In this document: positions 1-64,000 of the stretch, in pieces
Layout of the letters: every line of letters begins with the position of its first letter
Position numbering within the stretch: position 1 is the first letter of the stretch
Assembly: GCF_018128965.1 (NCBI RefSeq)
Contig: NZ_JAAEDH010000002.1
Location: 62,001 to 126,000, forward strand
Length of the DNA stretch: 64,000 nt
Origin: Plastoroseomonas arctica
GTDB taxonomy: Bacteria > Pseudomonadota > Alphaproteobacteria > Acetobacterales > Acetobacteraceae
Direction: 5' to 3'
Made by a program: the position numbers and the translations under genes
The notes under the pieces: model-generated
Databases searched by the model: none
What the model saw: the letters and a program-made list of their open reading frames with translations, nothing else
Told to the model about the DNA's origin: nothing

Positions 1-1097
1 TGAAGGAGGCCTCGACGGCGACCTCGGGGAAGCCGGCGCCGTCAAGATGGGTGCGGATGGCATCGGTGAACAGGGCGGGATCGGAATCCACCGTGTAGCG
101 GATCTGGCAATGGGCGCGGGCATCGGGGGCGACAGCATTGACCGGGTTTTCCGGCCGGCCGGAGATCATCGACAGCACGATGAGGCTGTTCCAGCCATAG
201 ATCTTCTCGGCCGGCGACAGGCCCGGCTCGCCCCAGCCGGGGTCGATCTTCGCCGCGTCGCCGCCACCGCCCAGCGGGCAGCCATCGAGCACGGCGCGCA
301 CGGAATTGGGCAGCGAGGGCGGCAGGATGCCGCGCACCAGGACCTTGCCGTTGCGGTCCATCATGGAGGCCAGCGCATGGGCGAGGATGATCGCGGGGTC
401 ACGGGTGAGCCCGCCCCAGTGGCCGGAATGAACCCCGCCCTCGCGCAGCTTCACGACCAGGTCGAAATGGAAGGTGCCGCGCGTGCCGACGGCAATGGTG
501 GGCGTGCCGGGGTCCACGCGCGGACCGTCCGAGGCGATCAGAACATCGGCGGCGAGCAGCTCGGCATTCTGCGCGACGAAATCTTTCAGGCCTTTGGAGC
601 CGCGCTCCTCCGCCATCTCCAGCACCAGCTTCACGTTGAAGCCGAGTTCGCCGCCGCGTTCCGCGATCACGGCTTCCAGGGCGGCGAGGTTCAGCGCGTG
701 CTGGCCCTTGTTGTCGGCGGTGCCGCGGCCGTACCAGCGGTCGCCTTCCTCGGTGAGTGTCCAGGGGTCGAGCCCGGCGCGCCATTGCTCGGGCAGTCCG
801 CGCACGGTGTCGCCATGGCCGTAGAGCAGCACGGTCGGCAGCGCCGGGTCCTCGATGCGCGTGGCCGTCAGGATCGGCCCGAAGCCGTCCAGCGGGTTGG
901 CGTGGATCACGGCGGTGAAACCCAGGCGCTCGACCCAGGGCGTGATGGCGTCAGTGAGGTAGCTGTGCAGCGCGTCCTCGGCGCCGGCTTCCTGGCTGGT
1001 GGAGGGGAAGGCCACCAGATCCGTGAGCAGGGCTTTGAAGCTGCCATCGTCGAAATGGGCGGCGGCGCGGTCGAGTGCGCCCTGGCGGGTGGCCATG
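1..1097 (-). CDS. M20 family metallopeptidase (C-terminus cut by window edge)
   Basis: The minus-strand frame is open from an ATG at 1097 to the window edge, giving about 365 residues with no stop, so the C-terminus lies outside. Metal-binding motifs of the M20 (ArgE/DapE/carnosinase-type) family are visible: HGDTVRG at residues 94-100, GRGTADNKG around 123-131 and the catalytic Glu pair in EMAEERGS around 160-167. Members are zinc aminoacylases or dipeptidases acting on short peptides or N-acyl amino acids in the cytoplasm. No signal peptide is visible. The substrate cannot be told from sequence alone. A small exported-protein gene follows upstream on the same strand. Confidence 0.9.
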
Positions 1098-1159
1098 GGG
1101 AGGGTCCAGTGCTTGCGACGGGACGGGAGTTTGAGCGCGCCCGGGCGCGCGGTCCAGCC

Positions 1160-1603
1160 TCAACGGGTACTGGTCGGCGCCGCGATGCCGGAGGTGGTGG
1201 CGGTGGTGGTGCCGGAGCCGCCGCTGCCGGTACCGCTGTTGCCGCTGGGCCGGCCACCGAACAGCGTGGTCAGCGCCGCGACCGCCGCTAGGCCCAGCAG
1301 GGTGGGTGCGGCCTGCAGCGCGGCGCCGCCAAGACCATCCGCCTCGCCCGAAAACCCCGAAAAACTGCGCCCGAAGGAGAGCGGGCGGGGCGGCGGCACC
1401 CAACCGGGCGGGGCGGCGCCGATGCGCGCGCCGGTGGCCGCGGGGTCGGCGATGGCAACCTCGACGGCAGGCTGCGACGGCGCACGGACACCCCGGGGTG
1501 CGATCGCGACAACATCGCCGGACGGCACGACCTGCTGGCGGAGCGCCTGTGCTTGCACCGTCCAGGGCAGCAGCACGGCAAGGACGGGGGCGATGATGCG
1601 CAT
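1160..1603 (-). CDS. Hypothetical exported protein with Gly/Ser/Thr-rich tail
   Basis: The predicted protein of about 147 residues begins MRIIAPVLAVLLPW, a typical short signal peptide ending near AQA. A Pro-rich middle follows, then one hydrophobic stretch (LLGLAAVAALTTLFGG, roughly residues 95-112) and a low-complexity Gly/Ser/Thr tail. Earlier in-frame ATGs at 1624 and 1642 are possible. The later start is preferred because it places the signal peptide at the N-terminus; no convincing ribosome site decides it. I recognise no family. It lies between the M20 peptidase and the acyl-CoA dehydrogenase, both on the same strand. Confidence 0.55.
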   Translation of the reverse strand: MRIIAPVLAVLLPWTVQAQALRQQVVPSGDVVAIAPRGVRAPSQPAVEVAIADPAATGARIGAAPPGWVPPPRPLSFGRSFSGFSGEADGLGGAALQAAPTLLGLAAVAALTTLFGGRPSGNSGTGSGGSGTTTATTSGIAAPTSTR

Positions 1604-1645
1604 GGGTGAAATGAATAGCAGCATTTCACCCTTTGGTCGCAAGAG

Positions 1646-2785
1646 CTAGGTGAGCATCGCGCGCGATATGATCACCCGCATGATCTCGTTGGTGCCCTCC
1701 AGGATGCGGTGCACGCGCAGGTCCCGCACGATCTTCTCCACCCCGTAATCGGCCAGGTATCCATAGCCGCCGAGCAGCTGCAGCGCTTGGTCCGCCACCT
1801 GGTGCCCGGTATCGGTGACGAAGCGCTTGGCCATGGCGCAGAACGGCGTCGCATCCGGCGCGCCCGCATCGAGCTTCCCTGCGGCACGCCACAGCAGCGC
1901 GCGCGCGGCCTCAAGCTCCGTCCGCATGTCGGCCAGGCGGAACTGCGTGGCCTGGAAATCCGCCACCGGACGCCCGAAGGCGCGCCGCTCCTTCACGTAG
2001 TCCAGCGCGATCGCCAGCGCCGCTTCCGCGCCACCGAGCGAGCAGGCCGCGACGTTCACCCGGCCGCCATCGAGGCCCGCCATGGCGAAGCGGAACCCCT
2101 GCCCTTCCGCGCCGAGCAGCGCCGAGGCTGGCACCCGCGCGCCTTCGAAGATGAGCTGGCGCGTCGGCTGCGCGTTCCAGCCCATCTTCTTCTCATTCGC
2201 CCCAAAACTCAGCCCCGGCGTCTCCTTGGGCACCAGAAATGCGGAGACGCCGCCGGCACCCTCGCCACCGGTGCGCACCATGGTGAGATAGAGGTCCGAC
2301 ACGCCGGCCCCGGAGATGAACTGCTTGGTGCCGTCGAGGATGTAGTCGTCCCCCTCCCGCCGCGCGCGCGTCGACAGTGCGGCCGCATCGCTGCCGGCAC
2401 CGGGCTCGGTCAGCGCATAGCTGGCGATGTGGTCCATGGTGATGAGCGCAGGCAGCAGGGCCGCGCGCTGCGCGTCATTCCCGAAGCGGTCCACCATCCA
2501 GGCGACCATATTGTGGATGGACAGGAACGCCGAGATCGTGGGACAGCCGGTCGCCAGCGCCTCGAACACCACAGCGGCATCGAGGCGCGTGAGACCGGCG
2601 CCGCCGGACGCCTCCCGCACATACAGCGCGGCCATGCCCAGGGCCGCCGCCTGCCGCATCTCGGCCACCGGGAAGTGCCGCGCCGCGTCCCAGGCGATGG
2701 CGCTGGGTACCAGCACGTCGCGGGCGAAATCGCGGGCGACGGCCTGCAGGGCAAGCGTTTCCTCGGGCAGTTCGAAACCGTGCAT
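1646..2785 (-). CDS. Isobutyryl-CoA dehydrogenase (acyl-CoA dehydrogenase family)
   Basis: This 379-residue acyl-CoA dehydrogenase has the FAD/substrate motif ALTEPGAGSD (residues 124-133) and the C-terminal EGTNEIMR (363-370), whose Glu is the expected catalytic base. Several stretches recall the ACAD8 isobutyryl-CoA dehydrogenase subfamily: SIHNMVAWMVDRFGN, the GWNAQPTR segment, GRVNVAACSLG, and the end RVHRILEGTNEIMRVIISR. From family knowledge, it would oxidise isobutyryl-CoA to methacryloyl-CoA in valine breakdown, passing electrons to ETF. The length is normal. No other valine-pathway gene is adjacent, so the assignment rests on sequence resemblance, not on context. Confidence 0.88.
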   Translation of the reverse strand: MHGFELPEETLALQAVARDFARDVLVPSAIAWDAARHFPVAEMRQAAALGMAALYVREASGGAGLTRLDAAVVFEALATGCPTISAFLSIHNMVAWMVDRFGNDAQRAALLPALITMDHIASYALTEPGAGSDAAALSTRARREGDDYILDGTKQFISGAGVSDLYLTMVRTGGEGAGGVSAFLVPKETPGLSFGANEKKMGWNAQPTRQLIFEGARVPASALLGAEGQGFRFAMAGLDGGRVNVAACSLGGAEAALAIALDYVKERRAFGRPVADFQATQFRLADMRTELEAARALLWRAAGKLDAGAPDATPFCAMAKRFVTDTGHQVADQALQLLGGYGYLADYGVEKIVRDLRVHRILEGTNEIMRVIISRAMLT

Positions 2786-2885
2786 GGCTGGTCTCCCTCA
2801 CGCGTCCTGGCGCTGGCCGTTCGGCTTTGCGTGTCCCTGGCGGCTGCTCCATCCTAGCCGCAATCCGACGCCACAGGAGAGTCGC

Positions 2886-3446
2886 ATGCCCCGCGCCCTT
2901 CGCCACGCCCGCGGCTTCTGCCTCGTCCTGCTGCTGCTCGCCGCGTCGGCCGCGCCGCGTCCGGCGGCGGCGCAGACCGGCGAGGCCGAATTCGCCGAAC
3001 TCGCCTCGGTGATCTTCGGCATGGTCTGCCTGTTCCTCCCGGCGGAAGACCAGAGTGACGGCGCAAGGGTGCTGGGCCTTACCCCCGTGCTCGATCCCGC
3101 GCTGGTCGCGCGGATAATGCCCGGCGGCCCGGCCCGCGCCTGGAGCCTGCTCCATACCGGCCGCGTTCTGCTGATCGCCCGGCGCGAGGATGCCGCCTGC
3201 CTGATGGACCTGGTGGGCGTCGAGGAAAGCGGCCTGTTCGACGCCATTGACCGCATGCTCCGGCGGCTGCACCGCGCGGTCTACCAGGTGTTCGAGGAGA
3301 CGGTGCCGCGCGGCCTGCCCCCGCCCAGCCTGCGCGCTCGCTACCGGCTAACGACGCAGGACAACGCCGCCTTCATCGTCGAATTCAGGGTGGAACAGTC
3401 CCCCGGCGTCGGCCGGCGTGTCCTGGTGGTGCTGCGGGCGGAGTGA
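2886..3446 (+). CDS. Hypothetical exported protein, 186 aa
   Basis: The start at 2886 (MPRALRHARGFCLVLLLLAASAAP) gives a clear signal peptide with a likely cleavage near AAAQ, and a purine-rich AGGAGAG lies just upstream. The mature part is acidic in the middle, with two cysteines (in MVCLF and AACLMD). It ends in a basic segment, VGRRVLVVLRAE. I recognise no catalytic motif. It is divergent from the acyl-CoA dehydrogenase gene and lies 72 bp ahead of the exported amidohydrolase. A periplasmic role is inferred from the signal peptide only. Confidence 0.7.
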   Translation: MPRALRHARGFCLVLLLLAASAAPRPAAAQTGEAEFAELASVIFGMVCLFLPAEDQSDGARVLGLTPVLDPALVARIMPGGPARAWSLLHTGRVLLIARREDAACLMDLVGVEESGLFDAIDRMLRRLHRAVYQVFEETVPRGLPPPSLRARYRLTTQDNAAFIVEFRVEQSPGVGRRVLVVLRAE

Positions 3447-3518
3447 GGCGGCATCGCCGGGCTGGCGCGCCGCGCGGAAACGCGCCACGCTCCGTAAAAA
3501 TATAAGGGGGAACCGATC

Positions 3519-4601
3519 ATGCCGTCACGCCGCAATCTCCTTGGTGCTTTCGCCGGCGTCGCCTTCTGCTCCTGCGGGTTGCTCGACGCCGCCCATGGCC
3601 AGACCGGCACGACGCCGCGCGAGGCGGTGGCCGTGGGCGGCCGCCGGGTGAAGACCATCGACGTGCACGCGCATTGCGTCTTCGCCGAGGCCGCGGCCCA
3701 GCTCGGCGCCGAGGCGGCGCCCCCCAATTCCCCCGTGCGCGGCAATGACGAGACGGTCATCACCCTCGCCCAGCGCTTCGCCGCCATGGATGCCCAGCGC
3801 GTCGACATGGAAGTGCTCTCGGTCAACCCCTACTGGTACAACAAGCCGCGCGACCTGGCCGCCGGCATCGTGCGCATTAACAACGAGAAGATGGCGGAGC
3901 TCTGCGCCGCCCATCCGGACCGCTTCGCCGGATTCTGCTCGCTGACCCTGCAGGACCCGGCACTCGCCGTGCAGGAACTGGAGACGGCGTTTCGCCGCCA
4001 GGGGCTCAAGGGCGCCGCCATCGCCGCCAATGTGGATGGCGTGGAGTTCTCCGACCCGCGCTTCGCCCCCGTCTGGGCCAAGGCGGAGGAGCTGGGCGCG
4101 GTGCTGTTCATCCACCCGATGGGCACACCCGAATTGAACCGCCGCTTCGCCGGCAATGGCTGGCTGGGCAACACCATCGGCAACCCGCTCGACACCACCA
4201 TCGCTCTGTCGCACCTGATCTTCGAAGGCACGCTCGACCGGCACCCGGGGCTGAAGATCATCGCGGCCCATGGCGGCGGCTTCCTGCCGAGCTACGCGGA
4301 CCGGTCCGACCACGCCTGCATGGTGAATCCCTCCGGGTGCAACGCGGCGATCACGCTGCGCAAGCGTCCCTCCGAGTACCTGAACCAGATCTGGTTCGAC
4401 AGCCTGGTGTTTTCGCCCGAAGCGATCCGGCATCTGGCGGCGCAGGTGGGGGCAGCGCAGATCGTGCTCGGGAGCGATTATCCGTTCCCGTGGCAGATGC
4501 GACCGGTGGATCATGTGCTGGCGTGTGAATCGCTGACGCCGGAGCAGATGGTGGCGGTGCTGGGGGGGACAGCGGCGCGGTTGCTGAATATCCCGGTCTG
4601 A
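3519..4601 (+). CDS. Exported amidohydrolase (amidohydrolase-2/ACMSD-like)
   Basis: The 360-residue protein starts [16 protein letters not shown], which has a twin-arginine-like motif (SRRNLLG) and a hydrophobic stretch, so export by the Tat system is likely. Metal ligands of the amidohydrolase-2 TIM-barrel family are visible: DVHAH (48-52), the His of FIHPMG (199), the His of AAHGGGFLP (251) and the Asp of LGSDYPF (320). Relatives include aminocarboxymuconate-semialdehyde decarboxylase and other decarboxylases or hydrolases of ring-cleavage products. The substrate is unknown. A GGGGGA ribosome site sits 7 bp before the ATG. An exported member of this mostly cytoplasmic family is slightly unusual. 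Confidence 0.85.
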
Positions 4602-4613
4602 ACCAGCAAGCGG

Positions 4614-4664
4614 CGGGGGAGAGAATTCCCCTGCACCCCCTTCTCCTAATTTTTGGCTTTCTGG
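4614..4664. repeat. Short intergenic repeat family, copy A
   Basis: This is the first of three related intergenic elements. The inverted repeat GGGGGAGAGAATTCCCC lies at 4615-4631. It is followed by a C-run, TTCTCC and TAATTTTTGGC, and is preceded by AGCAAG. Copies B (22781-22834) and C (25899-25947) have the same parts in the same order and orientation. Here it lies 3' of the amidohydrolase gene and could act as a terminator for it, since a T-rich tract follows the stem. Confidence 0.7.
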
Positions 4665-4725
4665 TTGCGCGGCTGAGGCAACGCTAAACCTTGCCCGTCC
4701 CAGCAACACCCCCCACCATCCCCGC

Positions 4726-5694
4726 ATGACCCCCCTCGCACTCACCATGGGCGAACCCGCCGGCATCGGCTTCGAGATCGCGGGCGCCGCCTGGTCCACG
4801 CTGCGCGAGGGAACGACGCCCTTCTTCCTCATCGGTGACATCAGCGGCATCCGCGGCGTCCCGGTCGAGGAAATCACCGCACCCGAACAGGCCGCCGCCG
4901 CCTTCGCCGAGGCGCTGCCCATCTTGCATCGCCCCCTACCCACCCAGGTTACCCCCGGCCACCCCAGCCAGGCGCATGCGCCCGCCATCATCGCATCCAT
5001 TGAAGAAGCGGTGATGCTCGCCAAGGCCGGACGCGCGGGCGCCGTCGTCACCAATCCCATCCAGAAGGCGTCGCTCTACGCGGCCGGCTTCCGCCATCCC
5101 GGCCATACGGAGTTCCTCGGCGAGATCGCCGGCACCGGCGTGCCGGCCGTGATGATGCTCGCCTCACCCATGCTGCGCGTCGTGCCGATCACGGTGCACG
5201 AACCCCTCGCCCAGGCCATCGCGCGCCTCACGCCCGAGCTCATCATCACCCATGCCCGCATCGCGCACGCCGCGCTGATCCGCGACTTCGGCATCGCAAG
5301 ACCGCGCCTGGCCATCGCCGGCCTCAATCCGCACGCGGGTGAAGCCGGCACGCTTGGCCGCGAGGAGATCGACATCGTCGCCCCCGCGGTCGCGGCGCTG
5401 CGCGCCGAGGGCATCGACGCGCGCGGCCCGATGCCGCCCGACACGATGTTCACTGCGAAAGCCCGACCTGGCTACGACGCCGCGATCTGCCTCTATCACG
5501 ACCAGGCGCTGATCCCGATCAAGGCGCTGGACATGGATGGCGGCGTGAACGTCACCCTCGGCCTGTCCATCGTGCGCACCAGCCCGGACCACGGCACCGC
5601 GCTCGATATCGCAGGGACCGGCCGCGCGGACGCCTCCTCCCTCATCGCCGCCATCCGGCTCGCCGCCGAGATCGCGCAAAGGCGCAACGCATGA
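4726..5694 (+). CDS. pdxA: 4-hydroxythreonine-4-phosphate dehydrogenase
   Basis: The 322-residue protein begins with the PdxA signature [12 protein letters not shown]. It keeps three His residues in the contexts expected for metal binding: TVHEP (H158), LNPHAGEAG (H203) and YHDQALIP (H258). The motif [14 protein letters not shown] near the C-terminus is also typical. The enzyme oxidises 4-phosphohydroxy-L-threonine to the aminoacetone phosphate used in pyridoxine ring formation (DXP-dependent vitamin B6 pathway). The stop codon overlaps the pdxJ start by 4 bp, so the two enzymes acting in sequence are translationally coupled. Confidence 0.96.
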
Positions 5695-6413
5695 ACCCCC
5701 TCGCCCTCTCGGTGAACATCGACCATGTGGCAACGCTGCGGAATGCCCGCGGCGGCTCTCACCCCTGCCCGGTCAAGGCGGCGAAGCTCGCGATGCAGGC
5801 GGGTGCCGACGGCATCACCATCCACCTGCGTGAAGACCGCCGCCACATCCGCGACAATGACCTCGCGCGCGTTGCCGCCGAGGTCGATGGCCGCCTCAAC
5901 TTCGAAATGGCCGCGACCGAGGAGATGATTGCCCTCGCGCTCAAGCTGCGGCCGCCGGCCTGCTGCATCGTCCCCGAAAAGCGCGCGGAGCTCACGACTG
6001 AAGGCGGGCTCGACATCCTCGCCGCCGGCGCGCCCTTGCGCGAAGCGGTCGCGCGCCTGGCCGGGGCGGGCATCGAAGTCGCGATCTTCATCGAGGCCGA
6101 TGCCGGGCAGATCGAGGCGGCGCGCGCCATCGGCGCCCAGGCCATCGAGCTGCACACCGGCGCCTATGCCGACGACCCCACGCCGGCCCATCTGGCGCGG
6201 CTTGCGGAGGGTGCGCGCGTCGCGGCAACCGCCGGCCTCATCGTCCATGCGGGTCACGGGCTGAGCTACGACACGCTGCCGCCGGTTGCCGCCTTCCCCG
6301 AGATCTCCGAGGTCAGCATCGGCCACTTCCTGATCGGGCAGAGCATTTTCGAAGGCCTGCCCAACGTGATCGCGCGCTTCAAATCCATCATCAAGCAGGC
6401 GCGCGCCGGATAG
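5691..6413 (+). CDS. pdxJ: Pyridoxine 5'-phosphate synthase
   Basis: The 240-residue protein opens with [16 protein letters not shown], the PdxJ N-terminal signature. It has the expected barrel motifs [43 protein letters not shown] and HAGHGLSY. It condenses the PdxA product with 1-deoxyxylulose 5-phosphate to give pyridoxine 5'-phosphate. The ATG overlaps the pdxA stop (ATGA). Having both enzymes in one two-gene operon makes this a self-contained last-steps module of de novo B6 synthesis. Confidence 0.96.
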
Positions 6414-6486
6414 CGCTGCCCCTGCGGCATCCGGCCGCGCGGAACGAATGGCTTGAACCGCGCTCCGCCATCGTTACGGTGCCCGC

Positions 6487-7245
6487 ATGCAACGTGCAGC
6501 GCCTCGAGCATTCCTGATCGCGCTGGCACTGGTTTCGGGCGGGGCAGCGGCGCAGCCGGTTGATCCCTGGTCCATCTGCCGCCCGGCGATCGAGCAGGCT
6601 TCGAACGAGGCCGGGATCCCGGCAGGCATGATGGCGGCGATCGCACGCGTGGAAAGCGGCCGCCGCGAGCCGCTCTCAGGGCGCGTCGAACCCTGGCCCT
6701 GGGCGATCAATGCCGGCGGCGAGGGGCGCTATGCCAACAGTCAGGCGGAGGCCATCATCCTGGTGCAGGAATACGCCGCGCGCGGTGTGCGCTCCGTCGA
6801 TGTCGGCTGCATGCAGATCAACCTGATGCACCACCCTCTGGCCTTCGCAAGCCTGGCGGAGGCATTCGATCCGCTCGCCAATGCCCGCTACGCGGCGCGC
6901 TTCCTGCGCCAGCTGCAGGCGCAGGTGGGCTGGGACGCGGCAATCGGTCGCTACCACTCGGCCACGGCAGAGCGGGCGCAGCCCTATCGGGAACGGGTGC
7001 TCGCCGCCATGGCGGGCCGGCCGATCCCCGCGGGGGGCGGGGCGGCGCCGGTGCGGGATTGGTACACGGTGATGCTCTCGCCGGCCGCTGCGCTCGTGCG
7101 CGTCGAGGGTCCGACGCCGCGCCGGCGATCTCCATCCAACGCGCCCGCCGATCTGCGCGTGGTTGGTCCGTCGCCCGTACTACCGGCGACTTTGCCAACA
7201 CGTCCCGGCCTGCCGGTGATCATCGTGATGGGGCGGCGCCGCTAG
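6487..7245 (+). CDS. Lytic transglycosylase domain protein (SLT fold)
   Basis: The 252-residue protein has a signal peptide (MQRAAPRAFLIALALVSGGAAAQ). A lysozyme-like transglycosylase domain follows, with the likely catalytic Glu at 56 in RVESGRREP. WPWAINAGGEG, VDVGCMQINLMHH and AIGRYHSA are the usual downstream motifs. It would cleave peptidoglycan glycan strands in the periplasm. The last 80 or so residues are Pro/Arg-rich and do not look like a known domain. It ends just before the AT-rich gap leading to the pilus locus; a role in making room for pilus assembly is possible but not shown. Confidence 0.85.
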   Translation: MQRAAPRAFLIALALVSGGAAAQPVDPWSICRPAIEQASNEAGIPAGMMAAIARVESGRREPLSGRVEPWPWAINAGGEGRYANSQAEAIILVQEYAARGVRSVDVGCMQINLMHHPLAFASLAEAFDPLANARYAARFLRQLQAQVGWDAAIGRYHSATAERAQPYRERVLAAMAGRPIPAGGGAAPVRDWYTVMLSPAAALVRVEGPTPRRRSPSNAPADLRVVGPSPVLPATLPTRPGLPVIIVMGRRR

Positions 7246-7903
7246 GGCGACCGATTTCGCTGCAATGCAGCAATTATTCCGGCGTGGCTGGGTAGTGTCG
7301 AGCCGTATTGACGTCACCGATCCGTGCAAGAGGTGAACAAGCGCAACTCGATTGGATCGGATGACAAACGTTACTACTGTGGTATCTGCAGAGTATCGAT
7401 AGATGTTGATGTCATTATTACTCAACAGGAAACCACTTACTTTTAAGATGGATGGCACAGCTCCAGTACCCTGCTACCGTTTCCCATCAGCTCGCGCATC
7501 CGAGGTTGCAATGCGGTCGACGCCAGAAGGTTGAAAATCCGCTTCCGCTGAGGCAAACTCACCGAATGAAGATTATCTAAATTTTATGGCAAGTATGAGC
7601 GTTCTCCTCACACTTTCAAGTTGTAATTTTACCAGCGGCGAAGCCGCATGCAATTTTCTGCTTGTGTATATCTTTAACTGACGTCAAGTTCCGCCAGCGA
7701 GATCAATTTGGACTGGCCTCGCAATGAGAGCCGTATCGTCGGCTGTCTTGATGTCTGCGCGAGGGGGAGTTCTCTTGTTTTTCCTTCAACCGACATTGGC
7801 CGGTCTAGGGATACAGTCGTCGTATCGGTCTGTTTGCTTGCCGTTGTGACGAACATGATGCCGGTCCTTACGCATGATGCCATCCCTTTACCCTTGGTGA
7901 TGC
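7246..7903. other. AT-rich intergenic region ahead of the pilus locus
   Basis: This 658-bp stretch has much lower GC than its surroundings, and I found no convincing gene in it. The palindrome TGACGTCA occurs near both ends (7309-7316 and 7679-7686). Short open frames here have no recognisable family and poor codon bias. The composition suggests a promoter/regulatory region or horizontally acquired DNA at the left edge of the Tad locus. Confidence 0.5.
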
Positions 7904-8422
7904 ATGATGCTCACTCTTCTTCCGCTGATCATGCCGCTTGCTTTGGTGCTGCTGATCATAGCGGCGTTACACGATATTGTGGTTCGATTGATACCCAACT
8001 GGCTATCCGTAGCAATTTTGTGTCTGGGCTTGGTCTTGAGGATCGGTGCAGGGGACTGGGCCTGGTCGCTTTTTGCGGCGGTGATGGTGTTCGCCCTCTG
8101 CGTGATGGCCTGGCGTTTCGCCCTGCTCGGCGGCGGCGACGTCAAGCTTCTCGCCGCCGTGACAACGCTCGTGCCAGCCTGGGATGTGGCCGCCCTGATC
8201 GCCGCCATCGCTCTGGCGGGCGGCGCTCTTGCGCTTCTCTTCATCTTGCTGCGCCGCATCGTGCCGGCGCCCTCGCGGGTGACAGGCCAACCGCGCCGGG
8301 GCTTGGCGCGCATCTGGCGCATGGAAGCAAGGCGCATCCGTCGCGGCGGACCGCTGCCCTACGCCGTTGCGATCGCTGCGGGAACTCTATGGGTGACATG
8401 GGGCGCCGGAATGCTGCCCTGA
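7904..8422 (+). CDS. cpaA: Prepilin peptidase CpaA/TadV
   Basis: The 172-residue membrane protein has several hydrophobic helices and the two catalytic Asp sites of type IV prepilin peptidases: D24 in ALHDIVVRLIPN and D79 in LGGGDVKLLAAV. Like other TadV/CpaA proteins it lacks the N-terminal methyltransferase domain of PilD. It would remove the leader from the Flp pilins and the TadE/F pseudopilins at the inner membrane. A basic C-terminal loop (RRGLARIWRMEARRIRRGG) precedes the last helix. It is the first gene of the Tad locus; no strong Shine-Dalgarno sequence is visible at the chosen ATG. Confidence 0.9.
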   Translation: MMLTLLPLIMPLALVLLIIAALHDIVVRLIPNWLSVAILCLGLVLRIGAGDWAWSLFAAVMVFALCVMAWRFALLGGGDVKLLAAVTTLVPAWDVAALIAAIALAGGALALLFILLRRIVPAPSRVTGQPRRGLARIWRMEARRIRRGGPLPYAVAIAAGTLWVTWGAGMLP

Positions 8423-8690
8423 AAAAAATCACCTTATGGTTGATCACAGGATTGTGTATTTACGGACGCAATGATAGCGATGGACGCCGAATTAACGAAG
8501 TGGCAACGATCTGCCATCAAATTGATGCCGGACCGCTGCGTTCGTTTTCAGAGGTCAAACGGTTCCACGTGAGCCGAGACAGGCTGGGTGCGCTCTCCCC
8601 GGAACGCGCCTGGATCGCCCGCCCGCCCCTGTGGGTGGTCAGGATTCCGGGGGTAACGCCGCCGCGTGCGGCATCGTAAGGATTGTAACC

Positions 8691-8858
8691 ATGTACGTGA
8701 TCAAGACCCTCCGCGCCGTCATCAAGGACCGCAAGGCCATCACCGCTCTCGAATACGGCCTGCTGGCCTCGCTGATCGTTGTCGGCATCATCACCGGCAT
8801 CTCGCTGATCGGCAACAAGCTGAAGAACACCTTCAACACGATCGCCAGCTCTCTCTAA
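8691..8858 (+). CDS. flp: Flp-family type IVb pilin (first copy)
   Basis: This 55-residue pilin has a short basic leader, the motif ITALEYGLLASLIVVGI that includes the invariant Glu-Tyr pair, and a single hydrophobic helix ending in NKLKNTFNTIASSL. The residue at the expected -1 cleavage position is Ala (KA|ITALEY), not the usual Gly. An AAGGA ribosome site lies upstream of the ATG. The preceding 268-bp gap is AT-rich and may hold the pilin promoter. A strong terminator follows at 8909-8968, so this gene is likely expressed as its own short transcript. Confidence 0.92.
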   Translation: MYVIKTLRAVIKDRKAITALEYGLLASLIVVGIITGISLIGNKLKNTFNTIASSL

Positions 8859-8908
8859 GGGGCCGACGATGCTGCGGCGCTGCTGCGCCGCGGCATAACG
8901 CTTTCGCT

Positions 8909-8968
8909 GCGCATGGCGTGAATGTCCAAGTCCGCTCGGACGTTCTGCCATGCGCGGCGGAGTTTTTT
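8909..8968 (+). terminator. Rho-independent terminator after first flp gene
   Basis: GCGCATGGC (8909-8917) pairs perfectly with GCCATGCGC (8947-8955). Inside this stem GAATGTCC can pair with GGACGTTC with one wobble. A run of six T residues follows at 8963-8968. A second smaller hairpin (GCTGCGGCGC/GCGCCGCGGC, 8871-8894) lies between it and the flp stop codon. Together they should end most transcripts before the second pilin gene. Confidence 0.75.
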
Positions 8969-9048
8969 CTCCTCACCCATCAGCCGCGAAGCCGCCGGAC
9001 CGGCATTAGAAAGGATTTCGGCGCGCCGATTCTGAGACGGAGAAGACC

Positions 9049-9216
9049 ATGTCGACGTTCAACGTCATCGTCGCTTCCCTCAAGGACAAAAGGGGCATTA
9101 CCGCGCTCGAGTACAGCCTTCTGGCCTCACTGATCGTGGTCGGCATCATCGCGGGCATCACGCTGGTCGGGAACAAGCTTGCCAACAGCTTCAACCTGGT
9201 CGCCAGCTCGCTTTGA
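9049..9216 (+). CDS. flp: Flp-family type IVb pilin (second copy)
   Basis: This is a second 55-residue pilin. It starts MSTFNVIVASLKDKRG and has ITALEYSLLASLIVVGII followed by VGNKLANSFNLVASSL. It keeps Gly at the expected -1 cleavage position (RG|ITALEY), and Ser follows the Glu-Tyr pair where the first copy has Gly. A GAGACGGAGAAG purine-rich stretch lies just before the ATG. The two pilins are clearly paralogous and equal in length. The terminator after the first copy suggests they are not expressed at the same level. Confidence 0.9.
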   Translation: MSTFNVIVASLKDKRGITALEYSLLASLIVVGIIAGITLVGNKLANSFNLVASSL

Positions 9217-9809
9217 TCATTGGGTGGCTTGCTTACCGGCGCTGCCACGAAAGCATGGGTGCCGATTGTGAGACTAGGTGAGCAACGACCCGGCCGAACG
9301 CTTTTTGCCAAGGTTCTGCTTGGTAAAGAACAATATTTCTAAAAGCCCGATCAAGCTGCTCTGCGTAAAATTTTGATGGATAGCAAAGGTGGCTTCAACA
9401 AGCCGTTTGCATCGCTGCCTTAAGTGACATTTTTTATACAATCTAAAGTTTTTGATTATTGTTTCTTAGAATTAGCAAGGGGTTTCTACTCATTGGATCG
9501 GATAAATCGGTCTGGTGGCTTTATCTTAAAGGTTTGGTGCGGAGTTTTTTCTACTCTCCGTACCGATGATACAGACTAGTGCCAGATGCTCCTGGCATTC
9601 GTTCTTTTTTTGCTCTAAAGTACCAAAGTTCGTCTCGTTTTGACGGTCGCTTTTGGTGGTCTTTGCAGGAATGCCGGACGCAAGATTCGTCGCGAATGCG
9701 CGGATGGCGCGGGGTTCCGGCGAACGCCTCGGCTTCGATGCCTGCCTGGTACGCCGCTGGATAGGCAGGCCCGCGTAATGCTCCAAGCGGCCAGGATCAG
9801 GGTGGCTAC
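9217..9809. other. AT-rich gap between pilin and machinery genes, with terminator-like hairpin
   Basis: This 593-bp region is strongly AT-rich; for example 46 of the 60 bases at 9421-9480 are A or T. I see no supportable gene. A small hairpin TGCCAG/CTGGCA (9580-9585 and 9592-9597) is followed by a run of seven T residues at 9605-9611, and looks like a rho-independent terminator on the plus strand. The region may carry the end of the flp2 transcript, a small RNA, and the promoter for the cpaB-tadG operon. Confidence 0.5.
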
Positions 9810-10682
9810 ATGCTCCGCGCTCTATTGATGATTGTGATGCTGGTCGGTTTCGTCGGCATCGGCGCCGTGGCCTGGATCAGCCTCCAGCCGGAGGCCGTTC
9901 CAGAGCCTCAGGTCGCGGCCGCTCCCACGCCACCGCCGCCGGCACCGCCCCAGCGGGTGTTGGTCCTCGTCGCGTCGCGCACGCTGCGCGCCGGCTCGCT
10001 GCTCCGCCCCGAAGACCTGATGGGCGTCAGCATGCTCGCGACCAACGTCCCGAGCGATGCACGCCTCGAAACCCGCGAAAACCGGTCCGGAATCCAGGGC
10101 GCGCTGCTGCGCCGCTCGCTGCGCGAGGGCGACATCATCCTCGACCAGGACGTGGTGCTGCCCGGTGACCGCGGCTATCTGGCCGCCTCGCTCTCGCCCA
10201 ACATGCGCGCCATGCCGATCGCGGTGGACCAGGTAAGCGGCGCGGCCGGCCTGATCTGGCCGGGTGACCGGGTCGATGTGATGCTGACGCAGCAACTCCC
10301 GCGCGAGGAAGCCGCTCTGCTCGCACGGCGCACCTCCGGCGAGGTCGTGGCTCAGGATGCGCGCGTGATCGCGGTCGACCAGAACCTGGTGCAGGGCGCC
10401 ATCGGCGACGCCGCCGAAGGCTTCCGCGCGGCGCGCGTCGTCACGCTCGAGGTTTCGGTACCGCAGGCCGAGCGGCTTTCGGTGGCCCGTCGGCTCGGTT
10501 TGCTTTCCCTCATCCTGCGTCCGGCCCAGGATGCGTCCGAGGATGTTGCGCAGAGCGAGTCGAGCGTGGTCTGGGGCGGCGATGCCTCCTCGGCGCTGCG
10601 CCAGACGCAAACGATACCCGGACCTGCCTCCGTCCTTCACATATTCATGGGCGTCCGCCCACGTGAGGAGACGCGCTTCTGA
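9810..10682 (+). CDS. cpaB: Flp pilus assembly protein CpaB/RcpC
   Basis: The 290-residue protein has one N-terminal membrane anchor (LLMIVMLVGFVGIGAVAW), a Pro-rich linker and then an SAF-like domain (VLVASRTLRAGSLLRPEDL, about residues 52-70). The CpaB-type motifs AMPIAVDQVSGAAGLIWPGD and GDRVDVMLT follow. CpaB/RcpC sits in the periplasm and supports the outer-membrane secretin. Its TGA overlaps the cpaC ATG by one base, starting a chain of overlapping genes that runs to tadG. Confidence 0.93.
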   Translation: MLRALLMIVMLVGFVGIGAVAWISLQPEAVPEPQVAAAPTPPPPAPPQRVLVLVASRTLRAGSLLRPEDLMGVSMLATNVPSDARLETRENRSGIQGALLRRSLREGDIILDQDVVLPGDRGYLAASLSPNMRAMPIAVDQVSGAAGLIWPGDRVDVMLTQQLPREEAALLARRTSGEVVAQDARVIAVDQNLVQGAIGDAAEGFRAARVVTLEVSVPQAERLSVARRLGLLSLILRPAQDASEDVAQSESSVVWGGDASSALRQTQTIPGPASVLHIFMGVRPREETRF

Positions 10683-12178
10683 TGATCATGTTCGTGAGCC
10701 GCTGGGCGCGCCACGCCGCGTCTGTTCCCGCCCTGGCGCTCACCTTGTCCCTGGCGGGCACCGCGCATGGGCAGATGGTCAGCCCGGTGCCGGTCAACGC
10801 CCAGCCGGTGGTCGACGCGCGCTCGCTGGTCCAGCGCGCCGGCCAGCCAGTCGCACTCAATGCCGGGATCGGGCGGGTGGTGCAGCTGCCGCGCGCGGCG
10901 ACCAGCGTCTTCGCCGCCGACCCCGCGGTCGCCGAGGTCCGCGCCGCGAGCCCGACGACGTTGTTCATCCTCGGCACCGGTCCGGGCCGCACCACGGTCG
11001 CCGCGCTCGATTCCGCCGGCGTGCCGATCGCGCAGTTCGAAGTGACCGTGCGGCCCTCCGCCTATGGCGCGGGCGAAGCGGCGGCCGCGATCGCGCGCGC
11101 CCTGCCCGGCCGTCGCGTGCGCGTCGAGCAGCGTGGCGACGGGCTGGCGCTGTACGGCGAGGTCGCCAATGCAAACGAGGCCGAGCAGGCGGTGCGTATC
11201 GCCCGTGGCTACGTCGGCTCGTCCGGCACCACCCCGCCCGGCGGCGCGGCGGCGACCAACACCGCGATCTCGCCCACCGGCGGCGTCGAGAACCGCCTCA
11301 CGATCCTCGGCCAGACGCAGGTGACGCTGCGGGTGCGCATCGCCGAGGTGTCGCGCCAAGTGACGCGGCAACTCGGGATCGACTGGACCAATGTCGGCAC
11401 CATCGGCCGACTGGCCATCGGCGCCACCACGGCGACCGGCTTCGGCTCCACCACCGCCAATCTCATTCGCGGCACCTTCGCAGGCAATGGCTTCAACCTC
11501 GACGCGCTGATCAGCGCGCTCGCCGAGGACCAGCTGGCGCGGGTCCTGGCTGAGCCGACGCTCACTGCGATGAGCGGCGAATCCGCCTCCTTCCTGGTCG
11601 GCGGCGAATTCCCCATTCCGGTTGCCGGCGGCGGCACCACCAACAATACGGTGACGGTGACCTATCGCAGCTACGGCATTTCGCTCGCCTTCGTGCCGAC
11701 CGTGCTGAGCCAGGGGCGCATCCTGTTGCGGGTGCGCCCGGAGGTCAGCGAGATCAGCGATGTCGGCTCCTTCACCATCAGCAATGGCTCCACTTCGACC
11801 AGCACGACGGTCCCGGGCCTGACCATCCGCCGCGCCGAGACGACGGTCGAGGTCGGTTCCGGCCAGAGCTTCGCGATCGCCGGGCTGCTTTCGGACACCT
11901 CCCGCCGGTCCAGCCGCGCGCTGCCCTGGCTTGGCGAGATCCCGATCCTGGGCGCGCTGCTCCGCTCCGACCGCTACCAGCGGAACGAGACCGAGCTCGT
12001 GATCATCATCACGCCGTACCTGGTGCGCCCGGTCAGCGATCCCAACGCCCTGAGGGAGCCGACCGCCTCGGCGCCGATCCCGGACGACGTCGATCGCTAT
12101 CTGCTGTTGCGGCAGGTGGCGCGCACGCGCGGCCGGCCACCGAACATGCCTGGGGAAGCGGGGTTCAGCCTGCCATGA
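10682..12178 (+). CDS. cpaC: Tad secretin CpaC/RcpA
   Basis: The 498-residue protein has a signal peptide, then the pilus-assembly N-terminal domain of secretins (FAADPAVAEVRAASPTTLFI, about residues 77-96). A BON-like segment around residues 130-180 follows, and then the secretin core with VTLRVRIAEVSRQVTRQLG. The C-terminal signature LPWLGEIPILGALLRSDRY precedes ETELVIIITPYLVRP. It forms the outer-membrane channel for the Flp pilus. It overlaps cpaB by 1 bp and the next gene by 4 bp. Confidence 0.94.
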   Translation: MIMFVSRWARHAASVPALALTLSLAGTAHGQMVSPVPVNAQPVVDARSLVQRAGQPVALNAGIGRVVQLPRAATSVFAADPAVAEVRAASPTTLFILGTGPGRTTVAALDSAGVPIAQFEVTVRPSAYGAGEAAAAIARALPGRRVRVEQRGDGLALYGEVANANEAEQAVRIARGYVGSSGTTPPGGAAATNTAISPTGGVENRLTILGQTQVTLRVRIAEVSRQVTRQLGIDWTNVGTIGRLAIGATTATGFGSTTANLIRGTFAGNGFNLDALISALAEDQLARVLAEPTLTAMSGESASFLVGGEFPIPVAGGGTTNNTVTVTYRSYGISLAFVPTVLSQGRILLRVRPEVSEISDVGSFTISNGSTSTSTTVPGLTIRRAETTVEVGSGQSFAIAGLLSDTSRRSSRALPWLGEIPILGALLRSDRYQRNETELVIIITPYLVRPVSDPNALREPTASAPIPDDVDRYLLLRQVARTRGRPPNMPGEAGFSLP

Positions 12179-12498
12179 CCGAGTCGTTTCAAGCGAAAAG
12201 CCGGCGAAGCGGCGCGATCCTCGGGGTCGCGCTTCTCGCATTGTCGGGCTGTGGGCTCGATCCTTACACGCGCGACGGCAACTGGCGCCCGAGCGGCGCG
12301 AACGAGGCCAATCTGCGCCTGATGGTGGCCGATCCGCGCGACTACCAGCAGGGTGTCGCCGAGCGCGGCTCGGATGCCCAGCTTGCCACCGATGCGCTGT
12401 CACGCTTCCGCAGTGCGCGAAGCTCGACGACAGGCGCGCGGGAAACCGCCTTGCCGGCCGTCTCCTCCGCCGGCGGTGTCGGTGGAGGGACAAACTGA
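12175..12498 (+). CDS. CpaD-like pilus lipoprotein, short form
   Basis: This 107-residue lipoprotein has the lipobox LSGC near residue 26. The segment ANLRLMVADPRDYQQGVAER and the following SDAQLATDALSRFRSAR recall the C-terminal part of CpaD. It occupies the cpaD slot between the secretin and cpaE. CpaD proteins are usually about 200 residues or more, so this one lacks roughly half. It could still pilot or stabilise the secretin. The similarity is short, so the name is positional as well as sequence-based. Confidence 0.75.
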   Translation: MTESFQAKSRRSGAILGVALLALSGCGLDPYTRDGNWRPSGANEANLRLMVADPRDYQQGVAERGSDAQLATDALSRFRSARSSTTGARETALPAVSSAGGVGGGTN

Positions 12499-13727
12499 TG
12501 TCCCCCCCCGACACGGCGGCAGCCCCGGGTGCGGGCGCCTCTTCCCCCATGAGCAACCGGGGCGAGCGCAAGCGCGTGCTCTGCTTCGCCGCCGACGCCG
12601 AGACCGAGGCCGCGCTGCGCGATGGCCTCGCCGACCCGACCCAAGAGGCGCCCGATGTGCGCCGCGGCGACATCACCTCCGCCATCGCGGCCATGCGCCG
12701 GATCGCGACGCCGATGGTGCTCGTGGTCGATGTCGCGGGCCATCCGCAGCCGCTTGCGGCGCTGGATGACCTCTCCAACGTGGTGGAGCCGGATGTCCGC
12801 GTCCTGGTGGTGGGCGATCGCCAGGATCTGGGCTTCTATCGCCATCTGACCCGCGGCCTCGGCGTCGCCGACTACCTGTACAAGCCGATCTCGGCCACGA
12901 TGATCGCCGAAAATTTCGCCCCCCTCCTCTCGCGCAAGCGCGCGGCCGAGCCGATGGCGCGTGGCGGTCGCCTCATCACCGTGACCGGCGCGCGCGGCGG
13001 TTCCGGTGCCTCGACGATTTCGGCGAACCTCGCCTGGTACCTCGCCAATATCGCGCAGCGCCACTCGATCCTTCTCGACGCCGACCTCCATCGTGGCACC
13101 GCAGCCCTTCTGCTCGGCGCGCGGACCGATCACGGGCTGCGCGCCGCCCTCGAATACCCCGACCGCGTCGACGAGCTGTTCGTCGAGCGCACTGCCCAGT
13201 TCGTCAGCGAACGGCTGCACGTACTCGCCGCGGAGGAGCCGCTGGACGAGCAGCCGGGTTATACGCCTGGCGCAACAATGCGACTTGTCTCGACATTGCG
13301 ACGGCGTTATAACTATATCGTGGCCGACGTTCCTTTCAGCGATTTCGCCTTCGCGCGGGATCTCAATGAAATCGCCCAGCAGCGCATCATCGTCATGGAG
13401 CCCTACCTCCCGGCGTTGCGCGACGCGTTGCGGCTTTTGAAGCTCCCCGCCGGCGCAGGCCAGGTGCATCGGCCTCTGATCGTGGTCAATCGCGGCCGCC
13501 GCAAGGGCGCGCTCACCATCAAGCAGATCACCGAGTCACTCGGTACCCCGCCCGACATCGTGGTGCCCGAGGGTGGTGCCAGGATCGAAGGTGCGGAGAC
13601 CATGGGCGAGCCCGCGGCCGCGCGTGCGGGTGGCTTCCGGGCCGCGATTGAGCAGATCGCCCAGGCCTGCGGCGCGGTCAGCCCGAAGGCGAAGCGCCGA
13701 GGTCTGTTCGGGTTCCTGCGTCGATGA
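12498..13727 (+). CDS. cpaE: Pilus localisation ATPase CpaE/TadZ
   Basis: The 409-residue protein has an N-terminal receiver-like region (about residues 25-145, with VLVVDVAG and a C-terminal YLYKP) and a MinD/ParA-type ATPase domain. The P-loop at 164-173 is the degenerate GARGGSGAST. This form is usual for CpaE/TadZ, which lacks the full KGGxGKT motif. The protein directs the secretion ATPase and pilus machine to the cell pole. Its start overlaps the CpaD-like stop by one base and its end overlaps cpaF by 4 bp. Confidence 0.92.
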   Translation: MSPPDTAAAPGAGASSPMSNRGERKRVLCFAADAETEAALRDGLADPTQEAPDVRRGDITSAIAAMRRIATPMVLVVDVAGHPQPLAALDDLSNVVEPDVRVLVVGDRQDLGFYRHLTRGLGVADYLYKPISATMIAENFAPLLSRKRAAEPMARGGRLITVTGARGGSGASTISANLAWYLANIAQRHSILLDADLHRGTAALLLGARTDHGLRAALEYPDRVDELFVERTAQFVSERLHVLAAEEPLDEQPGYTPGATMRLVSTLRRRYNYIVADVPFSDFAFARDLNEIAQQRIIVMEPYLPALRDALRLLKLPAGAGQVHRPLIVVNRGRRKGALTIKQITESLGTPPDIVVPEGGARIEGAETMGEPAAARAGGFRAAIEQIAQACGAVSPKAKRRGLFGFLRR

Positions 13728-15130
13728 GCGGCGGCGCTCTCACCCCATTCTTCGGGCGTCGGCGCCAGGAACCGGAGGTCACCGGCTCGCAGCTCCCGGC
13801 CGCCATCCCCGGTGCGAAGCCCCCCACTGAGGCGTCGGCCGCGCCCAGCACCGCGGTACCGGCAAGCGGCGGCACCTCGCTTACCGCGCTGCGCTCGATC
13901 TGCCTCGCGCGCATGGACCCGGCGACCGTGGCCGGCCTGCCGCCGGACCGCTTGGCCACTGAGCTCGAGCGCCTGGTCGCGACCATCGCGACCGAGCAGC
14001 GCCTGCAGCTCAATGCCCGCGAACAGCGCCAGCTCGCCCTCGACCTCGTGGACGACATGCTGGGCCTCGGCCCTCTCGAGCCGCTGCTCGAGGACGAGAC
14101 CATCACCGACATCATGGTCAACGGTCCGCACCGGGTGTTCGTCGAGCAGCGCGGCCGGCTCACCCTGAGCCCGGTGCAGTTCCGCGACCTCCAGCACGTG
14201 GCCAATGTCGCGCAGCGCATCGCCGCCGGCGTCGGCCGCCGCGTCGATGAATCGAGCCCGATGTGCGATGCGCGCCTCGCCGATGGCAGCCGCGTCAACA
14301 TCATCTTTCCGCCCCTCGCGCTCGACGGGCCGTGCATCTCGATCCGGAAATTCGCGCGCAAGCGGATCGATTTCGACAAGCTGGTTGGCTTCGGGTCGAT
14401 GTCGCGCCAGGTCTCCCGCCTGCTGCAGATCGCCTCGCGCTGCCGGCTCAACGTGGTGATCTCCGGCGGTACCGGTTCGGGCAAGACGACGCTGCTCAAT
14501 GCCCTGTCCCAGCTGATCGATCCGGCCGAGCGCATCGTCACCGTCGAGGACGCGGCCGAGCTGCAGCTGCAGCAACCCCACGTCGTGCGCCTGGAAACGC
14601 GCCCGCCCTCGCTCGAGGGCAAGGGCGAGATCACCCAGCGCGACCTCGTGCGCAACGCGCTGCGCATGCGCCCCGACCGCATCATCCTGGGCGAGTGCCG
14701 CGGGGCCGAGGCCTTCGACATGCTCCAGGCGATGAACACCGGCCATGACGGCTCCATGTCCACCGTCCACGCCAACACCTCGCGCGACGCGCTCACCCGC
14801 ATCGAGAACATGGTGCTGATGGGCGCATTCGGCCTGCCCTCGAAGGCCATCCGCACCCAGATCGCGAGTGCCATCGACCTCATCGTCCAGGTCGAGCGCC
14901 AGCGCGATGGCGGCCGCCGGCTGATCCAGCTGACCGAGCTGGTCGGCATGGAGGGCGACGTCTTCACGCTCAACGACATTGCCATGCTCGAACAGATGGG
15001 CGAGGGTGAGGACGGCCAGCTGCGCACCCGCTACCGCATCTCCATGGCGCGGCCGAGCTTCGACGAACGGCTTTCCTATTTCGGCCAATCGGAAGCCTGG
15101 TCCGCGACCCTGCAGGATTTGTCGGCGTGA
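13724..15130 (+). CDS. cpaF: Pilus assembly ATPase CpaF/TadA
   Basis: The 468-residue type II/IV secretion ATPase has Walker A GGTGSGKTTLLNAL (about residues 246-259). The Asp-box region is IVTVEDAAELQL, the Walker B-like motif is RIILGECRGAEAFD, and the His-box is GSMSTVHANTSRDAL. The N-terminal part carries LGPLEPLLEDETITDIMVNG, typical of the TadA subfamily. It is the hexameric motor for Flp pilus extension (and retraction in some species). It is in the overlapping operon, with a 4-bp overlap on both sides. Confidence 0.96.
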   Translation: MSGGALTPFFGRRRQEPEVTGSQLPAAIPGAKPPTEASAAPSTAVPASGGTSLTALRSICLARMDPATVAGLPPDRLATELERLVATIATEQRLQLNAREQRQLALDLVDDMLGLGPLEPLLEDETITDIMVNGPHRVFVEQRGRLTLSPVQFRDLQHVANVAQRIAAGVGRRVDESSPMCDARLADGSRVNIIFPPLALDGPCISIRKFARKRIDFDKLVGFGSMSRQVSRLLQIASRCRLNVVISGGTGSGKTTLLNALSQLIDPAERIVTVEDAAELQLQQPHVVRLETRPPSLEGKGEITQRDLVRNALRMRPDRIILGECRGAEAFDMLQAMNTGHDGSMSTVHANTSRDALTRIENMVLMGAFGLPSKAIRTQIASAIDLIVQVERQRDGGRRLIQLTELVGMEGDVFTLNDIAMLEQMGEGEDGQLRTRYRISMARPSFDERLSYFGQSEAWSATLQDLSA

Positions 15131-16098
15131 TCGGCGGCGCAGCCCGCATGCCGCTGCTGATCGGCGCGGCCATCGCCGCCGTGGCGCTGATGGTGACCTG
15201 CGTCTTCATCCTGCGCGCCATGTCCAGGCAGGAAAAACTGACGGCGCGCATGTCCAACGTGCTGGGCAGCGTTCCCGGCACGATCGAACCCCTCTTCACC
15301 GGCGGCGTGTTTGCGAAGCTGCAGCCGGAAAAGAAGACGGCCAAGCAGCGCATTGTCGATATCTTCGGCGTTCACCTGGAACGCGCGGTCGACTACCCGG
15401 TGCGCTGGTACGTGGTGATCATCGTCGCCCTGCCGCTGTCGCGCCTGGTGGCGGGGCTCGCCTCCACCATCATCGGCGACTGGTTCGTCTTCGCCACGCC
15501 GCTGATCTGGATCTTCGCCTCGCGCACCTTCTTTTCCTGGGCGGAGGAGCGCCGGCGCATCACGCTGTTCCGGCAATTCCCCGACGCCTTGGCGATGGTG
15601 GTGCGTGCCGTCCGCGTCGGTATCCCGCTGACCGACGCCATCGCCGGCGCCGGGCGGGAGAGCCCGCAGCCGACCGCGCGCGAATTCCAGGGCATGAGCG
15701 ACCGCATCGCGATCGGCATGCAGATCCAGGAAGCGGTGACCGACACGGCGTTGCGCAACGGCGTTGCCGAATACCGGTTCTTCGCGACCGCCATCGCGCT
15801 GCAGGCGAGCACCGGCGGCTCGCCCACAGAAGCGCTCGACAACCTGGCCGACGTGATCCGCAAGCGCGTGGCGCTGCAGGAACGCGGCAAGGCGCTGGCG
15901 AGCCAGGCGCGGTCGAGTGCGGTGGTGCTGGCCATCCTGCCCGTCGCGACCGCGCTGCTGCTGCTCGTGATCGACTTCGACTACATGTCGCTGCTGTTCA
16001 CCGACAACACCGGCCGACAGATCCTCGGCGCCTCCATCACGCTGCTGTGCCTGGGCATGTTCACCATGCGCACGATCATCAAGAAGTCGCTCGCATGA
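15127..16098 (+). CDS. tadB: Tad inner-membrane platform protein TadB
   Basis: The 323-residue membrane protein has N-terminal helices, a helix pair around residues 90-120, and a type II secretion F domain. The F-domain motifs are RQFPDALAMVVRAVRVGIPL, the ALQASTGGSPTEALDNLAD helix and IRKRVALQERGKALASQ. Two C-terminal helices follow. With TadC it forms the inner-membrane platform on which CpaF acts. The ATG overlaps the cpaF stop (4 bp), and the stop overlaps the tadC start. Confidence 0.93.
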   Translation: MIGGAARMPLLIGAAIAAVALMVTCVFILRAMSRQEKLTARMSNVLGSVPGTIEPLFTGGVFAKLQPEKKTAKQRIVDIFGVHLERAVDYPVRWYVVIIVALPLSRLVAGLASTIIGDWFVFATPLIWIFASRTFFSWAEERRRITLFRQFPDALAMVVRAVRVGIPLTDAIAGAGRESPQPTAREFQGMSDRIAIGMQIQEAVTDTALRNGVAEYRFFATAIALQASTGGSPTEALDNLADVIRKRVALQERGKALASQARSSAVVLAILPVATALLLLVIDFDYMSLLFTDNTGRQILGASITLLCLGMFTMRTIIKKSLA

Positions 16099-17012
16099 GC
16101 ACGCAGATGGTCGCCGGGCTCGCGATGGCCGTCGTGGTCATGGTGCTCATGAGCGTGGTGCTGCTGCGCGAGATGGCGCGCGGGCAGCGCCTCGAGCAGC
16201 GGCTGCGCGCGATCCAGCCGGGCGGCTTCGTCGAAGCGACGCCCGGCGCGCGCAGCGCCGCGCTCGGCCGCGTCGCCGGGCTCGGCACCTCGGTGCTGCG
16301 CGGCAGGCTGCTTTCGCCCTCCACGGTCGAGGGGCTGCAGCAGACCCTTCGCGCGGCCGGCTTCCGCGGCGAGCGCGCGCTCGGCCTGTTCCTCGGCGCC
16401 AAGATCGTCCTGCTGCTGGTGATGCCGGTCGCGACCGGCATCACCGCCTTTCTCATGGGCATCGACGGCCGGCAGGTGCTGCTCGCGACGCTGGGCGGTG
16501 CCGTGGTCGGCCTGCTGCTGCCCGACATGGTCGCGAATTCGCTGCGCAAGGCCTATCTCAAGCGCCTGGAGAAGGGGCTGCCGGACGCGCTCGACCTGCT
16601 GGTCATCTGCGCCGAGGCGGGGCTGTCGCTGCAGCCGGCCATGCAGCGCGTTTCCGACGAGATCGGGCCGGTGAATTCCGCGGTCGCGGCCGAGCTGAAC
16701 CTCACCCTCTATGAGCTGCGCATCCTGACCGATCGGCGCGAGGCGCTCGCCCGCATGGGGACGCGCACCAAGGTCGAGGCGCTGCAGCGCCTGGCGCAGT
16801 CGCTGGTGCAGAGCCTGCAGTTCGGCACGCCCATGTCGCAGGCGCTGCGCATGCTCGCCTCCGAGCTGCGCCAGGAGCAGCTGCTTCGCTTCGAGGCGCG
16901 CGCCGCCCGCCTGCCTGTACTGCTGACCCTGCCGATGGTGTTCTTCATCCTGCCCACGCTGTTCCTCGTGGTCGGCGGGCCGGCGGCCATCCAGGTGATG
17001 AAGCTATGGTAG
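16095..17012 (+). CDS. tadC: Tad inner-membrane platform protein TadC
   Basis: This 305-residue paralogue of TadB also has the F domain: LEKGLPDALDLLVICAEAG, then LSLQPAMQRVSDEIG, the helix LAQSLVQSLQFGTPMSQALR, and a final LPMVFFILPTLFLVVGGPA membrane segment. The ATG at 16095 is chosen because it overlaps the tadB stop by 4 bp, as elsewhere in the operon. It overlaps the downstream tadE gene by 7 bp. Confidence 0.93.
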   Translation: MSTQMVAGLAMAVVVMVLMSVVLLREMARGQRLEQRLRAIQPGGFVEATPGARSAALGRVAGLGTSVLRGRLLSPSTVEGLQQTLRAAGFRGERALGLFLGAKIVLLLVMPVATGITAFLMGIDGRQVLLATLGGAVVGLLLPDMVANSLRKAYLKRLEKGLPDALDLLVICAEAGLSLQPAMQRVSDEIGPVNSAVAAELNLTLYELRILTDRREALARMGTRTKVEALQRLAQSLVQSLQFGTPMSQALRMLASELRQEQLLRFEARAARLPVLLTLPMVFFILPTLFLVVGGPAAIQVMKLW

Positions 17013-17575
17013 GCGTGGCGTTCACGCAGCGCATCTGGGGCGCGCTGACACGCGGCGCACGGAAGCTGCGGCGGGACCGGCGCGGCAGCTACCTGATCGA
17101 GTTCGCGCTCGTCTTCAACATCCTCCTGATCGTGCTGCTGCTGACGCTGGAGACGGCGTTCCAGATGGCGATCGACATGGCGCTCAACCACGGTGCGCGC
17201 GAGGCGAGCCGCCAGGCTGCCCTGGGTCCTTCCGTCAGCGGGGCCGTCACCACCCAGGCGGCGCTGGTGGACCGGGTGCTCGACCGCACCGGGCTGCCGC
17301 TGCGCGCCTGGGGCACCGCCACTATGACGGCGGAGCAATTCTCCGGCTACACCGCGCTCGCGGCCGCCCCGCAATTCGGCAACAACGCGGCGACCGGGGT
17401 GAAGCAATGCGCCACCTCCGGCACGACCACGACAACCGGCGTCAGCAGTGGCGTCATCCGCTACTGCATCATCTACCAGTCGCGGGCCTTCACGCCCTAT
17501 GCCCGGCTCATGCTTCCGACCGGAAGCATCTTCACCCACCGGACCTTCTTCGTGGTGCAGAATGAGCCGTATTAG
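17006..17575 (+). CDS. tadE: TadE-family pseudopilin
   Basis: The 189-residue protein has a basic N-terminus (TRGARKLRRDRRGSYLIEF), a prepilin-like GSYLIEFALVFN motif with the conserved Glu, one hydrophobic helix, and then an extracytoplasmic part with GAREASRQAALG. TadE/TadF pseudopilins are processed by the CpaA-type peptidase and are needed for pilus assembly. There are Cys residues in the C-terminal half (KQCATSG, RYCIIYQ) that could form a disulfide. It overlaps tadC by 7 bp and the next gene by 14 bp. Confidence 0.88.
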   Translation: MVGVAFTQRIWGALTRGARKLRRDRRGSYLIEFALVFNILLIVLLLTLETAFQMAIDMALNHGAREASRQAALGPSVSGAVTTQAALVDRVLDRTGLPLRAWGTATMTAEQFSGYTALAAAPQFGNNAATGVKQCATSGTTTTTGVSSGVIRYCIIYQSRAFTPYARLMLPTGSIFTHRTFFVVQNEPY

Positions 17576-18158
17576 CCTCCTCCGGCGGCTCGGCCGTCGC
17601 GGGCTTGCGGCGACGGAATTCGCCCTCGTCATGCCGATGCTGCTGTTGCTCGTGCTGGCGATGGCCGACCTCATCCTGCACATGCGCACGGTCTATCGCG
17701 TCGAGCGCATGGCGGCAGAGATCCTCAACGCGCTTGCGCAGGTGGATCCGCTGACCCAGGCGCAGCTGACGGCGATCCTCAGTGCCGCGCCTTCGATCGG
17801 CGGCAGCTCCGTCGCGACCCAGGACAACACCGGCGCCACCAATGACGGCGCCATCCATGTCACCGCCATCCAGCGCAGCAGCGCCACCGCGAATACGCGG
17901 CTATGGACGCGCAACAACTACGCAAGCGGCTCGCCTTCCGGCCTCGTGGTCTCGCGGCTTTCCACGACACCCGTGCTACCGGCGAACGTGATCGTGCCGG
18001 CCGGCGCGCAGGTCCTCGCGGTCGAGGTGCTGTCGCAGCGCACGCGCTGGACCTCCGGCATCACCCGCGTGCTGACCGGCGGCTCCACCTCCCCTGCCAT
18101 CTATGCCCTGGCCGTGGCCCAGCCGCGGACGGCGACCTTGACCGGGACCCTGCCATGA
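17562..18158 (+). CDS. Second TadE/TadF-like pseudopilin
   Basis: The ATG at 17562 gives a 198-residue protein beginning MSRISLLRRLGRRG, followed by the pseudopilin motif GLAATEFALVMPMLLLLVLA with Glu at position 5 after Gly. A Ser/Thr-rich external domain follows. TadE and TadF cannot be told apart with confidence here. The 14-bp overlap with the preceding tadE and the ATGA overlap with tadG support this start and coupled translation. Confidence 0.85.
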   Translation: MSRISLLRRLGRRGLAATEFALVMPMLLLLVLAMADLILHMRTVYRVERMAAEILNALAQVDPLTQAQLTAILSAAPSIGGSSVATQDNTGATNDGAIHVTAIQRSSATANTRLWTRNNYASGSPSGLVVSRLSTTPVLPANVIVPAGAQVLAVEVLSQRTRWTSGITRVLTGGSTSPAIYALAVAQPRTATLTGTLP

Positions 18159-20059
18159 TGAAGCGATCGCTGTTCCGAGACCGTCGCGCGAACGTCCTGA
18201 TCCTCACCGCCGCGATCGCGGTGGTGCTGTTCGGCTCGGTCGGGCTCGCCATCGACGCCACCCGGGCATGGATGGTGCGCTCCCGCCTCGCCACCGCGCT
18301 GGACGCGGCCGCGCTGGTCGCGGCGCGCAGCTACTCCGTGGGCGCCACGGCGACGCAGCTGAACCAGATCAAGACCGACGCCTGCAACGTGTTCTGGGCG
18401 AATTTCGGGCGCGCCGGCGCGAACCCCTGCGTGTCCTCCGCCGGGTCGCTCGACACGACCACCTTCAGCACCGGCTACATCGGCGCCAGTGCGACGAATC
18501 CCGACCTTACCACCACGAACAGCATCCTGACGGTCACGGCGCGCGCCACGCTCAACACGACATTCCTGCGCGTGCTCGGCATCAACGCCCTGCCCACATT
18601 CACCGCCGCGGCCGCGGCGACGCGCGTTGTCGCCTCGCTCGAAGTGGCGATGGCGCTCGACGTCACCGGCTCGATGTCCCCGACCCCGTCTGGCGATAGC
18701 CAAACCAAGATCGAGGCGCTGCGGGCCGCCGGGCAGAGCTTCGTGACGACCATCTTCTCCGGCGCGGAGACCCGTGAACGGCTTTGGGTGTCGGTCGTGC
18801 CCTATACGACCCATGTTAATATTGGCAACTCCGCATATGCGCAGAACATGGTCACCGCTGCGTCGCGCAACCTGTTCCTGCCCGGCGGGCTGCCTCTGGT
18901 GGATACGCGCGGCAACCAGGTTCGCTGGCCGGGCTGCGTCGAGGTGCGTGCACAGGCAATGGGCGGCACCACGGGGGATATGACGGACACGCCGCCGACT
19001 TCGGACGCGACGCGCTACCGGGCCTGGTTCTACCCGAGTTCACTGGAGACCACGCCGACGGTCAGGTCGCTTTACTACCGGCAAAACGGTGGAACGCGCA
19101 CCGTCGATGTCGCCGGCGACAATGAATGGACGTCCTACATCGTCGGCAACCCCGCGGTGAACAACCGAGCCATCAATGAATGGGCGCTGAACCAGGACAC
19201 CAGTCGCGGGGCGGACGTCGTCACCGGAGCCGGCGCGACGATGAACCCGCTGGATATCACCGGCCCCAACCTCGGGTGCCTGCTGCATAGTCGTTACGCC
19301 ATCCTTCCGCTGACGGCGGAACGCACGACGATCAACAACCGCATCGCCGGCCTCTACCCCGACCCTTGGCTCTATCACATGTGGAATACCGGCACGAGCG
19401 CGGTCTGGATGGGTGGCACATCGGTTCATGTCGGGCTGCACGCGGCCTGGACCACGATCAGCCCGAATTGGCAGGGCCTATGGTCCGACACGCCGCAAAC
19501 GGTCCCGCTGCCCCTGTCGATGGCCAATGCAGGGATCAAGGCCATCTTGCTGATGACCGATGGCGTGAACACGCTCGGCGACATCTCCGTCCGCATCAGC
19601 GGCCGGGACTATAGCCGCGGCGCGCCCGCCGTCTGCGGCGACGACAATGTCCGCAATCCACGCCACCCCGTCGGTTGCCCAACGAGCAATAACCCCGGCT
19701 ATACCACGACGACAGGTTATGGCCCGTATGGACGCTGGTCCGCGGGCAATCTCGTGGTCACCAACAACGGTGTGCCCACCGCGACCCCGCTGACTGACGC
19801 CAATGATCCCACCACCACGGCGGAACTCGACCGCCGCGTCGCGCGGCTCTGCACCGTCATCAAGGCAGCAGGCATCGAGATCTATGTGGTGGGCTTCGAT
19901 ATCACCAGTGCGGGCGGCAATGCGGCGACTGTCCGCGCGCTTCTGACGGCGTGCGCGAACTCGACATCCGACTACTACGACGCTGCGAACTCGGCAGCAC
20001 TCAACAGCGCCTTCGTCTCCATAGCCAACCGCGTCGCGCGCGTGCGCCTGGTGCGCTGA
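18155..20059 (+). CDS. tadG: TadG-like protein with von Willebrand factor A domain
   Basis: The 634-residue protein begins MMKRSLFRDRRANVLILTAA. It has the TadG N-terminal helix (VVLFGSVGLAIDATRAW) and an alpha-helical segment LATALDAAALVAARSY. A vWA domain follows, with a MIDAS-like DVTGSM at 169-174 and LLMTDGVNT further on. The C-terminal DYYDAANSAALNSAFVSIAN matches the end of other TadG proteins. It is predicted to be an inner-membrane-anchored periplasmic protein. The start is fixed by the ATGA overlap with the previous gene. It is the last gene of the overlapping run. Confidence 0.9.
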   Translation: MMKRSLFRDRRANVLILTAAIAVVLFGSVGLAIDATRAWMVRSRLATALDAAALVAARSYSVGATATQLNQIKTDACNVFWANFGRAGANPCVSSAGSLDTTTFSTGYIGASATNPDLTTTNSILTVTARATLNTTFLRVLGINALPTFTAAAAATRVVASLEVAMALDVTGSMSPTPSGDSQTKIEALRAAGQSFVTTIFSGAETRERLWVSVVPYTTHVNIGNSAYAQNMVTAASRNLFLPGGLPLVDTRGNQVRWPGCVEVRAQAMGGTTGDMTDTPPTSDATRYRAWFYPSSLETTPTVRSLYYRQNGGTRTVDVAGDNEWTSYIVGNPAVNNRAINEWALNQDTSRGADVVTGAGATMNPLDITGPNLGCLLHSRYAILPLTAERTTINNRIAGLYPDPWLYHMWNTGTSAVWMGGTSVHVGLHAAWTTISPNWQGLWSDTPQTVPLPLSMANAGIKAILLMTDGVNTLGDISVRISGRDYSRGAPAVCGDDNVRNPRHPVGCPTSNNPGYTTTTGYGPYGRWSAGNLVVTNNGVPTATPLTDANDPTTTAELDRRVARLCTVIKAAGIEIYVVGFDITSAGGNAATVRALLTACANSTSDYYDAANSAALNSAFVSIANRVARVRLVR

Positions 20060-20415
20060 GCCGGTCGCGTAGAACGCAAGGCTTCGTCTCTGGAGATCGC
20101 GAATCCGTGCCGCGTCCGACGGCACGGCCGTAGGCCTGCGCTGCCGCACATTGACAGCGATTGGTCGGCGCCCCCCTGAAAGGTCCGCCGCGCGCACGAA
20201 CGGGCATTCGTCAACCGCGCGCGCGTTGCTGATGGTGAGCTTTGTGGCCCATCGACGATACTTCCGGCCACAAAGCACGGCGTAGCGAATACCAACCACC
20301 GGTCGATTTTCCGCCAACAGCTTTGCTGCGGCTGCGCACTGGCACGGCAACACCGTTAGGCCTCGTGGCGTCGGCGCCACAATCACTCGTGTCATCCTTT
20401 GTTAATCACCACTAG
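20060..20415. other. Intergenic region with two stem-loops after tadG
   Basis: No gene is supported in this 356-bp gap. CCGTGCCG (20105-20112) pairs perfectly with CGGCACGG (20120-20127). GCTTTGTGGCC (20239-20249) pairs perfectly with GGCCACAAAGC (20266-20276). Neither is followed by a T-run, so they are better described as possible structured RNA or weak terminators. The second half leads into the TPR/SPOR gene and probably holds its promoter. Confidence 0.5.
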
Positions 20416-22050
20416 ATGTTGACGACAACGGGGCGTTTGACGATCCTCCGCCGCATGCCGATGGCACCCCCCGATGCGCGCCGATTCGCCGCACCCACCC
20501 GATCCCTTGCGATCGCCCTCCTAAGCTTCCTTGGGCTCGGCGTCCTCGCCGGCTGCGACACGCCCACGGGCGGCCGCTCCCTCTCGGAAGCCGCGCGCCT
20601 GCGCCTGACCGAGGCCGCGGACCGGAACAACCCCGATGCCCCGGACCAGCTCACCATCGAGGTGCTGCGTCAGCAGGCGCAGCAGAACCCGAACAGCGTC
20701 GTCATCCAGGATCGCTTTGCGCAGGCGGCGCTGGCGGCGGGTCTGCCGGCCGATGCCGCAACCGCCATGCGGCGCGCCGCACTCATCGCGGGTCCGACGC
20801 AGACCCGGCTGCTCGATATCGGCCGCGCCGAAATCCGCGCCGGCAATGCCGATGGCGCGATCGAGGCGTTCCGCGCGGCCGAAGTGGCGGGGCCACCGAA
20901 CCCCGCCGTGCTCGGCGGACTCGGGCTCGCCTATGACATGAACGGCGACACCGCGTCGGCCGAGGCGGCGCATCGCCGCGCCGTCGCGCTCGCACCGCAG
21001 GATTGGGGCCTGCGCGGCAACCTCGCCCTGTCGCTGATGTTCGCCGGACGGCCGGCAGACGGCATTCGCGTGATCGGGAGCGCCGAGGGCGACAGCTCCG
21101 CACCACGCCGGGCGCGGCACAACCTGGCCCTGCTGCTCGCCGCCGATGGCCAGACCGACCGTGCCGCGCGGATCCTGCGCAACGACATGGGCCCCTCCCA
21201 GGCCGATGCGATGATGCGGGACTACCAATCCTTCGCGCAGTGGGCGGGCGCCAGCCGCCGGGACCCGCCCCGGCTGCTGGCCGACCGCCCCGATGCCATC
21301 CTGCCGCCGCCGCCCACGCCGCTCACCGCCGCGGCGCCACCTGCGCGCAGCTACGATCCCCCTGCCGCGCCTCGCGCCTACGATCCGCCGAGCGCGCCGA
21401 GCGCTTACGAACCCCCAAGCGCGTCGCGCGCCTATAACCCGCCGTCGTCGCCGATGGCGACCACGCCCGCGCCCGTCGGCGCCGATGTGCGCGCCATGGA
21501 ACCCATCAGCAGCCCAGGCGACCCGGGCTTTGTCCGCCCGCCACGCGGCCGTCGCGGCGCGGCCGCGCCCGCCGCCGCAGCATCCGAACCCTCCGGCTTC
21601 GCGATGGCACCGCCATCAACGCCGCCCGAGCCGGTGCGCGCCCCGGTTGTCGCAGCGGCAAGCGTTCCGGAACCGGCCCGCGCCATGGAGCCGGTTCCTG
21701 AGCTCGCGCCGGTGCACGCCGCGGCGCCGCCGCTTCCGCCACCGCGCGAGGCCATCGCCTCCGTGCCAGCGCCCGCGCCGGCAGCGCCGGCCGGCACTGG
21801 CGGCGGCGGCTACCAGGTCCAGGTCGCCGCACTGGGCAGCGAGGCGGAGGCGCAGCGCCTCTGGGAAACGGTCTCGTCGCGCCACGCATCGCTTCTCGAA
21901 GGCCGTGAATCCGTCATCACCCGGTTCGATCGCGGCGACCGCGTCTTCTATCGGCTGCGCCTTGGCGGTTTCGCCAGCAGCGCCGAGGCGGTTCAGTTCT
22001 GCGCCAGGCTTCGCGCCGCCAGCCAGAACTGCTTCACCGCCGCGTCCTGA
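20416..22050 (+). CDS. TPR lipoprotein (TadD-like) with C-terminal SPOR domain
   Basis: The 544-residue protein has a lipobox LAGC with Cys at residue 47. TPR-like helices follow at about residues 60-280 (ALAAGLPADAATAMRRAAL, AIEAFRAAEVAG, LGGLGLAYDMNGDTASAEAA). A Pro/Ala-rich linker contains four imperfect YDPPSAP-type repeats, and a SPOR domain (YQVQVAALGSEAEAQRLW onward, about 464-541) ends the protein. TadD in tad loci is a TPR lipoprotein; SPOR domains bind denuded peptidoglycan. The start could be as late as 20455; the lipobox position allows either. A fused TadD-SPOR would tie pilus assembly to the cell wall. Confidence 0.82.
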   Translation: MLTTTGRLTILRRMPMAPPDARRFAAPTRSLAIALLSFLGLGVLAGCDTPTGGRSLSEAARLRLTEAADRNNPDAPDQLTIEVLRQQAQQNPNSVVIQDRFAQAALAAGLPADAATAMRRAALIAGPTQTRLLDIGRAEIRAGNADGAIEAFRAAEVAGPPNPAVLGGLGLAYDMNGDTASAEAAHRRAVALAPQDWGLRGNLALSLMFAGRPADGIRVIGSAEGDSSAPRRARHNLALLLAADGQTDRAARILRNDMGPSQADAMMRDYQSFAQWAGASRRDPPRLLADRPDAILPPPPTPLTAAAPPARSYDPPAAPRAYDPPSAPSAYEPPSASRAYNPPSSPMATTPAPVGADVRAMEPISSPGDPGFVRPPRGRRGAAAPAAAASEPSGFAMAPPSTPPEPVRAPVVAAASVPEPARAMEPVPELAPVHAAAPPLPPPREAIASVPAPAPAAPAGTGGGGYQVQVAALGSEAEAQRLWETVSSRHASLLEGRESVITRFDRGDRVFYRLRLGGFASSAEAVQFCARLRAASQNCFTAAS

Positions 22051-22059
22051 CCCCGGCCT

Positions 22060-22770
22060 TCAGGCCCCCGTGCCCAGGTAAGCATCGCGGATTTCCGGCC
22101 GGTCGAGCAGCGCCCGCCCCGGCCCTTCCAGCGTGATGCGCCCGGTGACCAGCACGTAGCCGCGATGGGCCAGGCGCAGCGCCTGGTTCGCATTCTGCTC
22201 GACCAGCAGCACGGACAAGCCCTCGCGCGCATTCAACTCCCGGATGGCGGAAAAGATCTGCCGCGCAATCAGCGGTGCGAGGCCGAGCGATGGCTCGTCC
22301 AGCAGCAGCAGGCGCGGGCGCGCCATCAGGGCGCGACCGATCGCGAGCATCTGCTGCTCGCCGCCCGAAAGCGTGCCGCCGCGCTGGGCCGCGCGCTCCT
22401 TCAGGCGCGGGAACAGCGTGTAGACGCGCTCCAGGTCGCGCCCCGGGTCGTGGCCGGCGACCTCGGCGCCCATGATGAGGTTGTCGAGCACGGTCATGCG
22501 CGGGAAGACGCGGCGGCCTTCCGGGGACTGCGCGATTCCGCCGCGCATGATGGCGTGGGTCGGCAACGCCGTGATGTCCTGGCCATCGAAGGTAATGCGG
22601 CCGGCCCGAGCGCGCGGGTCGCCGCAGATGGTCATCAGCAAGGTGGATTTGCCGGCGCCATTCGCGCCGATGAGGGTGACGATCTCGCCCTCGGCGACGT
22701 GCAGGGAGACGTCGGTGAGCGCCTGGACGGCGCCGTAGCCGGCGGAGACGGTTTCGAGTTCGAGGATCAA
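22060..22770 (-). CDS. livF: Branched-chain amino-acid-type ABC transporter ATPase LivF
   Basis: This is an ABC ATPase of the LivF type: Walker A GANGAGKST, Q-loop region GGIAQSPEGRRVFPRMTV, signature LSGGEQQMLAIGRALM, Walker B LLLLDEPSLGLAP. I prefer a TTG start at 22770, giving ILELETVSAGYG as expected for LivF N-termini. The only upstream ATG (22812) would translate repeat copy B into an extra leader. It energises uptake of branched-chain amino acids or related compounds with LivG, LivM and LivH. It is the last gene of the minus-strand liv operon. Confidence 0.92.
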   Translation of the reverse strand: MILELETVSAGYGAVQALTDVSLHVAEGEIVTLIGANGAGKSTLLMTICGDPRARAGRITFDGQDITALPTHAIMRGGIAQSPEGRRVFPRMTVLDNLIMGAEVAGHDPGRDLERVYTLFPRLKERAAQRGGTLSGGEQQMLAIGRALMARPRLLLLDEPSLGLAPLIARQIFSAIRELNAREGLSVLLVEQNANQALRLAHRGYVLVTGRITLEGPGRALLDRPEIRDAYLGTGA

Positions 22771-22780
22771 GGAAGCAAGA

Positions 22781-22834
22781 CCGGGGGAAAAGAATTTCCC
22801 CCGGACCCCCAATCTTGTATTTTTGGGTTTTTGG
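22781..22834. repeat. Short intergenic repeat family, copy B (inside liv operon)
   Basis: The perfect palindrome-like core GGGGGAAAAGAATTTCCCCC occupies 22783-22802. It is followed by a C-run, AATCTTGTATTTTTGGG and TTTTTGG, and is preceded by AGCAAG. The element fills most of the 79-bp gap between livG and livF. Read on the plus strand it has the same layout and orientation as copies A and C, although the genes here are on the minus strand, so it is not placed simply as a terminator of these genes. Confidence 0.75.
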
Positions 22835-22849
22835 CGCTGGTGGCAGAGG

Positions 22850-23647
22850 TCACTCCTCGTCTCCCTCGCCCAGGTAGGCGGCGATGACGCGTGCGTCGGC
22901 GCGGATCACCGCGGGCGCTGCGTCGGCGATCTTGGCGCCATGGTCCAACACCACGATGCGGTCCGAGATGCCCATCACCACGCTCATGTCGTGCTCGATC
23001 AGCAGCAGGGAGCAGCCGCCATCGCGGATGCTGCGCAGCAGCGCCGAGAGTGCCTCGCTCTCGCGCGGATTCAGGCCGGCGGCGGGCTCGTCCAGGCACA
23101 GCAAGGCGGGCTCGGTGCACATGGCACGCGCGATCTCGAGCCGCCGCTGCGCGCCATAGGGCAGGCTGCCGGCGGGGTCGTCGGCACGGTCGAGCAGCGC
23201 CGTCATCTCCAGCCAATGCCGCGCGCGGTCGATCGCATCTCGCTCGGCGGCGGGGTAGCGCGACAGGCCGAGCACGGCGCCGATCCCGAAACCGGTCGCC
23301 GCCATCAGGCGGTTATGCTGCGCGACGAGCAGGTTCTCCAGCGCCGTCATCCCCTGGAAAAGCCGGATGTTCTGGAAGGTGCGGGCCACGCCCGCGCGCG
23401 CGATCTTGTGGCCCGCCAGCCGGTGAAGCGCGGTGTCGCGGCCCTCATGATGCAGCGTGATCGCGCCCTCGCTCGGGCGATAGAAGCCGGTGATGCAGTT
23501 GAACAGCGTGGTCTTGCCCGCACCGTTCGGGCCGATGATGGCGGTGATCGCGCCGCGCTCGGCCGCGAAGGACACCGCGTTCACCGCGGTCAGCCCGCCG
23601 AACCGCATGGTCACGGCCTCGACGCTGAGGATCGCCGCCTGGCTCAA
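22850..23647 (-). CDS. livG: Branched-chain amino-acid-type ABC transporter ATPase LivG
   Basis: The 265-residue ATPase has Walker A GPNGAGKTTLFNC, the LivG insert-like segment GVARTFQNIRLFQGMTALEN, signature LPYGAQRRLEIARAM, Walker B LLCLDEPAAGLNP and the C-terminal KIADAAPAVIRADARVIAAYLG. The start is a TTG at 23647 (LSQAAILSVEAV), which overlaps the livM stop codon by 4 bp; no ATG fits the N-terminus. It pairs with LivF as the nucleotide-binding heterodimer. Confidence 0.93.
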   Translation of the reverse strand: MSQAAILSVEAVTMRFGGLTAVNAVSFAAERGAITAIIGPNGAGKTTLFNCITGFYRPSEGAITLHHEGRDTALHRLAGHKIARAGVARTFQNIRLFQGMTALENLLVAQHNRLMAATGFGIGAVLGLSRYPAAERDAIDRARHWLEMTALLDRADDPAGSLPYGAQRRLEIARAMCTEPALLCLDEPAAGLNPRESEALSALLRSIRDGGCSLLLIEHDMSVVMGISDRIVVLDHGAKIADAAPAVIRADARVIAAYLGEGDEE

Positions 23648-24927
23648 CCCCTGCCCTCGCCCACCAGGGCACCACTGATCGCGCGGCGCTCGCCCAGCGC
23701 CACCGTCGGCGTGCGCGACGACACGAGGCCGCGCGGCCGCAGCACCATGATCACCACCATCGCGATGCCGAAGACCAGCATCCGCCACTCCTCCAGCCCG
23801 CGGAACACCTCGAACCCGCCGATCATGATCAGGGCCGCGAGCGCGATGCCGATCTGGCTGCCCATCCCCCCGAGCACCACGATGGCGAGGATGATCGCGC
23901 TCTCGATGAAGGTGAAGCTTTCTGGGCTGATGAACCCCTGGCGCGTGGCGAAGAAGCTGCCCGCGACACCCGCGAACATCGCCCCCAGCGCGAAGGCGGT
24001 GAGCTTCGTGGTGGTGATATTGATCCCCAGCGCGCGGCAGGCCGTCTCATCCTCGCGCAGCGCCTCCCAAGCGCGGCCGAGCGGCTGGCGGCGCAGGCGG
24101 ATGCTCACCCAGTTGGTCAGCAGCGCGAGGCCGAGGATCAGATAGTACAGGAACACCACTCGGTGCAGCGGCGAGGGCTCCAGCCCAAACGTGTGCGCGA
24201 AGCTGCCCGCCTCCCCGCCCATGGAAAACGGCAGCCCGAAGAAGGACGGCCGCGGAATGCCGCCGATGCCGTTCGGCCCGCCCGTGAACGACGCCCAGTT
24301 GATCAGCACCACGCGGATGATCTCGCCGAACGCCAGGGTCACGATTGCCAGGTAATCGCCCCGCAGCCTCAGCACAGGAAATCCCAGCAGCACGCCCCAG
24401 AACGCCGCGAGGATGCCTGCCAACGGCAGGCACAACCAGAAGGACAGCCCGAAATACTGCGCGAGCAGCGCGTAAGAATAGGCGCCGACCGCATAGAAGG
24501 CGACATAGCCAAGGTCGAGCAGCCCCGCGAGGCCGACCACGATGTTCAACCCCCAGCCCAGCATCACGTAGGTCAGCACCAGGATGCCGAGGTCCAGCTC
24601 ATAGCGCCCGGTACCCGGCAACCAGGGGAGTGCGACCGCGACGAGCAGCAGCACCGGCGTGAAGAATTTTCCCGCGCGGCGCAGCGGCTCCTCCCACCAC
24701 GCACTTTCCGTCGACGCCACCGGGATCTTCCGCCCGAGCCACAGCACCAGCGCAAACCGCCCGACGACCGCGAGCGCGATGAGGATCGCCGCATCGCTCC
24801 ACCGCGTGCGGATGAACAGCGCGCCCGATGGCGAGACGTCCGTGCGCAACGCCACCAGCGGCAGGAACAGCCCAGCTGCAACCAGGCCTGTGATGGCGGC
24901 GTCGCGCAGCGCGGCGGCCACCCTCAT
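23644..24927 (-). CDS. livM: Branched-chain amino-acid-type ABC permease LivM
   Basis: The 427-residue permease has about ten hydrophobic helices and LivM hallmarks: LNIVVGLAGLLDLGYVAFYAVGAY, the RLRGDYLAIVTLAFGEIIR segment, RRQPLGRAWEALREDETACRALGI, and VLGGMGSQIGI. The long N-terminal extension before the core is common in this family. The C-terminal tail after RPRGLVSSRTP is hydrophilic. It overlaps livH by 4 bp and livG by 4 bp, so the permeases and ATPases are coupled. Confidence 0.94.
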   Translation of the reverse strand: MRVAAALRDAAITGLVAAGLFLPLVALRTDVSPSGALFIRTRWSDAAILIALAVVGRFALVLWLGRKIPVASTESAWWEEPLRRAGKFFTPVLLLVAVALPWLPGTGRYELDLGILVLTYVMLGWGLNIVVGLAGLLDLGYVAFYAVGAYSYALLAQYFGLSFWLCLPLAGILAAFWGVLLGFPVLRLRGDYLAIVTLAFGEIIRVVLINWASFTGGPNGIGGIPRPSFFGLPFSMGGEAGSFAHTFGLEPSPLHRVVFLYYLILGLALLTNWVSIRLRRQPLGRAWEALREDETACRALGINITTTKLTAFALGAMFAGVAGSFFATRQGFISPESFTFIESAIILAIVVLGGMGSQIGIALAALIMIGGFEVFRGLEEWRMLVFGIAMVVIMVLRPRGLVSSRTPTVALGERRAISGALVGEGRG

Positions 24928-25838
24928 ACCTTCTCGACCTCCTGCCGGCCGAGCAGGCCGGTGGGCATGAAGATCAGCACCATCACCAGCACCGCGAAAG
25001 CCGCGACATCCTTGTACTGCACGGAGAAATACGCGCTCCAGAATGTCTCGATCAGCCCGATCAGCAGGCCCCCCAGCACCGCGCCCGGCAACGATCCGAT
25101 GCCCCCCAGCACCGCGGCCGTGAACGCCTTCACCCCCACCAGGAAGCCGATGTAGAAATCAATCACTCCATAGCGGATCAGGTACAGAGACCCCGCCACG
25201 GCGGCCAACGCCGCGCCGATCACGAAGGTCAGGCTGATGGTGCGGTCGGTGTCCACACCCAGCAGTGCCGCCATCTTGCGGTCCTGCTCGCAGGCGCGCA
25301 TCGCACGGCCCAGCGGCGTGCGCGTCACCAGCCAGGTGAACACCGCGAGCACGCTCAGCGTGATGCTCACGATCATGATCTGGATGGTGCTGAGCTGCAC
25401 CACGAAGCCGCCCTCGCGCATCACCTCGAAACCGCCGCGCACGATCGGCTCCAGCGGCTTCACCCGCGCGCCCTGGCTCACCTGCACGTAGTTCTGCAGC
25501 AGGATCGACATGCCGATCGCGCTGATCAGCGGCGCCAGCCGGAAACTGCCGCGCAATGGCCGATACGCCAGCCGCTCCACCGTCCAGCCATACAGCGCCG
25601 TCACGCTCATCGAGACCAGCAGCACCAGCAGGATGGCGCCAGGGCCTTCCATCATGCCGCCCGAGAGCAGCAGCACAATGGTGATCAAGGCGGTGAAGGC
25701 GCCGATCATGAACACGTCGCCATGGGCAAAATTGATCATGCCGATGATGCCGTAGACCATCGTGTAGCCCACGGCGATCAGGCCATAGATCATGCCGAGG
25801 GAGATGCCGTTGATGAGCTGTTGCAACGCGTAGGCCAA
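24924..25838 (-). CDS. livH: Branched-chain amino-acid-type ABC permease LivH
   Basis: The permease of about 304 residues has LivH motifs QLINGISLGMIYGLIAVGYT, MVYGIIGMINFAHGDVFMIG, LGRAMRACEQDRKMAALLG and KAFTAAVLGGIGSLPGA. The start is taken as the TTG at 25838 because GGGGGTG lies five bases upstream and LivH proteins usually begin near this point; an ATG at 25865 would add nine residues. It is the first gene of livHMGF. No LivK-type binding protein lies in the window next to it. Confidence 0.92.
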   Translation of the reverse strand: MAYALQQLINGISLGMIYGLIAVGYTMVYGIIGMINFAHGDVFMIGAFTALITIVLLLSGGMMEGPGAILLVLLVSMSVTALYGWTVERLAYRPLRGSFRLAPLISAIGMSILLQNYVQVSQGARVKPLEPIVRGGFEVMREGGFVVQLSTIQIMIVSITLSVLAVFTWLVTRTPLGRAMRACEQDRKMAALLGVDTDRTISLTFVIGAALAAVAGSLYLIRYGVIDFYIGFLVGVKAFTAAVLGGIGSLPGAVLGGLLIGLIETFWSAYFSVQYKDVAAFAVLVMVLIFMPTGLLGRQEVEKV

Positions 25839-25898
25839 ATGGCACCCCCGAACGATCCACGTCACGATAGGGGGCTAACCGCGCTAAGCAAGGAAGAT

Positions 25899-25947
25899 CG
25901 GGGAAAAGAATTTCCCCGAACCCCATTCTTTTATTTTTGGCTACTGG
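25899..25947. repeat. Short intergenic repeat family, copy C
   Basis: GGGGAAAAGAATTTCCCC (25900-25917) is followed by AACCCCATTC, TTTTATTTTTGGC and TACTGGGG, and AGCAAG precedes it. The layout matches copies A and B in the same plus-strand orientation. It lies between the Bug-protein gene and livH, both on the minus strand. Confidence 0.75.
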
Positions 25948-25967
25948 GGCGGGCGTCGAAGGCGGCG

Positions 25968-26933
25968 CTAACCGCGCCAGGGGCGGGCGTGCCACAGGGC
26001 CTGGACGCGCTGGTCGATCTCCATCGCCATGGCGGCGTATTCGCGGCCGAAGACGGGGCGCAAGGGCATCAGCTGGCGCTCCGCCTCGCGCGTGAAGGCC
26101 GGGTCCGCCACCGCCTCGCGCAGCGCGTTCTCCAGCCGCTCCGCGATGGCGCGCGGCAGGCCCGGCGGACCCACGATGCCGCGCGAAGCCCCATAGACCA
26201 CGTCCATCCCCAGCTCGCGGAAGGTCGGCACATCCGCGGCCTCGCTCCAGCGCGTACGGTTTGCCTGGGCCAGGCAGCGCGCCTTGCCCTCGCGCTTGAG
26301 CGCCAGGCAATCGCCCACATTCATGGCCGCGACGTCGAAATGCCCGCCCAGCATCTGCGGGATCAGCGGCGCCGCCCCCGCGAAGGGAATGTGGATCATC
26401 GGCGGGATGCCCGTCGCCGCCTCGAACCCCACCATGAAGATGTGGTCGTCCGACCCGATGCCGGTGGTGGCATAGGTCAACTGGCCCGGCCGGGCGCGCG
26501 CCAGCTCGATCAGGTGCGCCACGTCGCGGATCGGGCTCTCCTGGCGCACGTAGAAGCAGTTCCCGTCCTCGACGATATTGGCCAGGTAGGTGAACTCCAT
26601 CGGGCGGAACCGGACCTGTCGCTCCAGCGCGATGGAATTCACCGCCGGCAAGGTCGTTGCCCCCAGCGTGTAGCCATCGGGCGCCGCGTTGAAAGTCACC
26701 TCCAGCCCGATCTGGCCGGCCGCACCCGTGCGGTTCAGCACCACCGGCCGCAGGCCAGGAATGCGCTGCGCGACCAGCGGCATGATGAGGCGCGTCATCA
26801 CATCCACCCCGCCGCCGGCCGGGAACGGCACCACCACCTCCACCACCTTTTCGTTGGGCCATGCCGCCTGTGCGCGGGCAATATTGGGCATGGCGAGGCC
26901 GGCCAGCGCGGCCAGGCTGCGGCGTGTGGGCAT
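25968..26933 (-). CDS. Bug/TctC-family tripartite tricarboxylate binding protein
   Basis: The 321-residue protein has a signal peptide (MPTRRSLAALAGLAMPNIARAQA) and the Bug-family motifs VEVVVPFPAGGGVDVMTRL, PAPDGYTLG-type NAAPDGYTLG, ARPGQLTYATTGIGS and VPTFRELGMDVV. Bug proteins are periplasmic binding proteins for carboxylates, amino acids or aromatic acids, many without their own permease. The ATG at 26933 is preceded by GGGGAGGA, a strong ribosome site. No TctA/TctB permease is nearby; it lies upstream of livH, and use with another permease is only a guess. Confidence 0.92.
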   Translation of the reverse strand: MPTRRSLAALAGLAMPNIARAQAAWPNEKVVEVVVPFPAGGGVDVMTRLIMPLVAQRIPGLRPVVLNRTGAAGQIGLEVTFNAAPDGYTLGATTLPAVNSIALERQVRFRPMEFTYLANIVEDGNCFYVRQESPIRDVAHLIELARARPGQLTYATTGIGSDDHIFMVGFEAATGIPPMIHIPFAGAAPLIPQMLGGHFDVAAMNVGDCLALKREGKARCLAQANRTRWSEAADVPTFRELGMDVVYGASRGIVGPPGLPRAIAERLENALREAVADPAFTREAERQLMPLRPVFGREYAAMAMEIDQRVQALWHARPWRG

Positions 26934-27053
26934 GGTTCGATCCTCCCCTTTTTTCCTTGCGGCGAGCCTGCCCCGAATCCGGCCGCGAGTGGAAGGGTTT
27001 CCGCATCGCCGCAGCCGCCGCATCATCGCGCCATCAGCCGAAGGGGTTTCGTA

Positions 27054-27476
27054 ATGGATGGATTTCCGGTCGAAGGGCATTGGCCGCTGCTGCGGCGCCA
27101 CCGCATCCGCTGGGCCGAATGCGACCTCTACGCACATGTGAACCACACCGCCTACCTGACCCTGTTCGAGGATCTGCGCGTGGCTTTCTGGGAAGCCCTC
27201 GGCGGCGGCTTCGGTCCGGGCGAGATCGGCCCCGTCGTCGGCACGCTGGAGGTTCGCTACCTCAAGCCCGCCGCCTTCGGCGACGAGGTGCTGCTCGGCG
27301 CGCGCACCCTCTCAGTGCGGCGGTCGAGCTTCGTGCATGAATACGCGATGTGGCGCGCGGATGGGGTGTGCTGCTCGGCCAAGGGCATCATCGTGGTGAC
27401 GCAGGGCCCGGTGAAGGCCGCCATCCCCGAGGCGATGCGCGATGCGATCATCGCCCAGGGGGCGCGCGCGGAGTGA
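27054..27476 (+). CDS. 4-hydroxybenzoyl-CoA thioesterase-family protein
   Basis: This 140-residue hot-dog thioesterase has the motif WAECDLYAHVNHTAYL (residues 20-35), with the Asp at 24 expected to be catalytic in the 4HBT family. ALGGGFGPGEIGPVVGTLEVRY and GVCCSAKGIIVVTQ follow. It hydrolyses acyl- or aroyl-CoA esters in the cytoplasm. AAGGGG lies before the ATG. The next gene starts at a GTG overlapping its stop codon. The exact substrate is not evident. Confidence 0.85.
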   Translation: MDGFPVEGHWPLLRRHRIRWAECDLYAHVNHTAYLTLFEDLRVAFWEALGGGFGPGEIGPVVGTLEVRYLKPAAFGDEVLLGARTLSVRRSSFVHEYAMWRADGVCCSAKGIIVVTQGPVKAAIPEAMRDAIIAQGARAE

Positions 27477-28039
27477 GCGGGGCCAAGCCGCCCGAGGAAC
27501 CGGCGGCGCTTGCGCATATCGAGCGCACGCTCGCCGAGGCCTATCGCAAGGAGATCGACCAGGAGGAGAACATCTGGCGCTCCCTGCCCTTCTTCGCCGC
27601 AACGCTGGCGCTGCAGCTCGCCGCCCTGTTCCAGCTGGTCGAGCGCCTGCCGCCGCTGTCGAGCTGGGGCGGCTGGATCGCGGTAGGGTTCCTCACCCTC
27701 TCGGCCATCGCCACGCTGGTGGCGCTGGGCTTCCTCGCGGCCTGCATCTACCCGCAGAAATTCCGCTACCTGGCGCCCGACGAGGACCTGCTGAACCACG
27801 CCAGGCTGCTCATCCAGGATGAGGCGGATCAGGCGTCCGGGGCCGGGTTCAGCGCGCTGGTGAGCTTGAAGGAGACGCTCGCATTGCAATATGCGATCGG
27901 TGCGCAGCACAACCGCACGATCAACAAGTTCCGCGAACGCTTGCGTTCCATCGCCGGACTGGCCACGCTCCTCTCCGTCGTGCTCACCCTTTTCCTTGTT
28001 GCAGCAACATTCGGGTATTATGTTCCAAGAACACGCTAG
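27473..28039 (+). CDS. Hypothetical membrane protein, 188 aa
   Basis: The GTG start at 27473 overlaps the thioesterase stop by 4 bp. The protein has an acidic/basic N-terminal helix (IERTLAEAYRKEIDQEENIW) and a membrane segment at about residues 39-57. A second segment (WIAVGFLTLSAIATLVALGF) follows, then a soluble helical region of about 70 residues, and a final membrane segment (ATLLSVVLTLFLVAATFGYY). The plan recalls small sensor or effector membrane proteins with paired helices flanking a cytosolic helix bundle, but I recognise no family and assign no function. Confidence 0.7.
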   Translation: MSGAKPPEEPAALAHIERTLAEAYRKEIDQEENIWRSLPFFAATLALQLAALFQLVERLPPLSSWGGWIAVGFLTLSAIATLVALGFLAACIYPQKFRYLAPDEDLLNHARLLIQDEADQASGAGFSALVSLKETLALQYAIGAQHNRTINKFRERLRSIAGLATLLSVVLTLFLVAATFGYYVPRTR

Positions 28040-28052
28040 GAAAGCTATTGAG

Positions 28053-28226
28053 ATGCAGCAGCATCCAACCCTGGCGGCGTCATCGTCGGCGCCGCGCCCG
28101 GTTCCCGCCCATGTGCCGCGGCCCGCACCCGCCATGCAGGTTGTGACCAAGGGCTGGTGGGTGCTGCGCGAGGAACGCGTGAACGCCGAGGACCTGCTCC
28201 GTCAGGATGAGGACGAGCGGAAGTAG
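28053..28226 (+). CDS. Small hypothetical protein, 57 aa
   Basis: The ATG at 28053 has AGGAAAG about nine bases upstream and lies 13 bp after the membrane-protein gene. The predicted protein has a Pro/Ala-rich first half (SAPRPVPAHVPRPAPAM) and a charged second half (VVTKGWWVLREERVNAEDLL, then RQDEDERK). It may be co-transcribed with the thioesterase and membrane-protein genes. No family is recognised; support is the ribosome site, spacing and GC-rich codon use. Confidence 0.5.
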   Translation: MQQHPTLAASSSAPRPVPAHVPRPAPAMQVVTKGWWVLREERVNAEDLLRQDEDERK

Positions 28227-28230
28227 CCGC

Positions 28231-29217
28231 TCAGACCGGCGCCCGCTCCGCCCGCGTCGCCTCCAGATCCTCCGCCACGAAGGCGCGCACCACCTCATCG
28301 AGGCTCTCGTGCGGCGCGAAGCCGAGCGCCAGCGCCCGGTCCGGCACGAAGCCCGAGGGCCAGCCGCGCACGATATCCTGCACCACCGTATCCGGCACGA
28401 TCTGCACCAGGCGTCGGGCCTCGATCCCCGCCACACGCTCCAGCGCGTCCAGCATCTCGGCGACACTTGCGGTCATGCCCGGCGGGTTGACGCCGCGCTC
28501 CAAGCCCAGCGGGGCCGTATCCATCGTGGCCGCGTGCAGGAACCAGCCGGTGGCGCTGCGCGGCGAGCAGATCCACAGCCGGAAATCCGGGAAGACCGGA
28601 GAATTCGTGGCCAGCCCCAGCAGAGGCTCGCGCAGGATGGCCGAGGCGAAGGACGAGGCCGCCTTGTTCGGCCGACCGGGCCGCACCACCACCGTGGGAA
28701 GCCTTATGCACGCCGCGTCGAGGAAGCCGCGCCGGGACGCATCGGCCAGCAGCAGCTCCGCCATCGCCTTCTGCGCGCCGTAGGAATTGGTCGGCACCTG
28801 CCGCGCATCATCGGCGACCCGCGCATCCTGCCCGCCGCCAAAGGACGCGACGGAGGAGGGAAACACCGCCCTCGGTGCCGCCGGCAGCGCGCGGCAGCGG
28901 TTCACCACCGCCAGCGTACCCAGCAGGTTCACCCGAACGCCGAGGTCGTAATCCGCCTCCGCCGCGGCCGAGACCACCGCCGCCAGGTGAAAGATCACCC
29001 CGGTATCCTCTGGGATCGCGATTGCCAGCGCCACGGCATCGCCAAGGTCCCCGGCCTGCGTCCGCACCGGGAAGGGCGCGTCCAGCGGTGCCGGCGCGGC
29101 CAGGTCGAACAGGGTCATCCCGCTGATCGCGCGCCCGCCCAGCGCACCATCCGCCACCAGGCGCTGCGCCAGCTTGCGCCCCAGGAACCCGCCGCCGCCG
29201 AGGATCGTGATGTGCAT
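28231..29217 (-). CDS. denD: NAD-dependent epimerase/dehydrogenase, D-erythronate dehydrogenase-like
   Basis: The 328-residue extended short-chain dehydrogenase has the NAD-binding GGGGFLG (7-13), the Ser of SSVASFGG (S122) and the YxxxK pair Y146/K150 in SYGAQKAMAE. The N-terminal MHITILGGGGFLG and the C-terminal SLDEVVRAFVAEDLEATR fit the DenD (D-erythronate 2-dehydrogenase) group. In family knowledge DenD feeds four-carbon acid sugars into central metabolism. The den kinase and decarboxylase partners are not in this window. It is divergent from the diaminopropionate ammonia-lyase gene, with 63 bp between starts. Confidence 0.78.
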   Translation of the reverse strand: MHITILGGGGFLGRKLAQRLVADGALGGRAISGMTLFDLAAPAPLDAPFPVRTQAGDLGDAVALAIAIPEDTGVIFHLAAVVSAAAEADYDLGVRVNLLGTLAVVNRCRALPAAPRAVFPSSVASFGGGQDARVADDARQVPTNSYGAQKAMAELLLADASRRGFLDAACIRLPTVVVRPGRPNKAASSFASAILREPLLGLATNSPVFPDFRLWICSPRSATGWFLHAATMDTAPLGLERGVNPPGMTASVAEMLDALERVAGIEARRLVQIVPDTVVQDIVRGWPSGFVPDRALALGFAPHESLDEVVRAFVAEDLEATRAERAPV

Positions 29218-29280
29218 GGACCGAGGCCCTCCCGCCCCATGGTTTGGCGCCGGCCGGGGCAGGGCGCAATACTGCAACCC

Positions 29281-30432
29281 ATGATCCCTTCCCTGCCCTA
29301 CCGCCTGCTCGCCAACCGTGCCCACGGCACCCCCGGCATCATCGTGCTGCCCGAGGGCGGCTTCCGCCGCGCCAAGGCCGAGATCACCAGCTGGCCCGGC
29401 TATGCGGTCACGCCGCTACGCACCTTCGATGGCGTCGCCACCGCCGCGCGTGTCGCCTCGGTGCACTACAAGGACGAGGCATCCCGCTTCGGCCTCGCCA
29501 GCTTCAAGGCGCTCGGCGGCGCCTATGCCGTGCTGAAGCTGCTGGTCGTCGAGCTCGCCCGCCGCGACATCGCACCCAATGCGCCCTCGGCCGCGATCAT
29601 GGCCGGCGAGTTCGCCGAGGCAACACGCGACATCACCGTGACCTGCGCGACGGATGGCAATCACGGCCGCTCCGTCGCCTGGGGCGCCGCGCGCTGCCAT
29701 GCGCACTGCGTGATCTTCGTCCACCACGGCGTCACCCAGGCGCGGCGGGACGCCATCGCCGGCTTCGGCGCCGAGATCCGCGAGGTGCCCGGCAATTACG
29801 ACGATTCCGTGCGCGAGGCCGCGCGCGTGGCCGAGGCGAAGGGCTGGTTCGTGGTCTCCGACACCTCCTATCCCGGCTACACGGAGGTCCCGCGCGACGT
29901 CATGCAGGGCTACCGCCTGATGGCCGACGAGGCGGCCGGCCAACTGCCCGCGCCGCCCACCCACGTGTTCGTCCAGGGCGGCGTCGGCGGCGTCGCGGCC
30001 GCGGTCGCCATCCAGATGCGCGCCCGCTACGGCGATGGGCCGCGCGTGATCGTTGTCGAGCCCGACAAGGCCGCTTGCCTGCTCGCGAGTGCGGAGGCCG
30101 GCGAGCCCCAGGTGATCGGCGGCGCGCTCGACACCGTCATGGCCGGGCTTGCGTGCGGCGAGGTGAGCCTGCTCGCCTGGCAGGAATTGAGCCGCAGCGC
30201 CTACGCCTTCATGGCCATCCCGGACGCGGCGGTCGCACCCTGCATGAAGCTGCTCGCGGCCCAGGGCATCGTCGCCGGCGAGAGCGGCGTCGCCGGGTTG
30301 GCGGGGCTGCTGCTCGCCGCGCGCGACACCTTCGGGCGTGCTGTGCTGGGCCTGGAGCCGGACAGCCGCGTGCTGCTGTTCGGCACCGAGGGCGCGACCG
30401 ACCCCGAGCTCTACGCGCAGCTCACGGCCTGA
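29281..30432 (+). CDS. dpaL: Diaminopropionate ammonia-lyase
   Basis: The 383-residue PLP enzyme has the lysine motif RFGLASFKALGGAYA (K76). TCATDGNHGRSVAWGA, SDTSYPGYTEVPRDVMQGY and FVQGGVGGVAAAVAIQ follow and are typical of diaminopropionate ammonia-lyase. C-terminal ESGVAGLAGLL is also conserved. It converts 2,3-diaminopropionate to pyruvate and ammonia, and can act on D- or L-serine analogues. The aldo/keto reductase gene follows after 13 bp. Confidence 0.92.
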   Translation: MIPSLPYRLLANRAHGTPGIIVLPEGGFRRAKAEITSWPGYAVTPLRTFDGVATAARVASVHYKDEASRFGLASFKALGGAYAVLKLLVVELARRDIAPNAPSAAIMAGEFAEATRDITVTCATDGNHGRSVAWGAARCHAHCVIFVHHGVTQARRDAIAGFGAEIREVPGNYDDSVREAARVAEAKGWFVVSDTSYPGYTEVPRDVMQGYRLMADEAAGQLPAPPTHVFVQGGVGGVAAAVAIQMRARYGDGPRVIVVEPDKAACLLASAEAGEPQVIGGALDTVMAGLACGEVSLLAWQELSRSAYAFMAIPDAAVAPCMKLLAAQGIVAGESGVAGLAGLLLAARDTFGRAVLGLEPDSRVLLFGTEGATDPELYAQLTA

Positions 30433-30445
30433 AGGGGAATTCGCC

Positions 30446-31408
30446 ATGGAACAGCGACGGCTCGGGCGCACCGGGCTCACGGTCTCGGTGCTCGGCTATG
30501 GGTGCGGCGCCATCGGCGGCCTCATGGTGCGTGGCGAACCCGCCGAGCAGGAGCGCGCCATCGGCCGCGCGCTTGACCTTGGGGTCACCTATTTCGACAC
30601 CGCCTATGGCGATGGCGCGTCGGAGACCAATCTCGGTCGCGCGCTGAAGACACTCGGCGCCAACCCGACCGTCGGCACCAAGGTACGCATCTACGATGAC
30701 GGGCGCAGCGACGTCGCCGGCAGGATCGCGGCGTCACTCGAAGGCAGCCTCAAACGATTGGGGCGCGAGAGCGTGGACCTGTTCCAGCTGCACAACCCCA
30801 TCACCGTGGACGGCCGCGCGCCGAGCTTCACCGATGCCGAAATCCTCGAACAGGCCGTCCCGGCGCTACAGCGGCTGCAGGCGGCCGGCAAGCTGCGCCA
30901 CTACGGCATCACCGGCATTGGCGACGCCGCCGCCCTGCGCCATGTCCTGGCCGAAGGCGGCTTCGCGACGGCGCAGATCCCCTACAACCTGCTCAACCCG
31001 AGCGCCGCCGCGCCGGCGCTGCCCGGGATGCCCGATCTCGGCCGCATCATCGACCACGCTGCCGAACACGATGTCGGCGTGATCGGCATACGCATCCTCG
31101 CCGGCGGCGCGCTCAGCGGCAGCGAGGCGCGCCACCCGGTCGCGGCGCGCGACGTCGCGCCCATCGCCTCGGGCGCCAGCTACGCCGCCGATGTCGCGGC
31201 CGCGCGCCGCTTCCTGCCGCTGGTCGAGGAAGGCCATGTCGGCGACCTCGTCGAAGCGGCGCTGCGCTTCGCGATCGGCCCCGCCGGCATCAGCCTGGTC
31301 CTCGTCGGCACCGCCACGCAGGCGGAGTTCGAGCACGCCGCGGCCGCCATCGCGAAGGGGCGCCTGGGCGAGGCGGCGCTCGCCCGCATTACCGCGCTGA
31401 GAGACTGA
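30446..31408 (+). CDS. Aldo/keto reductase
   Basis: The 320-residue protein has the aldo/keto reductase N-terminus RRLGRTGLTVSVLGYGCGAIG. The catalytic region is YFDTAYGDGASETNLGRAL, with TKVRI (Lys) and LFQLHNP (His) in the expected order. It reduces or oxidises a small carbonyl or sugar with NADP(H). The Asp-Thr-Ala-Tyr spacing is shorter than in many members. A GAAGGGGAA ribosome site precedes the ATG. It may form a two-gene operon with dpaL. Confidence 0.88.
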   Translation: MEQRRLGRTGLTVSVLGYGCGAIGGLMVRGEPAEQERAIGRALDLGVTYFDTAYGDGASETNLGRALKTLGANPTVGTKVRIYDDGRSDVAGRIAASLEGSLKRLGRESVDLFQLHNPITVDGRAPSFTDAEILEQAVPALQRLQAAGKLRHYGITGIGDAAALRHVLAEGGFATAQIPYNLLNPSAAAPALPGMPDLGRIIDHAAEHDVGVIGIRILAGGALSGSEARHPVAARDVAPIASGASYAADVAAARRFLPLVEEGHVGDLVEAALRFAIGPAGISLVLVGTATQAEFEHAAAAIAKGRLGEAALARITALRD

Positions 31409-31481
31409 TCACGCCGCTGTGGCAATGCGCGCCGTCCTGCCCTAGACCCGGGGCAGGGTCGAAACGTTACACGAGGACAAG

Positions 31482-33179
31482 ATGCCGTACTCACCGGGGG
31501 CCTGGCCCACGCTGCCGGCCATGATGCTGGGCCGGGCCCGCGAATGGCATGCACGGCCGCTGTTCCGTTTCTGGCGTGATGGAGGATGGCAACGGCTCAG
31601 CTGGGGCGAGTTCGCCGGGCGCGTCGCGTCCCTGGCCGCGTATCTGCGGGCCCGCGGCATCGCTCCCGGTGACCGGGTCCTCCTCGTCTCCGAGAACCGG
31701 CCGGAATTCCCCATCTCCGATTGCGCGATCATGGCGATCGGCGCCATCACGGTGCCGACCTACGTCACCAACACCGCGGCCGACCACGCCTATATCCTGC
31801 GCGATTCCGGCGCGCGTGCCGCTATCACCGCCAATGCGCGCCTCGCCGCCCGCATCACCCAGGCGGCCGGCGAGGCCGGGCTCGATCTGCTGATGACCAT
31901 GGACAGCCCGGATTGGGCAGACGCCATCGCGACCCCGGCTGACGTGGCGATGCTTGAAGCCGAATGCCGTGAAGCAAGCCGCGAGGCACTCGCCTGCCTG
32001 ATCTACACCTCGGGCACCGGCGGCACGCCAAAGGGCGTGATGCTGCCGCACCGCGCCTTGCTGGCGAACCGCGAGGGGCTGGTCCCGCTGGCCGAGCGGC
32101 TGGGCTTTTCCGGCAACTCATACCTGTCGTTCCTGCCGCTCTCGCACAGCTATGAGCACACGGTGGGCGGCTTCCTGCTGCCATCGGTGGGCATGGAGAT
32201 CGTCTATTCGCGCGGCGCCGACCGGATCGCGAGCGAATTCGCCGAGATCGGTCCCGCCGTCGTCACCGCCGTGCCGCGCCTGTTCGAGGTGATGCGCGCG
32301 CGCATGCTCGCCCAGCGCGAGAAGCAATCGCCCACCGCGCGGCGGCTGTTCGACCGCGCCATCGCGCTGGGCCTCCGCCGGCTGGACGGGCCGCGGCTCG
32401 GCCTGGTCGAGCGCATCGAGGATGCGGTGCTGGACCGGCTGGTGCGGCGCAAGGTTCGCGCGCGCTTCGGCGGCAAGCTGCTCGCCTTTGTCTCCGGCAG
32501 TGCGCGGCTGGACCCCGATCTCAGCGGCTTCTTCCTCGCCTTGGGCCTGCCGGTGCTGCAGGGCTATGGGCAGAGCGAGGCCGGGCCGGTCATCAGCTGC
32601 AACCTGCCCTGGGCAAACCGGCGGGAAACGGTCGGCCCGCCCATGGCCGGCGTGCAGACCCGCATCGCCGGCGACGGCGAGGTGCTGATCCATGGCGACC
32701 TGGTGATGCAGGGATATTGGGGCGCACCGGAATTGACCGCGCAGGCGCTGCAAGCCGATGCCGAGGGCAGGCTGTGGCTGCACACCGGCGATGTCGGCGC
32801 CATCGATGACGGCTTTCTGCGCATCACCGACCGCAAGCGCGACTTCATCAAGACGCTGGGTGGCGACATGGTGAGCCCGGCGAAGGTCGAGGGCCTGCTG
32901 ATGGCGGAACCGGAAATCGCCCAGGCGGTGATCGCCGGCGAGGGCAAGCCCGCCATCGTGGCGCTGGTGGTGCCGGCCGAGGGGCATGAGGCGGCGGTGA
33001 AATCCGCGGTGGACCGGGTGAATGGCCGGCTGTCCAACATCGAGCGCATTCGCCGCTACGCGACCGTCGCGCCCTTCTCGGTCGAGGACGGTACTCTGAC
33101 GCCCACCATGAAGGTGCGCCGCCGCATCGTGCTCGATCGCAACACCACGCTCGTCGAAGGGCTGCATGCGGGTCATTGA
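31482..33179 (+). CDS. Long-chain acyl-CoA synthetase-type AMP-forming ligase
   Basis: The 565-residue ANL-family ligase has the P-loop YTSGTGGTPKGVMLPH, the FLPLSHSYEHTVGGF and LQGYGQSEAGPVISCN motifs, LHTGDVGAIDDGFLRITDRK, and the C-terminal hinge KRDFIKTLGGDMVSPAKVE. This arrangement fits long-chain fatty acyl-CoA synthetases (FAA1/FadD15-like). It activates a carboxylic acid as acyl-AMP and then CoA thioester. It lies upstream of the peptide-type ABC importer with a 161-bp gap, so co-regulation is possible but not shown. Confidence 0.9.
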   Translation: MPYSPGAWPTLPAMMLGRAREWHARPLFRFWRDGGWQRLSWGEFAGRVASLAAYLRARGIAPGDRVLLVSENRPEFPISDCAIMAIGAITVPTYVTNTAADHAYILRDSGARAAITANARLAARITQAAGEAGLDLLMTMDSPDWADAIATPADVAMLEAECREASREALACLIYTSGTGGTPKGVMLPHRALLANREGLVPLAERLGFSGNSYLSFLPLSHSYEHTVGGFLLPSVGMEIVYSRGADRIASEFAEIGPAVVTAVPRLFEVMRARMLAQREKQSPTARRLFDRAIALGLRRLDGPRLGLVERIEDAVLDRLVRRKVRARFGGKLLAFVSGSARLDPDLSGFFLALGLPVLQGYGQSEAGPVISCNLPWANRRETVGPPMAGVQTRIAGDGEVLIHGDLVMQGYWGAPELTAQALQADAEGRLWLHTGDVGAIDDGFLRITDRKRDFIKTLGGDMVSPAKVEGLLMAEPEIAQAVIAGEGKPAIVALVVPAEGHEAAVKSAVDRVNGRLSNIERIRRYATVAPFSVEDGTLTPTMKVRRRIVLDRNTTLVEGLHAGH

Positions 33180-33340
33180 GCGGACCGCACAGCTTTGCGT
33201 GCCGCTATCTTGTGCGCCGATTGCTCGCGTGGCGCGAGTTCCAGCAGCGCGGCGCGATGCCGCCGCGCCATGGCGTAGCCGGCGCTAGCCGGGCATTTCG
33301 CGCGCTGCTACAGCTTGGGTCCGGGATGCGTGAGGGGTTG

Positions 33341-34921
33341 ATGATGATGAAGCCGATCATGGCGGTGGCTGCGTGTTTCGGCTTGCTGTGCGCCGAGGCC
33401 CGCGCCCAGAATCTCACCATGGCCGTCGGCGCGCCGGTCACCTCGCTCGACCCGCATTACCATCAGCTGTCGCCCAACAACGCCGCCTCGGACATGATCT
33501 TCGACCGGCTGGTCGATACCGATTCGCGCAGCCGCAACATCCCCGGCCTCGCGCTGTCCTGGACGACGGTCGAGCCGAATGTGTGGGAGTTCAAGCTGCG
33601 GCCGAATGTGCGCTTCCACAACGGCAATCCCTTCGTCGCCGAGGACGTCGCCTTCACCATCGCGCGCCTGCCCAATGTGCCCAACAGCCCGTCTTCCTAC
33701 GCGATCTATGCGCGGCCGATCACCGCGGTCGAGGTCGTCGATCCGCTGACCGTGCGCTTCCGCACCACCGAGCCCTACCCGCTGCTGCCGCTCGACATGA
33801 CAAACGTGCGCATCCTCAACCGCGCGACGCATGAGCGCTCCACCACCGATGATTTCAACGCCGGCCGCGCGGCGATCGGCACCGGTCCGTATCGCGTCGT
33901 CAGCCACCGCATGGGCGACCGCATCGAGCTCGAGCGCAACGACACCTATTGGGGCGAGCGCCCGGCCTTCGGCCGCGTGAACTACCGCATGATCACCAAT
34001 GACGCGTCGCGTACCGCGGCCCTTCTCGCCGGCGACGTCGATGTCATCGACCAGGTGCCGACCTCGGACCTCGCGCGGCTGCGCACCGACCAGCGCGTGA
34101 CGCTGAGCGAGATCGTCGGCTTGCGGCTGATCTTCCTGGGCCTGGATTTCGCCCGCCCCGCCGGCGAGAATTCGCCCTTCGTCACCGACAACAATGGACA
34201 GCCGCTTGGTCGCAACCCGCTGCAGGACGTGCGCGTGCGCCGAGCACTGTCCATGGCGATCGACCGCCGCGCCATCGTCGAGCGCGTGATGGAAGGGGCC
34301 GCCGTCCCCGCCTCGCAGTTCCTGCCCGAGGGCACCTACAGCCACGTCCCCGACATGCCGCCCACCGCCTATGACGCCGACGGCGCGCGTCGCCTGCTCG
34401 CCGAGGCCGGCTATCCGCAGGGCTTCCGCATCACGCTCGCCGGCCCCAATGACCGCTACATCAACGATGCCCGCATCATCCAGGCGGTGGGTCAGATGTG
34501 GACCCGCATCGGCGTGCGTACGACGGTCGAGGCGCAGCCCTGGACCACCTTCGTCGCCCGCGCCGGGCGTGCCGATTTCTCCGCCTTCCTGATCGGCTGG
34601 GGCAGCAACCCCGACGGCTCGCATCCGCTGCGCAACATCCTCGCCACGGTCAACCGCGACCGCGGCTGGGGGGCCTCCAACCGCGGCCGCTATTCCAATG
34701 CGCGCGTCGACGAGCTCACCCTGCAATCGCTGAGCGAGCTCAACGATGCGCGCCGCGAGCAGATCCTGATCCAGGCACAGCGCCTGGCCGCCGACGACGT
34801 GGGCGTGATCCCGCTGCACATTCAGACCAACATCTGGGCGACGCGCCGCGGCCTCACCATCGCGGCGCGCGCCGACGAGCTGACCCGTGCCCAGGATGTG
34901 CGCCCGGCCGCGGCGCGGTAG
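33341..34921 (+). CDS. Peptide/nickel-type ABC transporter substrate-binding protein
   Basis: The 526-residue family-5 binding protein has a signal peptide (MMMKPIMAVAACFGLLCAEARA). Family motifs follow: SLDPHYHQLSPNNAASDMIF, RPNVRFHNGNPFVAEDVAFT, AIGTGPYRVVSH, DVRVRRALSMAIDRRAIVE and AEAGYPQGF. The start is at one of three tandem ATGs just after GTGAGGGG. It captures a peptide or similar solute in the periplasm for the four transporter genes that follow. Confidence 0.93.
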   Translation: MMMKPIMAVAACFGLLCAEARAQNLTMAVGAPVTSLDPHYHQLSPNNAASDMIFDRLVDTDSRSRNIPGLALSWTTVEPNVWEFKLRPNVRFHNGNPFVAEDVAFTIARLPNVPNSPSSYAIYARPITAVEVVDPLTVRFRTTEPYPLLPLDMTNVRILNRATHERSTTDDFNAGRAAIGTGPYRVVSHRMGDRIELERNDTYWGERPAFGRVNYRMITNDASRTAALLAGDVDVIDQVPTSDLARLRTDQRVTLSEIVGLRLIFLGLDFARPAGENSPFVTDNNGQPLGRNPLQDVRVRRALSMAIDRRAIVERVMEGAAVPASQFLPEGTYSHVPDMPPTAYDADGARRLLAEAGYPQGFRITLAGPNDRYINDARIIQAVGQMWTRIGVRTTVEAQPWTTFVARAGRADFSAFLIGWGSNPDGSHPLRNILATVNRDRGWGASNRGRYSNARVDELTLQSLSELNDARREQILIQAQRLAADDVGVIPLHIQTNIWATRRGLTIAARADELTRAQDVRPAAAR

Positions 34922-34930
34922 GCCAGGCGC

Positions 34931-35905
34931 ATGAGTCTCTATCTGCTGCGGCGGCTGATCCAGGCGGTCGGCGTGATGGCGGTGATGTCGCTGATCGTGT
35001 TCCTCGGCGTCTTCGCCATCGGCGATCCGGTCGACATCCTGATCGCGCCCGACGCGGACCAGATCGAGCGCGAGCGCGCGATCATCGCGCTCGGCCTGGA
35101 TAAGCCGCTGTGGATGCAATACCTGGTCTTCCTGGGCAATGCGCTGCGCGGCGATCTCGGGCGCAGCTTCGTGTTCAACGAACCGGCGCTGCAGCTGATC
35201 ATGGGGCGGATGCCGGCGACGTTGGAACTGGCCCTCGGCGCCACCATCATGGCGATCATCATCGGGTTGCCGCTCGGGCTCTATGCGGGCCTGCGGCCGA
35301 ACGGGGCGATCAGCAAAGCGATCCTGGCGATCTCCATCCTGGGCTTTTCGCTGCCGACCTTCTGGGTCGGACTGATGCTCATCATGGTCTTCGCGGTGCA
35401 GCTGGGCTGGCTGCCCTCGACCGGGCGCGGCGAGACGGCGATGCTGTTCGGCCTGCGTTGGAGTTTCCTCACGCAAGACGGCCTAGCGCATCTCATCATG
35501 CCCGCGACCAACCTCGCGCTGTTCAAGATATCGCTGGTGATCCGCCTCACCCGAGCCGGCGTGCGCGAGACGATGCTGATGGATTACGTGAAGTTCGCGC
35601 GCGCCAAGGGCCTCTCGCCCGCGCGGGTCACCTTCGTGCATGTCTTCAAGAATATCCTGATCCCGGTGGTCACCGTGGTGGGGCTGGAACTCGGCTCCAC
35701 CATCGCCTTCTCGGTGGTGACGGAATCCGTCTTCGCCTGGCCGGGGATGGGCAAGCTCATCATCGACAGCATCAACGTGCTCGACCGCCCGGTGATCGTC
35801 GCCTACCTGATGACCATCGTGCTGATGTTCATCACAATCAACCTGATCGTGGACCTGACCTACTCCTTCCTCGATCCGCGCGTCAGGCTGGAGAGCAAGG
35901 GATGA
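34931..35905 (+). CDS. Peptide-type ABC transporter permease (DppB-like)
   Basis: The 324-residue permease has the family N-terminus MSLYLLRRLIQAVGVMAVMS, six predicted helices, and the EAA-type loop DYVKFARAKGLSPARVTFVH followed by FKNILIPVVTVVGLELG. The C-terminal SVFAWPGMGKLIIDSIN is characteristic. It forms the translocation path with the next gene, with which it overlaps by 4 bp. Confidence 0.93.
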   Translation: MSLYLLRRLIQAVGVMAVMSLIVFLGVFAIGDPVDILIAPDADQIERERAIIALGLDKPLWMQYLVFLGNALRGDLGRSFVFNEPALQLIMGRMPATLELALGATIMAIIIGLPLGLYAGLRPNGAISKAILAISILGFSLPTFWVGLMLIMVFAVQLGWLPSTGRGETAMLFGLRWSFLTQDGLAHLIMPATNLALFKISLVIRLTRAGVRETMLMDYVKFARAKGLSPARVTFVHVFKNILIPVVTVVGLELGSTIAFSVVTESVFAWPGMGKLIIDSINVLDRPVIVAYLMTIVLMFITINLIVDLTYSFLDPRVRLESKG

Positions 35906-36819
35906 GCACCACCGCCCTGCCGGCGCCGGCGCCCGCGCCGCCGCGCGTCGAGACGCCGTTCCGCCGCTTCGTCTCTGAATTCTGTGAATCGAAGGTCGCG
36001 CTCGGCGCGCTGGTCGTGTTCACGCTGATCGCGCTCGCCGCCATCTTCGCGCCCTGGATCTCGCCGCAGGACCCCTACGACCTCGGCGTGCTCGACATCA
36101 TGGACGGCAGGCTGGAACCGGGCAGCGTCGGGGCCACGGGCATCACCCATTGGCTCGGCACCGACGACCAGGGCCGCGACATGCTCTCGGGCATCATCTA
36201 CGGGCTGCGCATCTCTCTGATCGTGGGTGCGGGTTCGGCCATCATCGCTTGCCTTGTCGGCGCCTCGCTCGGCCTGCTCGCGGCCTATGCTGGTGGCCGC
36301 ACCGATGGCGCCATCATGCGCCTGGTCGACCTGCAGCTGTCCTTCCCCGCAATCCTCGCCGCGCTGATGATCCTCGCCTTCCTCGGCAAGGGCGTGCTGA
36401 ACGTCGTCATCGCGCTGGTCATCGTCGAATGGGCCTACTACGCGCGCACCGTGCGCGGCACTGCGCTCGTCGAGCGCCGCCGCGAATACATCGAGGCCGC
36501 GCAATGCCTGGCCCTGCCCACGCACCGCATCCTGTTCCGCCACCTGCTGCCGAACTGCCTGCCTCCCCTGATCGTGGTCGGCACCATGCAGGTCGCGCGC
36601 GCCATCGCGCTGGAGGCCACGCTGTCCTTCCTCGGCCTGGGCGTGCCGATCACCGAACCCTCGCTCGGGCTGCTGATCGCCAACGGCTACGAGTACATGC
36701 TGTCCGGCAAGTACTGGATCAGCTTCTACCCGGGCATCGCGCTGCTCATCACCATCGTCTCCATCAACCTGGTGGGCGACCAGCTGCGCGACGTGCTGAA
36801 CCCCAGGCTAAAGAAGTGA
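35902..36819 (+). CDS. Peptide-type ABC transporter permease (DppC-like)
   Basis: The 305-residue permease has a Pro-rich start (MSTTALPAPAPAPPRVETPF), a first helix, and then the DppC motifs HWLGTDDQGRDMLSGIIYGL, LQLSFPAILAALMI and the EAA loop EYIEAAQCLALPTHRILFRH. ATLSFLGLGVPITEPSLGLL and the end NLVGDQLRDVLNPRLKK are typical. The ATG at 35902 overlaps the upstream permease stop. Confidence 0.94.
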   Translation: MSTTALPAPAPAPPRVETPFRRFVSEFCESKVALGALVVFTLIALAAIFAPWISPQDPYDLGVLDIMDGRLEPGSVGATGITHWLGTDDQGRDMLSGIIYGLRISLIVGAGSAIIACLVGASLGLLAAYAGGRTDGAIMRLVDLQLSFPAILAALMILAFLGKGVLNVVIALVIVEWAYYARTVRGTALVERRREYIEAAQCLALPTHRILFRHLLPNCLPPLIVVGTMQVARAIALEATLSFLGLGVPITEPSLGLLIANGYEYMLSGKYWISFYPGIALLITIVSINLVGDQLRDVLNPRLKK

Positions 36820-36829
36820 GCCTCAAGAC

Positions 36830-37792
36830 GTGAGCCTCACGCTCGAAGTCCGCGACCTGCGCACCCATTTCTTCACCCGCGCCGGCGTGGTGAAAGCCGT
36901 GGACGGCGTCTCCTTCACCGTCGCGCGCGGCAAGGTCCTGGGCCTGGTCGGCGAGTCCGGGTCGGGAAAGACCGTCACCGGCTTCTCGATCCTCGGCATG
37001 GTCGACGAACCCGGCCGCATCACCGGCGGATCCATCCTGTTCCAGGGCCGCGACCTCGCGACGCTGTCGGAAGAGGAGATGCGCCACCTCCGCGGCAACC
37101 GCATCGCCATGATCTTCCAAGACCCGATGATGACGCTGAACCCGGTGCTCCGCATCGACACGCAGATGATCGAGACCGTCCAGGCGCACGAAAAGACCTC
37201 TCGTGAGGAAGCCCGCCAACGCTCCCGCGACGCACTCGGCATGGTCGGCATCGCCTCGCCAGACGAGCGCCTCAAATCCTATCCGCACCAGTTCTCCGGC
37301 GGCATGCGACAACGCGTCGCCATCGCGATCGCCCTCCTCCACCGCCCCGACCTCATCGTCGCCGACGAACCCACCACCGCGCTCGACGTCACCATCCAGG
37401 GCCAGATCCTCGCCGAGGTCCAAAAGCTCGCCGCCAACACCGGCACCGCGCTGATCTGGATCACCCACGACCTCTCCGTCGTCGCCGGCCTCGCCGACGA
37501 TATTGCGGTGATGTACGCCGGCCGCGTCGTCGAACACGGCCTGGTGGACGAGGTCCTCGACCGCCCTCTCCACCCCTACACCCACGGCCTCATCGGCAGC
37601 GTGCCGTCGCGCAACAAACGCGGCGAACCCCTGCGCCAAATTCCCGGTATGACCCCCTCCATGCTCGCCCTGCCGCAAGGCTGCGCCTTCCGCGCCCGCT
37701 GCCCCCGCGCCGCTGACGAGTGCCTCGTCGAACCCGAGCTCCGCACGATCCTGCCGGGACGCCAGGTACGCTGCCATCGGCCTCACCTATGA
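36830..37792 (+). CDS. Peptide-type ABC transporter ATPase (DppD-like)
   Basis: The 320-residue ATPase starts at a GTG (36830). It has Walker A GESGSGKT, the signature [16 protein letters not shown], Walker [14 protein letters not shown] and the C-terminal oligopeptide-transporter extension with Cys-rich [16 protein letters not shown] 10-bp tandem copy of the start region (GTGAGCCTCA at 36816-36825 and 36830-36839) lies at the junction with the permease gene; only the second copy is open. The gene ends eight bases before palindromic element 1. Confidence 0.94.
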
Positions 37793-37800
37793 GGGGGCGT

Positions 37801-38096
37801 GAAGAAAGCATGGGGGGCTTTGCCCCCCAAACCCCCCACAAGGATCGTGTCGATCCTGGACCTCCATCTGTTGGTTCTTGGTCTTGGGAGGGGAGTTTCG
37901 CCGAAGGCGAGCCGGGTTGGGGAGGGGGTGCAGCGAGCGCCCTCGATCGAAGGCACACCCTCGACGCACCCCCTCCCCAACCCGGCGCATCACCGCAAAC
38001 ACACCCCTCCCAAACCCAGGACCAACACACGCAGGGGCCCGGGGATCGGCGCGATCCCCGGCGGGGGTTTGGGGGCAGCGCCCCCATGCTTTCTTC
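37801..38096. repeat. Large multi-hairpin palindromic element, copy 1
   Basis: The 296-bp element is an imperfect long inverted repeat. The outermost 16 bp (GAAGAAAGCATGGGGG, 37801-37816) are perfectly inverted at 38081-38096. Each arm holds a G/C hairpin and a mini-hairpin GGATCG-NNN-CGATCC (37842-37856 and 38043-38057). An arm ending in GTTGGT...GGGAGG follows. At the centre a perfect 21-bp inverted repeat lies at 37911-37931 and 37966-37986. Arms match copy 2 in inverted orientation. It separates two ATPase genes of one transporter operon. Confidence 0.9.
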
Positions 38097-38108
38097 AGCC
38101 CCACACGG

Positions 38109-39104
38109 ATGACGCCGATGATCGAATTGCGTGGTGTGTCCCGGCGGTTCGAGAAGAAGCTCGATTTCGCCGGGAAGGTGTTGAAGCGATTGGGCGCGCC
38201 CATCCGAGAGGAGGTGGTGCATGCCGTGGATGGTGTGGACCTCGTGATTGCGAAGGGCGAGGTGGTGGGGTTGGTGGGTGAGTCCGGGTGTGGGAAGTCC
38301 ACCTTGGGGCGGATGGTGGCGGGGATTTTGCCGCCCAGCTCGGGCACGGTGATGCGGCAGGGGCGCGACATTGCGGGTCTGGCGCCGGCCGCGGCGCGCG
38401 AGGCGAAGCTGCGCACGCAGATGATTTTCCAGAATCCGTACGCGTCCCTGAATCCGCGCATGAAGGTGGCGGAGATCGTGGGCGAGGCGCCACGGGTGCA
38501 TGGCATCGTCTCGCGCGCGGATTGCGCGGATTACGTCGATGATCAGCTGCGGCGGGCGGGGTTGGATCCGGCGTTGAAGGCGCGGTATCCGCATCAGTTC
38601 TCGGGCGGGCAGCGGCAGCGGATCGGGATTGCGCGTGCGCTGGCGGTGAAGCCCGACGTGCTGGTGTGTGACGAGGCGGTGGCGGCGCTGGACGTGTCGA
38701 TCCAGGCGCAGATCCTCAATTTGTTCATGAAGCTGCGGCGGGAGCTGGATCTCACCTACCTGTTCATCAGCCATGATCTGGGCGTGGTGGAGCATCTCTC
38801 GGATCGGGTGGTGATCATGTATCTCGGGCGGGTGGTGGAATCGGCACCGGCGGTCGAGGTGTTCGGTAGTCCGAACCATCCCTACACGCAGTCGCTGCTG
38901 GCCGCGGTGCCGCGGATCGAGGCGCGCAAGCGCGCCTTCAAGGTGGTGACGGGGGAAATTCCCTCGCCGCTTAATCCGCCGTCGGGATGTCATTTCCATC
39001 CGCGCTGCCCACATGTCATGGCGCGGTGCCGCGAGGAGCGGCCGGCCTTGCGCGAGATCGCGCCGGGCCGCATCAGTGCGTGCCATCTGAACGACGCACA
39101 CTGA
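38109..39104 (+). CDS. Peptide-type ABC transporter ATPase (DppF-like)
   Basis: The ATPase of about 331 residues has Walker A GESGCGKST, Q-loop IFQNPYASLNPRMKV, signature FSGGQRQRIGIARALAV, Walker B VLVCDEAVAALDVSIQ and the C-terminal oligopeptide extension GCHFHPRCPHVMARC. ATG 38109 is used; 38118 is also possible. Codon use differs sharply from the preceding DppD-like gene: wobble positions here favour G and T, there C. It is the fifth transporter gene, but is separated from the fourth by palindromic element 1. Confidence 0.93.
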   Translation: MTPMIELRGVSRRFEKKLDFAGKVLKRLGAPIREEVVHAVDGVDLVIAKGEVVGLVGESGCGKSTLGRMVAGILPPSSGTVMRQGRDIAGLAPAAAREAKLRTQMIFQNPYASLNPRMKVAEIVGEAPRVHGIVSRADCADYVDDQLRRAGLDPALKARYPHQFSGGQRQRIGIARALAVKPDVLVCDEAVAALDVSIQAQILNLFMKLRRELDLTYLFISHDLGVVEHLSDRVVIMYLGRVVESAPAVEVFGSPNHPYTQSLLAAVPRIEARKRAFKVVTGEIPSPLNPPSGCHFHPRCPHVMARCREERPALREIAPGRISACHLNDAH

Positions 39105-39170
39105 GGGCAACTGCGCGCCGTCTGTGGTGTTCGCCTACCGTGCGGGCTCCGCGCAGAAGGATGTTCTTTC

Positions 39171-40070
39171 GTGAATCGCATCCGCGTCACCCATCGGACG
39201 ACGTATCGCTATGCGCGGCCGGTCCGGCTGCTGCAGCATCGGCTGATGGTGCGTCCGCAGGACAGCCATGATCTGCGCCTGCTGGAAGCGACGCTGGATA
39301 TCGCCCCTGCCCCTGAATCGACGCGCTGGGCGCATGACGTGTTCGGCAATTCGATCTGCCTGCTCAACTGGGACGAGGATGCGCGGACCGAGCGGCTCGA
39401 CATCACCTCCACACTCGCGTTGCAGCATTTTCCTGGTGGCAGCGGGTTGCCGGCCGCGACGCTCGACCCGGGCGCGGAGCTCTACCCCTTCTCCTATGCC
39501 TCCGACGAGGCGGCCGACGTCGCGCGGCTGCGCGAGCGGCACCTGCCGGACGAGGCGCGTGTCGTCGACGCCTGGGCGCGGCGCTTCCTCGGCGACAAGG
39601 GCGAGAGCCGTACCCTCGACATGCTCGCCGCGATGACGCGGACCATCCATGACGAGTTCAAGTACGAGGCGCGCGAGGAGGAGGGCACCAACCCGGCCAC
39701 CGTCACGCTGGCGACCGGGGTCGGCACCTGCCGTGACTTCGCGCTGCTGATGATGGAGGCGGCGCGCGCGCTCGGCTTCGCGGCCCGCTTCGTCACCGGC
39801 TACCTCTATGAAGAGGACGATGTCGAGACACATGGCGGCGGCGCGACGCATGCCTGGTGCTCGATCTACCTGCCCGGTGCCGGCTGGGTGGAATACGACC
39901 CGACCAACGGGCTGATCGCGGGCGCGAACCTCATCCGCGTGGCGGTGACGCGCACGCCGGAGCAGGCGATCCCGGTGGGTGGCGGCTTCGTCGGCGGCGA
40001 GCGCGATTCGCTCGGGCTCGAGGTGGATGTGTCGGTTGAGCCGGACCAGTCCAAGCGCGCAGAGTGCTGA
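39171..40070 (+). CDS. Transglutaminase-like cysteine protease-fold protein
   Basis: The 299-residue protein starts at a GTG. It has the bacterial transglutaminase-like N-terminal beta-region (RVTHRTTYRYARPVRLLQHR) and the core domain with the catalytic triad Cys187 (GVGTCRDFA), His227 (ATHAWCSIYL) and Asp243 (WVEYDPTNG). It lacks a signal peptide. Many relatives are cytosolic peptidases or amidases of unknown substrate. It follows the transporter operon after 66 bp and is convergent with the DUF2269-like gene. Confidence 0.9.
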   Translation: MNRIRVTHRTTYRYARPVRLLQHRLMVRPQDSHDLRLLEATLDIAPAPESTRWAHDVFGNSICLLNWDEDARTERLDITSTLALQHFPGGSGLPAATLDPGAELYPFSYASDEAADVARLRERHLPDEARVVDAWARRFLGDKGESRTLDMLAAMTRTIHDEFKYEAREEEGTNPATVTLATGVGTCRDFALLMMEAARALGFAARFVTGYLYEEDDVETHGGGATHAWCSIYLPGAGWVEYDPTNGLIAGANLIRVAVTRTPEQAIPVGGGFVGGERDSLGLEVDVSVEPDQSKRAEC

Positions 40071-40077
40071 GCGCGGC

Positions 40078-40542
40078 TCAGGGCTTGGCGATCATCACCC
40101 AGGTCGCGGCCACCAGCGGGACGGTCGCGACCAAGCCCCAGAAGATCCAGCGCCGGGCTTCGCGCCAATAGGCCTCGGGGATCGGGCTGCCATCGGCGAA
40201 GCCGCGGGCCATGCGGGCCTGGCGGACCTGGATGGGCACCAGGATGAACAGCCACAGGCACCCCGAAATCACGAACAGCAGCTCGGCATAGATGAGCCAG
40301 TCGGCGCCGAAGGGATGCATGCCGGCGACATAGGCGGCGCCGAAGCCGCCGACGGACAGCAGGACGATCCCGCCACCCGTGCAGAACCAGTCGGTGATGG
40401 TCACCAGGCGCTGGGCATGGGCGATGATGACGGGATTGCCGCCGCGATCGGCGAAGACCTTCCAGATCGAGGTCACGGTGACGTTGCCGAGCAGCAGCAC
40501 CAGGCCGAGCACGTGCAGCGTCAGGAAAACATCATAGGCCAT
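40078..40542 (-). CDS. DUF2269-like integral membrane protein
   Basis: The 154-residue protein has four hydrophobic helices. It opens DVFLTLHVLGLVLLLGNVTVT and contains ITDWFCTGGGIVLLSVGGFG, a loop with RQARMAR and a last helix with WIFWGLVATVPLVAATWVMI. This layout recalls DUF2269 proteins. Function is unknown; several relatives are annotated only by domain. Its start is divergent from the secreted repeat-protein gene with a 222-bp gap containing a hairpin (AAGGCGGG/CCCGCCTT, 40609-40631). Confidence 0.75.
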   Translation of the reverse strand: MAYDVFLTLHVLGLVLLLGNVTVTSIWKVFADRGGNPVIIAHAQRLVTITDWFCTGGGIVLLSVGGFGAAYVAGMHPFGADWLIYAELLFVISGCLWLFILVPIQVRQARMARGFADGSPIPEAYWREARRWIFWGLVATVPLVAATWVMIAKP

Positions 40543-40764
40543 GCGTGTCGCGTCCCCCTGCGCGCGTGTCGCACTTCCCGGCGGGGCTGGCGAGATGGCA
40601 CGCCGATCAAGGCGGGCGCCACACCCGCCTTCGTTTCGCCGCGGCCGGCGCGGCGGCGCCGCAATCGCCGCGAATTGACCTTCGCGCAGCCATCAGGCGG
40701 CCTGGCCGCGGGTGCCAACTCCTGACTGCGCCAAAGCGCAACAACCCACCAAGGAGGGTACCCA

Positions 40765-41166
40765 ATGCGCCAGCTTCTCAAGACGTCCTTCGCCGTGTCC
40801 GCCCTGATGATCGGCCTCTCGGCCGGTGCCATGGCCGCCGGCACCACCGCGCCCGCCGCCACCGGCGCGACCACCACGACCCCGCCCGCCGCGACGGCAC
40901 CGCACGCCACGACCGCGCCGCATGCGACGAGCACGCCCCGCAACCAGGTCCAGCACCCGGCCGCGGCGAGCAGCACCCAGGCGACGCGCCCGGCCACCCC
41001 GGCCAACCCGAGCGGCAGCGTCACCACGCCGCGCGCCGAGGTTCGCCCCGGCACGTCGCCCGCCCCGAGCGCGACCGTCGTGACGCCCCGTGCCGAGATC
41101 CGGCCGGTGACGCCGCAGGCGAGCGCGCCGGCGACCAGCGTTCCCGCCGCGCCGCGCGTGAACTGA
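40765..41166 (+). CDS. Small secreted low-complexity Thr/Ala/Pro protein
   Basis: The 133-residue protein has a signal peptide (MRQLLKTSFAVSALMIGLSAGAM then AAG) and a mature part almost entirely Thr, Ala, Pro and Ser. Short repeats are visible: TAPHAT twice and TPRAE(V/I)RP twice. AAGGAGG lies eight bases before the ATG, a very strong ribosome site, so expression is likely high. A bidirectional-looking terminator follows at 41217-41242. No family is recognised; a structural cell-envelope role is only a guess. Confidence 0.75.
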   Translation: MRQLLKTSFAVSALMIGLSAGAMAAGTTAPAATGATTTTPPAATAPHATTAPHATSTPRNQVQHPAAASSTQATRPATPANPSGSVTTPRAEVRPGTSPAPSATVVTPRAEIRPVTPQASAPATSVPAAPRVN

Positions 41167-41216
41167 GCCTGCGTCGACCGGGGGCTGGTCCCCATGCGGC
41201 CATCGGTTGACCCGGG

Positions 41217-41242
41217 ACGCCCGGCCGCAAGGCCGGGCGTTT
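41217..41242. terminator. Stem-loop terminator between convergent genes
   Basis: ACGCCCGGCC (41217-41226) and GGCCGGGCGT (41231-41240) form a perfect 10-bp stem with a GCAA loop, followed by TT and a TTCC stretch. It lies between the secreted-protein gene (plus) and a Bug-protein gene (minus), and could serve both. Confidence 0.7.
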
Positions 41243-41261
41243 CCGCGTCAGGCGCTTCGCG

Positions 41262-42278
41262 TCACTCGACGCGTGCGCCGACGGCGCGGACCAGCGTCGG
41301 CCAGCGCTCCGCCTCGGAGCGGATATGGGCGGCGAAGGCCTCCGGCCCGGTCCCCGTAACGGCAAACCCCTGGCTGGTCAGCGTCTCGCGCAGCGCCGGA
41401 TCGCGCAGCGCCCGGCCGGTCTCCTCGGCGATGCGGGCGATGATCGGGCCCGGCGTGCCGGCGGGGGCGAGCAGCCCCTGCCAGGTGACGACGTCTAAAT
41501 TCTCGATGCTCGGCACATCGGGGAGGGCCGGGCTCGGCTCGGCCGAGGTAACGGCGAGTGCGCGCAGCCGGCCGCCACGAATATGCTCGATCGCGGCGGG
41601 CAGAGTGACAAAAAGCGCATCGACATGGCCCGCCACCACGTCCAACACGGCGGGGCCGCCGCCACGATAGGGCACATGGGTGAACGCGATCCCGCGCTCG
41701 CGCGCGAACAGGGCGCCCGCGAGATGGCCGATGGAGCCGTTGCCCTGGCTTGCCACCGTCATCGCGCCCTCGGCGCCGCGGGCCGCCGCGACGAAGCCCG
41801 CGAGGTCGCGCACCGGGCTCGCTGGGTTGACCACCAGCACCTGCGGCGCGCGCACCATCTCGATGATTGGGGCGAAGTCGCGCACCGGGTCGTAGCCCAC
41901 GCGCGGATACAGGCCCGGGTTGATGGTCAGCGGGTCGGAGCCGACCAGCAACGTCAGCCCGTCGGGCCGGGCGCGGGCGGTCAACTCGAAGGCGAGGTTG
42001 GACCCGGCGCCGGCGTGGTTCTCCGCCACCACCGGCTGGCCGAGCGCGGGCGAGAGTGCGCGGGCGATGGTGCGGCCGAGGATGTCCAGGCTGCCGCCGG
42101 GCGCGACGGGGATGATGATGCGCACCGCGCGGTCGGGCGCCCACTCGGTGCGGGCGGCGCCGGCCAGCACGCCGGCCTGGGCGGCGGCCTGGGCGCCGGC
42201 GCGGGAAGCGAGCGCGGCGAGGGGAAGCGCGCCCAGCAGGGCGCGGCGGGAGACGGTATGGTTCATGGGGTTGCTCAT
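41262..42278 (-). CDS. Bug/TctC-family binding protein next to Lrp-type regulator
   Basis: This Bug-family binding protein has a Tat-like signal (VSRRALLGALPLAALASRA). VRIIIPVAPGGSLDILGRTI, ARPDGLTLLVGSDPL and VPYRGGGPAVLDVVAGHVDA are family motifs. Starts at 42278 (MSNPMNHT) or 42266 are both possible; no ribosome site decides. It would bind a carboxylate-type solute in the periplasm. It is divergent from an Lrp/AsnC regulator across 76 bp, so that regulator probably controls it. Confidence 0.88.
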   Translation of the reverse strand: MSNPMNHTVSRRALLGALPLAALASRAGAQAAAQAGVLAGAARTEWAPDRAVRIIIPVAPGGSLDILGRTIARALSPALGQPVVAENHAGAGSNLAFELTARARPDGLTLLVGSDPLTINPGLYPRVGYDPVRDFAPIIEMVRAPQVLVVNPASPVRDLAGFVAAARGAEGAMTVASQGNGSIGHLAGALFARERGIAFTHVPYRGGGPAVLDVVAGHVDALFVTLPAAIEHIRGGRLRALAVTSAEPSPALPDVPSIENLDVVTWQGLLAPAGTPGPIIARIAEETGRALRDPALRETLTSQGFAVTGTGPEAFAAHIRSEAERWPTLVRAVGARVE

Positions 42279-42354
42279 CGCTAGTTTTGGAATGTCTTTC
42301 TCCACACGCATGGAATGTGCGCAAGAAGAAGATTATTGTGCTAAGTAGGCCGCC

Positions 42355-42846
42355 ATGAACGATGAAATCGCCCCCAAACGCCCAAGCGCGGAGTTGGACC
42401 ACATCGACCGCGCGATCCTGCGGATGATCCAACGCGACGCCACCCTCTCGCTGGCCGAGATCGCGCAGGAGATCGGGCTGACCCCCACCCCCTGCTGGAA
42501 GCGCATCCGCCGGATGGAGCAGGCCGGCGTTATCACCGCGCGCGTGGCGCTCGTCGCCCCCGCCCTGGTCGGCCTCGACGTCTCGGTCTTCGTTGCGATC
42601 GAGACGGGGGACCATTCCGAAGGCTGGATCGAACGTTTCGCCCAGGTGGTCGCCAAGCGTCCGGAGGTGCTGGCCTGCTGGCGCCTTGGCGGCGATGTCG
42701 ACTACCTGCTGCACGTCATGGTGCCGGACATGGCGGCCTTCGACAGCTTCTACCGCCGCCTCACCGCCGAGGTGCCGAGCCTGCGCAAGGTCACCTCCCG
42801 CTTCGCGATGGAGCGCGTGAAGGAGACCACCGCGCTCCCGATATGA
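42355..42846 (+). CDS. Lrp/AsnC-family transcriptional regulator
   Basis: The 163-residue regulator has the N-terminal winged HTH (LDHIDRAILRMIQRDATLSL, then EIAQEIGLTPTPCWKRIRRM) and the RAM/AsnC ligand domain (VFVAIETGDHSEGWIERF, ACWRLGGDVDYLLHVMVPDM). Members bind DNA as octamers and sense amino acids. It is divergent from the Bug-protein gene, which is a plausible target along with its own promoter. The HTH Pro-Thr-Pro-Cys-Trp segment is common in this group. Confidence 0.93.
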   Translation: MNDEIAPKRPSAELDHIDRAILRMIQRDATLSLAEIAQEIGLTPTPCWKRIRRMEQAGVITARVALVAPALVGLDVSVFVAIETGDHSEGWIERFAQVVAKRPEVLACWRLGGDVDYLLHVMVPDMAAFDSFYRRLTAEVPSLRKVTSRFAMERVKETTALPI

Positions 42847-42891
42847 TCCTGGCGATTTGACCCTGTCGGGTGCGGCGAAGCCCGCTATGAA

Positions 42892-43548
42892 GTGCCGGTG
42901 AAGAATCCAGTCCGAATCGCGCCATCGCTGCTTGCCGCCGATTTCACGCGCCTCGGTGCCGAGGTCGCCGCGATCGAGAAGGCGGGCGCGGACTGGCTAC
43001 ATCTCGACATCATGGACGGCCACTTCGTGCCCAACATCAGCTTCGGCCCAGGGCTTATCAAAGCGCTGCGCCCGTTGAGCGCGATGCCGTTCGACGTGCA
43101 CCTGATGATCGCCCCCGCCGACCCCTACCTGGCCGCATTCGCCGAGGCCGGCGCCGACTGGATCAGCCTGCACCCCGAGGCCGGGCCGCATCTGCACCGC
43201 TCGCTCCAGACGATTCGCGCGCTGGGCAAGAAGGCCGGCGTGGTGCTCAACCCCGCCACACCCATCGCCCATGTCGCGGAAGTGATCGACCTGCTCGACC
43301 TGGTCCTCGTCATGTCCGTGAACCCCGGCTTTGGCGGCCAGAGTTTCATTCGTAGCCAGCTCCAGAAGATCGCGGCGCTCAAGGCGCTGATCGGCGACCG
43401 CGACATCCGCCTCGAGGTCGATGGCGGCGTCACCACCGAAACCGCGCCGCTCTGCGTCGAAGCAGGCGCCGATGTGCTGGTCGCCGGCACCGCAGTCTTC
43501 GCCAAGCCCGACTACGCCACCGCCATCGCCGGGCTGCGCGGATGCTGA
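42892..43548 (+). CDS. rpe: Ribulose-phosphate 3-epimerase
   Basis: The 218-residue TIM-barrel enzyme has [32 protein letters not shown] (metal ligands H37 and D39), FDVHLMI (H70), [14 protein letters not shown] and LEVDGGV. It interconverts ribulose 5-phosphate and xylulose 5-phosphate in the pentose phosphate or Calvin cycle. The GTG at 42892 is used; GTG 42898 is possible. Its stop overlaps the following heparinase-family gene by seven bases, an arrangement often seen in alphaproteobacteria. Confidence 0.95.
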
Positions 43549-45179
43549 AGGGTCTGCTCCGCAGCTTCACCAAGCTGCGCCCCGTCCGCGCGCCCGAAGC
43601 GCCTTCGCGCCCGTTCCGCGACCTCTGGCCCGGCGATGCCGCCCGCGGCGCCCGGCTGCTGCGCGGCGAGTTCGAATATGCCGGTTCCGTCCGCCCGCTG
43701 CTGCCCTCCGACGAGGCCGGCGCGCCGCCGATCGGCTGGGGCGACCAGGATGGCGCGCCGCCCTGGCGCGTCGCCGTGCACAGCTTCTTCTGGCTGCGCG
43801 ACCTGCGCACGCTGGGCTCCGACGCCGCGCGCATCCGCGCCCGCGCGCTCTCGGCGGACTGGCTCGCCATCGCCCACGCCCCGCTCGCCTCCGCCCCCGA
43901 GGTCGTCGGCGCCCGCATCTCCTCCTGGCTCGGCAACTGGGATTTCTTCGCCGCCACCGCCGAGGACGGCTTCCGCCGTGCCATCATGCAGCGCCTGGCG
44001 ACCGATGCGCGCGACCTGATCGCCGCCCTGCCCGCCGAGGCCGCGCATCGCGGCGCCCTCGTCGCGCTCAAGGGCGCGCTGGCCGCCGCCGTCGCCCTGG
44101 ATGACGACGCCTTCCTGCAGCGCTGCGTGCGCTTCCTGCCCCCCGAGCTGGAGCGCCAGTTCCACCCCGATGGCGGCCATATCGAACGCAGCCCCGCCCA
44201 GCAGATGGAGGCCCTGAAGGACCTCATCGAGATCCGCAACCTGCTGCACGGCGTCGAGATCGAAGCCCCGCCCCACCTCACCGTCGCACTCGACCGCGCC
44301 GCCCCCGCGCTGCGCTCGCTCCGCCACGGCGACGGTGGGCTCGCGCTGTTCAACGGCACGCGCGACGAGAACTCCGCCATGGTCGACCTGGTCCTGACGC
44401 AAGGCCAGGCCCGCAGCCGCGCCCCGCTGGTCCTGCCCGAGACCGGCTTCCAGCGCCTGCAGGCCGGCCGTACCCTTGTCATCATCGATTGCGGCGCCCC
44501 CCCGTCCCAGCGCGCCGGCGCCACCGGACCGGGAGGCATCCCCCGCGGCGCCGACCGCTTGGCGCACGCCGGCACCCTCGCCTTCGAAATGTCCGTCGGG
44601 CGCGAACGCATGATCGTCAATTGCGGCGCCGCCCCCGCCGCCGAGGCTGGCTGGCGCGACGCACTCCGCGCCACCGCCGCACACTCCACCCTCACGCTGT
44701 CGGACACCAACAGCGCCGAACTGCGCGATTCAGGCCTCGGCCGGCGCCCCGAACGCGTCGAATCCGAACGGCAGGAAGCCTCGGGCGGCCAACTCCTCGA
44801 ACTCAGCCATGACGGCTACGCCCGCGCCTTCGGCGCCATCCACCGCCGCCGACTCTATCTCTCGGAATCCGGCGACGATCTGCGCGGCCACGACCGCGTC
44901 GAAATGGCCGAAGGCAAACCGCTCCCCGGCTTCGCCGTGCGCTTTCACCTGCACCCCGGCGTCACCGCCTCCGCCCAACAGGACGAGACCGCCGTCCTGC
45001 TCCGCCTGCCGTCGGGCATCGGGTGGCGCCTGCGCGCCAATGGCGCGCGCGTGGCGATCGAAGAAAGCGTGCACCTCGGCTCTGACGCCAAACGGAGCCA
45101 GCAGATCGCGCTGTTCGCCACCGGCGACACCGGGCTAGTGCAATGGGCCATCAGCCGCGTGAGCCTGCCGGCGCCGTGA
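43542..45179 (+). CDS. Heparinase II/III-family protein
   Basis: The 545-residue protein has an alpha-helical N-terminal half ([60 protein letters not shown]). The second half is the beta-rich heparinase II/III-like domain (about 300-520, with [20 protein letters not shown] and [20 protein letters not shown]). Such proteins are polysaccharide lyases or related enzymes of uncertain role. Genes of this type are often linked to rpe in alphaproteobacteria. No signal peptide is visible. Its TGA directly abuts palindromic element 2. Confidence 0.85.
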
Positions 45180-45469
45180 AGGCGGGGGGCTCCGCCCCCT
45201 CGACCCCCGCCAGGGATCGCGCCGATCCCTGGACCCTGGCGTGTGTTGGTCCTGGGTTTGGAAGGTGGGTCCTGGACTTTTATCAGGGCCTGTCATCGGG
45301 AGAGGGTGGCCGGGAGCGATCACCAGATGAGAGCGCGTGACGGCCACCCTCTCCCGATGACAGGCATTCCGGACAGACCCCAGAACCACCCTCCCAAAAC
45401 CAAGAACCAACAAATGGAGGTCGAGGATCGACACGATCCTCGCGGGGTCCAGGGGCAGAGCCCCTGGCC
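45180..45469. repeat. Large multi-hairpin palindromic element, copy 2
   Basis: The element fills the whole gap between two convergent stop codons. It has outer G/C hairpins, the mini-hairpins GGATCG-CGC-CGATCC (45214-45228) and GGATCG-ACA-CGATCC (45425-45439), and diverged arms. Its centre holds a perfect 24-bp inverted repeat at 45289-45312 and 45341-45364. The left arm 45212-45261 matches the reverse complement of copy 1 (38010-38059) at 45 of 50 bases. The right arm 45389-45440 matches the reverse complement of copy 1 (37841-37892) at 49 of 52. Confidence 0.9.
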
Positions 45470-47119
45470 TTACTGCGCCGCCATCCGGCGCAGTGCCGAG
45501 CGCGACACCTTGCCCGAGCTTGTCACCGGCATCTCTGTGAGGAAGGCGAAGTGGCGCGGCGCCTTGTATCCGCCGAGGCGTTCGCGGACATGCTGGCGCA
45601 GCGCATCTTCGAGGGCCGCGTCGGCCGTGACGCCCGCGGCCAAGCGGATGCAGGCCTGCACCGCTTGGCCGCGCTCGGCGTCGGGCACGCCGATCACCGC
45701 GGCCTCGGCCACCGCCGGATGCGCCATCAGCACATCCTCGATTTCAGTCGGCCCGATGCGCGCGCCGCCGGCCTTGATGAGGTCGTCGCCGCGGCCGCGG
45801 TACCAGTAGTAGCCATCGGCGTCGCGGACCGCGAGGTCGCCGGTGCGGATCCAGGGGCCGAGGCGCATGGCCGCGGTGAGGTCGGGCCGGTTCCAGTAGC
45901 CGAGGAAGAGCGTGGGCGTGGTGGGCACGGTGACGATCTCGCCCACCTCGCCATCGGCGATCTCGACACCCGCTTCGTCGACAAGGGCGGCGACGTGGCC
46001 TGGGTATTCCCAGCCCATCGAGCCATGGCGGATGGGGCGCAGCGCGCGGCAATTGCCGATCATGTGGTTGACCTCGGACATGCCGTAGCCCTCGTTCAGC
46101 ACGGTGCCGAGCGCCTCTTCCACCCAGCGGATGGTGCGGACGGGCAGGGGTTCCCCGCCGGTGAAGATGCAGCGCAGGCGAAAGGCGCGGCCCTGCCGCG
46201 GGTGGGCGATCTGCGCCATGCGGTTCAGGCCGGTCGGCAGCAGCAGCGTGTGGGTCACGCCGTGCCGCGCCATGAAATTCAGCGCCCAGTCCGGGTCGAA
46301 GCGGTGGTTGCTGCACACCAGCATCTGGCCGGCCTGGAGCGCGGGGTAGATCGTGTCCACGAGGGCAGCGAGCCAGCCCCAGTCGGCCGGCGTCCACAGC
46401 ACCGCGTCGGGCATGTCGAGCGAGAGGTCGTAGAAGAGTTCGATCGTCGGGCGATAGGCGTGCGGCAGGCTGTGCGCGTGCAGCACGCCCTTGGGCTGGC
46501 CGGTGGAGCCGGAGGTGTAGACCAGCAGCGCGGGCTCATCGGCGCGCGTCGTGACGCACGGGCCGGTCGCTGGCGCGGCGTCGCGCCAGGTGTTGAAGGC
46601 CATCTCGCCCTGCGCGGTGTCGCCGATGACCAGCACGTGTCGCAGGTCCGGGCAGTCCGCGCGGAGGAAGGCCACGGGGCGCCAGGCCTCGGCCTCGGTG
46701 AGCAGGACGGTCGCGCCGCTGTCACGCAGTGCGTGGCGCAGCGTGTCCGGCCCGTAGCGCTGCGACAGCGTCGTCGCGATCGCGCCCAGGCGGTAGGTGG
46801 CCAGGTGCGCCATCACCGTCTCGATCCGCGCATCGGTGTGGATGGCGACGCGGTCGCCGCGCCCGACGCCCAACCCGGTGAGCAGCGTGGCCAGGCGCCG
46901 CACCGCATCGTCGAGACCCGCATAGGTGATGTCGGTGATGGCGCCATCCGCCGCCTCGAAGCGCACCGCGACGCGATGCGCGCGCGGCCCGGTGGCGTGC
47001 AGGCCCAGCGTGTCGGCGGTGATGTTGGCGTGTTCGGGCAGCGGGATGCGCCAGCGGCCGGCCTCGGCCGGCTCCAGACCGAGATCGTGCAGCCTGGCCG
47101 CGAGGCCCGGCTCAGCCAT
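45470..47119 (-). CDS. AMP-forming acyl-CoA ligase
   Basis: The 549-residue ANL-family ligase has the P-loop YTSGSTGQPKGVLHAH, then TPADWGWLAALVDTIYP, FTGGEPLPVRTIRWVEE, LNEGYGMSEVNHMIGNC, IRTGDLAVRDADGYYWYRG and the catalytic Lys region TSSGKVSRSALRR. The TADWGW-type motif places it near acetyl-CoA or medium-chain/aryl acid ligases. It begins eight bases inside the end of the Rieske gene, so it is the third gene of a coupled operon with the Rieske protein and a binding protein. Confidence 0.9.
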   Translation of the reverse strand: MAEPGLAARLHDLGLEPAEAGRWRIPLPEHANITADTLGLHATGPRAHRVAVRFEAADGAITDITYAGLDDAVRRLATLLTGLGVGRGDRVAIHTDARIETVMAHLATYRLGAIATTLSQRYGPDTLRHALRDSGATVLLTEAEAWRPVAFLRADCPDLRHVLVIGDTAQGEMAFNTWRDAAPATGPCVTTRADEPALLVYTSGSTGQPKGVLHAHSLPHAYRPTIELFYDLSLDMPDAVLWTPADWGWLAALVDTIYPALQAGQMLVCSNHRFDPDWALNFMARHGVTHTLLLPTGLNRMAQIAHPRQGRAFRLRCIFTGGEPLPVRTIRWVEEALGTVLNEGYGMSEVNHMIGNCRALRPIRHGSMGWEYPGHVAALVDEAGVEIADGEVGEIVTVPTTPTLFLGYWNRPDLTAAMRLGPWIRTGDLAVRDADGYYWYRGRGDDLIKAGGARIGPTEIEDVLMAHPAVAEAAVIGVPDAERGQAVQACIRLAAGVTADAALEDALRQHVRERLGGYKAPRHFAFLTEMPVTSSGKVSRSALRRMAAQ

Positions 47120-47960
47120 CGGCGGGGACGAGCGTGACCATGCCGTCGGCGGCCACCGCCACGCGCGGCGCCGGTGCCAGGCGGGCGCGGTGGCCATCGA
47201 GGCTCGCACCGGTCCGCGCGTCGAAGCGCCAGCCATGCCAGGGGCAGCGGATCGCGCAGCCATCCTCGACGGGGGCATCCTCCAGCGGCCCGAGCCAATG
47301 CGGGCAGATGGTGGAATGCGCGACCAGCGCGCCATCCTCCAGCGCCACCACGCGGAAGGGGCGCTCGGCGAAAGCCACCACCAGCGGCAGGCGCGGCAGC
47401 AGCGCCGCGACCGGGCCGAGCTCCACCGGCTCGGGCTTCGGGCGGGGTGCGGCGGCCCAGGCGCGGGCGCGGGCCTCGGCCATCTCGCGATGCTGCATCA
47501 TCGCCTCATCCTCGGACCAGAGGCGCTCGCAGCTCGCCATGTATTTTCCGCCGAGGACGGCGAGTTTCTCAGGGCGCATCTCCGGCAGGTAATAGCGCAC
47601 CTCGACCGCGGTACGGTGCGCGTCCAGCGGCGTCATCAGCGTCCAGAAGCGGGTGCCGGCGCCGATGCCCTCCTCGAAGATTGCGGTGTAGCGGTGGCGC
47701 GCGCGATCCACCTCCAGGCGCAGCACCTGTTCGCGATCGGGCGTGCTGGGCGGCCGCGAGAGCCGGATGCGCCAGCCCCAGTCGCCGCTATCGAGGCGCT
47801 CGACGGCCGTGAAATAGCTGTCGTGCAGCGCGGGAAGGTGCTCCCAGTCGAACACGTTCTCGAAGATGCGGTCCACGCTCGCGCCGACCTCGCGCCGGTA
47901 GGTGGCGGCAAGGTGCAGCGCGGGGTCGGCGGCGGTGGCTTCCGGGGTAGTGCTGGTCAT
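47112..47960 (-). CDS. SRPBCC-like plus C-terminal Rieske [2Fe-2S] protein
   Basis: The 282-residue protein has an N-terminal domain (about 15-165) that resembles the SRPBCC/START helix-grip fold: YRREVGASVDRIFENVFDWE, then FWTLMTPLDAHRTAVEVRYY. Its C-terminal domain has the full Rieske motif C219-x-H221-x17-C239-x2-H242 in STICPHW and CPWHGWRFD. In ring-hydroxylating oxygenases the Rieske domain comes first and the catalytic SRPBCC-type domain second. Here the order is reversed and the protein is shorter. A redox or ring-activation role is inferred from the neighbouring acyl-CoA ligase. Confidence 0.85.
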   Translation of the reverse strand: MTSTTPEATAADPALHLAATYRREVGASVDRIFENVFDWEHLPALHDSYFTAVERLDSGDWGWRIRLSRPPSTPDREQVLRLEVDRARHRYTAIFEEGIGAGTRFWTLMTPLDAHRTAVEVRYYLPEMRPEKLAVLGGKYMASCERLWSEDEAMMQHREMAEARARAWAAAPRPKPEPVELGPVAALLPRLPLVVAFAERPFRVVALEDGALVAHSTICPHWLGPLEDAPVEDGCAIRCPWHGWRFDARTGASLDGHRARLAPAPRVAVAADGMVTLVPADG

Positions 47961-49531
47961 GCCGAGACGCGCCGGATGTTCCAGAACAGCGTCGGCCCCT
48001 TGAGCACGCCCTGCACGCTGCGCCGCCAGGCCGTCGGCTGGAAGAACTGGCCGAGCGGGATGTAGGGCAGGTCGGTGAAGGCCTGGGCCTGGATGCGCGT
48101 CGCAATCGCGCGCTGCGCGGCGAGGTCCGGCGCCTGCAGCCATTCCTCGCGCATCCCCTCCAGTGCGGGCGACTCCGGCCAGCCGGCGAAGGCGGCGGCG
48201 CCATGCGCGCGGAGGAAGAAGTTCACGCCCGGATTCATCAGGTCGAGGCCCGAGAGGAAGGTGCAGAACAGGTTCCACCCGCCCTGCGCCGCCGGCCCGC
48301 GATTGGCGCGGCTCTGCAGCACCGTGCCCCAGTCGCTCGGCGTGTAGTCGAGCTCCACGCCGGTGCGGCGCAGCATGTCGGCGGCGACTTCGGTCAGCGC
48401 CTGCACCTGCGGGTAGTCGGCCGGCCCGATCAGCTTCACCCGCTGGCCCGCCAGCACCGCGCGCGCGGCGGCCAGGTCGCGCGGGCCGGTGAGCGCGGCC
48501 ATCCCCGCATCGCTCGCCATCGGCGAGGCGGGCGGGAAGAAGCCGATTCCCGCATTCCACATCGCCGTGTCGGTACCGGCGACCGCGCGCATGTAGTCCG
48601 GCTGCGCGACCGCGGAGAGCAGCGCGCGGCGCATCGCTGGGTCGTTGAAGGGGGGCGTGAGGTGGTTGAAGCGCAGCAGCGCGATGAAGCCGGTGGGGTC
48701 GGGGTTTTCCACCAGGATGTCGCGGTTGCGGCGCAGCAGCGGCAGCAGGTCGGTCGCGGGGTATTCCCACGCATCCACCTCGCCGGTCTGGATCGCGGCG
48801 GCCGAGGTCGCGGCGTCGGGGATGGTGCGCCATTCGACGCGGTCGAAATGCACCACCTTGCCGCCGGCGGTGCTGCTGGCGGCCTCGCCGCGCGGCACGT
48901 AGCGATCGAATTTGGCATAGACGTTGCGCGCGCCGGGCACACGTTCGGCCGCGAGGAAGCGGAACGGGCCGCTGCCCACCATCTCGGTGATGGCGCGGTC
49001 GGGCGGCGTGGCGGCGACGCGCTCGGGCATCATGAAGGCCACCGGTGGCGAGGTTTTCGCCAGCGCCGCGAACAGCATCGGGAAGGGTCGCTTCAGCCGG
49101 AACACGATGTCCCGGTCCCCGTTCGCCGCCAGCTCATCCGTCAGCGCCATGATGGTCTGGCCGAGCTGGTCGCGCGCCGCCCAGCGGCGGATCGAGGCGA
49201 CGGCGTCGCGTGCGCGCACCGGCTCGCCATCATGGAAGACCAGGCCGGGGCGGAGGCGGATGGTGACGCGGCGGCCATCCTCCTCGATGCTGTGGCCCTC
49301 GGCCATCTGCGGCTGCGGGCGGAAGGCCTCGTCCTGGCCATAGAGCTGGTCGAAGATCATATAGCCGTGATTGCGGGTGATGTAGGTCGAGGTGAGGATG
49401 GGATCGAGGATCGAGAGGTCTGAGGCCGGCACGAAGCGCAGCAGGCTCGCCGACTGCGCCCGTGTCGCCCGGGGCAGGGCGGGGGCGGCGAGGGCGCCGG
49501 CGGTGAGGGCCATAATCGTCCTGCGATGCAT
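47957..49531 (-). CDS. Peptide/nickel-type ABC binding protein without adjacent permeases
   Basis: The 524-residue family-5 binding protein starts MHRRTIMALTAGALAAPALP, a signal peptide. Family motifs follow: DLSILDPILTSTYITRNHGY, RLRPGLVFHDGEPVRARDAV and MVGSGPFRFLAAE. No permease or ATPase gene is next to it; instead it heads an operon with the Rieske and ligase genes (4-bp and 8-bp overlaps). This suggests capture of a compound which the downstream enzymes then process. Confidence 0.9.
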   Translation of the reverse strand: MHRRTIMALTAGALAAPALPRATRAQSASLLRFVPASDLSILDPILTSTYITRNHGYMIFDQLYGQDEAFRPQPQMAEGHSIEEDGRRVTIRLRPGLVFHDGEPVRARDAVASIRRWAARDQLGQTIMALTDELAANGDRDIVFRLKRPFPMLFAALAKTSPPVAFMMPERVAATPPDRAITEMVGSGPFRFLAAERVPGARNVYAKFDRYVPRGEAASSTAGGKVVHFDRVEWRTIPDAATSAAAIQTGEVDAWEYPATDLLPLLRRNRDILVENPDPTGFIALLRFNHLTPPFNDPAMRRALLSAVAQPDYMRAVAGTDTAMWNAGIGFFPPASPMASDAGMAALTGPRDLAAARAVLAGQRVKLIGPADYPQVQALTEVAADMLRRTGVELDYTPSDWGTVLQSRANRGPAAQGGWNLFCTFLSGLDLMNPGVNFFLRAHGAAAFAGWPESPALEGMREEWLQAPDLAAQRAIATRIQAQAFTDLPYIPLGQFFQPTAWRRSVQGVLKGPTLFWNIRRVSA

Positions 49532-49680
49532 GCCTTGCTCCTGATGCTGACCGGTGCGTCCGCTGCTCTACGGCTTCGCCCGACCCGTGGATGCGGGTAC
49601 AGGAATGGATGGCCGCGGGGTTGCGCAAGGGAGCGTTGTTCGCAACGTCGAGCGAGAACGCCCCGCGCCGGTCCCCGCCG

Positions 49681-50790
49681 ATGAAGGTCATCGAGGTCGC
49701 CAACGTCGATTTCGCGCTGCGCCATTTCGTCCTGCCGCTGATGTGCGGCGCCCGGGCGCGCGGCCATGAGGTGATCGGCGTCTGCGCGGAGGGGCCGCTG
49801 CTCGACACCGCGCGCGCGGATGGTTTTCGTATCGTGACACCGCCGATGGCGCGCAGCCTCAGCCCCGTCGCGCAATGGCGCGCCTACCGCGCGCTGCTCT
49901 CGCTGTTCCGCGCCGAGCGACCGGACATGGTGCATGCGCACATGCCGATTTCGGGGTTTCTCGCGCGCATGGCGGCGTGGCGGGCGGGCGTGCCCCGCAT
50001 TGCGTACACATGCCACGGCTTCCTGTTCAACCAACCCGGCCCCTGGTGGCGGCGCGGGTTGTCCTTCGGGCTGGAGTGGCTGGCGGGGCGGGTGACGGAT
50101 CGCTTCCTGACGGTGAGTGCGGAGGAGGCGGCGGATGCGCGCCGGCTGCATATTCATGCGGGGGCGGAGGCGGTGCTCAACGGGCGCGACCCGGCGGTGT
50201 TCCGCCCGGATCCGGCGGCGCGCGCGGCGTTGCGGGCGGAGCTGGGCGCAGCAGATGGGGATTGCGTGGTGATCGCCGTCTCGCGCCTGGTGCGGCACAA
50301 GGGCTACCCGGAACTGTTGCGCGCCATGGAGGCCGTCCCGGATGCCACGCTCTGGGTGGTGGGCGAGCGCCTGCCCTCCGACCATGGGCAGTCGTTGGAC
50401 GCCGATTTCGCGCGTGCCGAGGCCGCGCTCGGCCCGCGGCTCAAACGCCTGGGCTACCGCCATGACGTGGCGCGGCTGCTGGCGGCGGCGGATGTCTTCA
50501 CCCTGCCCTCGCATTTCGAGGGGCTGCCGATGTCGATCATCGAGGCCATGCTGACGGGTCTGCCGGTGGTCGCGACGGATGTGCGCGGGCCGCGCGAGCA
50601 GGTCGTGGCCGAGGAGACGGGGCTGCTGGTGCCGCCGGCGCAGGATGCGCCACTGGCCGCGGCGCTGGCGCGGCTGGCGGCGGACCCGGCGCTTCGGGCG
50701 CGGATGGGCGAGGCCGGGCGGCAGCGGGCGCGCGCGCTGTTCGACGAGGCCAAGGTGATCGGGCACACATTGGATTGTCTCGGATTGTGA
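49681..50790 (+). CDS. Glycosyltransferase family 4 protein
   Basis: The 369-residue glycosyltransferase starts at the ATG at 49681 (MKVIEVANVDFALRHFVLPL). The frame continues upstream to 49591 but without family resemblance. GT4 motifs are the N-terminal HAHMPISGFLARMAAW, IAYTCHGFLFN, VAVSRL-type VIAVSRLVRHKGYPELLRAM and the C-terminal donor-binding SHFEGLPMSIIEAMLTGLPV followed by VVATDVRGPREQV. It transfers a sugar from a nucleotide donor, perhaps in surface polysaccharide synthesis. The deacetylase gene follows after 10 bp. Confidence 0.9.
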   Translation: MKVIEVANVDFALRHFVLPLMCGARARGHEVIGVCAEGPLLDTARADGFRIVTPPMARSLSPVAQWRAYRALLSLFRAERPDMVHAHMPISGFLARMAAWRAGVPRIAYTCHGFLFNQPGPWWRRGLSFGLEWLAGRVTDRFLTVSAEEAADARRLHIHAGAEAVLNGRDPAVFRPDPAARAALRAELGAADGDCVVIAVSRLVRHKGYPELLRAMEAVPDATLWVVGERLPSDHGQSLDADFARAEAALGPRLKRLGYRHDVARLLAAADVFTLPSHFEGLPMSIIEAMLTGLPVVATDVRGPREQVVAEETGLLVPPAQDAPLAAALARLAADPALRARMGEAGRQRARALFDEAKVIGHTLDCLGL

Positions 50791-50800
50791 AGGGGATGCC

Positions 50801-51712
50801 ATGAGCGACCTCCTCCCCGGCGGCATGCCGCCCGCCTCGCGCGACCTGGTGGGACGGGCGCTATCGCCCTTTCCGCAATGGCCAGGCGATGCGCGGTTGG
50901 CGCTGTCCTTCGTCGTGAATGTCGAGGAAGGGGCGGAGATGTCGCTCGCCTCCGGCGACGAGCGGAACGAGGCGGTGTACGAGGTGAACCGGGAGGTGGT
51001 GGGCGCGCCGGACCTGTGCATGGAAAGCCACTTCGCCTATGGCGCGCGCGTTGGCATCTGGCGGGTGATGGACGCCTTCGACGCGCATGGCTTCAAGGCC
51101 ACCTTCTCCTCGTGCGGTCGCTGCATCGCGGCCACACCCAGCCTCGCGGCCGAGCCGGCGCGGCGCGGGCATGAAATCAGCGCGCATGGCTGGCGCTGGG
51201 AAAGCCACGCCGGGATGGAGGAAGCGCGCGAACGCGCAGTGATCGCGGCGACCGTCGCAGCCATCGAGAAGGCCTGTGGCCAGCGCCCGGTGGGCTGGCA
51301 CACGAAATCCTCCGCCTCGGTCAACACGCGCCGGCTGCTGATGGAGGAGGGCGGCTTCCTCTACGACAGCGACTGCTACGATGACGACGTCCCGCGCATG
51401 CACCAGGCCGCACCGCGCCCGCACGTCATCCTGCCCTACGCCTTCGACACCAACGACATGCGCTTCGGACCGGGTGGCGGCTTCGTGCAGGCGCGCGACT
51501 TCTCCGAATACTGCATCCGCGCGATCGAGCGGCTGCTGAAGGAGGGGGCGAGCGCGCCGAAGATGCTCTCGATTGGGCTGCATCTGCGGTTCATCGGCCG
51601 TCCGGCGCGGATCGGCGGGTTGGAGGCCATTCTCGAACACGTCGCCAAGCGCAGCGGCATCTGGGTGGCGCGCCGGCGCGATATCGCCGCGCATTGGGCG
51701 ACGCTCGTCTGA
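50801..51712 (+). CDS. Polysaccharide deacetylase-family (PuuE/allantoinase-like) protein
   Basis: The 303-residue NodB-fold protein has LALSFVVNVEEGAEMS, SHFAYGARVGIWRVMDAF, EISAHGWRWESH and IGLHLRFIGRP, motifs seen in PuuE-type allantoinases and related carbohydrate deacetylases. The carboxylate-rich NVEEGAE replaces the classical TFDDG. The substrate could be a purine-breakdown amide or a polysaccharide N-acetyl group; the neighbouring glycosyltransferase leaves both open. Confidence 0.82.
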   Translation: MSDLLPGGMPPASRDLVGRALSPFPQWPGDARLALSFVVNVEEGAEMSLASGDERNEAVYEVNREVVGAPDLCMESHFAYGARVGIWRVMDAFDAHGFKATFSSCGRCIAATPSLAAEPARRGHEISAHGWRWESHAGMEEARERAVIAATVAAIEKACGQRPVGWHTKSSASVNTRRLLMEEGGFLYDSDCYDDDVPRMHQAAPRPHVILPYAFDTNDMRFGPGGGFVQARDFSEYCIRAIERLLKEGASAPKMLSIGLHLRFIGRPARIGGLEAILEHVAKRSGIWVARRRDIAAHWATLV

Positions 51713-51848
51713 CACGAAGATGAAGCTTTGGTCACCGGCACGGGACGCTGAAACCCATGCCGGGTTTCCATTGTTTGACCAACATCGTATGGCACTTGGG
51801 CAAGGCATGTCCGGTTGCCCGGTGCGCTGTCGAGATGTCACGGAGCGC

Positions 51849-51873
51849 GGAACCCCGACGGGGTTGACGCGTT
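51849..51873 (+). promoter_or_regulatory. Candidate EcfG (general stress) promoter
   Basis: GGAAC (51849-51853) and CGTT (51870-51873) are separated by exactly 16 bases, an exact match to the alphaproteobacterial EcfG/SigT consensus GGAAC-N16-17-CGTT. It lies 60 bp before the cytochrome c start codon, correctly oriented. A chance match is possible in a GC-rich 64-kb window. Confidence 0.45.
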
Positions 51874-51932
51874 TCCCTTCGCACCGAAGTTGCGTGTTGC
51901 TACTGGATCGTCCGTCAGGGAGAAACAACGGG

Positions 51933-52325
51933 ATGCGTATTTCGACTGTCTTGGCCGCAATGGCTCTGATGCTGCCCGCCGCCGGTGCCTTCGCCGAGGG
52001 CGGCGATGCCGATTCCGGCCAGCGCATCTTCAACCAGTGCCGCGCCTGCCACACCATCGAAGCCGGCGGCCGCAACGGCGTCGGCCCGAACCTGAACGGC
52101 ATCTACAACCGTGCCGCCGGCCAGCGCGAGAATTTCCGTTACTCCGCCAACCTGCGTGAGCAGGCGGCGGCGGGCCTCACCTGGAACGACGCGACCCTGA
52201 CGCGCTACCTGACCAATCCGAAGGACGTCCTGCCGCAGGGCGCCATGTCCTTCCCGGGCCTGCGCCAGCCGCAGCAGGTGGCGGACGTGATCGCCTTCCT
52301 GCAGCGCAGCTCCACGCCGCAATGA
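51933..52325 (+). CDS. Class I c-type cytochrome
   Basis: The 130-residue protein has a signal peptide (MRISTVLAAMALMLPAAGAFA) and a haem-binding CRACH (36-40) with HTIEAGGRNGVGPNLNG. The likely axial Met is at 105 in QGAMSFPGL. This pattern fits the soluble cytochrome c550/c2 group, which carries electrons in the periplasm. CAGGGAGAA precedes the ATG. A candidate EcfG promoter upstream suggests stress-linked expression. The tspO-like gene follows after four bases. Confidence 0.93.
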   Translation: MRISTVLAAMALMLPAAGAFAEGGDADSGQRIFNQCRACHTIEAGGRNGVGPNLNGIYNRAAGQRENFRYSANLREQAAAGLTWNDATLTRYLTNPKDVLPQGAMSFPGLRQPQQVADVIAFLQRSSTPQ

Positions 52326-52329
52326 TGGC

Positions 52330-52830
52330 ATGATGGAACTCTCGGTTTGGCTCGGACTCGCCGGATTCTTCGCAGCGAACTTTCTCGCTGCGAGCAGCGG
52401 CGCCGTGTTCAAGCCGGGGGCTTGGTACGACGGGCTGGCCAAGCCCTGGTGGAACCCGCCGAAATGGGCGTTCCCCGTGGTCTGGACAATTTTGTTCATC
52501 ATGATCTCGGTGTCCGGCTGGCTCGTCTGGCGTGCAGGCGGCTGGACTCCGGCGCTCGGTGTCTACGGGGCACAGCTGGTGATCAACGCTGGCTGGTCCG
52601 CCATCTTTTTCGGCATGCACCGGATCGGGCTTGCAATGCTCGAGTTGCTACTGCTCTGGGCGTCGATCCTGGCCACGATGGTCATGTTCTACCCCATCGA
52701 GCCGATCGCCACCTGGCTCCTTGCACCCTATCTTCTTTGGGTGACGATTGCCGGTTGCCTGAATTTCTCCATCTGGCGACTCAACGCGGCACCTGCGGCA
52801 CGCAGTTCTCCGGATCCAGGGCGCGCATGA
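52330..52830 (+). CDS. tspO: TspO/MBR-family membrane protein
   Basis: The 166-residue protein has five predicted helices and the TspO motifs PGAWYDGLAKPWWNPPKWAF, PVVWTILFIMIS, WSAIFFGMHRIGLAML and LAPYLLWVTIAGCLNFSIW. TspO binds tetrapyrroles and is linked to redox/stress and porphyrin control in alphaproteobacteria. It lies directly behind the cytochrome c gene and probably shares its transcript. Its last 50 bases overlap the antisense end of the DUF1028 gene. Confidence 0.92.
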   Translation: MMELSVWLGLAGFFAANFLAASSGAVFKPGAWYDGLAKPWWNPPKWAFPVVWTILFIMISVSGWLVWRAGGWTPALGVYGAQLVINAGWSAIFFGMHRIGLAMLELLLLWASILATMVMFYPIEPIATWLLAPYLLWVTIAGCLNFSIWRLNAAPAARSSPDPGRA

Positions 52831-53446
52831 CGTAGTCGCGCAGCTCGGGGCGGTATTCCTCCCAAAGCGCGCGCATTGCCGGCAGCGGCGCCTCCGCCCA
52901 GTCAATCCGGAGGTCGACGAGGGCGAAGCTCTCCCTTTCCACCACCAGCAGATGCGCCGAGCGGACCGCGCCGTGTTCGCCACCCGCAGCCTCCCCGGCT
53001 TCGAGCGCGCGCAGCAGCCGTTCGGCGAGCAATTCGCCAGCGCTGGCAAGGAAAGCCTCTGCCATGGCCTGCGGCACCGCGCTGCTCGCGAGGATATTGC
53101 CGATCGCGACGACGTCGAGCCCATGCGCGACGCCGCGCTCGGGCTTGACCAACGCGCCGTCGAAATGCGCGGTCGCGCCCGTGACATCGATCGCCGCCAA
53201 CTGGCGGTAGCGATGGTGCGGCGTGGAGCCGACCAGCCCCGCGATGGTCTCCTCGGCGGTGCAGCCGGAGCGCAATAGGTCGAGCCCGCGCGGGCCCAGG
53301 CGCGGGTCGGTGCGGTGCTGCGTCAGCACGCCCCCGACCCCCGCCGCGCAGAACGCCACCCGCGCGCCCACCGCGATGCCGGACGTGGTCACGGCCGCCC
53401 CGAACGCACCGGTCTCGGCGCAGCGTGCGAGCAGGGAGTAGGTCAT
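52781..53446 (-). CDS. DUF1028-family protein
   Basis: The 221-residue protein begins TYSLLARCAETGAFGAAVTT, the DUF1028 N-terminus. It has GVLTQHRTDPRLGPRGLDLL, AIDVTGATAHFDGAL, DVVAIGNILAS and a C-terminal LVDLRIDWAEAPLPAMRALW. The family has an Ntn-hydrolase-like fold; function is unclear. The TGA of the hydroxyacid dehydrogenase upstream on this strand directly abuts its ATG (TGAATG). Its 3' end overlaps tspO by 50 bp on the opposite strand. Confidence 0.88.
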   Translation of the reverse strand: MTYSLLARCAETGAFGAAVTTSGIAVGARVAFCAAGVGGVLTQHRTDPRLGPRGLDLLRSGCTAEETIAGLVGSTPHHRYRQLAAIDVTGATAHFDGALVKPERGVAHGLDVVAIGNILASSAVPQAMAEAFLASAGELLAERLLRALEAGEAAGGEHGAVRSAHLLVVERESFALVDLRIDWAEAPLPAMRALWEEYRPELRDYVMRALDPENCVPQVPR

Positions 53447-54391
53447 TCAATAGCCTCGCAAAGGGTCATAGAGGTTGGGCAGCGCCTCGCCGCGCCGATG
53501 CCGCGCCATGACCTCGGCCACATAAGCGGCACGTTCCCGCCGGCTCGGCAGGCTCGCGCAGTGCGGCGTCACCGTCACCTTGGGGTGCGCCCAGACCGGG
53601 CTGTCGGCGGCCAGCGGCTCGGGGTCGAAGACGTCGATTACCGCACCGGAGAGCTGCCCGGCATCGAGCGCGGCGAGGATGTCCGGGATCACCGCCTGCG
53701 TCCCGCGGCCGGCGAGAATCAGCCCGGCGCCAGGCTTCGCGCAGGCCAGCAGCGGCGCCGCGATCAGGCCGCGCGTGGCCTCGGTCGCCGGCAACAGCAC
53801 CACCAGAATGTCGGATTCCGCGAGGAAGGCAGCCAGTTCCGCATCACCGACGAAACTGCGCACGCCGGGGACGAATTTTTCGGTGCGCGACCATCCGACC
53901 ACGCCGAACCCGAGGCCCTGCAGCATCGTCGCCGCGCGCGTGCCCATCACGCCCAGGCCCATGATCCCCACCACCCGTTCGGGCGCCGTGTTCTCCGGTT
54001 CGAAATAATCCCATCGCGAAGCGGCCTGCGCGATGGCCAGCCGCCGCTGGTCGCGCAGCAGCCCCAGCGCCGCCCAGGCGACATACTCGCCCATGCGCTG
54101 CGCCGCCCCCTCCACCCCCATGCGCACCAGGGGGATGTGCCGCGGCAGTTCGGCGTCGGCGATGATCGCGTCCACTCCCGCGCCGGCGCCGAAGATCACC
54201 TCCAGGGCCGGCAGCCGCGCCAGCGCGCCTGGCTCGGGGTCCCAGACGAGGGCATGGGTGATGCGGGCAGGATCGAGCGCCGGGTCGCCCCAGAGCGCAA
54301 GCTCAAGCCCCGGCGCCACAGCGGCGAAGGCCGCCTGCCATTCCACGAAAGCCGCCGGCCCGCCGGACTTCACCACAAGCAATTCGCGCAT
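53447..54391 (-). CDS. D-2-hydroxyacid dehydrogenase, glyoxylate/hydroxypyruvate reductase A-like
   Basis: The 314-residue protein has the NAD-binding VGIMGLGVMGTRAATMLQGLG. The catalytic-region motifs are LAGRGTQAVIPDILAALDAG, AVIDVFDPEPLAADSPVWAH and VTVTPHCASL, giving the Arg-Glu-His set of this family. Length and motifs match GhrA, which reduces glyoxylate and hydroxypyruvate. It is followed without a gap by the DUF1028 gene and is divergent from the CoA-transferase gene. Confidence 0.88.
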   Translation of the reverse strand: MRELLVVKSGGPAAFVEWQAAFAAVAPGLELALWGDPALDPARITHALVWDPEPGALARLPALEVIFGAGAGVDAIIADAELPRHIPLVRMGVEGAAQRMGEYVAWAALGLLRDQRRLAIAQAASRWDYFEPENTAPERVVGIMGLGVMGTRAATMLQGLGFGVVGWSRTEKFVPGVRSFVGDAELAAFLAESDILVVLLPATEATRGLIAAPLLACAKPGAGLILAGRGTQAVIPDILAALDAGQLSGAVIDVFDPEPLAADSPVWAHPKVTVTPHCASLPSRRERAAYVAEVMARHRRGEALPNLYDPLRGY

Positions 54392-54520
54392 CGCGCATTC
54401 CCTCCCTTGTTCCTCCCTTCGCCGCGATTGAAGCCCGCCCGCACGCTCTCGGGAAGGGCGGGGGAATTCATCCCCGGCGCATTTGCCTCTATGACGGATG
54501 CCAACCGGAGGAACACGCCC

Positions 54521-55663
54521 ATGGCCAAGCCCACCAAACTGCCGCTGGAGGGCGTTCGCGTCGTCGAATTTTCGCACATGGTCATGGGCCCGACCTGCGG
54601 CCTGGTGCTGGCCGATCTCGGGGCCGACGTGATCAAGGTGGAGCCGCCGGGCGGCGACCGCACGCGCGCGCTCACCGCCTCGGGCGCGGGCTTTTTCGCC
54701 GCCTTCTGCCGCAACAAGAAGTCCGTGATGCTCGACACTGAGGCACCCGAGGATCTCGCGATGCTGCTGCGCCTGATCGACGGCGCCGACGTGGTGATCG
54801 AGAATTTCCGCCCCGGCGGGCTCGACGCCAAGGGACTCGGCTATGCCGCGCTCTCTGAGCGCAACCCGCGGCTGATCTATTGCTCGCTCAAAGGCTACCT
54901 GCCCGGCCCCTACGAGAACCGCACCGCGCTCGACGAGGTGGTGCAGATGCAGTCGGGCCTCGCCTACATGACCGGCCCGCCGGGACGGCCGCTGCGCGCG
55001 GGCGCCTCGGTGAACGACATGATGGGCGGGATGTTCGGCGCCATCGCCATCCTCGCGGCCCTGCGTCAGCGCGAGGCGACCGGCAAGGGCCAGCACATCC
55101 AGTCCGGCCTGTTCGAGAATTCCGCCTTCCTGGTCTCCACCCACATGCTGCAGCAGGCGATCAGCGGTACTGCGCCGCCGCCGATGCCGGGTGGCCGCCG
55201 CGCCTGGGGTGTCTACGACATCTTTGACAGCGCCGACGGCGTGCAGGTGTTCGTGGGCGTCGTCACCGACCGGCAATGGGAGGTGTTCACCCGCGCCCTG
55301 AACGAGCCGGATCTGGACGACACGCGCTACGCCACCAACAACACCCGCGCCGCGCATCGCGAGATCCTCATCCCGCTGGTCGCCACACTGCTGAAGAAGC
55401 ACTCCGCCGCCGCCATCGAGGCGATGTGCGAGAAAGCAGGACTGCCCTTCTCGCGCATCAACACGCCCTGGGATCTGTTCGAGGACCCGCACCTTCTCGC
55501 CGGGGGCGGGTTGCTGCCGGTGACGCTGCCTGATGGGCGATCGGTGAAGGTGCCGGCGCTGCCTATCCAGTTCGGGGCGGATCGCCTGGGCGTGCGCCAC
55601 GACTTGCCGCGCATCGGCGAGCACAATGACGAAATCCTCGGCGCGCTGCCACGCGACCGATAG
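54521..55663 (+). CDS. CaiB/BaiF-family (class III) CoA-transferase
   Basis: The 380-residue protein opens MAKPTKLPLEGVRVVEFSHM and has MGPTCGLVLADLGADVIKVE, NKKSVMLDT, GLDAKGLGYAALSERNPRLI, and the catalytic Asp at 138 in RTALDEVVQMQSGLAYMTG. The ATG at 54521 is chosen because GGAGGAA lies eight bases upstream. It transfers CoA between carboxylic acids. It heads a run of genes (Bug protein, gamma carbonic anhydrase, DUF35, thiolase) that may serve breakdown of an imported organic acid. Confidence 0.93.
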   Translation: MAKPTKLPLEGVRVVEFSHMVMGPTCGLVLADLGADVIKVEPPGGDRTRALTASGAGFFAAFCRNKKSVMLDTEAPEDLAMLLRLIDGADVVIENFRPGGLDAKGLGYAALSERNPRLIYCSLKGYLPGPYENRTALDEVVQMQSGLAYMTGPPGRPLRAGASVNDMMGGMFGAIAILAALRQREATGKGQHIQSGLFENSAFLVSTHMLQQAISGTAPPPMPGGRRAWGVYDIFDSADGVQVFVGVVTDRQWEVFTRALNEPDLDDTRYATNNTRAAHREILIPLVATLLKKHSAAAIEAMCEKAGLPFSRINTPWDLFEDPHLLAGGGLLPVTLPDGRSVKVPALPIQFGADRLGVRHDLPRIGEHNDEILGALPRDR

Positions 55664-55676
55664 GGGAGACAAGCCC

Positions 55677-56642
55677 ATGCAACGCCGCATGATCCTGGCC
55701 GCCACGGCCGCACTCGCCGCACCGCGCATCGCCCGCGCACAGGCCGGCTGGCCGGACCGGCCGATCCGCCTGATCGTTCCCTTCCCGCCGGGCGGCGGCA
55801 CCGACACGGTCGCGCGCGACCTCGGCACCCGCATGGCGTCCTCGGCCGGCTGGACGATCGTCGCCGACAACCGTCCCGGCGCGGGCGGCGGCATCGGGCT
55901 CGACGCCGTCGCGAAATCGCCGCCTGACGGCTACACGATCGGGTTGGGGCAGACCTCGAACCTCGCGATCAACCCGGCGCTGTACCGCACCCTGCCCTAT
56001 GATCCGCTGCGCGACTTCACCCCGATCGGGATCGTCGCGCGGCAGCCCAACATCATCGTCGTCGCGCGGTCCTCGCCGGTGCGCAACCTCGCGGACTTGA
56101 TCGCGCTGGCGCGCGCGCGGCCGGGCCAGCTGAGTGCGGGGCATCCCGGCAATGGCACGGTGGGGCATCTGCAGGGCGAGGTGATGAACCGCCGCGCCAA
56201 TATCGACATCACCCAGGTCCCCTATCGCGGCGCCGGCGGCGTGGTGGCAGACCTGCTGGCCGGGCGGCTCGACGTCTATTCGGCCAATCCGCTTTCGGTG
56301 AAGGGCGTGCTGGAATCAGGCGACGTCCGCGCCATCGCCGTCACCTCGGCCACGCGCGCGGCGGCCTTCCCCGACGTGCCGACGCTGATCGAGCAGGGCC
56401 TGCCGCTCGAGTTGGTGAACTGGACCGGCCTGGTCGCGCCCGCGCGCCTGCCGGCGCCGATCCTGGCACGGTTGTCCGAGGAGATGCGCAAGGCGTTGGG
56501 GAGCGACGAGATCCGCGCGCGCCTCGCCGCCGAGGGCAGCGAGCCGGTCGGCTCCACGCCGGAGGGGTTCCGCGCCTTCCTGGAGACCGAGGTCGCGAAG
56601 TGGGGCGCGATCGTGCGCGAGGGCAACATCCAGCTGGATTAG
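55677..56642 (+). CDS. Bug/TctC-family binding protein downstream of CoA-transferase
   Basis: The 321-residue Bug protein has a signal peptide (MQRRMILAATAALAAPRIARA) and motifs IRLIVPFPPGGGTDTVARDL, SPPDGYTIGLGQTSN, ARPGQLSAGHPGNGTVGHLQ and VPYRGAGGVVADLLAGRLDV. AGGGGAGA precedes the ATG, 13 bp after the CoA-transferase stop, so the two genes are co-transcribed. The pairing suggests it brings in the acid that the CoA-transferase activates. Confidence 0.92.
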   Translation: MQRRMILAATAALAAPRIARAQAGWPDRPIRLIVPFPPGGGTDTVARDLGTRMASSAGWTIVADNRPGAGGGIGLDAVAKSPPDGYTIGLGQTSNLAINPALYRTLPYDPLRDFTPIGIVARQPNIIVVARSSPVRNLADLIALARARPGQLSAGHPGNGTVGHLQGEVMNRRANIDITQVPYRGAGGVVADLLAGRLDVYSANPLSVKGVLESGDVRAIAVTSATRAAAFPDVPTLIEQGLPLELVNWTGLVAPARLPAPILARLSEEMRKALGSDEIRARLAAEGSEPVGSTPEGFRAFLETEVAKWGAIVREGNIQLD

Positions 56643-56854
56643 TTTGCGACCTCAGGCGCGATCGCGGCCGTCACGCCGGTGGCATGCCGTCGGCACGAGG
56701 CCGCTGGGCTCGCCGCGCGACGGGCGTTCGCGCATTCGCTGTTGCGGTGCGCGCGCAGGGCGCGCCCCGAGTAGCGACCTCAGGCGCCGGTCGCCCCTCT
56801 GGCGCGCGCGCGCCGGGCATGGCCCAATGCGGGCAAGAATTGGGAGGATCGACC

Positions 56855-57385
56855 ATGCCGCTCTACAGCCTCGATGGAGCCGCGCCCGAGACCCCCGGCG
56901 AGGGCCACTTTTGGGTCGCACCCGACGCCCATGTCATCGGCAAGGTCGTGCTGGGCGAGGATGTCGGCATCTGGTTCGGCGCGGTGCTGCGCGGCGACAA
57001 TGAACCCCTCGTCATCGGTGCGCGCACCAACATCCAGGAGGGCGCGATGCTGCACGCAGATATGGGCTTCCCGCTCACCATCGGCGCGGATGTCACGGTG
57101 GGCCATCACGCCATCCTGCATGGCTGCACGGTGGGGGATGGCGCACTCATCGGCATGGGAGCGACGGTGATGAACGGGGCAGTGATCGGCGCGCACTCCA
57201 TCGTGGGTGCCAACGCGCTCGTCTCCGAGGGCAAGGTGTTTCCCGAGTATTCACTGATCGTCGGCGCGCCGGCCAAGGCGGTGCGCACGCTCGACGCCGA
57301 GGTGGCGACAAAAATCCTCGGTTCGGCCAGCGGCTATGTGCGCAACTGGAAACGCTTTGCCGCCGGCCTCAAGCGCGTTGATTGA
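56855..57385 (+). CDS. Gamma carbonic anhydrase-family protein
   Basis: The 176-residue left-handed beta-helix protein has hexapeptide repeats and the metal-binding His set: H67 (AMLHADMG), H84 and H89 (VGHHAILHGC). The C-terminal helix region SASGYVRNWKRFAAGLKRVD is typical. It may hydrate CO2 or act as an acyltransferase-like protein; many family members have no proven activity. GGGAGGA precedes the ATG. The preceding 212-bp gap holds a 14-bp direct repeat (56646-56659 and 56774-56787). Confidence 0.9.
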   Translation: MPLYSLDGAAPETPGEGHFWVAPDAHVIGKVVLGEDVGIWFGAVLRGDNEPLVIGARTNIQEGAMLHADMGFPLTIGADVTVGHHAILHGCTVGDGALIGMGATVMNGAVIGAHSIVGANALVSEGKVFPEYSLIVGAPAKAVRTLDAEVATKILGSASGYVRNWKRFAAGLKRVD

Positions 57386-57403
57386 AGGGAAGGAAATACG
57401 CCC

Positions 57404-57862
57404 ATGACCATCACCCTGGAGCCCGGCCGGCCCAAGCCGATGCCGACACCGGAGACCAAGCACTTCTGGGACGGCGCGAAGGATGGCAAGCTGCTGCTGC
57501 AGCGCTGCGGCGATACCGGCCGCGCCTATTTCCCGCCGCGCCCGTTCAGCCCCTACACCGGCACGCGCAACGTCTCCGTCTTCGAGGCGAGCGGGCGCGC
57601 CACGCTGCACAGCTACGTCATCCACCACCGCCCGGTGCCCGGCTTCACCCCACCCTACGCGATCGCCGTGGTGGAACTGGAGGAAGGCCCGCGCATGATG
57701 ACCAACATCGTGGGCTGCCCGCAGACGCCCGAGGCGCTGCCACTCGACCTCGCGCTCGAGGTCGTCTTCGTGCCGATGGATGACGCCATCTCGCTGCCGC
57801 TGTTCCGCCCCGCCGCAACACCTGCCGCCGGGCGCACCGGCGTCAGCATGGGGGTCGAGTGA
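57404..57862 (+). CDS. OB-fold DUF35-type protein with degenerate zinc ribbon
   Basis: The 152-residue protein has the usual DUF35 layout: an N-terminal helix (TKHFWDGAKDGKLLLQRC), a rubredoxin-like ribbon, and an OB-fold (HSYVIHHRPVPGFTPPYAIA). In relatives the ribbon has two CxxC pairs. Here only Cys35 remains; the other positions are Thr38, Ser49 and Thr52, so zinc binding is probably lost. Proteins of this type work with a thiolase subunit, and one follows directly (TGATG overlap). Confidence 0.88.
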   Translation: MTITLEPGRPKPMPTPETKHFWDGAKDGKLLLQRCGDTGRAYFPPRPFSPYTGTRNVSVFEASGRATLHSYVIHHRPVPGFTPPYAIAVVELEEGPRMMTNIVGCPQTPEALPLDLALEVVFVPMDDAISLPLFRPAATPAAGRTGVSMGVE

Positions 57863-59016
57863 TGTCCTACGTTCCCGGCTCCGTCGCGGTCGTAGGTGCG
57901 GCCGAGACCACCCACCTCGGCGCAGTGCCGAACCTTTCCGAGATCGGCCTCGCCGCCGATGCCGCGCTCAACGCCATGGCCGATGCCGGACTTAAGCCCG
58001 GCGATATCGACGGCATCGCCTGGGTCGGCGCGATGCGCCCGCAGCTGCTCGCGCAGTATCTGGGCATCACGCCGCGCTGGGTGGATGGCACCTCCGTGGG
58101 CGGGTGTTCCTTCATGCTCCACGTGCGCCACGCCGCGGCCGCGATCGCCGCGGGCTACTGCAACACCGCGCTGATCTGCCACGGCGAAAGTGGGAAGTCG
58201 CGCATCGCCGGCGCCCAGCGACCGCCGGAGCCCGCCACGCTCAACGGCCAGTTCGAGGCCCCCTTCGGCCCGTTCGGCCCGCCGACCCTCTTTCCCATCC
58301 CCGTGCTGCGCTACATGAAGACCTATGGCGTGACGGAGGAAATGTTCGCGACCGTCGCGGTGGTGCAGCGCGAATGGGCGGGGAAGAATCCGCGTGCGAT
58401 GTTCCGCGACCCGATCAGCGTCGACGACGTGCTGAACAGCCGCATGATCGCCTGGCCCTTCCGCATCCTGATGTGCTGCCTGGTCACCGATGGCGGCGGC
58501 GCGCTGATCCTGACCAGCGCCGACCGTGCCAAGGATTTTCCGGGCAAGCCGGCTTATATCCTGGGCTCGGGCGAAAGCGTGGAGACGGGTATGATCTCGC
58601 AGATGGAGGACTTCACCTCCTCCCGCGCCTTCCGCGTCGCCGGGCCGGAAGCCTTCAAGATGGCCGGCATCGCCCACGCCGATGTCGACCACCTGATGAT
58701 CTACGACGCCTTTGCGCATCTGCCGCTCTACGGCCTTGAAGACCTCGGCTTCGTGCCGCGCGGCGAGGCCGGGCGCTACATCATGGACCGCAACACCGCC
58801 CCCGGCGGCAAGCTGCCGATGAACACCAATGGCGGCGGCCTCTCCTACACCCACACCGGCATGTACGGCATGTTCGCCCTGCAGGAGAGCGTGCGCCAGG
58901 TGCGCGGGATCGCCCCCGCGCAGGTGCCCGATGTCGACATCTCCGTCTGCCACGGGGTGGGCGGGATGTTCGGTGCCTCGGGAACGATCATCTTCGGGCG
59001 CGACCGGCCGTCCTGA
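57862..59016 (+). CDS. Thiolase-family protein (acetyl-CoA acetyltransferase-like)
   Basis: The 384-residue thiolase-fold protein has VAVVGAAETTHLGAVPN, DGTSVGGCSFMLHVRHAAAA, DPISVDDVLNSRMIAWPFRI, GALILTSA and NTNGGGLSYTHTGMYGMF. The classical catalytic-Cys context (CASG) is replaced by GGCS, as in the DUF35-partner subfamily. It overlaps the DUF35 stop by one base (TGATG) and probably forms a complex with it, acting on a CoA ester or related substrate. A GTG directly before the ATG is an alternative start. Confidence 0.88.
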   Translation: MSYVPGSVAVVGAAETTHLGAVPNLSEIGLAADAALNAMADAGLKPGDIDGIAWVGAMRPQLLAQYLGITPRWVDGTSVGGCSFMLHVRHAAAAIAAGYCNTALICHGESGKSRIAGAQRPPEPATLNGQFEAPFGPFGPPTLFPIPVLRYMKTYGVTEEMFATVAVVQREWAGKNPRAMFRDPISVDDVLNSRMIAWPFRILMCCLVTDGGGALILTSADRAKDFPGKPAYILGSGESVETGMISQMEDFTSSRAFRVAGPEAFKMAGIAHADVDHLMIYDAFAHLPLYGLEDLGFVPRGEAGRYIMDRNTAPGGKLPMNTNGGGLSYTHTGMYGMFALQESVRQVRGIAPAQVPDVDISVCHGVGGMFGASGTIIFGRDRPS

Positions 59017-59023
59017 GGCGCCG

Positions 59024-59049
59024 GGGCGAAGCGCTCCCGCGCTTCGCCC
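59024..59049 (+). terminator. Stem-loop after thiolase gene
   Basis: GGGCGAAGCG (59024-59033) pairs perfectly with CGCTTCGCCC (59040-59049) around a 6-base loop, eight bases after the thiolase stop. There is no T-run, so it may be a weak or factor-assisted terminator, or a 3'-end stabiliser. Confidence 0.5.
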
Positions 59050-59172
59050 ACAGCCGCAGGATCAGACAACTTCTGATTGCATCTATCCCATGAGATGGCG
59101 GCAGGGAATCCAACAGCACTGCAAACACGCCGTGAGTCATTGATCCTTCACGAAAACGACCAAGATGCGTTG

Positions 59173-59187
59173 TTAAGAAGCGGTTAC
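59173..59187 (+). promoter_or_regulatory. Possible CtrA-type site upstream of the giant secreted protein
   Basis: TTAA-N7-TTAC lies 35 bp before the start of the secreted phosphoesterase gene, one base off the TTAA-N7-TTAA consensus of the alphaproteobacterial cell-cycle regulator CtrA. The match is short and could be chance. Confidence 0.25.
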
Positions 59188-59221
59188 CCCCGGGTCACAC
59201 ACCAAAGCACACGGGGATACG

Positions 59222-62200
59222 ATGCCGGGCACTGACATCACCGCGACGTCCATTTTCACCACCAACCAGTCGACGATCACCGGCGGTGCGGCCAAGGGCT
59301 CCGAGGTCAACGCCTTCAGCAGCACGCTGAACCGGCTGTTCGTGCTGGGTGGCTCGGGCATCGACGTGGTGGACCCCACGACCGGCGCGGTCGTCTACGC
59401 CATCGGTAAGGCTGATCTCGGTGTGGGTGCCGCCACCGTCGGCACCGGCAACTCGGTCGCGGTCAACACCACCGGCGGCGTCACCCGCATCGCCGTCGCC
59501 TTCGACGGTGCGCCCGTCACGGTCGCCAGCGGCACCATCCCCTCGAACGGCGTCGTCGCCATCTTCCAGGTGACCGCGAGCGGCTTCACCCTTGAGCACA
59601 CCATCCGCCCGAACGAGAGCGCTGCATCCGGCCCGCTCTCCTTCGCCGTGCCGGATATGGTCACCTTCACCCCGGACGGTTCCAAGGTGCTCGTCGCCAT
59701 CGAGGGCGAGCCCACGGTGAACTACACGCATGACCCGCTGGGTGGCGTCGGCATCATCAATGTCTCGACCGGCGCCATGCAGATCGCGGGCTTCGGCGGC
59801 TTCGATGCCGCAACGCTCAACGCCGCCGGCGTGCGCGTGTTCGGCTCGGCGCCCACCGATCTCAACGGCGACGGCGTGGCCGATACCGGCCGCACCGTGA
59901 CGCCCTTCACCGCCACGGCCGCGGCCGACCTAGAGCCCGAATACATCGCCATCAACGCGGCGGGCACCAAGGCCTATGTCACGCTGCAGGAGGCCAATGC
60001 GCTGGCGGTGCTGAACATCGCGACCGGCACCTTCGACCGCATCCAGACCTTCGGCCTCAAGGATTTCAGCCAGGCCGACAGCTACATCGACGCCGCCGAC
60101 CAGAACGGCGCCTATTTCCCCACGACCTCGCCGGTGAAGGGGCTGTACCAGCCCGACGGCATCGCGACCTTCACCGCGAACGGAAAGACCTACCTGGTCA
60201 CCGCCAACGAGGGCGACGCGCGCGACTGGGGCAGCTTCGCCGAGGAAGTCCGCGTCGCCAATGCTGGGCTCGACACCGCGGTGTTCCCCAACGCGGCCAC
60301 CCTGGTGAGCAACGCCAATCTCGGCCGGCTGACCGTGTCCGCCTACACCAACAACCTCGATGCCGACGTGCCGCTCGAGAAGCTCGAAGTGTTCGGCAGC
60401 CGCAGCTTCTCCATCTGGGAATACAATGACGCGACCGGCCTGACCCAGGTCTTCGATTCCGGCTCCGCGCTGGACAGCATCATCGCCCGCGACTTCCCCA
60501 CGCTCTATGATGACGGCCGCGCCGACAACAAGGGTGCGGAGCCCGAGGGCGTGACACTCGGCACCATCGACGGCCAGCTCTTCGCCTTCGTCGGCCTCGA
60601 GCGCTACAATGCGGTGTTGAGCTTCGCGATCGACACGACCGGTGCGAAGCCCACGGCAACCTATTCCAGCACCATCCGCGCCACCGGCGACGTGGCACCC
60701 GAAGTGTTCAGCTTCTCCGCCGATCCGGGTGGCTCGACCGGCAAGCTGTTCGTCTCCAACGAGACCAGCACCACCACCTCCGCCTTCGCGCTCGACACCG
60801 TCGCCGAGCCCACCTTCACCCTGCAGATCCTGCACGCCTCCGACTTCGAGGCCGGCCTGCAGGCGGTGACGCGGGCGCCGAAATTCGCCGCCATCATCGA
60901 CAAGCTCGAAGACAGCTACGCGAACTCGATCACGCTGGCCTCGGGCGACAACTACATTCCCTCGCCCTTCTTCGCCTCCGAGGGCGACCCCGCGCTGACC
61001 CCCGTGCTGCGCGCCTTCTACGAGCAGTATTTCGGCCTGCCCTCCGGCAGCCTCTCGAGCCTCGTGACCGATCTCGGCCGCGTCGACATCGCCATCCTGA
61101 ACGCCATCGGCATCCAGGCCAGCGCCTTCGGCAACCACGAGTACGACCTCGGCACGCGCACCATCCTCAACGCCATCGACAACACGGCGAACGCGGTCGG
61201 GGCCACCACCGGGGCCGGGCGCGTCACGTCGATCGGCGCGCAGTTCCCCTACCTCTCCGCCAATCTCGACTTCTCCTCCGATCCCGACCTGAACAGCATC
61301 TTCACCGCCGCGCTGCGCGACGCATCGACCTACGCGACAACCTTGGCCGACTTCGCCTCGGACGCCGCGGTGACGGCGGAGGCCGCCGACCAGCAGATCT
61401 CGCCCTGGACCGTCATCACCGAAAATGGCGAGAAGATCGGCGTCATCAGCCTCACGACCCAGCTGCTCGCGACCATCTCCTCGCTCGGCCTGGTGAAGGT
61501 GAAGGATCCCTTCGCCGATGGCGGCACCGACAACACCGCCGAGCTCGCCGCGATCGTGCAGCCGCTGATCGACCAGATGACCACGCAGGGCATCAACAAG
61601 ATCATCCTCGCGACGCACCTGCAGCAGTACCAGCTGGAGCTCGACCTCGCGACCAAGCTGCATGGCGTCGACGTCATCCTCGCCGGCGGCAGCCACGCCG
61701 CCTTCGCCGATGCGACGGACGGCTTCCCCGGCGCGCAGAACTACCCGCTGTTCCGCACCGACCTCGACGGCAACTCCACCGCCATCGTCGTCACCGGCAA
61801 CGAATATTTCGACGTCGGCCGCCTGGTCATCACCTTCGACAGCAACGGCCACATCATTCCCGGCAGCGTCGATGCAAACGTGTCGGGCGCCTATGTCGCC
61901 AATGACGCGACCGTCGCCGCACTCTACGGCGCCGGCGAGAACCCCTATGCCGACGGCACCAAGGGTGGCGAGGTCAAGCAGCTCACCGACGCCGTCGGCG
62001 CCATCATCGACGCCAAGCTCTCCGTCGTCGCTGGCTATTCGGATGTGTATCTGCAAGGGCAGCGCGCCTTCGTGCGCACGCAGGAGACCAACTTCGGCGA
62101 CCTGTCGGTCGATGCCAACATCTTCAAGGCGCGCCAGACCGACCCGAACGTGCTGATCGGGATCAAGAACGGCGGCGGCATCCGCGAGGGCATCGGCGTC

Positions 62201-63925
62201 GTCGGCGACGGCGCAATCCCGACCTATGAGGCGCCGCTCGACGGCAAGGTGACGCAGCTCGACATCGAAAACGCGCTGCGCTTCAACAACGCGCTCTCGA
62301 TCGTGAGCTTCACGGCGCAGGGCCTCACCGACCTGCTCGAGAACACGCTGCGTGGCGCGACCCCGGGTGCGACGCCCGGTGGCTTCCCCCATATCGGCGG
62401 GCTTCGCTTCTCGTTCGACGCGACGCGCGCCGCGGGGGACCGCATTGTCAGCCTCGCCGTCGTCGATGAGGCCGGCAACATCCTCGACACTCTGATCCAG
62501 AACGCCCAGCTCGTCGGTGACGCGAACCGCACCTTCCGCACCGTGCTGCTCGACTTCAACATCAACGGCCCGACCGGCGGCGACAACTTCCTCGGCGGCA
62601 ACGGCGGCGTAACGGTGACCTTCACCAACCGCGTCGACCTGACCAACGTCGCCTCCGGTGCGCGCACCTACACGACCGAGGGCAGCGAGCAGGATGCGCT
62701 GGCCGACTACTTCGCGGCCAAGTTCGCAACGCCCGGGACCGCCTTCGACAATCCCGAGACGGTGCAGCAGCTCGATACGCGGATCCAGAACCTCGCCTTC
62801 CGCACCGATGGCGTGTTCCAGGCCGCCGCGGTCAACGGCACCGACGCGGGTGACACCTTGTCCGGCTACGGCCTCGACGAGTCGTTCAACACGGCCGGCG
62901 GCAATGACCTGGTCGCGGCAGGTGCCGGCAACGACACCATCCTCGGCGGCGATGGCGGCGACACGCTGGGTGGCGATGACGGAAATGACCGCTTCACCGG
63001 CGGCGCCGGCAACGACATGATCGATGGCGGCGACGGCACCGACACCGTCGTCTTCACCGGCACCTTCGCCTCGGCGCAGTTCGACAATTCTGGCACCAAG
63101 CTGGTTGTGACCGGGCCCGAGGGCACCGATACGCTGCGCAACGTCGAGCAGCTGGTCTTCGCCGACCGCACGATCAACCTCAACGATGGCGACGGCCTGT
63201 TCGACAGCCTCTACTACCTGCGCGCCAACCTCGACGTGGCGAATTCGGGCCTCGATCCGATCGTCCATTACCGCCAGTTCGGCGCCAAGGAAGGCCGCGA
63301 CCCGAACGCCTTCTTCGACACCTCGGGCTACCTGGCGGCGAACAAGGACGTGGCGGCCTCGGGCCTCAACCCGCTCGAACACTTCCGCCTGTTCGGCGCG
63401 AAGGAGCAGCGCGACACCTCGGTCGACTTCGACACGGGGCTGTACCTGAAGAACAACCAGGACGTGGCCTCGTCCGGGATCAACGCGCTGGATCACTTCC
63501 TGAACTTCGGCCGCGCTGAGGGCCGCGCATCCTACACGGCGATCGGCAAGGCGACGGCGGATGGGTTCGATGCCGAGTTCTATCTGCTGTCCAATGCGGA
63601 CGTGGCGGCCGCGGGGATCGACCCGCGCGAGCACTTCATCCGCTTCGGTGGCAAGGAAGGCCGTGATCCGAACGTGCTGTTCGACTCCAGCGCCTACCTC
63701 GCGAACAATGCGGATGTGAAGGCGTCCGGCCTCGACCCGATGACCCACTACAACCTGTTCGGATTCAAGGAAGGCCGCGACCCCTCGGCCGCCTTCGACA
63801 CCAGCGCCTATCTGGCGGCGAACCCCGACGTGGCCGCCGCCGGAATCAACCCTCTGACCCACTACCTGAACTTCGGCGTCTATGAAGGCCGGGCCATCGC
63901 GGACCAGAGTGCGCTGATCGCCTGA
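59222..63925 (+). CDS. Giant secreted choice-of-anchor/5'-nucleotidase protein with RTX and tandem repeats
   Basis: The 1567-residue protein has no signal peptide. An N-terminal beta-propeller-like region of the choice-of-anchor I type spans about 1-520 (KTYLVTANEGDARDWG, DNKGAEPEGVTLGTIDG). A metallophosphatase domain starts near 534 (LQILHASDFEAG, LASGDNYIP, FGNHEYD around 637). The 5'-nucleotidase C-terminal domain starts near 957 (NFGDLSVDANIFKARQTDPN, GIKNGGGIREG). RTX-type calcium repeats follow at about 1222-1280 (GAGNDTILGGDGGD), then six tandem repeats from about 1328. Secretion by type I export is inferred from the RTX tract. It would release phosphate from nucleotides outside the cell. 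Confidence 0.93.
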   Translation: MPGTDITATSIFTTNQSTITGGAAKGSEVNAFSSTLNRLFVLGGSGIDVVDPTTGAVVYAIGKADLGVGAATVGTGNSVAVNTTGGVTRIAVAFDGAPVTVASGTIPSNGVVAIFQVTASGFTLEHTIRPNESAASGPLSFAVPDMVTFTPDGSKVLVAIEGEPTVNYTHDPLGGVGIINVSTGAMQIAGFGGFDAATLNAAGVRVFGSAPTDLNGDGVADTGRTVTPFTATAAADLEPEYIAINAAGTKAYVTLQEANALAVLNIATGTFDRIQTFGLKDFSQADSYIDAADQNGAYFPTTSPVKGLYQPDGIATFTANGKTYLVTANEGDARDWGSFAEEVRVANAGLDTAVFPNAATLVSNANLGRLTVSAYTNNLDADVPLEKLEVFGSRSFSIWEYNDATGLTQVFDSGSALDSIIARDFPTLYDDGRADNKGAEPEGVTLGTIDGQLFAFVGLERYNAVLSFAIDTTGAKPTATYSSTIRATGDVAPEVFSFSADPGGSTGKLFVSNETSTTTSAFALDTVAEPTFTLQILHASDFEAGLQAVTRAPKFAAIIDKLEDSYANSITLASGDNYIPSPFFASEGDPALTPVLRAFYEQYFGLPSGSLSSLVTDLGRVDIAILNAIGIQASAFGNHEYDLGTRTILNAIDNTANAVGATTGAGRVTSIGAQFPYLSANLDFSSDPDLNSIFTAALRDASTYATTLADFASDAAVTAEAADQQISPWTVITENGEKIGVISLTTQLLATISSLGLVKVKDPFADGGTDNTAELAAIVQPLIDQMTTQGINKIILATHLQQYQLELDLATKLHGVDVILAGGSHAAFADATDGFPGAQNYPLFRTDLDGNSTAIVVTGNEYFDVGRLVITFDSNGHIIPGSVDANVSGAYVANDATVAALYGAGENPYADGTKGGEVKQLTDAVGAIIDAKLSVVAGYSDVYLQGQRAFVRTQETNFGDLSVDANIFKARQTDPNVLIGIKNGGGIREGIGVVGDGAIPTYEAPLDGKVTQLDIENALRFNNALSIVSFTAQGLTDLLENTLRGATPGATPGGFPHIGGLRFSFDATRAAGDRIVSLAVVDEAGNILDTLIQNAQLVGDANRTFRTVLLDFNINGPTGGDNFLGGNGGVTVTFTNRVDLTNVASGARTYTTEGSEQDALADYFAAKFATPGTAFDNPETVQQLDTRIQNLAFRTDGVFQAAAVNGTDAGDTLSGYGLDESFNTAGGNDLVAAGAGNDTILGGDGGDTLGGDDGNDRFTGGAGNDMIDGGDGTDTVVFTGTFASAQFDNSGTKLVVTGPEGTDTLRNVEQLVFADRTINLNDGDGLFDSLYYLRANLDVANSGLDPIVHYRQFGAKEGRDPNAFFDTSGYLAANKDVAASGLNPLEHFRLFGAKEQRDTSVDFDTGLYLKNNQDVASSGINALDHFLNFGRAEGRASYTAIGKATADGFDAEFYLLSNADVAAAGIDPREHFIRFGGKEGRDPNVLFDSSAYLANNADVKASGLDPMTHYNLFGFKEGRDPSAAFDTSAYLAANPDVAAAGINPLTHYLNFGVYEGRAIADQSALIA

Positions 63926-63942
63926 TCCGGCGCGATTACGAA

Positions 63943-63973
63943 CCTGGGCGCGGCGGCCTTCGCCGCGCCCAGG
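63943..63973 (+). terminator. Strong stem-loop after secreted phosphoesterase gene
   Basis: CCTGGGCGCGGCG (63943-63955) pairs perfectly with CGCCGCGCCCAGG (63961-63973) across a five-base loop, 18 bases after the stop codon. No clear T-run follows, but the 13-bp GC-rich stem suits a transcription end. Confidence 0.6.
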
Positions 63974-64000
63974 CACTTGCGACAGAGCGGCACCGACGGC

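Follow-up and report, generated by a model that had tools for sequence, protein, structure and literature searches.

Quasi-palindromic multi-hairpin elements of Plastoroseomonas arctica: shared gene-end addresses with unrelated contents in a sister species

Results

The genome of Plastoroseomonas arctica contains many copies of a multi-hairpin element that sit directly behind stop codons, are present or absent at given sites between relatives, and share addresses with elements of a sister species, where the contents are unrelated and the orientation is random. The paired bases of these elements have changed jointly, and a comparable hairpin layout occurs in other genera. On balance, we favor the reading that they are non-autonomous REPIN/MITE-like residents of gene ends, whose sequence is rewritten on the spot through recombination and template switching and which may have a bidirectional 3'-end function.

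Anatomy of the two window copies

The general layout is a quasi-palindrome of ~290 bp, made of outer G/C hairpins, two unlike rib hairpins, two boxes, and a central stem. Two copies lie in the window, i.e. the whole stretch of 64,000 nucleotides that was analyzed, and both were found with the parts and at the places claimed by an earlier sequence-only reading. Copy 1 (about 37800-38097, plus strand, A side first) is located between tandem oligopeptide-transport ATPase genes. It comprises a left outer hairpin (37811-37829, minus strand), which is terminator-like on that strand with an outward-reading T-rich tail, rib hairpin A (37842-37856; GGATCG-TGT-CGATCC), box A, which is the conserved arm adjoining rib A (37860-37891), a small internal hairpin of the center (37898-37910; from sequence and consensus), the left and right arms of a central stem of type I (37911-37931 and 37966-37986; positions from the sequence), box B (38004-38038; from sequence and consensus), rib hairpin B (38043-38057; GGATCG-GCG-CGATCC), and a right outer hairpin (38070-38086), terminator-like on the plus strand; all but the first of these parts are assigned to the plus strand. 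Copy 2 (45180-45469, minus strand) shows its B side first on the plus strand and has a type II center, with a left outer hairpin (45185-45199, plus), rib hairpin B (45214-45228, minus), two central arms (45288-45312 and 45341-45365, plus; positions from the sequence), box A (45390-45423, minus), rib hairpin A (45425-45439, minus), and a right outer hairpin (45449-45467, plus). Convergent stop codons bracket copy 2 without spare space, the left TGA ending at 45179 and the right stop starting at 45470.

Recomputation gave the same arm identities between the copies as had been claimed (49/52 and 45/50), and setting arm against arm inside a single copy gave ungapped matches at 15/50 and 16/50 positions, which supports a single, defined, asymmetric element. 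With gaps allowed, copy 1 is 74% identical to its own reverse complement. Chance can be ruled out as the origin of these similarities, both by the arm matches (the best 52-mer match across 20 shuffled windows was 32/52) and by repeat counts, GGATCGNNNCGATCC occurring 172 times per strand genome-wide at no more than 1 mismatch and its reversed control 0 times. The element ends, GAAGCAAGGC / GCCTTGCTTC and variants, are complementary within copies as judged by eye and thus form terminal inverted repeats; in the copies of this genome, these conserved inverted ends flank a variable, hairpin-forming spacer.

Copy number and gene context

Further copies had been expected, and the window pair indeed represents 2 of about 65 in the 4.44-Mb genome (a draft, 99% complete). 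The copy search scored 40 candidates per genome and was cross-checked with the rib pattern. Three loci (L017, L037, and L038) were left out as duplicates of others, as was L068, a lone rib match in apparently coding DNA with no element; L163 of this genome and L160-L162 of G001, found later, are not included in the sets of 66 own and 42 sister-species elements.

With gene calls from a simple codon-usage script, 65 copies were assigned to 41 tandem, 23 convergent, and 1 divergent contexts. These multi-copy, extragenic elements abut stop codons: for the 39 complete tandem copies, the distance from the upstream stop to the element ranges from -5 to 37 bp (median 8), and the downstream gene starts up to 830 bp away. 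The strand of the element relative to transcription is evenly divided among the tandem copies (21 to 20).

Comparison with related species

At least 42 elements are present in the sister species (genome about 90% complete). For 32 of the 42 listed, one or both flanks match a flank of an own copy, and for 27 both flanks match one and the same copy, compared with about 0.7 shared sites expected by chance if 42 and 66 elements were placed independently at ~4200 gene ends (an estimate with an assumed gene number). The contents of shared addresses are no more alike than copies inside one genome: the mean identity is 0.757, against 0.759 to 0.825 among copies within one genome, and the true partner ranked first at only 1 of 32 sites (median rank 14 of 40). 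Leaving out L134, whose own site is the same as that of L135, a sister type I center stands opposite an own type II center at 8 of 31 sites. Orientation is the same at 17 shared sites and inverted at 15. The inverted arrangement of the two window copies, to which the sequence-only reading had drawn attention, is therefore real but uninformative, since orientation is random both to transcription and between species.

Some similarity of the outer ends is kept in same-orientation pairs (median ranks 8 and 4 of 40, with 12 bp of flank included). In inverted pairs, the outer ends do not clearly follow the order of the flanks (6 of 15), which lends no support to a mere flip of the interior within ends that stay in place. 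One sister copy connects the flanks of two different own copies, a junction which suggests that elements also mark points of rearrangement.

Presence and absence between relatives, a further point for which a check had been proposed, was observed in both directions when matches of 61 bp or less were ignored. By eye, 16 own addresses located in the sister species comprised 3 with an element, 5 with a remnant, and 8 with neither, and 8 sister addresses in the own genome comprised 1 shortened element, 3 remnants, and 4 with neither. From this distribution we infer movement of the elements. When empty sites were examined for target-site duplication, their flanks were just 73-93% identical and the junctions had diverged. 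In a third species, 18 of 20 compared addresses were without the element; at the L015 gene end this species carries a short form, as it does on one side at the L024 gene end.

One could instead propose that a transposase selective for terminator or stop-codon regions hit the same gene ends independently in each species. Random orientation, the small orthologous signal, rib sequences that differ between the species, the existence of empty sites, and the short forms at the L015 and L024 gene ends in the third species all agree with such insertions. They would nevertheless have to coincide at about 30 sites; the lack of the element at most addresses in the third species indicates that these sites are not universal hot spots, and in the sister species the remnants found at 5 of 16 sites suggest old insertions in decay. 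We consider this explanation unlikely.

Base pairing and terminator-like features

Rib and outer-hairpin pairs covary (score 0.173 versus 0.077; 0 of 500 shuffles), with both sides changed in 66 cells versus 17 expected and one side in 5, and further pair types show no excess (16 versus 15.7 in shuffles). On the transcribed strand, no G-U signature was seen (G-T 405 versus A-C 400), and the absence of a G-U excess, in whole elements as in local hairpins, rules against conservation at the RNA level. Joint change of paired bases without this signature suggests that pairing is maintained at the DNA level. For the central arms, no copy-specific complementarity was found in type II; in type I, the control showed the own partner to be strictly best in just 7 of 46 and 11 of 37 copies. 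The within-copy mismatch of these central arms (1.8%) is biased low because the arms were picked for their complementarity.

These results bear on the proposal that the elements are domesticated bidirectional terminators or mRNA 3'-end stabilizers, kept by selection on RNA structure. Their placement at 3' ends, with 1 of 65 in divergent context, would suit such a role, and terminator-like sites were identified at both ends of copy 1, on both strands; copy 2 was not flagged, and the scan gave 10 sites in the 20 kb examined versus 5.7 in shuffles. Among 61 tandem copies of both species, the exit end is also richer in T than the entry end (5.46 versus 4.39 per 20, p 0.001), a difference that flank composition may confound. 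However, selection on RNA structure is at odds with the missing G-U excess, with the empty or decayed sites of relatives, and with the lack of strand preference in an asymmetric element; moreover, copy 1 is embedded in what looks like an opp-type operon, where strong termination is hard to reconcile. This proposal appears rather improbable.

Relation to known repeats and distribution in the family

The BIME/REP repeats of enterobacteria are mosaics of modules found at gene 3' ends and also inside operons; the present elements resemble them in both locations and in their mosaic make-up, and differ in layout. ERIC/RU, YPAL, NEMIS, and similar MITE-like sequences are imperfect intergenic palindromes of 100-300 bp, a general description that the present elements also fit. 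Terminal inverted repeats and presence/absence between relatives, as in MITEs, are both found here.

In the passages that describe them, the REPINs of Pseudomonas fluorescens are REP doublets forming a hairpin (PMC3116915), and they share with the present elements a dispersed, extragenic, and non-autonomous character as well as inverted conserved ends, a variable spacer, and compensatory changes. These likenesses would fit a REP/REPIN family in the strict sense, mobilized by a RAYT. Yet Y1_Tnp (PF01797), the sole transposase family searched, had no match in the one own genome, and 5 of 14 control genomes were positive; moreover, within 14 nt of the rib in 56 rib-bearing copies, GTAG was found 0 times, CTAC once, and CGTC and GACG 3 times each. 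Because of the missing RAYT and GTAG, the elements do not qualify as REP/REPIN. They also measure about 200-300 bp (290 bp in the typical case) with at least 4 hairpins, several of them self-folding on each side, carry unlike ribs on their two sides, and sit directly behind stop codons. Movement by a RAYT is thus very improbable. Of the sequence-only suggestion of a mobile or REP/BIME-like element, placement, high copy number, and presence/absence hold; a RAYT-type transposase, which it had proposed to look for, was not found, nor was the GTAG tag. According to sections of a repeat study, REPs ending with GTAG often provide the stop codon of adjoining ORFs, and CGTC-tagged repeats are reportedly absent from Acetobacteraceae (PMC3733652).

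Across 299 genomes of the family, 167 carry an outer-hairpin pattern, many of them just once or twice and none more than 192 times, with high counts in some 33 genomes (counted by eye). In a sample consisting of the first 32 loci listed, and thus not random, side hairpins could be read in five further genera and a long central stem in three. Searches for carriage on plasmids or phages found no match to one own element. With a query from a different genus, short partial matches appeared in three plasmids, two from Streptomyces and one from Pseudoroseomonas; a third query matched nothing, and one pattern scan of viral contigs was likewise negative. In the 64-kb window, Rfam returned 0 matches at gathering score and no tRNA was present.

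Among the titles and abstract openings listed from an open-access library, no description of such an element was found within the terms searched. Lichenicola cladoniae, an acetobacterium, figures in genome surveys. The relevant survey passages count many inverted repeats, e.g. 1,369 REPs in that species, and report their enrichment downstream of stop codons (RepRanger PMC12306157; PMC13155455). These passages describe neither the composite element nor the way it behaves between species.

Discussion

In the reading that we favor, the element would be a fishbone, i.e. a long imperfect stem bearing side hairpins, at gene 3' ends. Copies would have transposed in behind stop codons, after which the address would be inherited and the contents overwritten from other copies through ectopic recombination, probably gene conversion. 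Because the two halves are alike, a donor could pair either way round, which would scramble orientation. Template switching within the hairpin might keep the arms complementary and allow the interior to flip. The outward outer hairpins with their pyrimidine-rich tail may have a putative weak bidirectional 3'-end role, in termination or 3' stabilization; such a function, if present, would make the position tolerable. Several results weigh against this reading: Y1_Tnp gave no match, the similarity kept at the outer ends of same-orientation pairs and the unclear flank order of inverted pairs fit it poorly, further pair types show no excess, the own partner is seldom the best match in central arms of type I and type II arms lack copy-specific complementarity, and, as regards strong termination, copy 1 is placed within an operon and copy 2 was not flagged.

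A broader version can be put forward only tentatively: a family-wide DNA element whose turnover mostly proceeds without a dedicated transposase, in which near-palindromes at fixed gene-end addresses overwrite one another either way round, both by homologous recombination and by template switching in hairpins. Every species would then have its own homogenized version at inherited sites.

To our knowledge, the concerted evolution of bacterial repeats has long been an open question in the REP literature. Shared addresses combined with randomized orientation and replaced contents offer a direct measure of this process, and the high counts in some genomes of the family suggest an overlooked component of gene-end architecture.

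Copies and anatomy of the element

Both palindromic elements described by the sequence-only reading are present in the window (copy 1, 37800-38097; copy 2, 45180-45469, in opposite orientation), as seen when the sequence was read there, and its arm counts between the copies, 49/52 and 45/50, are exact. Within a single copy the arms share only 15/50 and 16/50 bases (ungapped), and the top chance match of a 52-mer arm in 20 shuffled windows was 32. A genome-wide search, proposed as a check by that reading, revealed many copies beyond these two in the 4.44-Mb draft genome, whose contig C2 holds the window. BLAST with either copy as query returned further copies, a pattern for rib A matched 61 sites, and a general palindrome pattern (one mismatch allowed) matched 172 per strand, with none in the reversed control. 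The merged catalogue holds 66 entries from this genome and 42 from a sister species in the same genus (G001). Two of the 66 are halves of a single interrupted copy, L064 (G000:C2:382147-382651), whose ribs lie about 490 bp apart, separated by a different, apparently G+C-poorer sequence. For alignment, 61 own and 40 sister copies were complete enough.

In the alignment consensus, a left end of the type GAAGCAAGGC is followed by an outer G/C hairpin and the linker ACCCCGC. Rib A and box A come next, then a central stem whose loop is variable, box B and rib B, and finally a linker complementary to ACCCCGC, an outer hairpin and a complementary end. Both ribs are self-folding, and they differ from each other in and beside the loop. 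Of 61 own copies, 46 carry the GGATCGNNNCGATCC rib on the A side and 47 on the B side; among copies without it, several have another self-complementary rib and others have point changes. The centre is of two kinds, types I and II (46 and 15 own copies; 37 and 3 in G001). In four own copies (L006, L027, L048, L056), the outer box or its vicinity holds all or part of a distinct palindrome of type CGACGTATACGTCG, which was also seen in one copy of a third species, G002 (L144). The number of ribs is variable: two loci of genus g136 (L213 and L215) carry three hairpins on each side.

Position at gene ends

Counting L064 once, 41 own copies lie between tandem genes, 23 between convergent genes and 1 between divergent genes. 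In the 39 complete tandem copies, the upstream stop lies -5 to 37 bp from the element (median 8) and the next start up to 830 bp away (median 30), the stop being the closer in 30/39. Between convergent genes, both stops are no more than 41 bp from every complete copy. The orientation relative to transcription is random (16/15 for one type label, 5/5 for the other). Both outer hairpins of copy 1 are predicted to be terminator-like outward, on both strands; by the same prediction, those of copy 2 are not. T content is higher at the exit end of the element than at its entry end, for which flank composition is a possible cause. The element likely has a weak bidirectional role at 3' ends.

Copy 1 separates the two ATPase genes of what appears to be an opp-type operon, and copy 2 lies between a heparinase-like gene and an AMP-binding gene. 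The latter belongs to a minus-strand block adjoining copy 2 (AMP-binding, Rieske, solute-binding protein; 45470-49513), beyond which lies a glycosyltransferase gene. In G001 the heparinase-like and glycosyltransferase genes are separated by one element, and in G002 they are directly adjacent. Copy 2 accordingly marks a breakpoint.

Comparison with relatives

We judged by eye whether each address held an element, a remnant or neither. Of 23 own addresses sought in G001 (one by part of its flank), 16 were found: 3 with an element, 5 with a remnant and 8 with none, and so the empty sites that the earlier reading proposed to count in relatives do exist. Conversely, the addresses of 8 sister elements hold 1 shortened element (L163), 3 remnants and 4 with none in the own genome; the flanks are 0.9 to 5 kb apart at 4/8 and on separate contigs at 1/8, so that the difference there exceeds the element alone. 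G002 has no element at 16 fetched sites, nor at those of copies 1 and 2; a shorter form stands at its addresses of L015 and, on one side, L024.

Flank matches to own elements were found for 32 of the 42 G001 elements examined: both flanks match the same own copy in 27, a single flank matches in 4, and 1 is mixed. These 32 correspond to 30 own addresses, since two own elements were matched twice. The mixed case, L140 (G001:C266), matches own L039 on its left flank and own L010 on its right, suggesting that two elements took part in a rearrangement. At shared sites the elements lie in the same relative orientation in 17 cases and inverted in 15, and the true partner is the top match in 1/32 (median rank 14 of 40). 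Elements at shared sites have a mean identity of 0.757, compared with 0.759 (type I) and 0.825 (type II) among own copies and 0.772 and 0.799 in G001. The centres at 31 shared sites are both type I in 22, both type II in 1, and own II with G001 I in 8. Pairs in the same orientation still show some similarity at their outer ends, where the median ranks are 8 and 4 of 40 (with 12 bp of flank included), and these ends are colinear in 17/17, which equal orientation explains in part; together these observations count against full turnover.

Paired-base changes

Covariation was analyzed in 66 left sides (58 own, leaving out 3 complete own copies, and 8 of G002). The outer hairpin and rib scored 0.173 versus 0.077 in shuffles (0/500), with 66 cells altered on both sides versus 17 expected and 5 altered on one side. 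Both-side changes occur in 10 pairs versus 6.1 expected (2/500); further pair types are not in excess (16 versus 15.7). Central arms of type I pair better on average with their own partner than with others (own genome, 17.9 versus 13.4; sister, 17.1 versus 10.5), and those of type II do not (24.5 versus 24.2). Strictly best pairing with the own partner was seen in 7/46 own type I, 11/37 sister type I and 1/15 type II copies.

Selection on RNA folding should raise G-T above A-C mismatches on the transcribed strand. No such excess was found in tandem (405 versus 400) or convergent copies (214 versus 221), or in local hairpins (tandem, 6 versus 5 and 11 versus 11; convergent, 5 versus 4 and 4 versus 8), which speaks against RNA folding as the selected property and suggests maintenance at the DNA level. 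In yeast, template switching is known to homogenise the arms of inverted repeats and to invert the spacer (PMC8604942).

Distribution and kinship

In a search of genome contigs that may not include the window's own genome, the rib-plus-box pattern matched RYN_442 (apparently G001) alone. The rib alone occurs in 5/100 relatives and is numerous only in the own genome and G001. A looser outer-hairpin pattern matches 167/299 genomes of the family, in 65/102 genera; about 33 genomes, counted from the table, have at least 20 matches (maximum 192), and one or two matches mean little, as reversed controls gave 0 to 3. We examined by eye 32 such loci from other genera: 24 have side hairpins on both sides (g24, g49, g55, g102, g136), 6 of them without the long central stem, which occurs in g24, g102 and g136; 7 are partial and 1 (L206) looks like chance. 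Of 32 pattern matches tested, 27 follow the stop of an open frame (at least 240 nt) by no more than 60 bp, versus 265/1280 random positions. A short match between an element of the family and a Pseudoroseomonas plasmid agrees with the likely assignment of this genome to the Acetobacteraceae. A Streptomyces plasmid (L216, NZ_CP108415.1; an actinobacterium) carries tandem G/C hairpins connected by linkers of the ACCC type, strongly reminiscent of the outer boxes.

The REP/BIME-like nature proposed from sequence stands in part. Among described entities the REPIN comes closest, with a similar layout (PMC3116915), and the placement is similar to that of BIMEs; two defining REP features were looked for and not found, a RAYT in this genome and GTAG at the ribs. 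For all its likeness to a REPIN in layout, the element is not classed as one. Our search of open-access literature, judged by titles and abstract openings, found no published description of it. Initial movement would require a mobiliser, for which a search covering Y1_Tnp gave no candidate. Elements that stand at shared addresses in scrambled orientation and with replaced centres, and also the L140 junction, are most simply explained by ectopic recombination between copies, which we infer to be how the element turns over.

Follow-up and report, generated by a model that had tools for sequence, protein, structure and literature searches.

Characterised Rieske oxygenases (ROs) consist of an N-terminal Rieske domain and a C-terminal catalytic domain; as about 45 Å separate the two metals within a chain, electrons cross between neighbouring subunits of the trimer (PMC7293229). 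As described for SxtT, the iron-site residues are Asn158, Asp161, His164, His169 and Asp280, of which Asp161 serves as the bridge between the two metal sites (PMC7293229). In ring-hydroxylase alpha chains the sheet of the catalytic domain is extended to nine strands and extra helices are present (PMC2577659). A search of the literature for permuted, reordered or C-terminal-Rieske oxygenases returned nothing relevant among open-access papers.

Here we describe a protein from the window (the whole 64,000-nucleotide stretch of DNA that was analysed) which, as far as its sequence allows, is probably a compact single-subunit-type Rieske oxygenase with the mononuclear-iron catalytic domain first and the Rieske domain last. 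It and its homologues seem to form a variant of a familiar enzyme class that has drawn little notice. A natural family of reversed order tests the need for the canonical N-terminal-Rieske layout and supplies a compact framework for C-H oxidation, and present annotation would miss its members or label them 'SRPBCC/Rieske protein'. The features of the locus are collected in Table 1.

Table 1. Coordinates of the probable oxygenase gene, its domains and metal-site motifs, and the two genes that overlap it
Feature	Position in window	Strand	Basis
Solute-binding protein (SBP), extracellular, family 5, 524 aa, upstream gene	47957..49531	(-)	PF00496 E 1.7e-52; PDB 8vdx E 3.7e-133
Probable reversed-domain-order oxygenase (catalytic first, Rieske last), 282 aa	47112..47960	(-)	Translation, Pfam, AlphaFold2 structure, family alignment
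Bet v 1/SRPBCC-type catalytic domain, N-terminal, residues 14-170	47451..47921	(-)	Model; hhalign to ordinary RO catalytic domains 95.6-96.3%
Mononuclear-iron motif N-x2-D-x2-H-x4-H, residues 35-46 (N-V-F-D38-W-E-H41-L-P-A-L-H46), predicted bridging Asp and two His ligands	47823..47858	(-)	Invariance; alignment with ordinary ROs
E150-D151, D151 the proposed third (carboxylate) iron ligand	47508..47513	(-)	D151 invariant; aligned with ordinary-RO E-D motif
Rieske [2Fe-2S] domain, C-terminal, residues 179-278	47127..47426	(-)	PF00355 E 3.1e-12; hhalign to RO Rieske domains E 1.1e-13
Rieske ligands C219-P-H221 ... C239-P-W-H242	47235..47306	(-)	Translation, family rows
AMP-forming acyl-CoA ligase, 549 aa, downstream gene	45470..47119	(-)	PF00501/PF13193

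Domain order, metal-site signatures and predicted fold

The gene is the minus-strand open frame running from 47960 to 47112; the plus-strand frame of the same interval was also read and was rejected as a gene. PF00355 (Rieske), on residues 185-253, was the sole Pfam domain above its cut-off. Below threshold, VanA_C (the vanillate demethylase catalytic domain) scored 19.6 bits on residues 26-57 against a cut-off of 23.5, Polyketide_cyc2 (PF10604) scored 17.7 bits on the N-terminal part against a cut-off of 27.4, and no Pfam match to Ring_hydroxyl_A was listed. The top NCBIfam matches were Rieske ferredoxins, far under their cut-offs and spanning the Rieske part only; neither Pfam nor NCBIfam returned a single model covering both domains. 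With 282 aa and a catalytic-type domain, the protein differs from a small stand-alone Rieske ferredoxin of about 100 residues. The first-pass annotation of this DNA had picked out the four Rieske ligands in a protein said to be shorter than ring-hydroxylating oxygenases, and both the residues, reproduced exactly in the minus-strand translation, and the short length hold.

The N-terminal domain had been called helix-grip-like by the same annotation, and structure prediction bears this out. The AlphaFold2 model, computed with a ten-sequence alignment (pLDDT 89.9, pTM 0.81), contains beta-alpha2-beta6-alpha elements over residues 15-170 followed by a Rieske fold, and residues 14-156 align with Bet v 1-type structures with Z up to 17.4 in VIA-align. 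In the model, the second short helix begins with H41, and D151 is part of the long helix that ends the catalytic domain. Ordinary ROs bear their iron ligands on these same two helices. The best 50 PDB matches listed by Foldseek and VIA-align contained plant Bet v 1 proteins and polyketide cyclases and no RO, an absence which is not evidence against RO kinship. The catalytic domain of the family is composed of about 155 residues and of the basic Bet v 1 elements only, in contrast to the nine-stranded sheet and added helices of ring-hydroxylase alpha chains (PMC2577659). Because it is confined to these basic elements, the family seems to bridge ordinary SRPBCC domains and the catalytic domains of oxygenases.

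The N-terminal domain holds the full RO mononuclear-iron signature, N35-x2-D38-x2-H41-x4-H46 ... E150-D151. SxtT has exactly the same spacing (N, +3 D, +6 H, +11 H), and its Asp280 corresponds to D151. A 2-His-carboxylate site, which the earlier reading had proposed to look for in this domain, is thus present at the level of sequence as H41, H46 and D151 together with the bridging D38, all of them invariant. The alignment of ten full-length homologues showed invariance at E34, N35, D38, W39, E40, H41, L42, L45 and H46, and likewise at E150, D151, M154, R158 and all four Rieske ligands. After further genomes had been searched, 62 family rows were collected, and the N-D-H-H-D and C-H-C-H sets were complete in 57 of the 57 rows that are fully readable. 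One further row has an unreadable base at one His, and four are Rieske-only pieces from a short subgroup; in a separate alignment, the N-terminal part of this subgroup likewise contains DWEHLPxVH. The iron motif was regenerated in none of 200,000 shuffles of the window protein's N-domain.

Very short members of about 218 aa were met in one alphaproteobacterial genus (L151-L154); they keep both metal motifs and may be the smallest of these Rieske oxygenases. In one alphaproteobacterial genome (L150/L156, 394-1210) the family gene is split into overlapping frames at 394-756 and 689-1210, which is a frameshift or an assembly error.

Kinship with ordinary Rieske oxygenases and distribution of the family

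When the full-length family was compared with twelve ordinary ROs by hhalign, two significant but non-collinear alignments in swapped order were obtained. The Rieske alignment placed family positions 190-287 on RO positions 11-112 (98.1%, E 1.1e-13), and the catalytic alignment placed family positions 29-178 on RO positions 134-304 (95.4%, E 1.9e-8); in the latter, the two His and the Asp ligand line up with those of ordinary ROs. The inverted order that the first-pass annotation had noticed against ring-hydroxylating oxygenases is thus seen as crossed alignments, and the homologues share it. As the Rieske-first, catalytic-last order that defines RO alpha subunits is reversed in the window protein and its homologues, the protein was not classified among the standard RO alpha subunits.

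The family catalytic domain alone matched ordinary RO catalytic domains at 95.6-96.3%, while its control comparison with 28 Polyketide_cyc2 domains gave 77%. Two further controls, ordinary ROs against Polyketide_cyc2 and the reversed family sequence, gave 0.2% and 0.1%, respectively. D-x2-H-x4-H occurred in none of the 28 control Polyketide_cyc2/SRPBCC domains. SRPBCC/Polyketide_cyc2 proteins have the same fold as the family N-domain and a weak profile similarity to it, but the control members are devoid of the family's iron motif and the window protein falls under the Pfam cut-off. In sequence and profile searches of the PDB, both query halves matched NdmA and SxtT in swapped order, with the catalytic half individually weak; direct HMMER against the catalytic half of solved ROs likewise gave a weak match (E about 0.8).

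The alpha3 Rieske oxygenases (vanillate O-demethylase, dicamba O-demethylase, NdmA, SxtT) are like the family in having a Rieske motif, a helix-grip catalytic domain and the N-x2-D-x2-H-x4-H plus late E-D motif in register, and both halves are homologous by profile. The second Rieske motif reads CPWH in the window protein and CPYH in SxtT. Unlike these enzymes, however, the family has the reversed order, a Rieske domain in its own clade and no linked reductase. In the Rieske-domain tree the reversed-order family formed that clade with support of 100/98, apart from the RO Rieske domains and from the ferredoxins. At the single-sequence level the window Rieske domain matched mostly ferredoxins, and Rieske ferredoxins of the AndAb, HcaC, CarAc and MocE type do resemble the C-terminal domain of the family, but they lack its fusion to an iron-site domain and stand separately in the tree. 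Short Rieske matches, mostly from Nitrospira and Planctomycetota (L009-L080), were set aside as Rieske-domain relatives only; those read were ferredoxins of about 100 aa.

The inverted order is best read as permuted or independently fused domains. As the Rieske domains form their own clade, the family may stem either from an ancestral RO whose domains were permuted or from an RO-type iron domain that was fused independently to a Rieske domain. On balance we lean towards a separate Rieske oxygenase lineage, with a minimal Bet v 1-type iron domain ahead of the Rieske domain. If this is true, a two-metal oxygenase was assembled more than once, or permuted, and catalysis is independent of the canonical domain order and of the large insertions of known catalytic domains.

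The reversed layout with intact metal-binding residues was found in about 60 other bacterial genomes. Such recurrence with all metal ligands makes the arrangement look like a natural variant and not an accident. In the genome-wide profile search (E <= 1e-20), positives amounted to 36 of 284 genomes in the phylum of a 'Deltaproteobacteria' MAG (a few being fragments), 29 of 299 in one alphaproteobacterial family, to which the Sphingomonadaceae MAG of L001 belongs, and 2 of 398 sampled genomes of the window's own phylum, the window's genome counted. One Saprospiraceae MAG and one Oligoflexales MAG also have the family gene. When the window protein alone served as query, one full-length relative (G068) was detected among 99 other relatives of the window, and none in the two sampled congeners of its genome. 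Plasmid and phage collections gave no family match at E 1e-10 or at 1e-5. The patchy spread across Alphaproteobacteria, 'Deltaproteobacteria' and one Saprospiraceae MAG is consistent with transfer or loss.

Operon, redox partner and possible function

As had been noted at first reading, genes for an acyl-CoA ligase and a solute-binding protein overlap this one in a single operon; the shared letters read from the sequence are ATGA (4 nt) between the SBP stop and the oxygenase start, and ATGGCTGA (8 nt) between the oxygenase stop and the ligase start, which implies translational coupling. The closest solved relatives of the ligase include acetyl-, anthranilate- and benzoate-CoA ligases. Since the oxygenase gene is co-translated with this ligase, an organic acid or the CoA ester of such an acid is the most likely substrate of the oxygenase in the window genome.

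The window protein very probably acts like a Rieske oxygenase. An outside ferredoxin or reductase would pass an electron to the C-terminal [2Fe-2S] cluster at C219/H221/C239/H242, from which it would travel via D38, within or between subunits, as we infer, to a non-heme Fe(II) that H41, H46 and D151 would coordinate inside the Bet v 1-type cavity. O2 would then be activated at the Fe(II) and the organic substrate oxidised. The operon contains no ferredoxin or reductase gene. Reductase_C (PF14759) is absent from the genome, and the sole NAD_binding_1 (PF00175) protein found there is a CysJ-like flavoprotein. Six Rieske frames were found in the genome, and the only other long one (469 aa) has a C-terminal Rieske motif without the iron motif; thus no other candidate for a Rieske oxygenase appears to be present beside the window gene.

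Other Rieske frames were seen in passing. Frames of 391-522 residues with a C-terminal Rieske domain and without the RO iron motif (L082 373-1782, L085, L099, L100) are a different C-terminal-Rieske architecture. Moreover, a contig of the window's own genome (C2:140855-141160; L231 1402-1815, minus strand) encodes a 137-aa Rieske protein with an unusually long gap of 32 residues between the ligand pairs, and an amidohydrolase-like frame lies near it on the same strand.

Gene neighbours were then compared across the family; the counts are approximate and were repeated by tblastn, as the simple gene caller mis-calls some high-GC loci, the window ligase included. In 7-8 'Deltaproteobacteria' loci an AMP-forming ligase is encoded upstream of the family gene, whereas that of the window lies downstream. 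The two sorts of ligase are about 28% identical, so the 'Deltaproteobacteria' association probably arose separately. Some of these loci add an alpha/beta hydrolase-like protein, a glyoxalase-fold dioxygenase-type protein, an amidohydrolase and a CoA transferase III, and such clusters resemble those of aromatic-acid catabolism. Elsewhere the family gene stands beside an acyl-CoA carboxyltransferase (L227), a nitronate monooxygenase and an acyl-CoA dehydrogenase-like protein (L212), enoyl-CoA hydratases, an FAA hydrolase or a P450, and in another group of loci beside a Na+/H+ exchanger. Recurrence of the ligase in a second lineage lends moderate support to an organic-acid or CoA-ester context, which is plausible for the window genome and is not a family-wide rule, the majority of members being flanked by other genes. 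Because the neighbours vary across the family, the substrate is a guess.

A different picture is given by 15 Sphingomonadaceae loci (L205-L221), in which a HemF-type coproporphyrinogen III oxidase gene directly precedes the family gene, about 1 kb upstream and on the same strand, with RelA/SpoT and M1 peptidase genes around them. This arrangement, together with neighbours as different elsewhere as the Na+/H+ exchanger, the carboxyltransferase and the P450, would suit a genuine permuted family working on an endogenous metabolite such as a tetrapyrrole or a lipid, with the ligase/SBP operon being a local accident. The HemF linkage is limited to one family, however, and may be plain vertical synteny, while the neighbours in other lineages point to CoA esters, hydrolases and oxidative catabolism (AMP ligase, alpha/beta hydrolase, glyoxalase-fold dioxygenase-type protein, amidohydrolase, CoA transferase III, enoyl-CoA hydratase). 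We therefore consider a housekeeping role of this sort unlikely.

It is equally doubtful that the operon serves as the uptake-and-modification module suggested by the first-pass annotation, with an SBP dedicated to supplying the acid that oxygenase and ligase process. Part of that proposal stands, as the three genes overlap on one strand, the ligase is of the acetate/benzoate/anthranilate-CoA ligase kind and a ligase recurs in one other lineage. The transport part fares worse: an SBP homologue was found by tblastn within 8 kb, as far as the contigs reach, at 0 of 64 other family loci, and the three-gene operon contains no permease. Besides, family 5 SBPs cover a broad range of ligands (peptides, nickel and others), and the nearest solved relative is named merely solute-binding protein.

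An electron carrier or redox-controlled binding protein, made of an SRPBCC ligand-binding domain and a Rieske ferredoxin-like domain, would agree with the mostly ligand-binding use of the Bet v 1 fold, with Polyketide_cyc2 and VanA_C each matching 32 of 53 members and with the mostly ferredoxin matches of the Rieske domain, but it is made very improbable by the fully invariant oxygenase iron triad, bridging Asp and Asn, by their motif being missing from the control SRPBCC domains, and by a catalytic-domain profile nearer to ordinary ROs than to Polyketide_cyc2. The compact Rieske oxygenase thus remains the preferred reading.

Downstream of the operon, a perfect 25-nt inverted repeat with a 28-nt loop occupies positions 45288-45365, between convergent heparinase-like and ligase genes. 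Both arms are unique in the window and Rfam gave no match; the repeat is probably a two-way terminator or an intergenic palindrome.
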